NCBI GenBank assembly: GCA_027366155.1 | Contig: DAHXKV010000050.1 | Location: 1 to 35,002 of the forward strand | DNA from: Microcaldota archaeon | Lineage (GTDB): Archaea; Micrarchaeota; Micrarchaeia; Micrarchaeales; CABMGC01 | Direction: 5' to 3' | Length of the DNA stretch: 35,002 nt | The notes under the pieces: generated by a model | Told to the model about the DNA's origin: nothing | Databases searched by the model: none | The model's input: only the letters and a program-made list of their open reading frames with translations | In this document: piece by piece, positions 1 through 35,002 of the stretch | Layout of the letters: every line of letters starts with the position of its first letter | Numbering within the stretch: the stretch's first letter is position 1 | Translations under genes and position numbers: made by a program

Positions 1-532
1 ATATGGAGACAACGCACCTTCCCCTCCTGCCCAGAGTGGGGTTGGAGACGCCGCCTGAGCTCTTTTCGGAGGTGCCGGACTCTCCTGAAATTATAACTTT
101 TGGTTCGCTAAACCACTGTTTGGCGTGTTTGACCGCATGCCAGGCGCCACTGGAGATATTCTCCTCGTCGACGCAGAAGATTAGTTTGGAGGGATGGTCT
201 GAAGTTTCCGCGGCTTCAATGATTGCAGCTATTCCGCCTTTCATGTCTTCGCTGCCGAGGCCTGCCAGCCTGTCGCCATTTTTAGTCAGTACGAACGGAT
301 CTGTCTTCCATTTCCCGTAGAGAGGTACAGTGTCCATATGGCCGTAGAAGATGACTTTAGGGCTTTTCCCCCTGCTTGCAATGATGTTGAATCTGTATTT
401 GGCTAGGTACTGCCTCGAGGTCGAGAATCCGTTTTGCTTAAGGTGGTGCTCTATGAAACGCGCTACTTCGCCTTCCTCGGGAAACTCAGATTTTATTGAG
501 ACAAGATCTGTAAGCAGGTTGAGTACGCCCAT
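1..532 (-). CDS. M20 family metallopeptidase/deacylase, partial at left edge
   Basis: N-terminal about 177 residues of a zinc-dependent M20 (ArgE/DapE/LysK-like) amidohydrolase; the C-terminus lies outside the window. Visible metal-site motifs are GHMDTVP (H65, D67), the bridging aspartate in GSEDMKGG (D96) and the catalytic pair in VDEEN (E123, E124). It is clearly a paralogue of the complete M20 gene at 2084-3223: both share the FCVDEENIS..GAWHAV segment, but here the next ligand position is SGES rather than SGDA. The ATG at 532 is the first ATG; a TTG four codons upstream is possible. No strong Shine-Dalgarno sequence is visible. It follows the ATP-grasp gene by 29 nt on the same strand, so it is the last visible gene of the cluster. 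It probably removes an acyl or aminoacyl group; the substrate is unknown. Confidence 0.85.
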   Translation of the reverse strand, partial: MGVLNLLTDLVSIKSEFPEEGEVARFIEHHLKQNGFSTSRQYLAKYRFNIIASRGKSPKVIFYGHMDTVPLYGKWKTDPFVLTKNGDRLAGLGSEDMKGGIAAIIEAAETSDHPSKLIFCVDEENISSGAWHAVKHAKQWFSEPKVIISGESGTSEKSSGGVSNPTLGRRGRCVVSI

Positions 533-561
533 TCGAACAACCAAAGTACAATAGTCGATTA

Positions 562-2049
562 TTAATCCCTTCGCTCTGTGAAGATTATACCCTTCTCCTC
601 CAGGCTATTTAGAATGCGATGGCAGTGGCCTATGTCGCTGCCGAATACCTGGATTTTCATGTCTGTTGAAGGTATTGTTTTCCCATTAGCCCCGATAAGG
701 GTGCGGAACGCTATAGGTACAACAAGACCTTCCCCGGCTATCCGTTCCTTCGTATCGTAGATTGAAGTCGGAGAAGCTAACTTATCCCCAACCAGGGAGA
801 TAAAGTCGTCTATACTTGTCATCGGCTTGGTAGTATATGCATTTGTTATTACCCAGGAATCAGCTTCGAGCTTCTCGGAAACCATCCATGCGATAGTGGC
901 AATGGTGGGGCGTGAATTTAACTCAGTCAGGAAATACTGTATGTTTTTTCCATTATATACAAGGAACCAGTCAATGCCCTGTATGCCATGGTATCCATTT
1001 ACCTCGATGTTGTACCTGCCGACTTTCGTAGCTTCTTCCTCGAGAAGGAGCTTTACATGAGAGTTTATCTGGTACTCCCTTATGAGTGGAATATTGCCTA
1101 TGTAGATGCCTTCCTTGGTTGTTATCTGCTGTGACATCATTCCCACTTCTGCCGTGCCGTTGGTATTGGTTATTATCTGGGTGCTTCCGTTGATAACCTT
1201 TCCAATGCCAGGCTCGACAAGGTTTCTCACGTCAGTTTCTATTATAAGTGGGAAGTCTTTTGGGGAGAACATGTTTTGTGGCCAGAATCCCTCGAAGCCT
1301 TCGAACTTCTCCCTGCGGAAATGCTCGGCAAGAAGATGCCTGATTCTGTTACGTCCCGAATATATCTCTGCTTTTGAGGCGTCGTGCAGATGCATTACAT
1401 AATCTCCTCCGCTGCCTACAGGGAGCTTCATCCAGATACCGTGCGGCGTGCCGGAAAACTTTCTTTCTGCCTGTTTTACGTCGTCGTAGTCGTAGGTGAT
1501 AAACCCGGGAAGCGTCCTGATCCCGTATTTTTCAGCAATTTCCTTTTCGCGTATAAGCGCCTTGTTGTTTGTCAGGGTGCTGTCAGGAAATCCAATCGTC
1601 TGGATGCCGAGGCGTCTTGCGTGGCTGTTTATCGTGTTTGTCGAGAATGGGGATACCAGCACATATTTTCCGTTTATATGCCTCCTTTCTGCCAGCACAA
1701 GCGGGTCTGTTGCCGCATACCCGAAAGGGCTTCTGGTGTTGCTGCCAAGGTTAGGTTCGACTTGTATCAGCTCGGTTCCCTTTCTGAGGAGCCCCATTAG
1801 GTGATAGTAATTTTCAAGGCCCGGAAGCAGTTTGGTGACAAGTGCTGATTCTCCTGGCCTTAGCGTTGGCACTATTGCAGTATTAAGGTACCAGTCTCCT
1901 GCAGGGTCTGCGACAGGTAGCCTGTGCTCTGGAGTTACAAAACTATATACAACAAGAGGCTTTCCTTCTATACCGTTTGCGCGGAGAGTCGAGAGGCCTA
2001 TCGCGTGTTCGCTCTTTGCATCGCTCCGCCTTGAAAAACCAAATACCAT
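562..2049 (-). CDS. ATP-grasp carboxylate-amine ligase-like protein
   Basis: A 495-residue protein that I read as an ATP-grasp ligase, which would join a carboxylate to an amine through an acyl-phosphate. Residues about 30-150 look like a pre-ATP-grasp domain. A lysine plus glycine-rich loop (WMKLPVGSGGDYV, K208) fits the ATP-binding loop. YHGIQGIDWFLV (about 353-364) followed by LTELNSRPT (E377, N378, R380) fits the Mg-ATP binding E-x-N-x-R signature. The reading frame extends upstream to 2187, but the ATG at 2049 is preferred: GAGAG lies just before it and the upstream part is antisense-like sequence overlapping the M20 gene. It lies 34 nt after that M20 gene and 29 nt before a second one. 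It resembles peptide or amino-acid ligases of the pre-ATP-grasp (PGM1-like) kind more than RimK/LysX; substrate and product are unknown. Confidence 0.75.
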   Translation of the reverse strand: MVFGFSRRSDAKSEHAIGLSTLRANGIEGKPLVVYSFVTPEHRLPVADPAGDWYLNTAIVPTLRPGESALVTKLLPGLENYYHLMGLLRKGTELIQVEPNLGSNTRSPFGYAATDPLVLAERRHINGKYVLVSPFSTNTINSHARRLGIQTIGFPDSTLTNNKALIREKEIAEKYGIRTLPGFITYDYDDVKQAERKFSGTPHGIWMKLPVGSGGDYVMHLHDASKAEIYSGRNRIRHLLAEHFRREKFEGFEGFWPQNMFSPKDFPLIIETDVRNLVEPGIGKVINGSTQIITNTNGTAEVGMMSQQITTKEGIYIGNIPLIREYQINSHVKLLLEEEATKVGRYNIEVNGYHGIQGIDWFLVYNGKNIQYFLTELNSRPTIATIAWMVSEKLEADSWVITNAYTTKPMTSIDDFISLVGDKLASPTSIYDTKERIAGEGLVVPIAFRTLIGANGKTIPSTDMKIQVFGSDIGHCHRILNSLEEKGIIFTERRD

Positions 2050-2083
2050 ATGAACAATCTCTCTGCGTATCTTGTTGGGTTTA

Positions 2084-3223
2084 TTACAGTTTTTCGGCAA
2101 GCGCTTCGTAGAGAGACGAGACCTCCCCAAGGCTCTTCCTGGATATCCACTCGTCAGTGGAATGCTCCCTGCCGCCCATCGGCGCAATGCATACTACGGG
2201 AAGGCCGAGCTCAGTCGCAAATACGTTGTCATCTGCAACTGAGTTGCTGTAGTTTATCTTTGCTTTTCCATTTCTCGATGCAATCACATTAAGCAGGATG
2301 CGCAATTTTTCAGTGTCAAGCGCAGTGGCAAATGGCTTTATGTAAGGGGTGTCACGCTTGTGTATGCCTATCCGCAGCTTTGTCCTTTGGTCAAGTATAT
2401 TTTCGGCGCGCAGTGCTTCAGCAAACTTTTCGGAGCGCTTCATTGCATCTTCTGCCGTGCTTGGCGGGACTAGCTGGATGTCGAGCTCCATATGTGCCTT
2501 TTCGGGTATGGCGAGGCTGGTCGATGCTGCAGTCACTTCCCTGACAAATATCGCTTCCATACCCATTTCAGGGTGTTTTCTCAACTCGAAACGCTTTATG
2601 TTTGAGACTATCTTAGCTGCTTCGTCTATAGCACTTACCCCGCGCTCCGGGCTGGAGCCGTGCGATGAAACGCCTTCGACGTCTATGTCTATTACGGTAC
2701 GTCCTCTCCGCCCTGCGGTTATTGTATCTGCGCCTCCGGCGTATGTGTCAGACACTGCAGCGTCTCCCGAGAGTATGAACGAGACGTCTCTGAACCATTC
2801 TCTCTCATTTTCAACAGCATGCCAGGCCCCCCTGGAGATATTCTCCTCGTCTACGCAGAAGAGCAGCTTCATGTTTCTTTTTATGCCTTTGTCTAAAATG
2901 GAGAGCATTCCCGCTATGCTCCCTTTCATGTCGCAGACACCTAGGCCATACATCTTGCTGCCGTCAGAAGAGAGAGAGAATGGGTTAGTACGCCATTCTC
3001 CGTAAACAGGAACAGTATCCAGATGTCCGTAGAAGAGTAGTGCCCGTCCCTCGCCTCCGTTCTCTGCAAGAAGGTTGTATCTTCCCGGCTGGACCTCGCT
3101 GAGCTTGGTCTTGAATCCCTTCTTTTCAAGAAATTCACGTATATGATGGGCTAGCTGTCCCTCTCCTGGAAACACCGAGTTTATTCCAACAAGTTCCCCG
3201 AGTATCTTTTCTGCGTTCTCCAT
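2084..3223 (-). CDS. M20 family metallopeptidase (ArgE/DapE/LysK-like)
   Basis: Complete 379-residue M20 di-zinc hydrolase, of usual family length. Ligand motifs are in order: GHLDTVP (H67, D69), GVCDMKGS (D98, bridging), VDEENIS (E126 general base, E127), SGDA (D154) and a C-terminal EHSTDEW (H354). The dimerisation (lid) domain falls at about residues 175-290, with the usual GVSSHGSSPERG stretch carrying the lid histidine. Family members remove N-acyl groups from amino acids or cleave dipeptides. It lies 9 nt downstream of the GNAT-like gene and 34 nt upstream of the ATP-grasp gene, so it is almost certainly co-transcribed with both. The context suggests it deprotects an N-acylated intermediate made by the neighbours; that role is inference. 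Confidence 0.9.
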   Translation of the reverse strand: MENAEKILGELVGINSVFPGEGQLAHHIREFLEKKGFKTKLSEVQPGRYNLLAENGGEGRALLFYGHLDTVPVYGEWRTNPFSLSSDGSKMYGLGVCDMKGSIAGMLSILDKGIKRNMKLLFCVDEENISRGAWHAVENEREWFRDVSFILSGDAAVSDTYAGGADTITAGRRGRTVIDIDVEGVSSHGSSPERGVSAIDEAAKIVSNIKRFELRKHPEMGMEAIFVREVTAASTSLAIPEKAHMELDIQLVPPSTAEDAMKRSEKFAEALRAENILDQRTKLRIGIHKRDTPYIKPFATALDTEKLRILLNVIASRNGKAKINYSNSVADDNVFATELGLPVVCIAPMGGREHSTDEWISRKSLGEVSSLYEALAEKL

Positions 3224-3232
3224 ATTATCACT

Positions 3233-4261
3233 TCAATTTCTTATGGCAAGTGCAAGCTCCCTTATCAATTGCTCTTGGCCGAATTGCATTACGGCAAAGT
3301 CAGTCAGCCTTCCGTTTATGTGCAGGTGCCTTTCCAGTATGCCCCTGAAGTCCGCACCAAGCGCGGCAAACGCGCGCGGAACTGCTTCATGCGTAAAGGT
3401 TGCCTCACCGAAGATTATTCCGTCAGCGGGCAATTCGGCATTTGCTATGAGCTGTGAAGTTGTTGCCAGGTAAAGGTTGTTTCCATTGTGCCCAGGCCTG
3501 ACCATTCCATCAGTTACCTCGGCTATGCTGATCTCGCCTCCGTTGTGGGGTATCGAATCCCTTTCAAGTATGCTCATCCCTACCACCTCCCCTTCCTTTA
3601 CTGCTATGGTTATCGTGTTTTCTGGCGCAGTTACCACCCGGTATGCACTGATGATATCATATTCCTTGTATACGTCACTAAGCAATGCTGGCAACGCCTC
3701 GGCTCTTATGGAGTTTGCTCCAAGGACCGAAATATACTCGGGGCCGTTGAATGTCACAAAGGAGTAGCCTTTTCTCCTGGCTTCAGATAGTATAGTCGTG
3801 AGTTTTGCGCGGGTGGAACTTGCTTCCTTGTAGTAACCTACGGCTTTCCTGTAGAGGTCGGCGAGCTGGTGCTGGTCCAGCTTCCTTGATGGGTCGTTGT
3901 ATGATAGGTATACTAGCACCAGTTTAGTGGATCTTTCTCCTTTGAAAGGCAACTCAGCTTCTATCTCTATGCCTTCATGCGCCTTTTCAGCGAGCCTCTT
4001 CCGCAGGTGCTTTGAGAGAGCCTGATCCATTACAATCCGGATAGTAAGCCTGCTTTTGTCCTTGAACATCGGCTTCCTTGACTCCGGATTAAGAGTGAGC
4101 TGCAACGCCCCTTTCCTTACTTCGCAGAGGCGAGATTCAAGGTCTTCTTTGGTGGAGGCAATGCCGGAGATTATGCCCTTGATGCGGCTCGAAGCCGAGG
4201 GGCCTGCGAAGCCTATTGGGCCGATGCTTGTTTGCACTCTTCTTTCTTGGAATATGGACAT
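3233..4261 (-). CDS. GNAT-like acyltransferase domain protein
   Basis: A 342-residue protein and first gene of the cluster. The C-terminal part (about 200-342) reads as a GNAT fold: a strand with ITIAVKEGEVVGMSILER, then ISIAEVTDGMVRPGHNGNNLYL, which resembles the acyl-CoA binding motif A (hydrophobic strand, RPGHNGNNL loop, helix). A late strand holds GRLTDFAVMQF. Residues 1-190 form a separate basic, alpha/beta region that I do not recognise. GNAT enzymes move acetyl or other acyl groups from CoA to amines; here the likely partner is the product or substrate of the adjacent M20 and ATP-grasp proteins. The next gene starts 9 nt downstream. The RPGHNGN loop is not a textbook Q/RxxGxG/A, so catalytic competence is uncertain. 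A box A at 4338-4348 predicts a leader of about 57 nt. Confidence 0.65.
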   Translation of the reverse strand: MSIFQERRVQTSIGPIGFAGPSASSRIKGIISGIASTKEDLESRLCEVRKGALQLTLNPESRKPMFKDKSRLTIRIVMDQALSKHLRKRLAEKAHEGIEIEAELPFKGERSTKLVLVYLSYNDPSRKLDQHQLADLYRKAVGYYKEASSTRAKLTTILSEARRKGYSFVTFNGPEYISVLGANSIRAEALPALLSDVYKEYDIISAYRVVTAPENTITIAVKEGEVVGMSILERDSIPHNGGEISIAEVTDGMVRPGHNGNNLYLATTSQLIANAELPADGIIFGEATFTHEAVPRAFAALGADFRGILERHLHINGRLTDFAVMQFGQEQLIRELALAIRN

Positions 4262-4337
4262 AGTATCTGTCTCTTGCTATAGGCAATTTTGTAGGTTGCG
4301 CTGTTGCTGTCAGGATACTATATTGTATGCAATTACG

Positions 4338-4348
4338 AGTATAAATAT
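4338..4348 (-). promoter_or_regulatory. Box A (TATA) of the GNAT/M20/ATP-grasp cluster
   Basis: On the minus strand the sequence reads ATATTTATACT. It lies about 80 nt before the GNAT start codon, so a start site about 25 nt downstream would leave a leader near 57 nt. That is much longer than the leaderless pattern at other genes here. Confidence 0.4.
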
Positions 4349-4435
4349 TCTGTGTTACAGTAGTAACAGAAATAGCTGCTTTTGATACCTGTTATTATTG
4401 CCTGCCACAGAACAAGTTCGGAGCGCTTGTGCATC

Positions 4436-4684
4436 TTACCTTTTCTTCCTTTCGAAGAACTTGGTAATGCCGAGCTTTGCTTTCTTCTTTGGTGGGGACT
4501 TTGCACTCTTTACTGATTTCCTATCAAGGAGGTCGGTGACGTGGGCTTCGTATTCGGGCCTGTCGTCCCCTGAGTTCTGCAGGGCTTCGCTCTCCGTTAT
4601 GCTCTTTGAGAGCATCTCATTGATTTCCTGCGTCTTAATGAGTGCCTTTAGCTTGTCCGCAGGCTTCTTGGATGGCTTGGCCAT
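4436..4684 (-). CDS. Small basic protein with C-terminal PIP-box-like motif
   Basis: An 82-residue, lysine-rich protein. The reading frame runs on to 4825, but the ATG at 4684 is chosen because a box A (TTTATAATA on this strand, 4715-4723) sits about 35 nt upstream. The central part (about 10-50) is probably helical and charged. The C-terminus has a KSPPKKKAK linker followed by KLGITKFFERKKR. The spacing K-x-x-I-x-x-F-F matches the PCNA-interacting (PIP) box with lysine in the glutamine position, followed by basic residues, and it sits at the extreme C-terminus as in archaeal FEN1 and RfcL. I infer a PCNA-binding accessory protein; no enzymatic domain is visible. PCNA itself is encoded at 17022-17765. 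Confidence 0.65.
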   Translation of the reverse strand: MAKPSKKPADKLKALIKTQEINEMLSKSITESEALQNSGDDRPEYEAHVTDLLDRKSVKSAKSPPKKKAKLGITKFFERKKR

Positions 4685-4714
4685 GTAAATCCAGCATACT
4701 TTATCGTGGGAAGA

Positions 4715-4723
4715 TATTATAAA
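4715..4723 (-). promoter_or_regulatory. Box A upstream of the small PIP-box protein
   Basis: Minus-strand TTTATAATA. It is centred about 35 nt before the ATG at 4684, predicting a 5' leader of roughly 9 nt. Confidence 0.5.
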
Positions 4724-4838
4724 CGTTGCGACAAGAGATTCGGTAATCTGTTGTTCCTGAGAGATCGTAGGCGTGGATTTTTGGTGGTTGTGGGTGGCGA
4801 TGGAATTCATCTTATACGAGCGCATTAACCGATGAGGA

Positions 4839-6071
4839 TCATTTTCTGTGCCTTTTACAGAATCGCTCTACGCGTCTGACTGCCTCCACCAGGACATCCT
4901 CAGGAGGTAGCGATACTAGCCGGACATATCCGGGAGTGCCAAAGCTTGATCCGCGGGTTAGTTGGACATGTTCCTCTGTGATCAGCTTTTGCACGAACTC
5001 GGCGTCGGTTTTGATGTCTAAAAGGCCCAGATTTATTTTTGCAAGGACATAGAATGCGCCGCTTGGTTTTATGGAGCTGAGATATGCCGTCTGGTTTATT
5101 ATTTTTGATGCTAGATTTGTGCGGGTTGCTATTTTAGACACCATGTCTCGTATAAATTTCTTATGTGCCTGCTTGTTCTCCAGGCCTTCCACCATTGCAT
5201 ATTGGGATGGAGTATTGGCAGACAGGCGCGAATAGGAAAGTTTGACGAACGCTTCGCGCAGCTGCTTTGATTTTTTGTCTTCCCCAGGAATTATGGAGAA
5301 TCCGAGCCTGAAGCCAGTGGCGGCGTAGTTTTTTGAGGCGCCGTTGAGTATCATGCGCGGTACCCCTTCCCCCAGTTTGCTTACACTGGCCAGTTTTACG
5401 CCGTTATAGACAATTTCATCGTATATCTCGTCGGAGACCAGAAAGATTTCGTTGTCTTTGGCGAACTCTATTACCTCGCGCAGGTTTTTTTCAGATAGAA
5501 TTGAGCCCGTGGGGTTGTTTGGATTTGTTATAAGCATGTACTTTGGTTTTCTAGACCTTCCCCTAAGCGTTTTTTCCAAGTCTTCGTATGTTATCCCCCA
5601 GTTCTTCGTTTCTGAGTAATGGGCTATAAGGGGCATGCCGCCATTGATCGTGATGCTTGGTGCGTATTGGGTGAAGAATGGTGCCATGAGCAATGCCCTG
5701 TCGTTTTTGGATACAAGGGACCTGTTTAGGAAGTCAAGCGCCTCCACTACACCCTGGGTTATTATGACGTCATCTGCGCTGAAGTCTGCAGCGTACATGC
5801 CAGCGTAGCGATTGGCCACCGCCTCCCTTAGCAGAAGCAGACCCTGTCCTTCAGTATAAAAAGTTTTCCCGGAAGTTACTGCCCGGGTGTATGCCTCTGC
5901 GATGTTTTCCTGTATTTTGAAGTATCTGGAAGGATCCCCTATGATAAGTTTTATGACATTTGTACCGCTTGACTCGAGCCTTCTGACAGTTTCTGCGGTC
6001 TCGCCGAACGGATCCGCCATGCTTGACATGCTGTTTGAAATAAAAGTGGCCATCTTATCCGCCAATACCAC
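4839..6071 (-). CDS. Class I/II PLP-dependent aminotransferase (AspAT/AlaAT-like)
   Basis: A 410-residue fold-type I aminotransferase. It moves an amino group between an amino acid and a 2-oxo acid using pyridoxal phosphate. Signature residues are NPNNPTG (183-189), the pyridine-binding aspartate in SDEIYDEI (D214), the Schiff-base lysine in NGASKNYAATGFRLG (K247) and the phosphate-binding arginine in GFRLG (R255). The C-terminal KPSGAFYVLAKI and YVRLVSL segments carry the usual small domain. GTG at 6071 lies about 24 nt from the centre of a box A (6091-6100), which fits a leaderless message; ATG at 6053 (residue 7) is the alternative. The family cannot be resolved to one substrate, but alanine- or aspartate-type specificity is most likely. 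It lies on the same strand as the acyltransferase/M20/ligase cluster and could supply its amino acid. Confidence 0.9.
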   Translation of the reverse strand: MVLADKMATFISNSMSSMADPFGETAETVRRLESSGTNVIKLIIGDPSRYFKIQENIAEAYTRAVTSGKTFYTEGQGLLLLREAVANRYAGMYAADFSADDVIITQGVVEALDFLNRSLVSKNDRALLMAPFFTQYAPSITINGGMPLIAHYSETKNWGITYEDLEKTLRGRSRKPKYMLITNPNNPTGSILSEKNLREVIEFAKDNEIFLVSDEIYDEIVYNGVKLASVSKLGEGVPRMILNGASKNYAATGFRLGFSIIPGEDKKSKQLREAFVKLSYSRLSANTPSQYAMVEGLENKQAHKKFIRDMVSKIATRTNLASKIINQTAYLSSIKPSGAFYVLAKINLGLLDIKTDAEFVQKLITEEHVQLTRGSSFGTPGYVRLVSLPPEDVLVEAVRRVERFCKRHRK

Positions 6072-6090
6072 ACCATGATGAAATGCGTAG

Positions 6091-6100
6091 TATTATAAAT
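6091..6100 (-). promoter_or_regulatory. Box A of the aminotransferase gene
   Basis: Minus-strand ATTTATAATA, centred about 24 nt before the GTG at 6071 and 42 nt before the ATG at 6053. Confidence 0.5.
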
Positions 6101-6239
6101 GTGTTTAATTTTGGAGGAGGGCCGGAAGACGCAATTGTGGCAGTGACGGCCGTGTTGAATGGCATGGAACAAAGAAGAGTGGCTGCAGGCCGCCGGGGCA
6201 GAAGCAAGAGTTTTATGCCTTTAGTTTGGAGATATGGTC

Positions 6240-6437
6240 ATGGTAAAGCGGCGCGGTGAAAAACAGGGACTCATTTGGATTACGTATGGGGCACTCCTAC
6301 TCTCATTTGCAGCACTTCTCAGGCTCTCGGCATTTGTTTCGGAGACAGGTCATGCAACAACAGGAGCAGAGATTGTAGTTGCTGGAGTCGCAATGTCTTT
6401 TGCAAGCTATGCACTTGCGAGGATCACGCATCGGTGA
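6240..6437 (+). CDS. Small two-helix membrane protein, unknown function
   Basis: A 65-residue protein with a basic start (MVKRRGEKQG), one hydrophobic helix at about 10-32 (LIWITYGALLLSFAALL) and a second at about 44-60 (EIVVAGVAMSFASYAL), ending in ARITHR. The basic N-terminus suggests an inside start. ATG 6240 is preferred to ATG 6234 because GGAG (6228-6231) is then 8 nt away rather than 2. A TTTTAT element at 6210-6219 may be the promoter. It lies divergent from the aminotransferase and convergent with the APC permease, so it appears monocistronic. I recognise no family. A chance frame is possible, but the start signals and clean hydrophobicity favour a real gene. Confidence 0.55.
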   Translation: MVKRRGEKQGLIWITYGALLLSFAALLRLSAFVSETGHATTGAEIVVAGVAMSFASYALARITHR

Positions 6438-6493
6438 GTCTGGCGGGAGAGTCTCTGCCATAGGCAGGCATGTTGGCGTTACAACCACTCTCG

Positions 6494-7840
6494 CTACTTG
6501 AAAAGCTTCAGCCGTATTATTGGCTTGTTCTCCAGTTCTCTGAGACTGTAATAGAGTATTATTGACAATGCAATTATTATCATTCCGCCCTTCAGCGCAA
6601 TCGATGGTAGCCCATAGAAGAAGACAACCACCATTGCCAACGAAGCGATAGGCAGGTATGGATAGAGCGGGGCTTTTATGCCGTTGTCTATCTTTATCTT
6701 GAAGTTCCTTAGCAGGGTTCCGGTACTGTTTGCCTTCCTAAGTTTTCTTATCTTTATCACAACCAGTGATACCATTATGTAGCTGAACAGCGAACCGAAA
6801 TTGCTTATGGAGGCAATGGTATAAACGTTTCCTGAGAATACAAGAAGCATTACAATCCCAATAAGGGAAGAAAACACCAGGGCGAATGTAGGTGTGTCGC
6901 CAGTTGCAGTACGCTTCTTGAATCTCTCCGGGAGGAGCCCGTCATCGGCCATTTGGTAAGCCGTCTTTGACGATGAGATTATCATGGCCAGCGACGCTGT
7001 TGCAGTTGCCACAAGGGCGCCTATGCCTACAAGCACAAATAGCCAGGAAGGTGCATTTGCGTAGTGCAGTGCGAAGCTGAGCGGATCTGCCGTTATCCCA
7101 TATTCTTTTGCCGGGGCAAGCGCCATCAGTGATGCAGTGACGGCAACATATAGCACCATGCTGATTATTGTTGAGAGGAGTATCGCCTTTGCCGCTGTCC
7201 TGCCTCCTCCCTTTATGTTGGGGGCTATGTTTGCAATTGACTGGAATCCGGAGTAGGCGAACATCGCCAGGACGCTTGCAGCAAATATGCCGTAGGCATC
7301 GCTTAGTCCGAATCCGGAGAAGTGGGAACTGCTCCAATGCCCCGCAAGGATTGCGAATGCAACAAAAACAATAAGAACGAGTATTTTGAAGATGACCATG
7401 AATGATTCATATTTTGCAGTCTTTTTTATGCCACGGTAGTTTATCAGGGTAAGGGCTATTATAAGCAATATTGAGAGAGGGTCGGTGTATATTTTGTTGA
7501 TGCCGAACAGCGAGACAAAATAAGAACCAAAGCCCAGTGCTATTGCAGATATTGAAGTTGTAGTGCCCACATACCTGAGTATGCCGGTTGTGAAACCCAG
7601 CTCGCTCCCGAAGGCCTTGTAGGCGAAGGAGTACGTCGCGCCTCTTTCCTCTGGCATCTCACTGGTAAGCTCGCCTACCTGGAGTGAGACCATGATTGCC
7701 AGTATTCCAGTAAAAATGAATGCGATGAGTACGCCAGTGCCTGCCAGTGAAATACCGGTTCCGCTCAAGACGAAAATTCCTGCGCCTATTATTGCGCCTA
7801 AGCCTATGGAAGTTGCCCCTAGAAGATTTGTCTGCTCCAT
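6494..7840 (-). CDS. APC superfamily amino-acid permease
   Basis: A 448-residue polytopic membrane protein with about 12 predicted hydrophobic helices, the normal length for the APC (amino acid-polyamine-organocation) family. The N-terminal helix 1 motif ATSIGLGAIIGAGIFVLSGT is the family's substrate-binding unwound helix with the GAIIGAGIF signature. Helix 6 (FAYSGFQSIANIAPNIKGGG) also matches. These proteins import amino acids, usually coupled to protons or by exchange. The start at 7840 gives the expected short N-terminus (MEQTNLLGATS). A box A-like CTATTTAAAG (7878-7887) lies about 42 nt upstream on this strand. It lies downstream of and on the same strand as no close partner, so it is probably transcribed alone. 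Substrate cannot be read from sequence. Confidence 0.9.
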   Translation of the reverse strand: MEQTNLLGATSIGLGAIIGAGIFVLSGTGISLAGTGVLIAFIFTGILAIMVSLQVGELTSEMPEERGATYSFAYKAFGSELGFTTGILRYVGTTTSISAIALGFGSYFVSLFGINKIYTDPLSILLIIALTLINYRGIKKTAKYESFMVIFKILVLIVFVAFAILAGHWSSSHFSGFGLSDAYGIFAASVLAMFAYSGFQSIANIAPNIKGGGRTAAKAILLSTIISMVLYVAVTASLMALAPAKEYGITADPLSFALHYANAPSWLFVLVGIGALVATATASLAMIISSSKTAYQMADDGLLPERFKKRTATGDTPTFALVFSSLIGIVMLLVFSGNVYTIASISNFGSLFSYIMVSLVVIKIRKLRKANSTGTLLRNFKIKIDNGIKAPLYPYLPIASLAMVVVFFYGLPSIALKGGMIIIALSIILYYSLRELENKPIIRLKLFK

Positions 7841-7896
7841 CCATATCAGGTTATTATGAAGTTATTGAAAACGACACTTTAAATAGGATATCGGAT

Positions 7897-7914
7897 GGGC
7901 TCGGACACGAGCCC
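7897..7914. promoter_or_regulatory. Perfect inverted repeat between divergent APC and FKBP genes
   Basis: Seven-base arms GGGCTCG and CGAGCCC around a GACA centre. It directly abuts the T-rich box A of the FKBP gene and lies on the far side of the APC promoter element, so it could be an operator or an RNA hairpin. Confidence 0.4.
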
Positions 7915-7923
7915 TTTATTTAT
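7914..7923 (+). promoter_or_regulatory. Box A of the FKBP gene
   Basis: CTTTATTTAT, centred about 28 nt before the ATG at 7947, which predicts an essentially leaderless mRNA. Confidence 0.4.
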
Positions 7924-7946
7924 TTTTTGATTAATATTAGTGTGGA

Positions 7947-8504
7947 ATGATTTGCATGAAGGTAAAATTACTGTTGCTCGCCTGTGGTGTCCTGGCGCTG
8001 GCCGCCGTAGTCACGGTCTATGCGATTTCAAGCCGCGGCGCGCCGAAGGTGAAGAAAGGGGATACAATTTACATATATTATACGGGAAAACTAACAAACG
8101 GCACTGTCTTTGATTCCAATGTTGGCGGGCAGGCGCTTCAGTTTACAGTCGGTTCTGGGCAGGTGATTTCAGGAATGGACAGCGGAGTTGTTGGCATGAG
8201 CCTTGGCGTGCCGAAGACGCTCGTCATACCGTATAATGAGGCATATGGCGCAGTGAATCCCAGCCTGGTAGCCAACGTGCCTATATCAATATTCTCAAAC
8301 ACGTCAGTGATGGTCGGCGAGAGAGTGGCAGGAAACATAAGCGGGAAGGTAGTTCAGGGAACCGTTACAGCAGACAATGGAAACTATGCTACCGTAAACT
8401 TCAACCCACCGCTTGCGGGCCAGACGCTTATCTTCAACCTGACAGTAGTCAAGATAGTGGCCGGAAGCAGCTGTTTCAGCATTAGGACGTACGCTTCATG
8501 CTAA
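7947..8504 (+). CDS. Membrane-anchored FKBP-type peptidyl-prolyl isomerase
   Basis: A 185-residue protein. Residues 4-27 form an N-terminal signal anchor (KVKLLLLACGVLALAAVV), followed by an extracytoplasmic FKBP domain: KKGDTIYIYYTGKLTNG (about 36-52), TVFDSN, FTVGSGQVISGMDSGVVGM and the IPYNEAYG strand. An insert between the flap and the last strand (about 108-150) resembles the chaperone insert-in-flap domain of archaeal/SlyD-type FKBPs. It would isomerise prolyl bonds and assist folding of secreted proteins outside the membrane. Two cysteines sit in the last 11 residues (SCFSIRTYASC), perhaps a disulphide. ATG 7947 is used; ATG 7956 gives a shorter anchor. It stands alone, divergent from the APC permease. 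Confidence 0.88.
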   Translation: MICMKVKLLLLACGVLALAAVVTVYAISSRGAPKVKKGDTIYIYYTGKLTNGTVFDSNVGGQALQFTVGSGQVISGMDSGVVGMSLGVPKTLVIPYNEAYGAVNPSLVANVPISIFSNTSVMVGERVAGNISGKVVQGTVTADNGNYATVNFNPPLAGQTLIFNLTVVKIVAGSSCFSIRTYASC

Positions 8505-8660
8505 GGATTGCATTGATTTGTAATATTCTTGGACTGTGGCCGTGAAGGACGATGGCTATTCGCACAGCAAGATCCATTTAGAAGAAGATGTCACCAGTAG
8601 CAGGAATAGAATAGTGGCACTGATTCTGAAGGACGGCGCAGGCGATGCAGGATAGGAGGC

Positions 8661-8798
8661 TTAGCCCCCTATCTTGAACATCTTGGTACCGCAGGACGTG
8701 CAGGAACCGGTAGTTGCTTTTTTGCCATTCTTCATGGTTACCTGCTTTGCGTCTTTCATTTCCCTCTTTTGCTTGCACTTGACACAGTATGCTTCCAT
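8661..8798 (-). CDS. 45-aa zinc-ribbon protein (DUF5679-like)
   Basis: A short gene of 45 residues: MEAYCVKCKQKREMKDAK, then QVTMKNGKKATTGSCTSCG, ending TKMFKIGG. Two CxxC knuckles (C5/C8 and C33/C36) form an evident zinc ribbon. Layout and wording match the DUF5679 family of tiny archaeal/actinobacterial proteins, which have no known function. Overlapping frames on both strands are longer but lack any recognisable features, so this short frame is the real gene. AT-rich TATA-like stretches lie about 20 and 36 nt upstream on this strand. No operon partner is visible. Confidence 0.85.
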   Translation of the reverse strand: MEAYCVKCKQKREMKDAKQVTMKNGKKATTGSCTSCGTKMFKIGG

Positions 8799-8980
8799 AG
8801 TATCACACAATCTTATTAATGGCTCTATTATTAAATCTATTGCCTTTTTGGTAGAGACAGATAAACAGGATTTGGCCGTAGTGTGGTGTCGCCTTTCATG
8901 TTCTTTTCGCTAGTGCCTGTCGAGTTGCGTCTTGTCGTTGGGATGGGTTTAGTATAATTCTGTCACTTATCCAACGAAAT

Positions 8981-8989
8981 ATATTTAAA
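8981..8989 (+). promoter_or_regulatory. Box A of the YVTN surface-protein gene
   Basis: ATATTTAAA lies about 36 nt before the GTG at 9021, leaving a leader of about 10 nt that contains AGGTG (9011-9015). Confidence 0.5.
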
Positions 8990-9020
8990 TACAGTCGTGC
9001 ATCCTATATTAGGTGTAATT

Positions 9021-10310
9021 GTGCATAAGAGTTATTCGCTAGTTATTGCAGTCGTTTTTATTTCGCTCGTGATTGCCCCGCAGATTGCGAGCGCATACAG
9101 CAGTGGAGCAGTCGTCCTTGGGCATGAGAGCCTTCCTAGGAGCCTGATAGTAAACTCGAGCACAGCATATGTTGCGGACTACGGAGGCAATGTAACGTTA
9201 ATTAACTTGACATCCGGAACAGTACAGAAAACCTTAAGGGTAGGCTACGCACTGGAAGGCATAGCAATAAGCCCTGACAGGAGCTCATTGTATGTAACAG
9301 ATTATAACGGATCTGGGATAAGCAGCATAAATCTACAGACAGGAACGATCAGCAGGATTGCAATCCCGGACAGTGCGCCTTATGGCATTGCAATAACACC
9401 TGACGGGAAGTATGCATATGTAACCAACCCTTACAACGCAGTAAACGGCACACAGCCCAATGGCACGGTAGAAGTGGTGAACCTGAATTCAGGTACAGTC
9501 GTTTCCCAGATAAAGGTGGGACGCGGGCCGCAGGGCATAGCCATATCGCCAAGCGGTGGCTTTGCGTATGTAGCAAACTATGATGACTCTTCCTTAAGCA
9601 TAATAAACACTACCACCAACAGAGTCATATCAACAATACCAGTAGGGTATGGGGCTGACAGCGTTGCCATAACGCCAAATGGCCAGTACGTATACACAAG
9701 CAACTATAACCTGCCGCTTGAGCTCTATTTAGGCAGGCAGTTCAACGGAAGCGTCAGCGTGATAAACGGATACACCAACTCCTTTGTAAAGACAATCGTG
9801 GTTGGAGAAGGCCCTGACAGCGTTGCAGTCTCCCCTTCTACCCCGTTCGTATACGCAGCGAACGCAGGCGATGGAAGCATCAGCATAATAAGTACGGTAA
9901 ACAACACAGTCGTAGGAATAATAAAAGCGGCGCCTTTTGCAAAAGGGTTCCTTAGCGGAATAGCCATTGCCCCTGGAGGCAGCTATGCATACCTGACTGA
10001 CCCATACAACAATTCAGTGATAGGCATAGACCTTGCAACCGCAACCGTTTACCCGCCTACATATGCAGTTGTGCCGCCGCCAATACAGCAGAGCCAGAAT
10101 ACAGGCAGTAGCTCAAACGCATCAACAACGACGCCGGCGCAGCCTGCCCCCCAGATAACCACTCCACCTACAACACAGGCACAGAACACTGGACAAAGCC
10201 AGACAAGCCCGCTGATAGAATATTTGCTTGTATTCATAGTGGTTCTCCTAATAGTGGCAATTATACTGTTGCTTAGGATGGGAGGTCAGAGATCTTCAAG
10301 CAGGAAGTAG
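9021..10310 (+). CDS. YVTN beta-propeller surface protein with C-terminal membrane anchor
   Basis: A 429-residue exported protein. It begins MHKSYSLVIAVVFISLVI..IASA, a classic Sec signal peptide. Then come about seven 40-44-residue YVTN/NHL-type blades, each with a G-x-x-P-x-G-I/V-A-I-(S/T)-P-(D/N)-G-x-x-(A/V)-Y-V core, for example GIAITPDGKYAYVTNPYN and SVAITPNGQYVYTSNYN. Residues about 355-405 are a Pro/Thr/Gln/Ser-rich stalk. A single hydrophobic helix (LLVFIVVLLIVAIILLLRM) and a basic tail form the anchor. Many N-x-S/T sequons suggest glycosylation. GTG 9021 is preferred to GTG 8997 because AGGTG lies 5 nt before it and the longer version adds residues ahead of the signal peptide. It is probably a cell-surface adhesion or S-layer-associated protein. 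Confidence 0.9.
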   Translation: MHKSYSLVIAVVFISLVIAPQIASAYSSGAVVLGHESLPRSLIVNSSTAYVADYGGNVTLINLTSGTVQKTLRVGYALEGIAISPDRSSLYVTDYNGSGISSINLQTGTISRIAIPDSAPYGIAITPDGKYAYVTNPYNAVNGTQPNGTVEVVNLNSGTVVSQIKVGRGPQGIAISPSGGFAYVANYDDSSLSIINTTTNRVISTIPVGYGADSVAITPNGQYVYTSNYNLPLELYLGRQFNGSVSVINGYTNSFVKTIVVGEGPDSVAVSPSTPFVYAANAGDGSISIISTVNNTVVGIIKAAPFAKGFLSGIAIAPGGSYAYLTDPYNNSVIGIDLATATVYPPTYAVVPPPIQQSQNTGSSSNASTTTPAQPAPQITTPPTTQAQNTGQSQTSPLIEYLLVFIVVLLIVAIILLLRMGGQRSSSRK

Positions 10311-10465
10311 GCTTATCCAGTTCCTGCCGCAGATGCGGATCGCAGCAGTTGTTTGGAAGCCATTTCGTTGTGTTTGATGCATGACGAAAGTCAGGATAAT
10401 CGATCAGGATGAGTATTCTGTTTTTGGCTACTCCTGCCGCAGAGGAAACAGTGAGACGAGACGTC

Positions 10466-11989
10466 TCAGAACAAATTCAGGGATATGTACCTTAAGGCCT
10501 TCTTCACGGATATGTAGACGCGGTTGGTGTTTCTCTTGACGTCTTTTATCATGGGTTTGTACCTGGCCTTTTCTTCGGGAGTAAGCTTCCCCTCCTTTAC
10601 CACAGTCTGCTTCTTCCCATCCACGATGCTCGTCTCAGTCTTGCTTATTACCTCCTTCTTCATCTGGGCATACCAGTCGTCGAGACTGTTGCCGTGCTTC
10701 TTTATCATCCTGAGGAAGTCTTTCATCGTTATCTTGCGCCGCTTTCCAGTCCTGTCTTCCTCAGCCGCAGGAATGAGCGCGGCCTTGTCACATATCTCCT
10801 CTATGTCTGCCTGCGAAAACCCAATCGTGGCCCTTGCGAGCCTTCCGAAACCTATATGCCCAAGCGGCATTTTCCTAGTGTTGTATATGAATGCGGACTT
10901 CCTTGACCTGTAGTCAGGTGGCGGCACGTATATGGATTCGCCGAAACGCTTGCTCCTCTTTAGCGCAGAGTCTATGTCCCATGGCTGGTTGGTCGCTCCT
11001 ATTACGAATATGCCCTCAGGGTTCTTCTCCACCCCGTCAAGTTCCTGGAGAAATTGGTTGACTGCCATCCGCATGTAGCTTTGCTGCTCGCCGCCCCCGC
11101 CTCCGCTCCTTTTCATACCCAGCGCGTCTATTTCGTCGAAGAAGACTATAACGGGGGTGTTTGCGCGCGCCTGCTCGAATATCGCATGCATGTTCTTTTC
11201 TGTGTTGCCTGCATACATGTCGACTATCTCGTTTATCCTTGCTATTATCACGTTGGAACCGGTTTCTCCGCCTATGGCATTCACGAGATAGGTCTTTCCG
11301 TTGCCAGGAGGCCCGTAGAATATGACTCCGAGGCCGAGCTTTTTGCCGTATGCTCTTAGCAGCTCCGGCTTTCTTATCGCAAGTATTACATTTTCATAGA
11401 TGAGCTTCTTTTGCTCTTCCATGCCCACTACGTCCTTGAACTTTATGTTGGATTTGTGGAACTTGACCTTCTTTATCTGGCCTTCGGCGATCTCGGTCTT
11501 GTCTCCTGATACACTTGCCTTCTCTCCGTTGAGTACCGAAGATGCAGAGGCAGGAGCTTCGGCTTCCTGCTGCAGCTTGGTTGCTAGCTGGTCAAGGCGT
11601 GCTTTTGCCTGTTCGTAGTCGGGCTTTCTGGCAAGCGCCTTCTCGTACCATTCCTTTGCACCCTGGTAGTCATGCTGGTACTCGGATATTATGCCCATGA
11701 CATAGGGCGCATCGTAGCTGTCCGGCTCCATTTCCAGAACCGTCTCGGCGTCATGGGTTGCCTCGTCATATTTGTTTATTATAGCGTATGAGAGAGCCCG
11801 GTTGAAGTATGCGCTTGAGTATTTTGGGTCAGTGGCAATTGCCTTTGAATAGAAATCTATCGCTTCCTCGAACTTGTTTTCCTCAAACGCCTTGCCCGCC
11901 TGGGAATAAAAGTCCTTGGCCTCTTGGTTGTCCGTCGCAGAGGTCCTGCTTCCGCTCTCTTGGCTTTTTTCATTCTCCTCGGATGCCAT
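10466..11989 (-). CDS. TPR-AAA+ ATPase fusion protein
   Basis: A 507-residue soluble ATPase. Residues about 24-135 form three TPR motifs (AGKAFEENKFEEAIDFYSKA, then YFNRALSYAIINKYDEA and others), followed by an Ala/Ser-rich linker. From about 180 there is an AAA domain: Walker A GPPGNGKT (226-233), Walker B VFFDEID (282-288), sensor 1 GATN, the RFGE arginine-finger region and a C-terminal helical lid (GFSQADIEEICDKAAL). The AAA core resembles the CDC48/VPS4/katanin group. TPRs usually bind peptide tails, so I infer a remodelling ATPase with its own adaptor. The ATG at 11989 is used instead of 12013, because box A (12012-12020) would overlap the upstream start and sits about 27 nt before 11989. 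A Gly-rich loop (SGGGGGE) follows Walker B. Confidence 0.88.
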   Translation of the reverse strand: MASEENEKSQESGSRTSATDNQEAKDFYSQAGKAFEENKFEEAIDFYSKAIATDPKYSSAYFNRALSYAIINKYDEATHDAETVLEMEPDSYDAPYVMGIISEYQHDYQGAKEWYEKALARKPDYEQAKARLDQLATKLQQEAEAPASASSVLNGEKASVSGDKTEIAEGQIKKVKFHKSNIKFKDVVGMEEQKKLIYENVILAIRKPELLRAYGKKLGLGVIFYGPPGNGKTYLVNAIGGETGSNVIIARINEIVDMYAGNTEKNMHAIFEQARANTPVIVFFDEIDALGMKRSGGGGGEQQSYMRMAVNQFLQELDGVEKNPEGIFVIGATNQPWDIDSALKRSKRFGESIYVPPPDYRSRKSAFIYNTRKMPLGHIGFGRLARATIGFSQADIEEICDKAALIPAAEEDRTGKRRKITMKDFLRMIKKHGNSLDDWYAQMKKEVISKTETSIVDGKKQTVVKEGKLTPEEKARYKPMIKDVKRNTNRVYISVKKALRYISLNLF

Positions 11990-12011
11990 GATATAAGATG
12001 GGCTCGGAGTC

Positions 12012-12020
12012 ATATTTATA
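12012..12020 (-). promoter_or_regulatory. Box A of the TPR-AAA gene
   Basis: Minus-strand TATAAATAT, centred about 27 nt before the ATG at 11989. This fits a leaderless transcript and argues against the upstream ATG at 12013. Confidence 0.6.
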
Positions 12021-12046
12021 TCTTTATTTGAATGTTAATGTCTCGT

Positions 12047-12487
12047 TTATGCGGATGGCAGGGCTTCCTTGCCAGGGCCAGACCGCAGGTCAAGGAGATC
12101 GTTAAGGGATTTGTCGACATTGGTTATCTCGGTGTTTTCTCTTGGCACGCTCTCTATCGAAAATGAGGAGAATTTTGATGCCGCTGCAGCTGCCCTCTTC
12201 CTTAATTCAAGCAGCTCCTTCTTTTTGGTCTTGTAAAGTCCCTTCATCTGCATGACCACAATCTGGCTGTCAGAACGCAGGAGGATCTCGTTTTGGCTGC
12301 CCAGTTCTTTTTCAACGCGCTCCAGCGACGCTATTACTGCAAGGTATTCGGCCTCGTTGTTTGTTTTTATTCCGTTGTAGAAGGAATGTGAAAAAAGGAG
12401 CCTGCCTTTATTGTCTATTACGCGGTAGCCAGATGCACTCTCACCTGGGTTTCCCCTTGATGCGCCGTCCGTGTATATAAATATCAT
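12047..12487 (-). CDS. rnhA: Ribonuclease HI family protein
   Basis: A 146-residue RNase H1 of the archaeal/short type. It cuts RNA in RNA-DNA hybrids with two metal ions. Acidic active-site residues are visible: D7 in YTDGASRGNPG, E47 in TNNEAEY, D73 in LRSDSQ, and a C-terminal aspartate in EITNVDKSLND. The long basic helix KTKKKELLELRKR resembles the hybrid-binding handle. The start at 12487 places the first strand right at the N-terminus, as usual. It lies on the same strand between the ankyrin and TPR-AAA genes (22 nt after the ankyrin gene's stop). It may remove Okazaki primers or R-loops. Confidence 0.9.
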   Translation of the reverse strand: MIFIYTDGASRGNPGESASGYRVIDNKGRLLFSHSFYNGIKTNNEAEYLAVIASLERVEKELGSQNEILLRSDSQIVVMQMKGLYKTKKKELLELRKRAAAAASKFSSFSIESVPRENTEITNVDKSLNDLLDLRSGPGKEALPSA

Positions 12488-12509
12488 TAGTCCACCATGG
12501 CACGCGTGG

Positions 12510-13385
12510 CTATTCTTTTCCGCCTATCGTTTTTGCAATTCTTAGACTGTTTCTCGAGCTTTTTGGCTTTTCGCCAACGCTGGATCTCAGGGAGTCTAGG
12601 AGGGCCTCGCGCATCTTCATCAGGCGCTTGTGGTATGCGCCGTACTTGACAGTGAATTCGGAGGGAGATATTCCAAGCGCATCGTTTGCAAAGAGGGTTA
12701 TCGACTCATATATGCCGCGCGTGACGCCTTTGAGGGTATCTTTGTCTTCTTCAAGGAGTGATGAGAATTCTTTTACGTTTATGGAACTTATGTCGATGTT
12801 TTCTGCAGTTCTGCCAGTTTCTTCAGCAGTCTTTTCGAAGTTGCCGTTTACGGCATTGAGTATGCCTTCCGCAGACTTCTTTGTTTCTGGATCAAGGCTT
12901 TTGGAGAAGGAGTAGGCTTCGGTAAATAGGAGAAGGTTGAGGTTGTTCGCCTCTTTTATGGCTTCTTCGTCGGTGCCTCCTGAAAGGGTGACTTTACCAA
13001 GCACCGCTTTTATCTCCTCGGCCCTTTCCTTGACGAATGACACTATTGCTATTTCTTCGACTTCCTTGGGAAGCTTGTTTCCCCGACTCACCCCTTTTCC
13101 TGCTTCGCCTTCTATAAGAGAGGATATTTCAGGGAAGCCGGCGTTCGAGGCAAGTTTTGCTGCGGTCCATCCGTCAGTGTCTTTTAATGAGGGATCTGCG
13201 CCGTTTTCCAGAAGGAAGGTGACTGTATCCGCATGGCCATTGGCCGCCGCGAGCATAAGCGGGGTTGAGCCGTCTTCGTCAGTGGTATTTGGATCGGCAC
13301 CTTCGTCTATCCAGCTTTTAAGCAGGTCTATCCTGCCGATAACAGCCGCGTATAAGCCCTCTTTGGCCTTGTTTGCGTTTTGCAC
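12510..13385 (-). CDS. Ankyrin-repeat protein, unknown function
   Basis: A 291-residue protein. Residues about 8-100 contain three ankyrin repeats: LYAAVIGRIDLLKSWIDEGADPN, then DGSTPLMLAAANGHADTVTFL, then DGWTAAKLASNAGF with a degenerate third helix. The remaining two thirds are charged and predicted helical, with no recognised domain (DPETKKSAEGILNAVNG and similar), ending in a basic segment. Ankyrin modules bind proteins; no enzymatic motif is seen. It lies between the metallophosphoesterase and RNase H genes on the same strand with 35 nt and 22 nt gaps, so co-transcription is plausible. Ankyrin genes are often exchanged between microbes and hosts, but nothing in composition here marks it as foreign. 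Confidence 0.85.
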   Translation of the reverse strand: MQNANKAKEGLYAAVIGRIDLLKSWIDEGADPNTTDEDGSTPLMLAAANGHADTVTFLLENGADPSLKDTDGWTAAKLASNAGFPEISSLIEGEAGKGVSRGNKLPKEVEEIAIVSFVKERAEEIKAVLGKVTLSGGTDEEAIKEANNLNLLLFTEAYSFSKSLDPETKKSAEGILNAVNGNFEKTAEETGRTAENIDISSINVKEFSSLLEEDKDTLKGVTRGIYESITLFANDALGISPSEFTVKYGAYHKRLMKMREALLDSLRSSVGEKPKSSRNSLRIAKTIGGKE

Positions 13386-13420
13386 AGTATCTAGGTTTTT
13401 TAGAAGTAAAAATATTTAAG

Positions 13421-14170
13421 CTAGAACAAAGCATCCTTCAGCTTGCCTATCTGGCCGAAGTCCAGGGTCTCGCCTTCGCCTATGCATAATGCCCGCATTG
13501 AACTTATGTCAAGCATGTCCCGGAATATTGGCGCCATCCCCCTTATGTCCTCGGAGTTTACGCCTACACCTTCAGCAAAATAATTCATGGCCGGAAGAAC
13601 TATCGCCTCGCGCCCGTCCCTGAGCCTTCCGTAAAGGAAGCACTTCAGCTTTTCCCTTATGCCGAGTGCATTGTACACGACTATTGCGGGATGGATATGC
13701 CCCATCACAAGCATCGAGCCCCCTTTGTTTTTTGGAAGGTCCTCCCCATGGAAGAAGAGCATTCCAGAGATCATTGCTTCCTGGGAGTATATCCTGAAAC
13801 CAGGAGTTGTTCCGAGCCTGTCGATAAAATTGTCGTGGTTCCCTTTTACGAGTATCACCTCGTCCATCCTGAGCTCGCTGCGGAGATATCTACTGAGTTC
13901 CCTGAATTCATTTGCTTCCTCAACGTGAACCTTTGAAAACTCGTTTTTTATGTCGCCGTCCACTATGAGCCTGGTAGCGCCTGTCCTCTCGGCGCCCTCT
14001 GAAATAATCTCCTTTATTCGTCTCAGGTTTACTTTTGGCAGGAAGGACCCGCGGTCGGCAGCGACTCCTTCGTATCCGAGATGCAGGTCTGAGCAGGCGA
14101 TTGCCGAGATGCCTTTCAGGTAGAGAAGAGGCAGCCCGTCGAGTATCTCCGCGTGCCCATTTATCTTCGT
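13421..14170 (-). CDS. PdeM-like metallophosphoesterase (COG1407 type), apparent ACG start
   Basis: A 249-residue calcineurin-like phosphoesterase. Metal-binding motifs in order: SDLHLGYE (27-34), VDGDIKNEF (70-78), VKGNHDN (108-114) and VMGHIHP near the middle. Conventional starts would only allow GTG 13963, which would delete the essential SDLH motif. Between the last in-frame stop (which overlaps the helicase gene) and that motif there is no ATG, GTG or TTG. ACG at 14170 lies 6 nt after GAGGT (14177-14181) and gives TKINGHAEILDGLPLLYLK, which matches the typical start of this family. An ATA two codons later is the alternative. It follows the Lhr-type helicase stop by 4 nt, a pairing also known from bacterial DNA-repair clusters. 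It probably acts as a nuclease or phosphodiesterase in DNA repair. Confidence 0.85.
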   Translation of the reverse strand, partial: TKINGHAEILDGLPLLYLKGISAIACSDLHLGYEGVAADRGSFLPKVNLRRIKEIISEGAERTGATRLIVDGDIKNEFSKVHVEEANEFRELSRYLRSELRMDEVILVKGNHDNFIDRLGTTPGFRIYSQEAMISGMLFFHGEDLPKNKGGSMLVMGHIHPAIVVYNALGIREKLKCFLYGRLRDGREAIVLPAMNYFAEGVGVNSEDIRGMAPIFRDMLDISSMRALCIGEGETLDFGQIGKLKDALF

Positions 14171-14174
14171 AAAA

Positions 14175-16826
14175 CTACCTCGCCGCTATTCTCTTCATCA
14201 CAAGCTTGTGCAGCTCCCTCAGGTGCCTGCGCCTGTCTTTCATCATTATTACATCGGTTGCGCCAGTGGCTATCAGGTTATGGGAGAATGGTGATGGCAC
14301 CTTGGTCTCTATTATTTTGTATTTCACGCTGCCTGCTTTGAGCATTTTGAGAAGTTCCTTGGTGCGTTGTATGTCCATTACGTCTTCCATTATTTCGCGG
14401 TACGTCTCCTTTATTATGGGGAAATTGGGATTTATCTCCTCGGCTGCCTTGAGCAGGAGCTGTGAATTTATCTGCTGCTTCCTCACGCTTATCTTCTTGC
14501 CCTTGTAATTGCGCAATATCATGAAGCTTCTTGCTGCAGAGTACCTGAACCGTCTCTTCATCATCTCAGTACGCCTTATGTTTACGCGGAGTATCCGTTC
14601 TGCGTCTGCATCGAAGAGTTCTTTCATGAGAGAATCCAGTTCCTTCTTGCCTATATTCGCCTCGCTGGTTGTTGCTATTACGAAGCCGTTGTCCGAGATG
14701 TTTATCGAGACGTCTGCCCCATAGAGCTCTCCTATGAGGACTGCTGCTATCCTTGAGAGCGCATCGTTGACTCTCCGGCCATAGAGCGTATGGAAGACCG
14801 TCAGGTCTTTCTCGTTCTCCGGATCCCGGGTCTTCTCTACAAGGATCAGCCTGTCATTTGGAACGATCTTTGCGTAGAGAAGCTGCTCGGAGAAGTAAGA
14901 GCGTATGGCTTCCCTGGCATTTGAGTCTATTGGCATCGAGGCGAGTAGAGACTCGCATGCGCCTTTGGCTTTCTGCCTGCCTGCCTTCTTCTTCCCGAAA
15001 GCTTTCAGAGACCCGTCTTTGATAATTGCAGAGGAAATGGCTTCGCGGAACCTGCCTATTTCCACCGCAAGCTCGTAGCTGAGCGGCAGCTGTTCTGAGA
15101 ACCATGGAGGTATCGTTGGAACCTGGCCTGGAGCCGGAGTCACGTAGGCCTTCATTACCCTTGAAAATTCATACCGGTACGGTTTGCCTGCAAGTACAAA
15201 GACATCGCCGGGCTTTAGGCGCGCGAGGAACTCTTCTTCTATGCTGCCTATCCATTTGTTGTCAGCGGTCATTACGTCTATTGCCACTTCATCCGGTATC
15301 GTGCCCAGGTTGAGGAAGTAGATGAGCCTTGTGAGCTTTCCCCTCTTTCCGAAGGACTTTTCCTTCTCATCATACCAGATCTTAGCGTAGACGCGCCTGC
15401 TCTCTAGGCCGACGTACATTCCCGAGAGGTACTCGAGCAGGGAAATGAAGTCCTGGCGCTCCAGCTTGTGATATGGATAGGCGCGCCTTATGACTGAGTA
15501 TGCTTCGTCTATGCCCCATTTCTTCACCTGTGACATCCCGACAATGTGCTGGGAGAGCACGTCTAGGGCGTTCCTCGGGACGGTGGCCGAGTCCAAGTGC
15601 CGCTTCCGTGCCGCGTCTAGCATGACCGAGCACTCTACAAGGTCATCCCTGTTTGTGACTATTATCTCCCCTTTTGCCACGTCGTTGAAGCTGTGACCGC
15701 TCCTGCCTATCCGCTGTATGGCCCTTGAGACGCTTTTAGGGGAACCTATCTGTATTACGTTGTCTATAGTGCCTATGTCTATACCGAGTTCAAGGCTGGT
15801 GGAGGATACTGCGGCCTTCAGGCTGCCTTTCTTGAGCAATTCCTCTACGCCAAGGCGCACCTCCCTTGAGAGCGAGCCGTGATGAGCTGCTATGCTTTCC
15901 TCGCCATACTTGTAGCGCTTCATCAGGTTGTAAACAACCCTTTCTGTGCCGCTCCTCGTGTTGGTGAAGACAAGTGTCGTACGGTTCTTTTTTATTATCC
16001 CGTCGAGCACCTTGTATATCGAGCCCTCCACAAGCTCGTCGCTGGCATTTATCATGTCCTTTACGGGGCTCATCGCCATGTATTCCATCTGCTTGTCCCA
16101 CGTGGCGTCTATTATGTAGCAGTCGCGTTCGGATCCGTCGTCATTGTATCCTGCGATGAACTTGGCGCCTTCTTCCAGCGGGTGCATTGTTGCGCCCAGG
16201 CCTACCCGTACAAAATCGTGGCCTATCTGTTCTGCGAGGCGCTCTACGGAAAGGGAGAGGTGCACGCCGCGCTTGTTGCCTGCGAGCTCGTGCAACTCGT
16301 CTACAATCAGGTATTTAATCTCCTTCATGTTCTCTGCGAATTTAGGCGAATTTAGGAGTATGGCGAGGCTCTCCGGGGTGGTAACCAGTATGTTCGGAGG
16401 GTGGGCTAGCATTTTCTGCCTGTCCTTTGGAGGCGTGTCACCCGTGCGTATTCCCGCAGTTATCCTTTTCAATGGTAGGGAGATGTTTTTGTATATCTCT
16501 TCAAGAGGCACGCTCAGGTTCCGGTATACGTCATTGTTGAGCGCCCTGAGTGGGGAGATGTATATGCAGTATATCTTCTCCTCCAGCTTTTCCGAGATAG
16601 ACATGTTCATCAGCTCGCTTATCACCGCCATGAATGCGGAGAACGTTTTGCCGCTCCCGGTAGGCGCAGTTATCAGGAGATTCTTCCTCTCGCCGATAAG
16701 CTTGAATGAGTAACGCTGCGGAGGAGTAGGCTGCTTGTACTTTGAGGAGAACCAGCTCCTGACAAATGGCGTAAGGCTCTCGAGACTCTCTTCTGCAGTG
16801 AATGGCTGTTTGTAGAACTCTATCAT
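14175..16826 (-). CDS. lhr: Lhr-type large superfamily 2 DNA helicase
   Basis: An 883-residue SF2 helicase with the Lhr core architecture. N-terminal RecA-like domain: PTPPQRYSF (Q-motif), LLITAPTGSGKT (Walker A), YISPLRAL, LVTTPESL, LIVDELHEL (DEVH-type motif II). Second RecA domain: TLVFTNTRSGTERV, SSTSLELGIDIGTID and QRIGRSGHS (motif VI). These are followed by a winged-helix and the long Lhr-specific domain including the DALSRIAAVL region. Lhr proteins are 3'-5' DNA/RNA-DNA translocases in repair. The frame runs to 16970, but the ATG at 16826 has TGAGGG just upstream and gives the usual start (MIEFYKQPFT). A box A-like TTATTATAAC (about 16866-16876) lies upstream. The next gene is the phosphoesterase, 4 nt downstream. 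Confidence 0.92.
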   Translation of the reverse strand: MIEFYKQPFTAEESLESLTPFVRSWFSSKYKQPTPPQRYSFKLIGERKNLLITAPTGSGKTFSAFMAVISELMNMSISEKLEEKIYCIYISPLRALNNDVYRNLSVPLEEIYKNISLPLKRITAGIRTGDTPPKDRQKMLAHPPNILVTTPESLAILLNSPKFAENMKEIKYLIVDELHELAGNKRGVHLSLSVERLAEQIGHDFVRVGLGATMHPLEEGAKFIAGYNDDGSERDCYIIDATWDKQMEYMAMSPVKDMINASDELVEGSIYKVLDGIIKKNRTTLVFTNTRSGTERVVYNLMKRYKYGEESIAAHHGSLSREVRLGVEELLKKGSLKAAVSSTSLELGIDIGTIDNVIQIGSPKSVSRAIQRIGRSGHSFNDVAKGEIIVTNRDDLVECSVMLDAARKRHLDSATVPRNALDVLSQHIVGMSQVKKWGIDEAYSVIRRAYPYHKLERQDFISLLEYLSGMYVGLESRRVYAKIWYDEKEKSFGKRGKLTRLIYFLNLGTIPDEVAIDVMTADNKWIGSIEEEFLARLKPGDVFVLAGKPYRYEFSRVMKAYVTPAPGQVPTIPPWFSEQLPLSYELAVEIGRFREAISSAIIKDGSLKAFGKKKAGRQKAKGACESLLASMPIDSNAREAIRSYFSEQLLYAKIVPNDRLILVEKTRDPENEKDLTVFHTLYGRRVNDALSRIAAVLIGELYGADVSINISDNGFVIATTSEANIGKKELDSLMKELFDADAERILRVNIRRTEMMKRRFRYSAARSFMILRNYKGKKISVRKQQINSQLLLKAAEEINPNFPIIKETYREIMEDVMDIQRTKELLKMLKAGSVKYKIIETKVPSPFSHNLIATGATDVIMMKDRRRHLRELHKLVMKRIAAR
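14177..14181 (-). promoter_or_regulatory. Shine-Dalgarno sequence that sets the ACG start of the phosphoesterase
   Basis: GAGGT on the minus strand overlaps the helicase TAG stop and is followed by 6 nt and then ACG. It implies translational coupling between the two genes. Confidence 0.55.
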
Positions 16827-17021
16827 TGCCCTCACAGGAAAAGCTGCATTGCATGGAGCAGCATTGTTATAATAAGCCACAAAAACTATAAGAAAGGGGC
16901 GCTGGCAGGCAGTGAATTGGCGTGCGCGGGTTTTAGCCATGCGGTAGTCATGGAATACGGCGAATGGCATAGGCTTATTTATTATTATCTTTGCATATAT
17001 TCAGATAGCGGAGATGGTGTA

Positions 17022-17765
17022 TTGTTCGAGATAAAAATAGACAATGCGAAATACTGGAAAGACTGCGTGAACGCGATAGTCAGCCTTGTGGATGAAGGCC
17101 TTTTCAACATAACAAAGGATGGCATAAGCCTGAAGGCAATGGACCCTTCAAGCATAAGCATGATCTCGTTCAACATGCCCAACAAGTCCTTTTCCAAGTT
17201 TAATGTGGACAAGCCGGTAAGCATAGGGCTCAACATAGACAACCTGGACAAGATGCTCTCAAGGACCAGGGAGGGCGAGTCACTGATAATGAAGGACTCG
17301 GAAAACAAGCTTCTTCTGGAGTTCATAGGACCAAACGGAAGGAGGAAGTACAGGATACAGCTGATAGACGTGAAAAAGAGCGTTGAGAAGGAGCCTAATG
17401 TAGATTTTGACTCCCACGTAACGATAAACGGGGAGCCGCTTAAGGACATAATAAAGGACGCCAGCATGCTTTCCTCATATATCTCTTTCAATGCCTCGAA
17501 AGACCTTTTCTCAGCACGGGCAAGGGGAGACTCAGGTGAACTGGAGGAGTTCCATGAGAACGACAGCGGCATCTTGAAGAAGCTTGAATCGAAGAAGGAG
17601 GCTGAATCGACATTCAACCTCGAGTTTCTGGAAAACATGATAAAGGCGTGCCCTCCTGGGAATGATATCGACATCTCCCTGAAATCCAACGAGCCGATGA
17701 AGCTCTGGTATAATATAGGAGATGCGCAGGTTTCGTATTTCCTTGCGCCTTACATGGAAGAATAG
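17022..17765 (+). CDS. pcn: DNA sliding clamp PCNA, TTG start
   Basis: A 247-residue processivity clamp, exactly the usual PCNA length. It forms a ring around DNA and tethers polymerase, FEN1, ligase and RfcL. Family features: AKYWKDCVNAIVSLVDEG, the DGISLKAMDPSSISMISF strand, the central interdomain loop around residues 115-130 and the C-terminal YFLAPYMEE. The frame extends to 16917, but the extra N-terminus is not PCNA-like. TTG at 17022 (MFEIKIDNAKYWK) follows GGAG (17010-17013) by 8 nt and a CTTATTTAT box at 16974-16982. The ATG inside this leader is out of frame. It heads a plus-strand operon with DUF357 (12 nt downstream) and trm1. The gene is divergent from the Lhr helicase. Confidence 0.95.
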   Translation: MFEIKIDNAKYWKDCVNAIVSLVDEGLFNITKDGISLKAMDPSSISMISFNMPNKSFSKFNVDKPVSIGLNIDNLDKMLSRTREGESLIMKDSENKLLLEFIGPNGRRKYRIQLIDVKKSVEKEPNVDFDSHVTINGEPLKDIIKDASMLSSYISFNASKDLFSARARGDSGELEEFHENDSGILKKLESKKEAESTFNLEFLENMIKACPPGNDIDISLKSNEPMKLWYNIGDAQVSYFLAPYMEE

Positions 17766-17777
17766 CGGCTTGGCGCA

Positions 17778-18026
17778 ATGACCGGCGGAGCCAGCATAGA
17801 GGAAAGGATAATCAAGGACCTCAGGATATTTGAAGAGAACATCAGGGCCCTTGACAGAAATGACCTTCCTGAAGCCCAGGTCAGAATACTGGAGCTGGCT
17901 GAGATGTATGCCAAAGACTCGAGAGCATTCCTTGGAAAAAAGGATTATTATACCTCTTTTTCTGCGATAGCTTATGCACACGGCCTTCTCGATTCAATAA
18001 GGAAGTTAAATGGGAAGAGTGAGTAA
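17778..18026 (+). CDS. DUF357 family protein
   Basis: An 82-residue helical archaeal protein, probably an antiparallel helical bundle: IEERIIKDLRIFEENIRAL, then LAEMYAKDSRAFLGKKDYYTSFSAIAYAHGLLDSIRKL. The DYYTSFSAIAYAHGLLD segment is the DUF357 signature. Function is unknown. It lies 12 nt after PCNA and overlaps the start of trm1 by 17 nt, so translation of the last two is probably coupled. The family is often found near tRNA-modification and replication genes. Confidence 0.9.
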   Translation: MTGGASIEERIIKDLRIFEENIRALDRNDLPEAQVRILELAEMYAKDSRAFLGKKDYYTSFSAIAYAHGLLDSIRKLNGKSE

Positions 18027-19113
18027 AACGTACACGGAAGGAAAGGCAAGGATAGTAGGGGGCGAGGGTGTTTTCTTAAACCCCGCAATGAAAGGCCTGC
18101 GCGACGTTTCGGTTGCTTTCCTTAAATGCTCTGCGCCTTCCAAATTCTCTATTCTGGATTCTACAGCGGCCACAGGCATACGCGGAATAAGGTATGCGCA
18201 AGAAGCCGGAGCCGGAACAGTTGTTGCACTTGACGTGAATCCCAAAGCGTCAAGGAATGCAAGGAGAAATTTCACTGCAAACAAGATTGAAGGAATGGTC
18301 ATGAACAAGGACCTGCAGCTGTTTTCAATTGAAGCTCCGGAGAAATTTGATGTGGTGGATCTCGATCCTTTTGGCTCCCCGGCGCCATATATCAATGACG
18401 TGTTAAAGGTATCAAAGGACGGTTCTTTGCTGATGGTGACCGCCACAGACACGGCAGTCTTATGCGGAGCACATGCCTCTGCATGCGTCAAGCAGTACGG
18501 CGCGGTGCCAATCCACAACCATCTCTGCAAGGAGGCCGGGCTGCGGATACTGATAGGCCACGTAATCAAAAAAGCTGCGGAATTCAACATGGGAGTGGAG
18601 CCAATGGTAAGCCTGGCTGACATGCATTATATGAGGGTCTTCGTAAAGCTACGCAAGGGCGCATCTGAAGCCTATGGATCTATGAAATCGCTGGGTTTTG
18701 GGAAATACTGCAACTCATGCTCGTGGGCCGGTGTCAGCGTCGGTATAACCCCAAAGGCAGTTTACAGGTGCTCCGAATGCGGAAATGAGACGCAGCAGTT
18801 CGGCCACATCTTCACTGGAAAGCTCAATAACCGCAGGATAACAGGGGACATGCTTAAGTCAGGGATAGAGGACGGCCATTCGGAACGGACTATCTCGTGC
18901 CTGAACCTAGAGCCCGAGGTCCCGTTTTTCATATCTATGCCAGTAATAACGAGGAAGCTCGGGATTAGCTCCGTGCCTTACGGCGCGGTCATAGAAAGGC
19001 TAAAAGGCCGCGGATATGCTGCCGGAAGGACCATATTTAATGAGGACGGAATAAAAACAGACGCCCCTGTTTCCGACGTGGTTTCCATCGTGAAGGAGCT
19101 CAAGGGCGTATGA
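18010..19113 (+). CDS. trm1: tRNA (guanine-26 N2/N2)-dimethyltransferase Trm1
   Basis: A 367-residue SAM-dependent enzyme that methylates G26 of tRNAs. Rossmann motif I reads LDSTAATGIRGIRYA (49-63); VALDVNPKA (72-80) carries the acidic SAM ligand; the catalytic motif IV DPFGSP is at 119-124. The C-terminal zinc site is intact: C234, C237, C254 and C257 in KYCNSC and YRCSEC. Length is normal for the archaeal family. The start at 18010 lies inside DUF357 (17 nt overlap), and AGTGAG-like sequence is unavailable upstream, so re-initiation is likely. Its 3' end overlaps the convergent carbamate kinase gene by 14 nt. Confidence 0.95.
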   Translation: MGRVSKTYTEGKARIVGGEGVFLNPAMKGLRDVSVAFLKCSAPSKFSILDSTAATGIRGIRYAQEAGAGTVVALDVNPKASRNARRNFTANKIEGMVMNKDLQLFSIEAPEKFDVVDLDPFGSPAPYINDVLKVSKDGSLLMVTATDTAVLCGAHASACVKQYGAVPIHNHLCKEAGLRILIGHVIKKAAEFNMGVEPMVSLADMHYMRVFVKLRKGASEAYGSMKSLGFGKYCNSCSWAGVSVGITPKAVYRCSECGNETQQFGHIFTGKLNNRRITGDMLKSGIEDGHSERTISCLNLEPEVPFFISMPVITRKLGISSVPYGAVIERLKGRGYAAGRTIFNEDGIKTDAPVSDVVSIVKELKGV

Positions 19114-19963
19114 CAGTTTCCCTCATTGCAATTGCGCTTTTTGCCGAATTCATGCTGCCTATAATTGAGGGTTTTCTGCACGATCTTGAGAAATCGATGC
19201 ATGCTTCCATCTTTGGCCCCATGGATCCAGCTTCGAAGACCCCTTTTTCTAGAAGGGCTTGTGCACGCGATATCCCAATCCCGAATATCGGCTTCTGATG
19301 CCTTGTTCCAAAGTCCGTATATGCGAACCTTACCTTAGTGAGTATTGCGAGGAAATCTGCACTTAGGCCTATTGCAAGCCTTGCGGATGCAAGGTCCTTG
19401 TCTATCACCGCATTTGCTGGCGTGTACCTGTGTTTATCCTTGAAAACGGCAGACCCGCCGCCTCCTGCTGCGATCGCTATTTTGCCAGAAGTGAGGCACT
19501 TCCCTACCTTGCTGGTTTCTAGGATCTTCAGGGGCTTCGGGGATGGAACCACGAGCCTGTATCCTCCGACCATTTTTTTAACATTAAATCGGTCTGACCT
19601 GCCTGGCACAGCGTCTGGGGTTTTATAGAAGAGCCCTATCGGTTTGGTAGGGTTTGAAAATTCCGGATCGCTCTTGCTTACAATTACCTTTGTAGGGATT
19701 ACCTCGACTGAGCCTTTGCGCGCCTCCTCCTCTATGCGCTCCTTCAACTGCATTCCTAGAGAAATCCCTGTTTCCCGCGTTAGGGCTGAAAGGTTGCCCC
19801 CCTTGGTTATGTACAGTGCACCAACCTGTGGCCCGTTGCCATGAGTTACTACGACCTGGTTGCCTAAAGCGTGCAGCCTTGCGACCTCCCTTGATGCAGC
19901 CCTGATTCCCGTTTCAGTGAATGAGTTACCGCCAAGGGCAATTACATATCGCAGATGTATCAC
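19100..19963 (-). CDS. arcC: Carbamate kinase-like amino acid kinase family protein
   Basis: A 287-residue enzyme of the amino-acid-kinase fold. Carbamate kinase makes ATP from carbamoyl phosphate and ADP (or the reverse). Motifs: ALGGNSF (phosphate-binding, about 9-15), VVTHGNGPQVG (38-48), the KPIGLFY segment, AAGGGGSAVF and VIDKDLASARLA, and a C-terminal FEAGSMGPKMEA typical of the ArcC family. GTG at 19963 lies about 27 nt from a box A shared with the divergent glycosyltransferase gene, consistent with a leaderless message. No arginine deiminase or ornithine carbamoyltransferase gene is present in this window, so the role (fermentative ATP or carbamoyl-phosphate supply) is not fixed by context. 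Confidence 0.9.
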   Translation of the reverse strand: MIHLRYVIALGGNSFTETGIRAASREVARLHALGNQVVVTHGNGPQVGALYITKGGNLSALTRETGISLGMQLKERIEEEARKGSVEVIPTKVIVSKSDPEFSNPTKPIGLFYKTPDAVPGRSDRFNVKKMVGGYRLVVPSPKPLKILETSKVGKCLTSGKIAIAAGGGGSAVFKDKHRYTPANAVIDKDLASARLAIGLSADFLAILTKVRFAYTDFGTRHQKPIFGIGISRAQALLEKGVFEAGSMGPKMEACIDFSRSCRKPSIIGSMNSAKSAIAMRETVIRP

Positions 19964-19985
19964 TATAAAGCCTTTGGCGTTGAAA

Positions 19986-19995
19986 GGTATAAATC
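19986..19995. promoter_or_regulatory. Single box A shared by two divergent leaderless genes
   Basis: GGTATAAATC reads as a box A on plus and GATTTATACC on minus. Its centre is about 26 nt from the ATG at 20016 and about 27 nt from the GTG at 19963, so it is symmetric to both starts. Confidence 0.5.
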
Positions 19996-20015
19996 TTATG
20001 GATTAGGGTGCACAG

Positions 20016-20687
20016 ATGAGCGACGTGCCTAAAATAAGCGTAATAATACCAACCATAGAGGAGGAAAGCGTATTTTCCATGATAAAAAAGGTGCGCAGGC
20101 TGCTTGGCGGCGAGACCGAGATAATAATAGTCGACAAGAGCAGCAAGGCATACTTCATGAGGCTCAAGAAGGCTGGAGTCCGGGCCATAAGGCAGAAGGA
20201 CAAGGGCGTGGAGAATGCAATAATGCTGGGGTTGAAAAAGGCCTCAGGAGAGCTGCTTGTGAGCATAGACGCTGACGGCACGCACGAGCTGGAAGGCATG
20301 GCGAGGGGCATAAATGCGGTGAGGAGCGGGAAGGCAGACATGGTGCTTGGAAACAGGCTGGCCGGGCTCTCCGAAGGCTCGATGAGCCCTTACCTGCGTT
20401 TTGGGAACATAGTACTTACATCCCTGTTTGACATCGTTTACAGGTCAGGCGTGCATGATGTGCTCACCGGGCTTTTTGTCATGAGGAGAGATGCGTTTCT
20501 GAAGATAAGGGATGTCAAGCCGTACAGGGCAGGCATAGCTTTCTTTGCGATAGAGCTTGCAAAGCAGGGCTGCACCATAGGCGAAGTAGACATAAAGTAT
20601 TACCCGAGGAAGGAAGGCAGGTCAAAACTTGCAAAGTCAAAGCTGATGTACGGAATAGGGGTTGCATCGCACATACTTTTTAAGTAG
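20016..20687 (+). CDS. GT2 family glycosyltransferase, dolichol-phosphate mannosyltransferase-like
   Basis: A 223-residue family 2 glycosyltransferase. Nucleotide-sugar binding strand ISVIIPTIEEES (7-18), IIIVDKSS (37-43) in place of VVDDGS, and the metal-binding DxD in SIDADGTHE (85-87). Downstream GVHDVLTGLFVMRRD holds the acceptor-side loop, and YYPRKEGRSKL resembles the QxxRKEG-like end of DPM1-type enzymes. There are no C-terminal transmembrane helices, so it is a short, soluble or peripheral DPM1-like form. It probably charges a lipid-phosphate carrier for surface glycans. ATG 20016 is preceded by GGGTG (20006-20010), 5 nt upstream. Confidence 0.88.
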   Translation: MSDVPKISVIIPTIEEESVFSMIKKVRRLLGGETEIIIVDKSSKAYFMRLKKAGVRAIRQKDKGVENAIMLGLKKASGELLVSIDADGTHELEGMARGINAVRSGKADMVLGNRLAGLSEGSMSPYLRFGNIVLTSLFDIVYRSGVHDVLTGLFVMRRDAFLKIRDVKPYRAGIAFFAIELAKQGCTIGEVDIKYYPRKEGRSKLAKSKLMYGIGVASHILFK

Positions 20688-20715
20688 CATAATCCAGCAC
20701 TTTGCCGGATCGCAT

Positions 20716-20991
20716 TCATTCAAGCCGCTTGATTATGTGGTATCCGAATTGGGTCTTGACCAGCCCTGAAGTCTGGCCTTTCTCAAGGGCGAACGCTGCC
20801 TTTTCGAACTCCTTTACCATCATGCCGCGCCCGAAAAAGCCGAGATCTCCGCCGCGCTTCCTTGAGCCGTCTACCGAGTATTCACCTGCAAGTTTCTCAA
20901 ACGGCTCCCCTTTTGCAAGCTTTGCAAGCACTTCGTTAGCGGTGGATTGCTTCTCCACAAGTATGTGCGCGCACCGTATTCGTTCAGCCAT
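20716..20991 (-). CDS. Parvulin-type peptidyl-prolyl isomerase (PpiC/Pin-like)
   Basis: A 91-residue single-domain parvulin. Family residues: [15 protein letters not shown] (5-19), [29 protein letters not shown] (the usual S-x-D-x-x-x-x-x-GGDLG-x-F-x-G core), [16 protein letters not shown] and the terminal [16 protein letters not shown]. It lacks signal and anchor, so it acts in the cytoplasm, like the small archaeal Pin-type enzymes. It starts 7 nt after the ferredoxin stop and is surely co-transcribed with it. Single-domain parvulins are not universal in archaea; their presence next to a two-cluster ferredoxin may point to folding of the iron-sulphur protein. Confidence 0.93.
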
Positions 20992-20998
20992 TAGCTCA

Positions 20999-21355
20999 CT
21001 ACTTGTAGATTGAACGGTATACGTTGTTCGAGTCGTCAGTTATGACTATGCATTCCCCTTCGCACTCGACAAGGCATGCCTGGCAGAGTATGCATGCTGG
21101 GCCCTGCATGGCTACCGATATGCCTCCGCTTCCGCCTTCGTGCTTTTCGGCGAAGTGGTGGTGGCCGTCATTCACGTTCGACCATTTTGCAGTAACTTCA
21201 GGGAGATGCGACCCTTTCCACTGCTGGTCTTCCGGAGCCGAGTCTGAGTTAACATCCGGGCTTTCCCTGTCCTTCATCTGGAAAACGGCTACCGGGCAGA
21301 CATCGAAACAATGTGAACATCCGGTACATTTTGGCTTTTCTACGTATACCTGCAT
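20999..21355 (-). CDS. Two-cluster ferredoxin with histidine-rich insert
   Basis: A 118-residue ferredoxin carrying two 4Fe-4S motifs: [12 protein letters not shown] (C10, C13, C16, C20) and [11 protein letters not shown] (C88, C91, C94, C98). Between them sits a 67-residue insert, polar and histidine-rich ([14 protein letters not shown]65-H67 and H72). The second motif lacks the usual proline, and a fifth cysteine (C102) follows. The frame extends to 21406, but ATG 21355 is preferred: AAGAGAGGTG (21361-21370) is 5 nt upstream and a TATATAA box lies at 21386-21395. It is the first gene of a ferredoxin-parvulin operon. It transfers electrons, and the partner is not visible here. Confidence 0.93.
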
Positions 21356-21385
21356 ACTTACACCTCTCTTGATATTAACATTAAA

Positions 21386-21395
21386 GTTTATATAA
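21386..21395 (-). promoter_or_regulatory. Box A of the ferredoxin-parvulin operon
   Basis: Minus-strand TTATATAAAC, about 35 nt before the ATG at 21355, followed by a strong SD sequence (GAGAGGTG). Confidence 0.6.
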
Positions 21396-21421
21396 TGGGC
21401 ATGCAAGCCACGGCATGTGGC

Positions 21422-22654
21422 TTACGCCGGCTTGAGCAGCACTTCGCCAGACTTGTCAATATTTATGTATTTTGAGCAGTATTTTCTTGCATCGTCAATG
21501 CCTACGCCCTTTATCAGCTCTGGCATCCTTTCGAGGAGGCCCGGGCCACCATACATCAGGGCAAATGTTACCATGCTGACCGACATCTCGAGGCTGCCTT
21601 CCTTTTTTATCTTGCCTTCCACGTACAGGGCCTTCTTTGTCCGCTCGAATTCTGCCTTGTCTATCTCGCCGTCCTGGAGCTTCCTGAATTCTTCCATCAT
21701 CACCTCATGCGCCTTTCCCAGGTTCTTCGGCTCAACGCCAGCGGCAGCGGCTATGAAGCCGAAGCTCCCGTATGGATTGTATGAAGCCATGGGATCGTAT
21801 GAGAGGCCCCTTTTCTCCCTTACCTCTTCGAAGAGCTTGTCGTCAAGATATCTTTCGATTACAGAAAGGCCCAGGAACTCATCCACTGATCTCTCATTGA
21901 ATTCCCTGCACATAAAGCCTACCCCGACGCGCGTCTGCTTTATGCCTTTGCGCGAGATGGAAAGAACCTTGTGCCTTTGGGCTTCCCTTGCGGGTGTCCT
22001 CCTTGGCTCATGATATTTGCCGCTCATTGCACCGAAGAATTTTTCAGCTGAGGAAAAGGCACTCTCCTTTTTGATTCCTCCATATATGGCAAGTACGCAG
22101 TTGCGCGGCGTGTAGTATCTTTTGTATATGCCAAGCAGGTCGTTCCTCCTGACATTCATTATGGTCGTGTCGTTGTCTCCGCCGACAGACATGCGCGCCG
22201 GGTTTTTCCTGTAGAGCGCTTTGGGTATGAAGTCTGATATCAGATACCTCGGATTGTCGTGGTGGATTAGATTCTCATTTATTATAGGGCCGCGTTCAAG
22301 GTTGAATTCTTTCTCAGGTATTGTGGAGTTTATTATCATGTCAGAAAGGATTTCCATTGCTTTTTGGAAGTATCCTTTATACACCTGTATAATGTATACG
22401 GTGCTTTCATGGTCGGTGAATGCGTTGTGGTATGCTCCAAGCTCCTTGAGCTGATCGTCGATCTGCTTCCATGTCCTGCTGGCAGTTCCTTTGAAGAGCA
22501 TATGCTCGAGGAAGTGCGAGGAGCCGTTTATCCTTGGCTTTTCGTCTACGGATCCTGTATTTACCCCAAGGGATATGCCTACAGTTTCCAACCCGGGGAA
22601 TTCCTTTGCGTATACTGAGAGTCCATTGTCCAGGATTTCGTGCGAGGCTTCCAT
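21422..22654 (-). CDS. M16 family zinc metallopeptidase
   Basis: A 410-residue M16 (pitrilysin/processing peptidase-like) protein. The inverted zinc motif HFLEH (H47, E50, H51) is followed by the third ligand E127 (ERGPIINEN), 76 residues on, as in the family. The N-terminal GVNTGSVDEKPRINGSSHFLEHMLFKG and the C-terminal half with the RGLSYDPMASYNPYGSFGF region match two M16 domains in a short subunit. The catalytic set is complete, so this is an active-type subunit. M16 enzymes degrade or trim peptides. The start at 22654 lies about 25 nt from a box A (22674-22683), consistent with a leaderless mRNA. No second, inactive subunit gene is adjacent. Confidence 0.93.
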   Translation of the reverse strand: MEASHEILDNGLSVYAKEFPGLETVGISLGVNTGSVDEKPRINGSSHFLEHMLFKGTASRTWKQIDDQLKELGAYHNAFTDHESTVYIIQVYKGYFQKAMEILSDMIINSTIPEKEFNLERGPIINENLIHHDNPRYLISDFIPKALYRKNPARMSVGGDNDTTIMNVRRNDLLGIYKRYYTPRNCVLAIYGGIKKESAFSSAEKFFGAMSGKYHEPRRTPAREAQRHKVLSISRKGIKQTRVGVGFMCREFNERSVDEFLGLSVIERYLDDKLFEEVREKRGLSYDPMASYNPYGSFGFIAAAAGVEPKNLGKAHEVMMEEFRKLQDGEIDKAEFERTKKALYVEGKIKKEGSLEMSVSMVTFALMYGGPGLLERMPELIKGVGIDDARKYCSKYINIDKSGEVLLKPA

Positions 22655-22673
22655 AGATTAAAGATGGCTTTGG

Positions 22674-22683
22674 GATATATATT
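22674..22683 (-). promoter_or_regulatory. Box A of the M16 peptidase gene
   Basis: AATATATATC on the minus strand, centred about 25 nt before the ATG at 22654. Confidence 0.45.
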
Positions 22684-22891
22684 GCTTGTCCGTGTGTGCA
22701 GAAAAGGAATTGCGTGTAGGTAACAGGCAGGCTTAGATGCCTCCTTTGGAGCGGTGCCATAAAAGCTCTGGCGTGCAGGATATGAATCCGGGGCGAGGGC
22801 AGATTTTTCAGAGTTTACACTGGCAATTATCAATTGCGTTGCGGCGCCTGGATATCCCAGGCTCCGGAAGTTGTTGCAACGGCGGCGAATT

Positions 22892-23194
22892 TCAACCGAA
22901 CAGGCTGGCAAGCCCTCCTGCCGCTTCCTCTTCGCTCATCTTCTCCTCCTTTGCCTCTTCTTTCTTCTTTTCCGCAGGCGCTGATCCCTGGGTTGCCTGA
23001 GTTGCTGAGGCCTGTACGCTCTGGGCGTTCTTTATAACATCCTTTATGTTAACTCCGGTAAGCGACTTGGCAACAGACTTCGCCATCGCCTGGTCAGGGG
23101 ACATTCCCGCAGCCTTGACTACCTCTTCGAGGTTCTTCTCGTTTATCTCCTTGCCTGCCGCATCCAGAAGGAGTGCAGCGTATATGTACTCCAT
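22892..23194 (-). CDS. rpl12: Ribosomal protein L12/P1
   Basis: A 100-residue archaeal acidic stalk protein. The N-terminal helical dimerisation domain (MEYIYAALLLDAAGKEINEKNLEEVVKAAG-like) is followed by an Ala/Gln hinge and a charged tail (KKKEEAKEEKMSEEEAAGGLASLFG), whose LASLFG end is the hydrophobic tip that recruits translation factors. It sits alone: the L10 and L1 genes lie over 2.5 kb upstream on the same strand, separated by a large surface-protein gene. AGGAGAAAAGGTAAAC lies just upstream of ATG 23194. In most archaea L12 follows L10 directly. Confidence 0.97.
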   Translation of the reverse strand: MEYIYAALLLDAAGKEINEKNLEEVVKAAGMSPDQAMAKSVAKSLTGVNIKDVIKNAQSVQASATQATQGSAPAEKKKEEAKEEKMSEEEAAGGLASLFG

Positions 23195-23440
23195 GTTTAC
23201 CTTTTCTCCTAAAACATATTCCGCAGTTGTACTCCGGCTTAGTTTTTAGATAGCATTAATTTAGCTGAAAAAGTATATTAATACATAGGTAGGCAGAAGA
23301 GAGAAGCCGATATTTTGGCCCGTGGCGTCCGCAGGTAGGGTGGTGGAATACTGGAGTGCTGGTTCCTCGACAAATGAATAGCTCCGAGGTGTTTTATTGT
23401 AGATGGGAGGAAATCAACACCTGCCGGCCGTTGCAGTGGC

Positions 23441-25453
23441 TCAGTGTTCCCATATGCCTGCGCCACTTGACGGCACGACGTTAAAGGTATTGATCGTCTT
23501 TCCAGTACTTGAAAGCTCGGTTAGTATCCGGCTGCTGTCGCAGACCCAGACGTCTCCGTAAGTATCAGTTACCACGCAGAAAGGCTGTTGGCCGGCAGGA
23601 TATACGCCCAGTATGGTTCCTGAGCTGGAAAGCTCAGTCACGGTATCGCCGTAGTAATCAGCAACCCATACATTTCCAGAAAAGTCTATGGCGAGTGCAA
23701 TTGGTCCGTTTCCTGCAGCATATGTTCCAAGTGCTTTGCCGGTGCCGGAGACTTCCACTATAGTATTGCTTGCGCCGGTCGTGTACCAGATGTTGCCATT
23801 TGAATCAGAGGTTATTCCTACTTGGTAGTCTGAATTACTTATTGGGTTGACTGGTATTCCCCAGTAGTTAAGAATGTTGCCGGTAGCCGCACTGAATTCG
23901 TAGAGGTAGCCTGTGTTACTGGAAAGTGGTCCTGTTATGCCCCAAACAGTGCCAGCAGAAGTACTAGTTAGTCCGACGACAGGATTAAGATAAGGCAATC
24001 CATAGCTATCGAGGATAGTGCCCGAAGGAGATAGGCGTATGATGCCGATGTGAAATTGCAGTGGCCACCCAACCGATGCACCTATCCAGATGTTGCCCGA
24101 ATTATCTATTGTTATGGCATACGGAATCACGTCTGGTATAGTTAAGTTGAGGATAAGGTTACCTGTTTCTGAGTATTCGCGTAGGGTTGATGTAAGCATT
24201 CCTGAAATAAACCACGGATCCCCATATTTATCAAAAGCAAGACCCCAAGCCCAGAATTGGGGTGACAAGTACGTGTTTATTACTACATTGCTTGGACTGT
24301 TGACAACTATTTGTTTGAGTAGGAGAGGTGATGCGAGCCAGATGCAGTTGTTTGTGCATACGCTGTTCGTTCCGGAATATGTTATTCCGGAAAAATGCGC
24401 CGTTTCGACAATGTCTGATGTCATGATTACGTTGGCGAAGGCGTTTGAGCCAGTATAGCTCCCGGATCCGGTTCCCGTCCAGCCGCCGAAGAGGTAGCCT
24501 GTGGCCGGGGAGGCCGAAATCGGCTGTGTGCTGCCATAGGCATAGTTGCCTGAATTCGGGGAGAGGGTTCCAGTGTTAGAAGGATTTGATATGAGCGTTA
24601 GCAGTTCATAAGCTGGCCCAAAGAGTATCTGGCTGGTTGTAGTGCAGTTTCCGAATGACGCAGATAATGTCACCGTGCCAGTAGAGGTGCTGGATACATA
24701 GGATACGGAGTTGCCGTTTGAATCGGTATTGACGAACTCTTGACTGATGCTCGCTTGCGGCGAGTTCGAACTGAAGGATACCGTTGCGCCGCTTATGGGA
24801 TAGTTGGATATGTATACCGAGGCAGTGAGTTTGTCCTGTGCACCGTTGGCGTTTTCAGTTGAGTTTTGGGCAAGAAGCCGGAGTCTGCATGATGGAAGCG
24901 GCAGGTTGGAATGATAAGTGACTGAGCTCCCATAGGCAGTGAATGTGCCCGGATAGACTTGCTTGATTGGGGAGGCGCATCCGCTTTCTGTTGCAGCAGT
25001 ACATACATTAGAGGAAAAGGAGAACGTGCCGCTGAGCAGCTGTCCTGACTGGACCTTTTTGTTGATTGTGATGTCACATTCCATCAGGCCGCCGGGGAGC
25101 ACAAAGTTTGGTGAACATTTTGAGCTGGAGTGGCCATATCCTGTGAGGTTGGCAAGAAGGTATCCGCTAGTTATCGAATATTGCTGCGGGTCGACAAACA
25201 GGAATACTACCCGTGTTGATATCGAATTGGAGATTACAAAGAGTGTCTTGCAGTTCAGATATTGTGAGTTGGTGCATGAAGAAACCACAGAGCTTTGCGC
25301 CGCATTATCAAGAATCAGGTAAACTGCCGACACTACTACCACGAGCACAAATATCCCTAAACCGTATGTCGAGAGGAATTCAATGGAGGATTGTGCCTTG
25401 TTGCCATGTGATTTGATTGCACTTTTGATACCTATGCCTTCAGTACGTTGCAG
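23441..25453 (-). CDS. Large surface protein with class III (pilin-type) signal and beta-propeller, apparent CTG start
   Basis: A 670-residue exported protein. The N-terminus (KSHGNKAQSSIEFLSTYG, then GLGIFVLVVVVSAVYLIL) carries the archaeal class III signal Q-x-S-x-E-x-L directly before a hydrophobic helix, as in pilin-like proteins cut by EppA-type peptidase. Next come Cys-containing Ig-like regions, a Big-type segment, an InlB-B-repeat-like GGWTGTGSGSYTGSNAFANV unit (about 320-345) and a C-terminal six-bladed SMP30/NHL propeller (GIAFDKYGDPWFISG-like repeats: DNSGNIWIGA, DSNGNIWYTT, DFSGNVWVAD, DTYGDVWVCD). The only in-frame conventional start (GTG 25348) falls inside the helix and would destroy the signal; CTG 25453 sits 5 nt after GGAG and directly after a stop codon. 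It is probably a pilus-linked adhesin or virginiamycin-lyase-like surface enzyme. Confidence 0.85.
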   Translation of the reverse strand: MQRTEGIGIKSAIKSHGNKAQSSIEFLSTYGLGIFVLVVVVSAVYLILDNAAQSSVVSSCTNSQYLNCKTLFVISNSISTRVVFLFVDPQQYSITSGYLLANLTGYGHSSSKCSPNFVLPGGLMECDITINKKVQSGQLLSGTFSFSSNVCTAATESGCASPIKQVYPGTFTAYGSSVTYHSNLPLPSCRLRLLAQNSTENANGAQDKLTASVYISNYPISGATVSFSSNSPQASISQEFVNTDSNGNSVSYVSSTSTGTVTLSASFGNCTTTSQILFGPAYELLTLISNPSNTGTLSPNSGNYAYGSTQPISASPATGYLFGGWTGTGSGSYTGSNAFANVIMTSDIVETAHFSGITYSGTNSVCTNNCIWLASPLLLKQIVVNSPSNVVINTYLSPQFWAWGLAFDKYGDPWFISGMLTSTLREYSETGNLILNLTIPDVIPYAITIDNSGNIWIGASVGWPLQFHIGIIRLSPSGTILDSYGLPYLNPVVGLTSTSAGTVWGITGPLSSNTGYLYEFSAATGNILNYWGIPVNPISNSDYQVGITSDSNGNIWYTTGASNTIVEVSGTGKALGTYAAGNGPIALAIDFSGNVWVADYYGDTVTELSSSGTILGVYPAGQQPFCVVTDTYGDVWVCDSSRILTELSSTGKTINTFNVVPSSGAGIWEH

Positions 25454-25458
25454 TTAAT

Positions 25459-25465
25459 CTCCTCT
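25459..25465 (-). promoter_or_regulatory. Shine-Dalgarno sequence that sets the CTG start of the surface protein
   Basis: AGAGGAG on the minus strand, 5 nt before CTG 25453. It is one of the strongest SD matches in the window and has no other start codon to serve in any useful frame. Confidence 0.55.
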
Positions 25466-25495
25466 GCTAGAGAGCAAGAAATTGGGGGAGTGAAC

Positions 25496-25505
25496 GTTTA
25501 TAAAG
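25496..25505 (-). promoter_or_regulatory. Box A of the pilin-type surface protein gene
   Basis: Minus-strand CTTTATAAAC. It lies about 47 nt before the CTG start, leaving about 22 nt of leader containing the SD sequence. Confidence 0.5.
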
Positions 25506-25758
25506 GTTTGGCAAAGTAGGCCTTTTGACGGATTCGGAATTGAAAGCCGCAGACAGTCAAACGCAGACTCTTCTTATACCAAATTGCAATTCATGCCAGA
25601 GCATGAGAATACACACGAACTTGCGCTCCGCTTTTGGGGTTGTTTTTGTCCAGGCAGATTTAGATGAAAGGAGCCATCAAGTAAATTTATTTGCAAGCCG
25701 TTTTGCAATTAACTAGGGAATTGCAGCGGGCATTTCGGTTTCGGTGCAAGGAATCCTA
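25506..25758. other. Intergenic stretch with no convincing gene
   Basis: About 250 nt between the surface-gene promoter and the L10 stop codon. It holds a TTG-initiated 63-codon plus-strand frame (25525-25716, with a CNSC motif) that I do not trust, and two TTGCAATT-type repeats near 25583 and 25709. No tRNA, hairpin terminator or other RNA shape is evident by eye. Confidence 0.4.
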
Positions 25759-26598
25759 TCAGCTTTCTTCCTTTTTGACCAGCGAGTTTATCCCGGACGC
25801 CTGGGAAGATGCGATGCCGAGAAGCTTCTCTATGACTTCTTTTTCGTATATCTTGGCCTCGACGCCTAGGAACATGGCCTGGTTCGCGGCCTTTCCGATG
25901 AATATCGCAGCATTGTAAGGAGTCACGAAGCCTATCGCCATTGTGAGTGCATTGGCCCTGGAGAAGTTGGAGGCCAGCTCATTTGTAATGTAGTCCTTGT
26001 TTATCTTAAGCACTTGCTCTCTGAAAAGAAGGCCCTCGCTTGTGGCCGAGTCAAGGCGGCCGTTTGCCTCGAATGGCATTATATCTAGCATCTTCAGCGC
26101 CTTGGCAATCGGGGTCGTTATCTTTGCACCCTTGGCTACGAGCACCTTGCTCTTTGATATGACTACCTTTCCCTTGTCTATCTTGACATCTATGCCTGCT
26201 GACTTAAGGTCGGTGACGGCCTGGCCTGGGGCTATGCTGGTTTCCCCTGCTTCTATGTTTATGTCAGAAGGAGAGATTTGGTTTGGCTTTGCGCCAAGCT
26301 TAAGCGGCGAGGCGCTTACCTTATGGTACAGCTCCACTGGGTCTTCATTTGAGAGCACCAGTGCGATGTTGCCCTTTATGAAAGGCTCCAGCATCTTGAA
26401 GTCGTTGTTGCCCTCTAGTATCCTCATTATGAGGTTTTTCCTTGCTATTATCATCCTGCCGTCTGGCCTGAGGCCATTCCTTATCCTCTGGGTCAGCCTG
26501 TCTGGTATGGACTCTATGGGCATTACGGCTATTGTCTTGTAGTGCTTCAGCTCCTCCCTTGCCTTCTTTACGAATTCAACCTTTTCTTTCTTGAGCAT
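25759..26598 (-). CDS. rpl10: Ribosomal protein L10 (P0), lacking the usual acidic tail
   Basis: A 279-residue stalk base protein that binds 23S rRNA and L11 and carries L12 dimers. Recognisable segments: KTIAVMPIESIPDRLTQRIR, MIIARKNLIMRILE, the central insertion domain (IDVKIDKGKVVISKSKVLVAKG) and FSRANALTMAIGFVTPYN. After the helical spine (FIGKAANQAMFLGVEAKIYEKEVIEKLLGIASS) it ends at SLVKKEES. The Glu/Lys-rich tail with a terminal GLxxLFG that most archaeal L10 share with L12 is absent. GTG 26604 is possible, but ATG 26598 follows AGGTG (26604-26608) by 5 nt. It starts 8 nt after L1. Confidence 0.95.
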   Translation of the reverse strand: MLKKEKVEFVKKAREELKHYKTIAVMPIESIPDRLTQRIRNGLRPDGRMIIARKNLIMRILEGNNDFKMLEPFIKGNIALVLSNEDPVELYHKVSASPLKLGAKPNQISPSDINIEAGETSIAPGQAVTDLKSAGIDVKIDKGKVVISKSKVLVAKGAKITTPIAKALKMLDIMPFEANGRLDSATSEGLLFREQVLKINKDYITNELASNFSRANALTMAIGFVTPYNAAIFIGKAANQAMFLGVEAKIYEKEVIEKLLGIASSQASGINSLVKKEES

Positions 26599-26606
26599 GT
26601 GCACAC

Positions 26607-27239
26607 CTACATGAATTTCATCGGCTTCGACATCGTAAGCTTGACGTAGACAGACCGTATGTTGTTCTGACCGACTTTCGCCCCGACCGTCTTGACTATT
26701 TCGGTTATGTTGCCATAAATGCTGGAAGGGTTCATATCCTCGACGCCAACTATGGAATGTACTGTCGGGAGGTATTTGCCCTTGCTTTTGACCGAGACAG
26801 ACCTGCCTAGCTCCTTCACCATTTCCTCTATGTTTGTTCCAGGCATCATCGGCCTCGGCATCCTGTTCCTGGGGCCCAGGAACTGCCCTAGATGCCTTGC
26901 CACAAGGGGCATGGTATTTGCCTGTGCCAGTAGATCATAATTAAGTAGCGAGGAGAGCCGCTTCGGGTCTTTTGAGATGGAATCGAGCTGGGCTGTGTCT
27001 ATGACCTCGACGCCGTTCTTCTTCGCGCTTTCGGTCACTGCCTTGTCATTTGTTATTATCGCTATGCTCCTTACCTTTCCCTTGCCGTGAGGAAGCGCTA
27101 TGTTCAGGTTAAGTCGGTTATCCTGCTTGGAGAAATCAACGCCGCGGAAGTTTATTGCAACCTCTACGGTCTGCTTGAACTTCCTCTTGCCTTTGTTCTC
27201 CTCTAGAAACTTGGTAAATTCTTCCAAACTGGCGCTCAT
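26607..27239 (-). CDS. rpl1: Ribosomal protein L1
   Basis: A 210-residue L1 stalk protein, of normal archaeal length. It binds the 23S rRNA stalk near the E site and often represses its own mRNA. Signature segments are KFKQTVEVAINFRGVDFSKQ, GKVRSIAIITNDKA, the GRFLGPRNRMPRPM-like stretch (FLGPRNRMPRP here) and the C-terminal VGQNNIRSVYVKLTMSKPMKFM. ATG 27239 follows GGAGGG by 6 nt. A box A at 27294-27304 leaves a leader of about 33 nt. L10 follows directly; L12 does not. L11, which often heads the same operon, is not in this window next to it. Confidence 0.97.
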   Translation of the reverse strand: MSASLEEFTKFLEENKGKRKFKQTVEVAINFRGVDFSKQDNRLNLNIALPHGKGKVRSIAIITNDKAVTESAKKNGVEVIDTAQLDSISKDPKRLSSLLNYDLLAQANTMPLVARHLGQFLGPRNRMPRPMMPGTNIEEMVKELGRSVSVKSKGKYLPTVHSIVGVEDMNPSSIYGNITEIVKTVGAKVGQNNIRSVYVKLTMSKPMKFM

Positions 27240-27293
27240 GTGAATCCCTCCTGCACGGATGCAGTGATTGCGGGAAAATAAGCAATAATGCTT

Positions 27294-27304
27294 GGTTTAT
27301 ATTG
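27294..27304 (-). promoter_or_regulatory. Box A of the L1-L10 operon
   Basis: CAATATAAACC on the minus strand, about 60 nt before the L1 ATG, leaving a roughly 33-nt leader with a strong GGAGGG. Confidence 0.5.
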
Positions 27305-27341
27305 CACGGCAATGTTTATATGCATTACCAAAAAGGCTGCA

Positions 27342-27358
27342 GTCTGCACCGTGCAGAC
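27342..27358. promoter_or_regulatory. Perfect inverted repeat between L1 and RibL promoters
   Basis: Eight-base arms GTCTGCAC and GTGCAGAC around a single C. It lies midway between the divergent box A elements of the L1 operon and ribL. The size and symmetry suit a dimeric regulator. Confidence 0.45.
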
Positions 27359-27397
27359 CGCAAGGCTCCTGCCCGGCAGATGGAGAATGGCGCTTCG

Positions 27398-27405
27398 CTT
27401 ATATT
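27398..27405 (+). promoter_or_regulatory. Box A of ribL
   Basis: CTTATATT, centred about 28 nt before the ATG at 27429, suggesting a leaderless transcript. Confidence 0.45.
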
Positions 27406-27428
27406 CGTTTATGCACAAATACTGCTTG

Positions 27429-27860
27429 ATGGATCGCACAGTCTTGGCTTTTGGCACGTTTGACCTGCTCCACCCAGGCCACATAGATTACCTTAGAAAG
27501 GCACGCAGGCACGGCTCCAGGCTTGTTGTTGTAGTTGCAAGGGACGAGAGCGTTGCGCGGTTCAAGGGAAGGATTCCGGTCCTTGATGAGAGAGAGAGGC
27601 TGTTGATGGTCTCTTCGCTCAGGCTTGTGGACAGGGCAATGCTTGGAAACAGGCTCGCAGGCAGGGAGGATATGTTTAAGGTAATAGCAAAGGTCAGGCC
27701 GCAGGTGATAGCACTGGGCTATGACCAGACGGTGGATCTTGTGGGCCTTAAAAAATGGCTTTCGAAAAACAGGATAGGCGCATCCGTAGTAAGGATAAGG
27801 AGACCGCTCCTCCCACAAAGGCTCAAGAGCTCGCTGCTGAGGAAGGCTGCGGGAATTTGA
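27429..27860 (+). CDS. ribL: Cytidylyltransferase-family FAD synthase (RibL-like)
   Basis: A 143-residue nucleotidyltransferase that would transfer AMP from ATP to FMN to make FAD. The N-terminus holds AFGTFDLLHPGHIDYL, with the HxGH motif (H15-H18), and VVVVARDESVARFKGR. Downstream are LGYDQTVDL and a basic RLKSSLLRKA end. Length and motif order fit archaeal RibL; a glycerol-3-phosphate cytidylyltransferase-type enzyme is the alternative. The frame extends upstream to 27288, but ATG 27429 begins right at the first strand and sits at leaderless distance from box A. It stands alone, divergent from the L1 operon. Confidence 0.88.
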   Translation: MDRTVLAFGTFDLLHPGHIDYLRKARRHGSRLVVVVARDESVARFKGRIPVLDERERLLMVSSLRLVDRAMLGNRLAGREDMFKVIAKVRPQVIALGYDQTVDLVGLKKWLSKNRIGASVVRIRRPLLPQRLKSSLLRKAAGI

Positions 27861-27924
27861 GCAGTGGCCCTCTTATCAAAAACCTTATAAGGACTATTAT
27901 CCATTATTTAAAAGACAGATTTTT

Positions 27925-28404
27925 ATGTCTAGTACCTTTCCGTTCGGTGTGGGAATGAGCCACGTCAGGGGGCTCATAAAGATAATTAGGGAAAACGGCG
28001 GGTCCGTATCCATCTCGGGACTTGCGGAAGAATCCGAAGAGGATGTTGACGATCTAATTCCTTTGATAGAGGCGTGCAAGCTCCTCGGCTTTGTCGTTGT
28101 TGCGAAATCGGACATAAAGCTTACGCCAAAAGGCACAAGGATCTCTTCTCCCGGAGTTTCGTCAAGGGCCATAATAAGGGAAAGCCTTCCGAAGATAGAG
28201 CCGTTTAAGAGCACGATAAAGGCGCTCTCCGCTGGAGGCAAGAATACGGAGGAGCTGCTATCCTACCTGCAGTCCAAGAAGGTGCTTCCGGAGAACAGCG
28301 AGATATCTGAGCAGATGCTTCTGGATATGCTTCTCACATGGGGCGTGAGAAGCAGGCTGTTAAGCTACGACCAGGAAAGCAACCGGTGGATACTGGTCGC
28401 GTAA
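27925..28404 (+). CDS. AAA-associated C-terminal (AAA_assoc_C) domain protein, stand-alone
   Basis: A 159-residue winged-helix-like protein. Segments such as VRGLIKIIRENGGSVSISGLAEE, DDLIPLIEACKLLGFVVVA, DIKLTPKGTRI and SLPKIEPFKSTIKALSAGGKN fit the domain normally fused to the C-terminus of NitT/TauT-type ABC ATPases. Here it is a separate gene that ends 22 nt from the end of the ATPase gene, which is on the opposite strand. It likely regulates or senses for that transporter. ATG 27925 has TATTTAAAAG and CTTATAAGG just upstream; ATG 27955 is an alternative. Confidence 0.78.
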   Translation: MSSTFPFGVGMSHVRGLIKIIRENGGSVSISGLAEESEEDVDDLIPLIEACKLLGFVVVAKSDIKLTPKGTRISSPGVSSRAIIRESLPKIEPFKSTIKALSAGGKNTEELLSYLQSKKVLPENSEISEQMLLDMLLTWGVRSRLLSYDQESNRWILVA

Positions 28405-28425
28405 GTGTGCACATGCGCAAGCGGG

Positions 28426-29169
28426 TCACTTTGCAAGCGTAGCGTATACGAAGTCCATCATGCTTAGGAAGTCCTTGCCCCTCTTGTTCCTTGGGCGTTT
28501 CAGGCTGATAGTCCTTACCGCAGATACCTTCGATGGCTTTTTAGACAGTATTACCACTTTGTCAGAGAGCTCTATCGCCTCTTCTACATTGTGCGTGACC
28601 ATTACAACCGCATTTACCGGGAGATTCTTGTTCTTCAGGTGGTAGAGTATGTCTGAACGCAGGGTTTCCGCAGTAAGTTCGTCAAGCGAGCTGAACGGCT
28701 CATCCATGAGGAGCACCCGCGGGTTTGATACTAGTGCCCTGGCTATCCCGACGCGCTGTTTCATGCCACCGCTTAGGACGTTCGGGTATGAATTTTCAAA
28801 CCCAGTAAGGCCCAGGTTGTCCAGCAGGACTGAGGATTTCTTCTCGGCCTCCTTCTCGCTGAGGATGAGCCCTGAGCACCCGAGCTTGACGTTTTCTAGA
28901 TTGGTGAGCCAAGGCAGAAGGGCGAAGTCCTGGAACACAAATGACATGCCGTTGTTGGTTCCCTCGACCTTCTTGCCCATGTACAGCACTTTTCCGCCAC
29001 TTGGCTTTATGAGGCCGGCTATTATCCGGAGGAGGGTGCTCTTGCCGCAGCCGCTGGGCCCGATCAGGGAGACAAACTCGTCTTTTTCCACGTCGAATGA
29101 GACGTCGCCTATAACGCTTGTATTCTCATCAAAAGAGTAGGAGACGTTCTTGACCTCTACCATTTTCAT
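28426..29169 (-). CDS. ABC transporter ATPase, NitT/TauT anion family
   Basis: A 247-residue nucleotide-binding subunit. Walker A GPSGCGKST (37-45), Q-loop glutamine in FVFQDFALLPW (Q80), signature LSGGMKQRV (132-140), Walker B VLLMDEP (152-158) with catalytic E157, and the H-loop histidine in VTHNVEEA (H193). It powers import of an oxyanion such as nitrate, sulphonate or bicarbonate; the exact anion is not visible. The frame extends to 29394, but that part is antisense to the permease. ATG 29169 (or 29163) follows the permease stop by 8 nt. It lacks the C-terminal AAA-associated domain, which is encoded convergently at 27925-28404. Confidence 0.93.
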   Translation of the reverse strand: MKMVEVKNVSYSFDENTSVIGDVSFDVEKDEFVSLIGPSGCGKSTLLRIIAGLIKPSGGKVLYMGKKVEGTNNGMSFVFQDFALLPWLTNLENVKLGCSGLILSEKEAEKKSSVLLDNLGLTGFENSYPNVLSGGMKQRVGIARALVSNPRVLLMDEPFSSLDELTAETLRSDILYHLKNKNLPVNAVVMVTHNVEEAIELSDKVVILSKKPSKVSAVRTISLKRPRNKRGKDFLSMMDFVYATLAK

Positions 29170-29177
29170 TGTACCAC

Positions 29178-30767
29178 TCAGGCATAGGCTCTCGAGACCT
29201 TGGAGTAGAGCCTTTTCCAGACAAACGTGTTGATCAGGATAATAATTACGGTCAGGTTTATTAATGCAAGCATCATGAGCCCCAGGTTGTTCGAGGCAAG
29301 AGTTAGGTCGAGCAGCTTGCCTATCCCTGTGCCAACCTGCGAGACGACGGATGCGCCTACGGTGAAGTACTCTGCTATTATCGAGGCGTTCCATTCAGCC
29401 GCAATTGCAGTCACGCTCCCGGTTACAAGCCCGGGTATTATCGCCTTGAGGTAGATGTTTTTCCAGGCCTTCCATCCCTTTACCCTGAATATGTCCTTAA
29501 CCTCGAAGATGTTCTGTGGCATGGTCTTGGCAGTATTCAGGGTGCTGAATATTATGTACCATATGCTGCTGAGCACGAATACTATCGAGGCCACAAGCTC
29601 ACCGGAGTGAGGAGTTGAGCGCAGCAGCGAGACTATTGCCGGAAGCAGGATTGTTGCTGGTATTGAGGATATTATCTGGAAAAGGAGCGTGTACTTTGAG
29701 CCGTGCCTGGTCAGAAATATGGTGTAGACGCATATTGGCACACCGATGCACATGGATATCGCGAATGCGAGCCATATCCGCGCAAAGGAGAATGAGAGCG
29801 AGGTAAGGACTGTTTCTTCTGCAAGCACTAGTGCATGGTTTGATACTGCTGTATAAAGGGTCAGAGCCGCAGCCAGAAAGAGGATTATGTATGGGGCGAA
29901 TTTCCAGTAAGTCTCATGGCGGGAAGGCCTGTTGGGTGTCAGCGCGGCAGTCTGCCTGTTCTGCATGCCTGGGAGAACCTTGACTATCCGGGATATGTTC
30001 CCCTTCTCTATCTTCCGTATGAACCTTGCGCCCATGGTGCCTATCTGCCCCGGATTAAGCGGCCACTGCCTCTCGCTCTGTTTCTTGCCTGAGTTGCGTG
30101 TGTACCTTGTCACATAGTCTTCCCACGGTTTGAAGAAAAGGAAACGGGTTGCTATTACGAAAATTATAAAGATGCCTATTGCCATCGAGTAGCTTATTAT
30201 GTTTCCGGTTATTGCTGGCGAGGCGATCGCGGCGCCTATGCCCGTCTTTACTGCGTATGCGGCATTGGCTGTCGAGAATATCTCGCTGGTTACAAGGTAG
30301 AATAATCCTATAGACCATGAGAGTATTGACTGCTCGACAACGCGCGGCATTGCGGCAGGTATCTGTATCTTGGTAAGCCTGTCCCAGCGCGAAAGGCCGT
30401 AGAGCCTTGAGAGCTCCATGTATTCCTTTGGAAGCGACTTCACCGACTCGTACACCCCGAAGATTATGTTCCACACCATGCTTGTTATTATCAGGAAGAC
30501 CACGGCCGCGTTTATCCCCAGCGCGCCGGGTATTGCGGACACTATTATGAGTATTGCAAAGGGGAAGAATGCCAGTATCGGGAGCGTTTGGAGAATGTCG
30601 ACTAATGGGATTATTATTTTCTCGGCAGTCTTGTGTGTCGCGGCATAGATGCCGACTAAAAGGCTTATTACAACCGAAAAAGCGAGGGCGGCAAACATTC
30701 TGGCCCATGAGAATGCAGTATCGACTATTAGGGAGAGTGCGAGCCCGAGTATGCCAAGCGAGTACAT
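29178..30767 (-). CDS. Duplicated ABC anion permease (two BPD_transp_1 domains)
   Basis: A 529-residue membrane protein with about 12 helices in two homologous halves: one permease domain at about 15-240 and a second at about 330-525, joined by a charged linker. Each half shows an EAA-like cytoplasmic loop: EYMELSRLYGLSRWDRLTKIQIPAAMPRV in the first and FEVKDIFRVKGWKAWKNIYLKAIIPGLV in the second. This is the fused, duplicated permease type known for archaeal anion transporters, so one chain can form the whole pore. The frame extends to 30875, but ATG 30767 lies about 29 nt from a box A. No substrate-binding protein gene is near. Confidence 0.9.
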   Translation of the reverse strand: MYSLGILGLALSLIVDTAFSWARMFAALAFSVVISLLVGIYAATHKTAEKIIIPLVDILQTLPILAFFPFAILIIVSAIPGALGINAAVVFLIITSMVWNIIFGVYESVKSLPKEYMELSRLYGLSRWDRLTKIQIPAAMPRVVEQSILSWSIGLFYLVTSEIFSTANAAYAVKTGIGAAIASPAITGNIISYSMAIGIFIIFVIATRFLFFKPWEDYVTRYTRNSGKKQSERQWPLNPGQIGTMGARFIRKIEKGNISRIVKVLPGMQNRQTAALTPNRPSRHETYWKFAPYIILFLAAALTLYTAVSNHALVLAEETVLTSLSFSFARIWLAFAISMCIGVPICVYTIFLTRHGSKYTLLFQIISSIPATILLPAIVSLLRSTPHSGELVASIVFVLSSIWYIIFSTLNTAKTMPQNIFEVKDIFRVKGWKAWKNIYLKAIIPGLVTGSVTAIAAEWNASIIAEYFTVGASVVSQVGTGIGKLLDLTLASNNLGLMMLALINLTVIIILINTFVWKRLYSKVSRAYA

Positions 30768-30790
30768 CGTAAGTAGAGAGTCTTTAAACG

Positions 30791-30800
30791 CATTTATACC
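30791..30800 (-). promoter_or_regulatory. Box A of the ABC transporter operon
   Basis: GGTATAAATG on the minus strand, centred about 29 nt before the ATG at 30767. It supports that start and a nearly leaderless mRNA. Confidence 0.6.
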
Positions 30801-30898
30801 TTTGTCAGCATCTCCGGCAGGTTTGTGAGCCAGTGCGTAAAAAACCAAGTAAGCTTGGCAGAATAAGCCGGGCATGGGCGCGCGTGCATGTGCATGCG

Positions 30899-31216
30899 TC
30901 AGTTGCTTATTACGAACCTGGAAATTACCTTTGTTGCCCTCTCAAGCACTTCCTTTATGTTCTTGGTTGTGTTCGAACCAGTACAGATAAGCTTCCCATT
31001 CTTGAAGAGTATTATGACAGCTTTCGGCTCCTTTATCCGGAATATTGCTCCGGGGAACTGCTCCGGCTCGTAATCCACCTCCTTTATGTCCCTGGATAGC
31101 GAAAAGAGATCTATGTTTGCGTGGAGATCCGCGCTGACCACTATATTCTGTATTTTTATCTGGGGATTTATCTTTGGTGCCGCGCTTCCTCCCTTTGAAC
31201 CTGCCTTGGATGCCAT
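30899..31216 (-). CDS. tbp: Single-repeat (half-length) TATA-binding protein
   Basis: A 105-residue protein with one TBP repeat. After a 20-residue basic Ser/Gly tail come IKIQNIVVSADLHANIDLFSL, YEPEQFPGAIFRIKEPKAV, IILFKNGKLICTGSNT and a closing helix KNIKEVLERATKVIS. Both Phe positions that kink DNA in TBP (the FPG Phe and the LF Phe before NGK) are present. Normal archaeal TBP has two such repeats in about 180-200 residues. Here the stop follows directly after one repeat, and the next 100 nt hold no second repeat in any frame, so no frameshift explains it. It would have to act as a homodimer or pair with another half. ATG 31216 has its own CCTTTTAAAGG box (31244-31254) just after the deaminase gene. 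Confidence 0.85.
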   Translation of the reverse strand: MASKAGSKGGSAAPKINPQIKIQNIVVSADLHANIDLFSLSRDIKEVDYEPEQFPGAIFRIKEPKAVIILFKNGKLICTGSNTTKNIKEVLERATKVISRFVISN

Positions 31217-31243
31217 TTACTCGGGCATATATGAGATAATAAG

Positions 31244-31254
31244 CCTTTTAAAGG
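31244..31254 (-). promoter_or_regulatory. Palindromic box A of the half-TBP gene
   Basis: CCTTTAAAAGG on the minus strand, near-palindromic, about 33 nt before the ATG at 31216 and 10 nt past the deaminase stop. It implies an independent promoter for the TBP gene. Confidence 0.45.
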
Positions 31255-31264
31255 TTCTTGGCAC

Positions 31265-32254
31265 CTACTTTATGAAAGATGATGAGAAGGCCAGGGCATT
31301 TGCACTTGCTGCGTCCTTCTCGGAGATTATGCCGTTTTCTATCAGGAAGGATATCTCGTTCCGGAGGTTTGTCTTGAGCATCTCGGGGCCGTCAGTGTTT
31401 ATGGTGTACTTGACATTGTGCGAGTTGAATGCCTTAAATATCCTCTTGAGGTGGTCTATGCCAGAAACAACCCCCGTATGCAGGTTGGATGTAGGGCAGA
31501 GTTCCAGCACAATGCCGTGTTTCGCAAGGAGGTCCATCACGTCTTCGCTTTCCGCAGCCTTGACGCCGTGTCCTATCCGGTCTGGGGAAAGGTTTTCAAC
31601 AACCCTTGAAACCGAGGAGTGGTCTTCTTCTTCGCCTGCATGCACAGTGAGTCCGAGGCCTGCGCCGCCGGCCTCCGCATACAGGGCCTTGTAGTCTTCG
31701 TACCTGAATTCTGGATTCCTTTCCCCGGCAATATCTATTCCCACGACGCCCCTGCTGCTGTACTTGATAGCCTTCTTGACCAGTATCGAATTGAGTTTGT
31801 GTTCGAATTTTCGGTCAAGGCAGACGATTATTCCTGCTTTAACAGGATAGTCAAGGGTGGCCCTGTCCAGACCACGTATTGCCGCCATGAATATGTGGTC
31901 GAGGTCCTGCTCGCCGTTCCTGTTCCTTTTCATCGGATTGAAGCGCAGTTCGAGCTTTGTTATGTTGTTTTTCCTGTACGCCCCGGCTATTGTCTGGTAG
32001 ACCGCCCGCTCCACTGCGATTGGGCTTGACTGTATGAAGTCGGTCCAGTGGAAGAGCTCAAGGTATTCGTCAAAAGACTTCCGTGAATTTTTGTCTACCG
32101 TTATCATGTCAGCGAATTGCCAGTAGTCCTTCGTTGGCAGCCTTATTCCCTGCGCGTGGGCTATCTCCCACATTGTTGCAGGGTCCACAGAGCTGCCCAG
32201 GTGCACATGGAGCTCGGCAAGCTCCGCAAGCTTAGAATCGTTATCAGAGGCCAT
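31265..32254 (-). CDS. Adenosine/adenine deaminase-family protein with altered active-site Asp
   Basis: A 329-residue amidohydrolase of the ADA family. Zinc ligands and catalytic segments are clear: ELHVHLG (H16, H18), LTVHAGE (zinc His and catalytic Glu region), RIGHG and LCPTSNLHTG. At the end the family motif normally reads N/S-T-D-D-P, but here it is NTDGPEM: D288 (zinc/catalytic) is kept and the next Asp, which contacts the purine ring N7 in known deaminases, is Gly289. This suggests a changed substrate. Length is normal. Start 32254 follows AGGTG, which overlaps the IMPDH stop, 8 nt away, so it is translated together with IMPDH. The substrate is probably a purine nucleoside, nucleotide or base. 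Confidence 0.88.
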   Translation of the reverse strand: MASDNDSKLAELAELHVHLGSSVDPATMWEIAHAQGIRLPTKDYWQFADMITVDKNSRKSFDEYLELFHWTDFIQSSPIAVERAVYQTIAGAYRKNNITKLELRFNPMKRNRNGEQDLDHIFMAAIRGLDRATLDYPVKAGIIVCLDRKFEHKLNSILVKKAIKYSSRGVVGIDIAGERNPEFRYEDYKALYAEAGGAGLGLTVHAGEEEDHSSVSRVVENLSPDRIGHGVKAAESEDVMDLLAKHGIVLELCPTSNLHTGVVSGIDHLKRIFKAFNSHNVKYTINTDGPEMLKTNLRNEISFLIENGIISEKDAASANALAFSSSFIK

Positions 32255-32262
32255 TGTTGCAC

Positions 32263-33348
32263 CTAGATCTTCATCTCCCTGGGCTTCATCACCGCTATCC
32301 TGGCCAGTTTTTGCATTTCGGCGATGTTCTCGGCGCCCACGTAGCCCATTGTTGTCTTCAGTTCTGCAAGCAGCCTTGATACGAGATCCTGTACGCTGCC
32401 TTCCAGCGGAACCTGCGTCTTGAAGCCCTCGTCTACATCCTTGCCTTTGGAGTCTTGGTAGCGGTCCAGCGCCAGCCTCTTCGCCCTCGCCTCGGCGCTG
32501 CCCATGCCCCAGTAAACCTTGTACTTTTTGCCTTCCTTGATGACAACTTCTCCGGGGCTTTCAGTGCACCTGGCGAGAAGGTTGCCAAGCATCGCGAATG
32601 AAGCGCCTAGCGCAATGGAGAATGCAATGTCCCTCGAGTAGCGTATGCCCCCGTCAGCTATTATTGGAATTTTTCCGAAAAGGCCCAGCTCGGAGAGGGC
32701 TGCTGCTGCTTCCTCAACTGCAAACGAAACTGGCGAGCCTACTCCAGTAACATCAGTAGTTATGCAGATGGAGCCTCCGCCCATGCCGACCTTTATTGCT
32801 GCGATATTCTCGGCGCCCAGTTCGTTCACCGCGTGAATTACGCCCTCTTTTGTGCCCAGGTTGCCTATAACCATCTTCCTGCCAGTCTCGGCCATTATTC
32901 TCTTTGTGCCACTTATTACCTTGCTGTTGTAGAAGCTCGCTACGTCAGTGAATATTAGATCGGCCTCCGCCGAGATCCTTACTGCCGATTCCACATCGTT
33001 TGTAGATACTGCGGCCCCTACTGCAAGCTTCCCTTCCTTATCGAGAGTGGAACCCTTGTCTGGCGCCTCTGCGCCCTTGACCTTACGTATCATGTCCAGG
33101 GCCTGGTCGGCAGTGCAGTTCCTGTGTATGACTCCCAGGCCTCCGGCAGACGCAAGAGAGATTGCCATACTGGATTCTGTGACTGTATCCATTGGCGCGG
33201 AGAGAATTGGTGCCGAGAGATTTATGCCGTCTAGATGCACAGATGCATCTATTTCCTTCGGGCTCTTTTTTGCAAGGCCTGGCAGAAGAAGAAGCTCGTC
33301 AAACATATACAGCCTGCGCGCTTCGGAAAGTTTGCTGTGTGCCTCCAT
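32263..33348 (-). CDS. guaB: IMP dehydrogenase-like protein without CBS domains
   Basis: A 361-residue TIM-barrel enzyme. IMPDH oxidises IMP to XMP with NAD, the committed step to GMP. Visible motifs: [16 protein letters not shown] (46-61), [13 protein letters not shown] (192-204) with the catalytic cysteine C195, [24 protein letters not shown] and the flap DRYQDSKG, which keeps the Arg-Tyr pair of IMPDH rather than GMP reductase. The usual 120-residue CBS pair is missing: the GVIHRN segment runs directly into the next barrel strand. The usual D-x-A-H-G-H cofactor loop reads DVASFYNS. The frame extends to 33399, but ATG 33348 sits about 24 nt from box A (33368-33376). It heads an operon with the deaminase. 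Confidence 0.88.
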
Positions 33349-33367
33349 ACCATAGATACGCACCCAA

Positions 33368-33376
33368 TATTTATAA
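33368..33376 (-). promoter_or_regulatory. Box A of the IMPDH-deaminase operon
   Basis: TTATAAATA on the minus strand, centred about 24 nt before the ATG at 33348, consistent with a leaderless mRNA. Confidence 0.6.
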
Positions 33377-33495
33377 CTGTTTGTGGAATTTGGTGGCAAT
33401 TTTTCATTAAGAAAGAGCCGGAAACGTCCAGTAAAGAGAAATAATAGGAATGTTTATATGTTTAATCATAGTATATACAAGAATAAGGCATTGTA

Positions 33496-33510
33496 TTGTA
33501 TATTATACAA
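33496..33510. promoter_or_regulatory. Perfect inverted repeat in the promoter of the PH-like gene
   Basis: TTGTATA and TATACAA arms around one T, in an AT-rich stretch that also holds GTATATAC at 33473-33480 and TTTATAT at 33452-33460. It probably overlaps the box A of the downstream gene. Confidence 0.4.
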
Positions 33511-33534
33511 TAAATGCCCCTGAGGGTGGGGAAA

Positions 33535-34389
33535 ATGGAAGCCAAAGGTGCCGTAGAGCACAGCATGGAAAAGGCAGTGGAATCTGCAATTGACCGCGAG
33601 GTTCCGATGCACCGCCACAGCGGCAGGTGCATGAAGCTGATACGCCAGATGGTAGCGGAAGGAGAGGAGACCATAATGGAGTGCAAGCAGAGCCTCATGC
33701 ATTCGATATCTCCCTCGCGCGTAATCGTAACGACAAAAAGGCTCATAATAGTGAAGCCGTCATTCTGGGGGCTTTACCTGGGGCACGACATAATATCCCC
33801 TACGGAGTACAGCATAATCCCATACAAGAACCTTATAAGCGTAATCGTCTCACGAGGCAGGCTTCTATCCACAATACACCTGCGCATACACGGCTTCACC
33901 GATTCGGCATCATCGGCGAAAGACGAGGGGGAGATGCGCGGGATAAGATCGTCTGCGGCCGTAAGGCTGGTCAAATTCCTTGAGGAGATAATAGAGTACA
34001 GGGAAGACGAGTATAAGGAGGAGGCGCCGTATGCCAGGGAGGAGCGCGGGAAGATCCCCGAAGAGAGGCTCCTTGCCACAGAGGATGCCGTTAGGAGGGT
34101 TTCCGAAGGGAGCTCTATGCTCATATGGCTCGGGGTGGAGCCAGTTGATTATGTTTCGGCCATTCTAGGCGTGGGAAAGGAACGCATTTTACACATGGAT
34201 ACTTCCGAAATCGCTGCAAAGGATTCGATCGAGATCGAACAGCTCAGAAACTGCATATTTGTCTCTTATGGTAGCACGATGGGGTCCCATATGGCACATT
34301 TCCTAAAAACAAAGTACGGGGTGGACTCGTATGTGCTGAGGGAAGGCATAGTTGGCGCGGCAAGGGGCTACTTCACCAGACGTCAGTAA
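33535..34389 (+). CDS. PH-like domain plus cysteine-less rhodanese-like domain protein
   Basis: A 284-residue protein in two parts. Residues about 30-140 read as a bacterial/archaeal PH-like domain (YokE/bPH type): GEETIMECKQSLMHS, SRVIVTTKRLIIVKPS, YSIIPYKNLISVIVSRG and a final helix VRLVKFLEEIIEY. After a charged linker, residues about 185-284 resemble a rhodanese domain: SSMLIWLGVEPVDYVSAI, ERILHMD and IFVSYGSTMGSHMAHFLKTKYGVDSYVLREGI. The active-site loop has no cysteine (YGSTMGSH), so it cannot be a normal sulphurtransferase. ATG 33535 follows GGGTGGGG by 3 nt and is preferred to ATG 33514. It may bind membranes, lipids or proteins. The assignment of both domains is by pattern only. Confidence 0.7.
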   Translation: MEAKGAVEHSMEKAVESAIDREVPMHRHSGRCMKLIRQMVAEGEETIMECKQSLMHSISPSRVIVTTKRLIIVKPSFWGLYLGHDIISPTEYSIIPYKNLISVIVSRGRLLSTIHLRIHGFTDSASSAKDEGEMRGIRSSAAVRLVKFLEEIIEYREDEYKEEAPYAREERGKIPEERLLATEDAVRRVSEGSSMLIWLGVEPVDYVSAILGVGKERILHMDTSEIAAKDSIEIEQLRNCIFVSYGSTMGSHMAHFLKTKYGVDSYVLREGIVGAARGYFTRRQ

Positions 34390-34476
34390 TATCGTATGGG
34401 TATAAATACATTTACAGTAATAAGTAATTGCAGGACAGCTACGGCTATATTATACTTATAAAAAAGGAGTGATAGA

Positions 34477-35002
34477 ATGGCAGAAAACCAATTAGGAGGA
34501 CAACAGTATTTGATATTGCCCGAGGGGGCAAGCAGGCTGATAGGCAAGGAGGCGCAGCGCACCAATATAGCAGTAGGCTATGCAGTTGCAAGCATAGTTA
34601 GAACCACGCTGGGCCCTAAGGGAATGGACAAGATGCTGGTAAGCGAACTCGGGGACATAATAATAACAAATGATGGTGCCACAATACTCCAGGAGATGAA
34701 TGTTGAGCACCCCATAGCAAAGATAATGGTGGAGATAGCCAAGACGCAGGACAAGGAAGTCGGCGACGGAACCACATCGGCAGTTATAGTCGCAGGGGAG
34801 CTGCTCAAGAATGCAGGGAACCTGCTTGACCAGGGAATACCTCCGGCAGCAATAATAAAGGGCTATGAGATGGCGAGGAGCAAGGCCTTTGATGTGCTGA
34901 ACCAGATTGCAGGCAAAATAGATATTTCTGACGAGGAGAAACTGCATAAGATAGCAATGATCTCGATGGGCTCAAAGAACATTGGAAGCCAGGAGACAAA
35001 GA
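34477..35002 (+). CDS. ths: Thermosome (group II chaperonin) subunit, partial at right edge
   Basis: The first 175 residues of a group II chaperonin subunit; the rest lies beyond the window. Characteristic segments: [36 protein letters not shown] (ATP site), ITNDGATIL (39-60 region) and [21 protein letters not shown] (nucleotide-phosphate binding loop). The ring assembles as a double-ring ATPase that folds proteins. GGAGTGAT lies 3-11 nt before ATG 34477. Two TATA-like elements (TATATTAT near 34446-34453 and CTTATAAAA at 34455-34463) could be box A; the first fits a start site just at the ATG. Confidence 0.97.

Follow-up and report, generated by a model that had tools for sequence, protein, structure and literature searches.

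Half-length TATA-binding proteins with a single repeat in Candidatus Micrarchaeota

The internal repeat of the TATA-binding protein (TBP) has long been read as what remains of a homodimer, and we know of no organism that runs its general transcription on a TBP of half length. Single-TBP-domain (monopartite) proteins were reportedly found in some archaea by Brindefalk et al. in 2013; to our knowledge neither lineages with only a single-repeat TBP nor repeated re-duplication were reported there. Our own search of the openly available literature found no description of lineages that have half-length TBPs only, some overlap with the work of Brindefalk et al. being possible. Surveys of DPANN archaea give TBP as present and, in the parts concerned with it, do not note its length (PMC8407392, PMC8204110).

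The half-TBPs described here have the fold, the DNA-contact residues and the Phe pair in common with the canonical archaeal TBPs of Sulfolobus (1mp9), Methanocaldococcus (2z8u) and Pyrococcus (1pcz/1ais), and like these they are employed where promoters are of the BRE-TATA kind and TFB is canonical. They differ in that there is one repeat per chain, so that a saddle needs two chains and has no asymmetry between N and C halves, and in their signature, which is FKNGK and ICTG rather than F-SGK and VVTG. The N-terminal TBP-like domain of RNase HIII (DUF3378) and the TBP domains of DNA glycosylases also consist of a single TBP-like fold, however these are parts of enzymes, whereas the protein described here stands alone and scores far better as a TBP. 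The number of TBP-fold units also varies in the poxviral proteins VETF-l and VITF-3l (two and three), where units and asymmetry have been added, whilst the half-TBP is a reduction to one repeat (PMC12917281).

The window, the whole stretch of 35,002 nucleotides that was analysed, is contig 32 of a Candidatus Micrarchaeota MAG (G000; 778 kb in 61 contigs, 78% complete) and carries the half-TBP gene that we call type B, an ORF running from ATG to TAA (Table 1). The Pfam TBP model PF00352 matches the product once, over residues 19-101 and all 85 model positions (E 3.3e-25; 88 bits against a curated cut-off of 22.9), and TBPs in the PDB align to it via either of their repeats (E about 1e-36). Only half of each of the NCBI two-repeat TBP models (NCBIfam PRK00394) is covered, with scores of 74-90 bits against cut-offs of 181-347, and the match to DUF3378 is weak (E 6.5e-4, below cut-off). 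The AlphaFold model of the monomer (pLDDT 91.9) has the fold of a TBP repeat. Foldseek superposes it on TBP halves from human, plant and yeast at 0.7-1.1 A, the human half at 0.7 A, with matches at 0.7-0.9 A over 81-86 residues (E about 1e-7). Both DNA-kinking Phe (F54 and F71) and the three minor-groove residues N24, V26 and T79 are present, and no second TBP repeat was found beyond the stop or in the flanks, where the neighbours are an adenosine-deaminase-like and an ABC-permease ORF. The preliminary description had claimed a single, well-preserved TBP repeat with both Phe kept, nothing hidden at the stop or in the flanking sequence, and a near-palindromic element upstream; all of this is confirmed, and its coordinates were right, the one omission being the strand. 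The protein is one complete TBP repeat and a genuine half-length TBP.

Table 1. Coordinates of the half-TBP genes and associated features (locations without a genome handle or accession are positions in the window)
Feature	Location	Strand	Basis or remark
Type B half-TBP gene; product a TATA-binding protein of 105 aa with one repeat, QNIVVSADLHANIDLF	30899..31216	-	ORF list, PF00352, AlphaFold, Foldseek
Single TBP repeat (Pfam positions 1-85): N24, V26, YEPEQFPG stirrup (49-56), F54, F71, T79	30914..31162	-	PF00352 and alignment
Near-palindromic TATA-like box CCTTTTAAAGG, minus-strand reading CCTTTAAAAGG	31244..31254	-	28-38 nt upstream of type B start
Adenosine-deaminase-like ORF	31265-32254	-	Ends 48 bp upstream of type B gene
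ABC-permease ORF (longest reading)	29178-30875	-	Starts 23 bp downstream of type B gene
Type A half-TBP, ENIVASADLGVELDLY; single repeat in 116-aa ORF	G000:C4:1533-1781		PF00352 six-frame search
A_DKE half-TBP	NZ_CP060530, 786685-786930	-	Closed genome
A_DKE half-TBP	NZ_CP060530, 156040-156282	+	Closed genome
Canonical two-repeat TBP (L404)	G243:C43:2718-3251		Thermoplasmata-like
726-aa ORF with four TBP repeats (L262 / L260)	G155:C8:9538-10695		Diapherotrites-like
Lipoprotein-like ORF with two TBP repeats (L265)	G160:C1:23919-24398		Signal peptide
Type B genes of family f2 (examples): L072, L076, L080, L271, L276; L269 (A_DKE)			

A six-frame search of the whole of G000 with PF00352 gave two matches only, the window gene and a second, unlinked half-TBP, which we call type A and which is 46% identical to type B (alignment A1); no full-length TBP was found by this search in a genome that is 78% complete. 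A single TFB was detected, and it is canonical, with two cyclin repeats. Of the two roles offered in the preliminary description, neither stands unchanged. As the sole TBP of its cell the window gene fails, a type A gene being present, and what holds is that a full TBP is absent from the search; as a paralogue tuning a full TBP it lacks the full TBP, type A being the conserved main gene and type B absent from whole genera. It is type A that is the sole TBP in genomes with one gene, such as G033 and G007.

De novo searches of upstream regions recovered the motif gaAAgaTTTATAT in G000 (score 124, shuffles 66-81) and cAAtcTTTTTATA in G033 (score 234, shuffles 84-122). Most instances of both begin 35-50 nt before the start codon, positions that are approximate as gene starts came from a simple script, and both correspond to a BRE with a full-length TATA box, the signature of TATA-dependent initiation, although these two genomes have half-TBPs only. 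Symmetric TATA boxes, as a sign of a homodimer, were not found genome-wide, the motif being the usual directional BRE-TATA. The near-palindromic box upstream of the window gene has counterparts, CCTTTAAAAGG or AGCTTTAAAAAGCT, before the type B gene of each of the five further genomes in the genus, and TBP would presumably recognise it; type A genes of family f1 mostly have a TATAAATA-like box. In G131, a two-repeat species (upstream regions L352-L371), the strongest upstream motif is of a TTGCA type and not TATA.

The stirrup of TBP contacts TFB, and the contact residues have their equivalents in yeast TBP. Across 149 aligned single repeats there is almost no variation at N24, V26, F54, P55, F71 and T79 or in the YEPEQFPG stirrup (N24, F71 and P55 in 149, F54 in 148, E50 in 147), and both kinking positions are held by Phe, with one Tyr. 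Bending of DNA by Methanocaldococcus TBP (MjTBP) needs both Phe sets (PMC4041446), and two half-TBP chains are therefore to be expected. TFB is required in many archaea for a stable complex of TBP with DNA, and direction comes in other archaea from TFB on the BRE (PMC7289017).

A search for TBPs in named genomes led mainly to Candidatus Micrarchaeota, and this clade defines the scope of our survey, which took in 224 genomes of the phylum, those at least 80% complete and, among the 224, that of the window. Half-TBPs proved to be common in related genomes: about 145 of the 215 TBP-bearing genomes (counted from the survey output) have single repeats only, in 67 a protein with two repeats covers the profile, a two-repeat TBP is cut by the contig end in two more (G118 and G182), and one (G021) has a tandem arrangement. 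The single repeats occur in families f1, f2, f4-f7, f9, f11, f13, f15-f18, f20 and f23, the two-repeat proteins in f3, f8, f10, f12, f14, f19, f21, f22 and f24-f26. Apart from f1 and f2, most families have a single type of half-TBP, and in some genomes that are closed or nearly so the total is one half-TBP gene. In a second, Diapherotrites-like phylum TBPs are also mostly single-repeat.

The single-contig genomes G033, with one gene, and G042, G048, G058 and G136, with two each, are all single-repeat. The closed genome of Ca. Micrarchaeum sp. A_DKE (NZ_CP060530; L156, handle G149) has two unlinked half-TBPs at the same coordinates as in G136 and no full-length TBP. This organism grows in co-culture, and TBP is not mentioned in the text of the paper on it (PMC8975820).

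Several further observations were made during the survey. Three single-repeat copies per genome are found in G073, G079 and G082 (family f7) and in G147. The four repeats of the Diapherotrites-like ORF in Table 1 are diverged and followed by a hydrophobic, membrane-like segment, and the two of the lipoprotein-like ORF, which follow its signal peptide, are very diverged. No clear viral half-TBP was found, the matches in IMG/VR being two-repeat; one of these (L381, IMGVR_UViG_3300000875_000007) has an in-frame TAG between the halves, which may be a mutation, recoding or a true split. The micrarchaeal MAG G243, which has its own type A and B genes, also contains a Thermoplasmata-like canonical TBP that is probably contamination from the host; it is the only two-repeat protein seen in f2, and an A-B fusion as Rosetta-stone evidence was accordingly rejected.

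Type B is distributed through f2 and part of f1 and is missing from whole genera, with A and B together in most f2 genomes and in about half of those of f1. In three f1 genera, g3 (5 genomes), g10 (10) and g24 (6), every member with a TBP detected has one match, so type A alone must do the work there. The type B genes in 16 of 21 f2 genomes examined have no evident ATG, GTG or TTG start; an ACG occupies the position where the start would be expected, in most cases 5-7 nt beyond a Shine-Dalgarno-like GGTG, and several of these ORFs open with the ACG directly after a stop. Conservation of ACG as a start codon would be unusual and may serve to tune type B expression, and standard gene callers would miss or mis-start such genes.

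A tree of 121 repeats (single, N and C) sets all repeats of these clades apart from the canonical N and C halves (92/92). Within the window's order types A and B make up one group (97/88), and type B forms one branch (95/99), which also took in the extreme long-branch sequence L237. The placement of the single repeats relative to the canonical N and C halves is weak because there are only 83-86 alignment columns. In the two-repeat TBPs the halves group by lineage and not as N and C; with two-repeat proteins only, AU tests reject all N halves as one clade (p 3e-6) and DPANN N halves as one clade (p 1.9e-5). N and C halves of the clade's two-repeat TBPs are 51-84% identical, those of the Sulfolobus, Methanocaldococcus and Pyrococcus TBPs 43-55%. 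This lineage-wise clustering implies that the repeat has been re-duplicated or homogenised several times, re-duplication and concerted evolution through gene conversion predicting the same pattern. Furthermore, single- and two-repeat states are intermixed on the RpoB tree, and about six changes are needed.

Two genomes bear on the direction of such changes. At the end of the TBP contig of G021 lies a tandem duplication, in frame and with 98/99 nucleotides the same in both copies, a near-fresh duplication by its appearance, with the position at a contig end leaving some room for an assembly effect. In G137 a single-repeat TBP sits inside a two-repeat family; compared with the halves of the G133 protein its start is N-like (27/36 to N against 17/36 to C), its middle near-identical and its tail C-like (16/26 against 11/26), the comparison with G103 being weaker (start 24/36 to both halves; tail 13/24 against 16/26). 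This is the pattern that would be expected of repeat loss by recombination between repeats. Repeat number is thus labile. A secondary origin of the single-repeat state in the clade is likelier than a primordial one; it seems to us improbable that Micrarchaeota and Diapherotrites have kept alive, in their single-repeat TBP, the homodimer from before the duplication, the clade's two-repeat TBPs being later, independent repeats of the duplication behind the TBP of all other archaea and eukaryotes.

It is likely, in our judgement, that half-TBPs pair into the usual saddle on TATA together with TFB, with type A as a general homodimeric factor, type B as an order-specific paralogue and repeat number labile. 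Two chains would form the saddle, a Phe pair and a set of minor-groove contacts coming from each; this dimer would bind a TATA box of the ordinary kind and bend it, and would be fixed and oriented by a canonical TFB on the BRE. Where there is one half-TBP gene in all and promoters are of the ordinary BRE-TATA kind, a homodimer is the simplest reading and would fit type A well. The saddle is also the predicted form of a natural two-repeat relative whose halves are 81% identical (TM 0.86-0.93 to archaeal TBPs), which indicates that near-identical halves suit that geometry. Type B would be an accessory, order-specific paralogue rather than the main TBP, probably making alternative saddles (B-B or A-B) with another promoter preference or a regulatory role. 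In this DPANN clade, repeat number would have changed repeatedly through tandem duplication or homogenisation, and through loss by recombination.

The main rival for type B is that it is no initiator but a repressor or dominant-negative, titrating type A or blocking TATA boxes, possibly its own palindrome. Some genera dispense with the gene, the near-palindromic box of its promoter is kept within the genus, and the ACG start in f2 suggests tuned expression; however type B retains the full set of DNA contacts and the YEPEQFPG stirrup, which a pure blocker would not need, and we regard this role as possible if doubtful. A different arrangement would make A and B the two halves of one split TBP acting as an obligate heterodimer. 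The two do co-occur through much of f1 and f2 with the DNA-contact residues kept in both, yet type A manages alone in g3, g10 and g24, a single type is found in most families beyond f1 and f2, and within the order A and B group with each other instead of joining the canonical N and C halves respectively. The tree rules out a split into canonical N and C halves, and an obligate A-B partnership is unlikely.

Less probable still is that a half-TBP binds half a TATA box as a monomer and that TFB provides the remainder. The dependence of many archaeal TBP-DNA complexes on TFB would suit it, as would a complete Phe pair on one repeat, but the promoter motif is of full length, MjTBP needs both Phe sets to bend DNA and the inter-domain face would be exposed in an open half-saddle, so that we give a monomer very little weight. 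That the window gene is a pseudogene or a full TBP broken by a sequencing or assembly error, against which the preliminary description had warned, might be suspected of a MAG in 61 contigs at 78% completeness. It can be dismissed with near certainty, as the same architecture in closed single-contig genomes and in about 145 genomes altogether excludes an assembly artefact; the reading frame and residues are conserved, start and stop contexts are independent, and the search does detect a canonical two-repeat TBP when there is one, as on the host-like contaminant contig of G243.

With the paired half-TBP as the preferred reading, whole lineages, one of them in culture, appear to run general transcription on a half-length TBP. 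The arrangement is the one long guessed for the ancestor of TBP, here in living and cultivated lineages, and next to it stand relatives with two repeats, a tandem duplication that looks near-fresh and a repeat loss. Natural pairs of proteins thus make testable the origin of TBP, directional transcription by a symmetric factor and the benefit of fusion.
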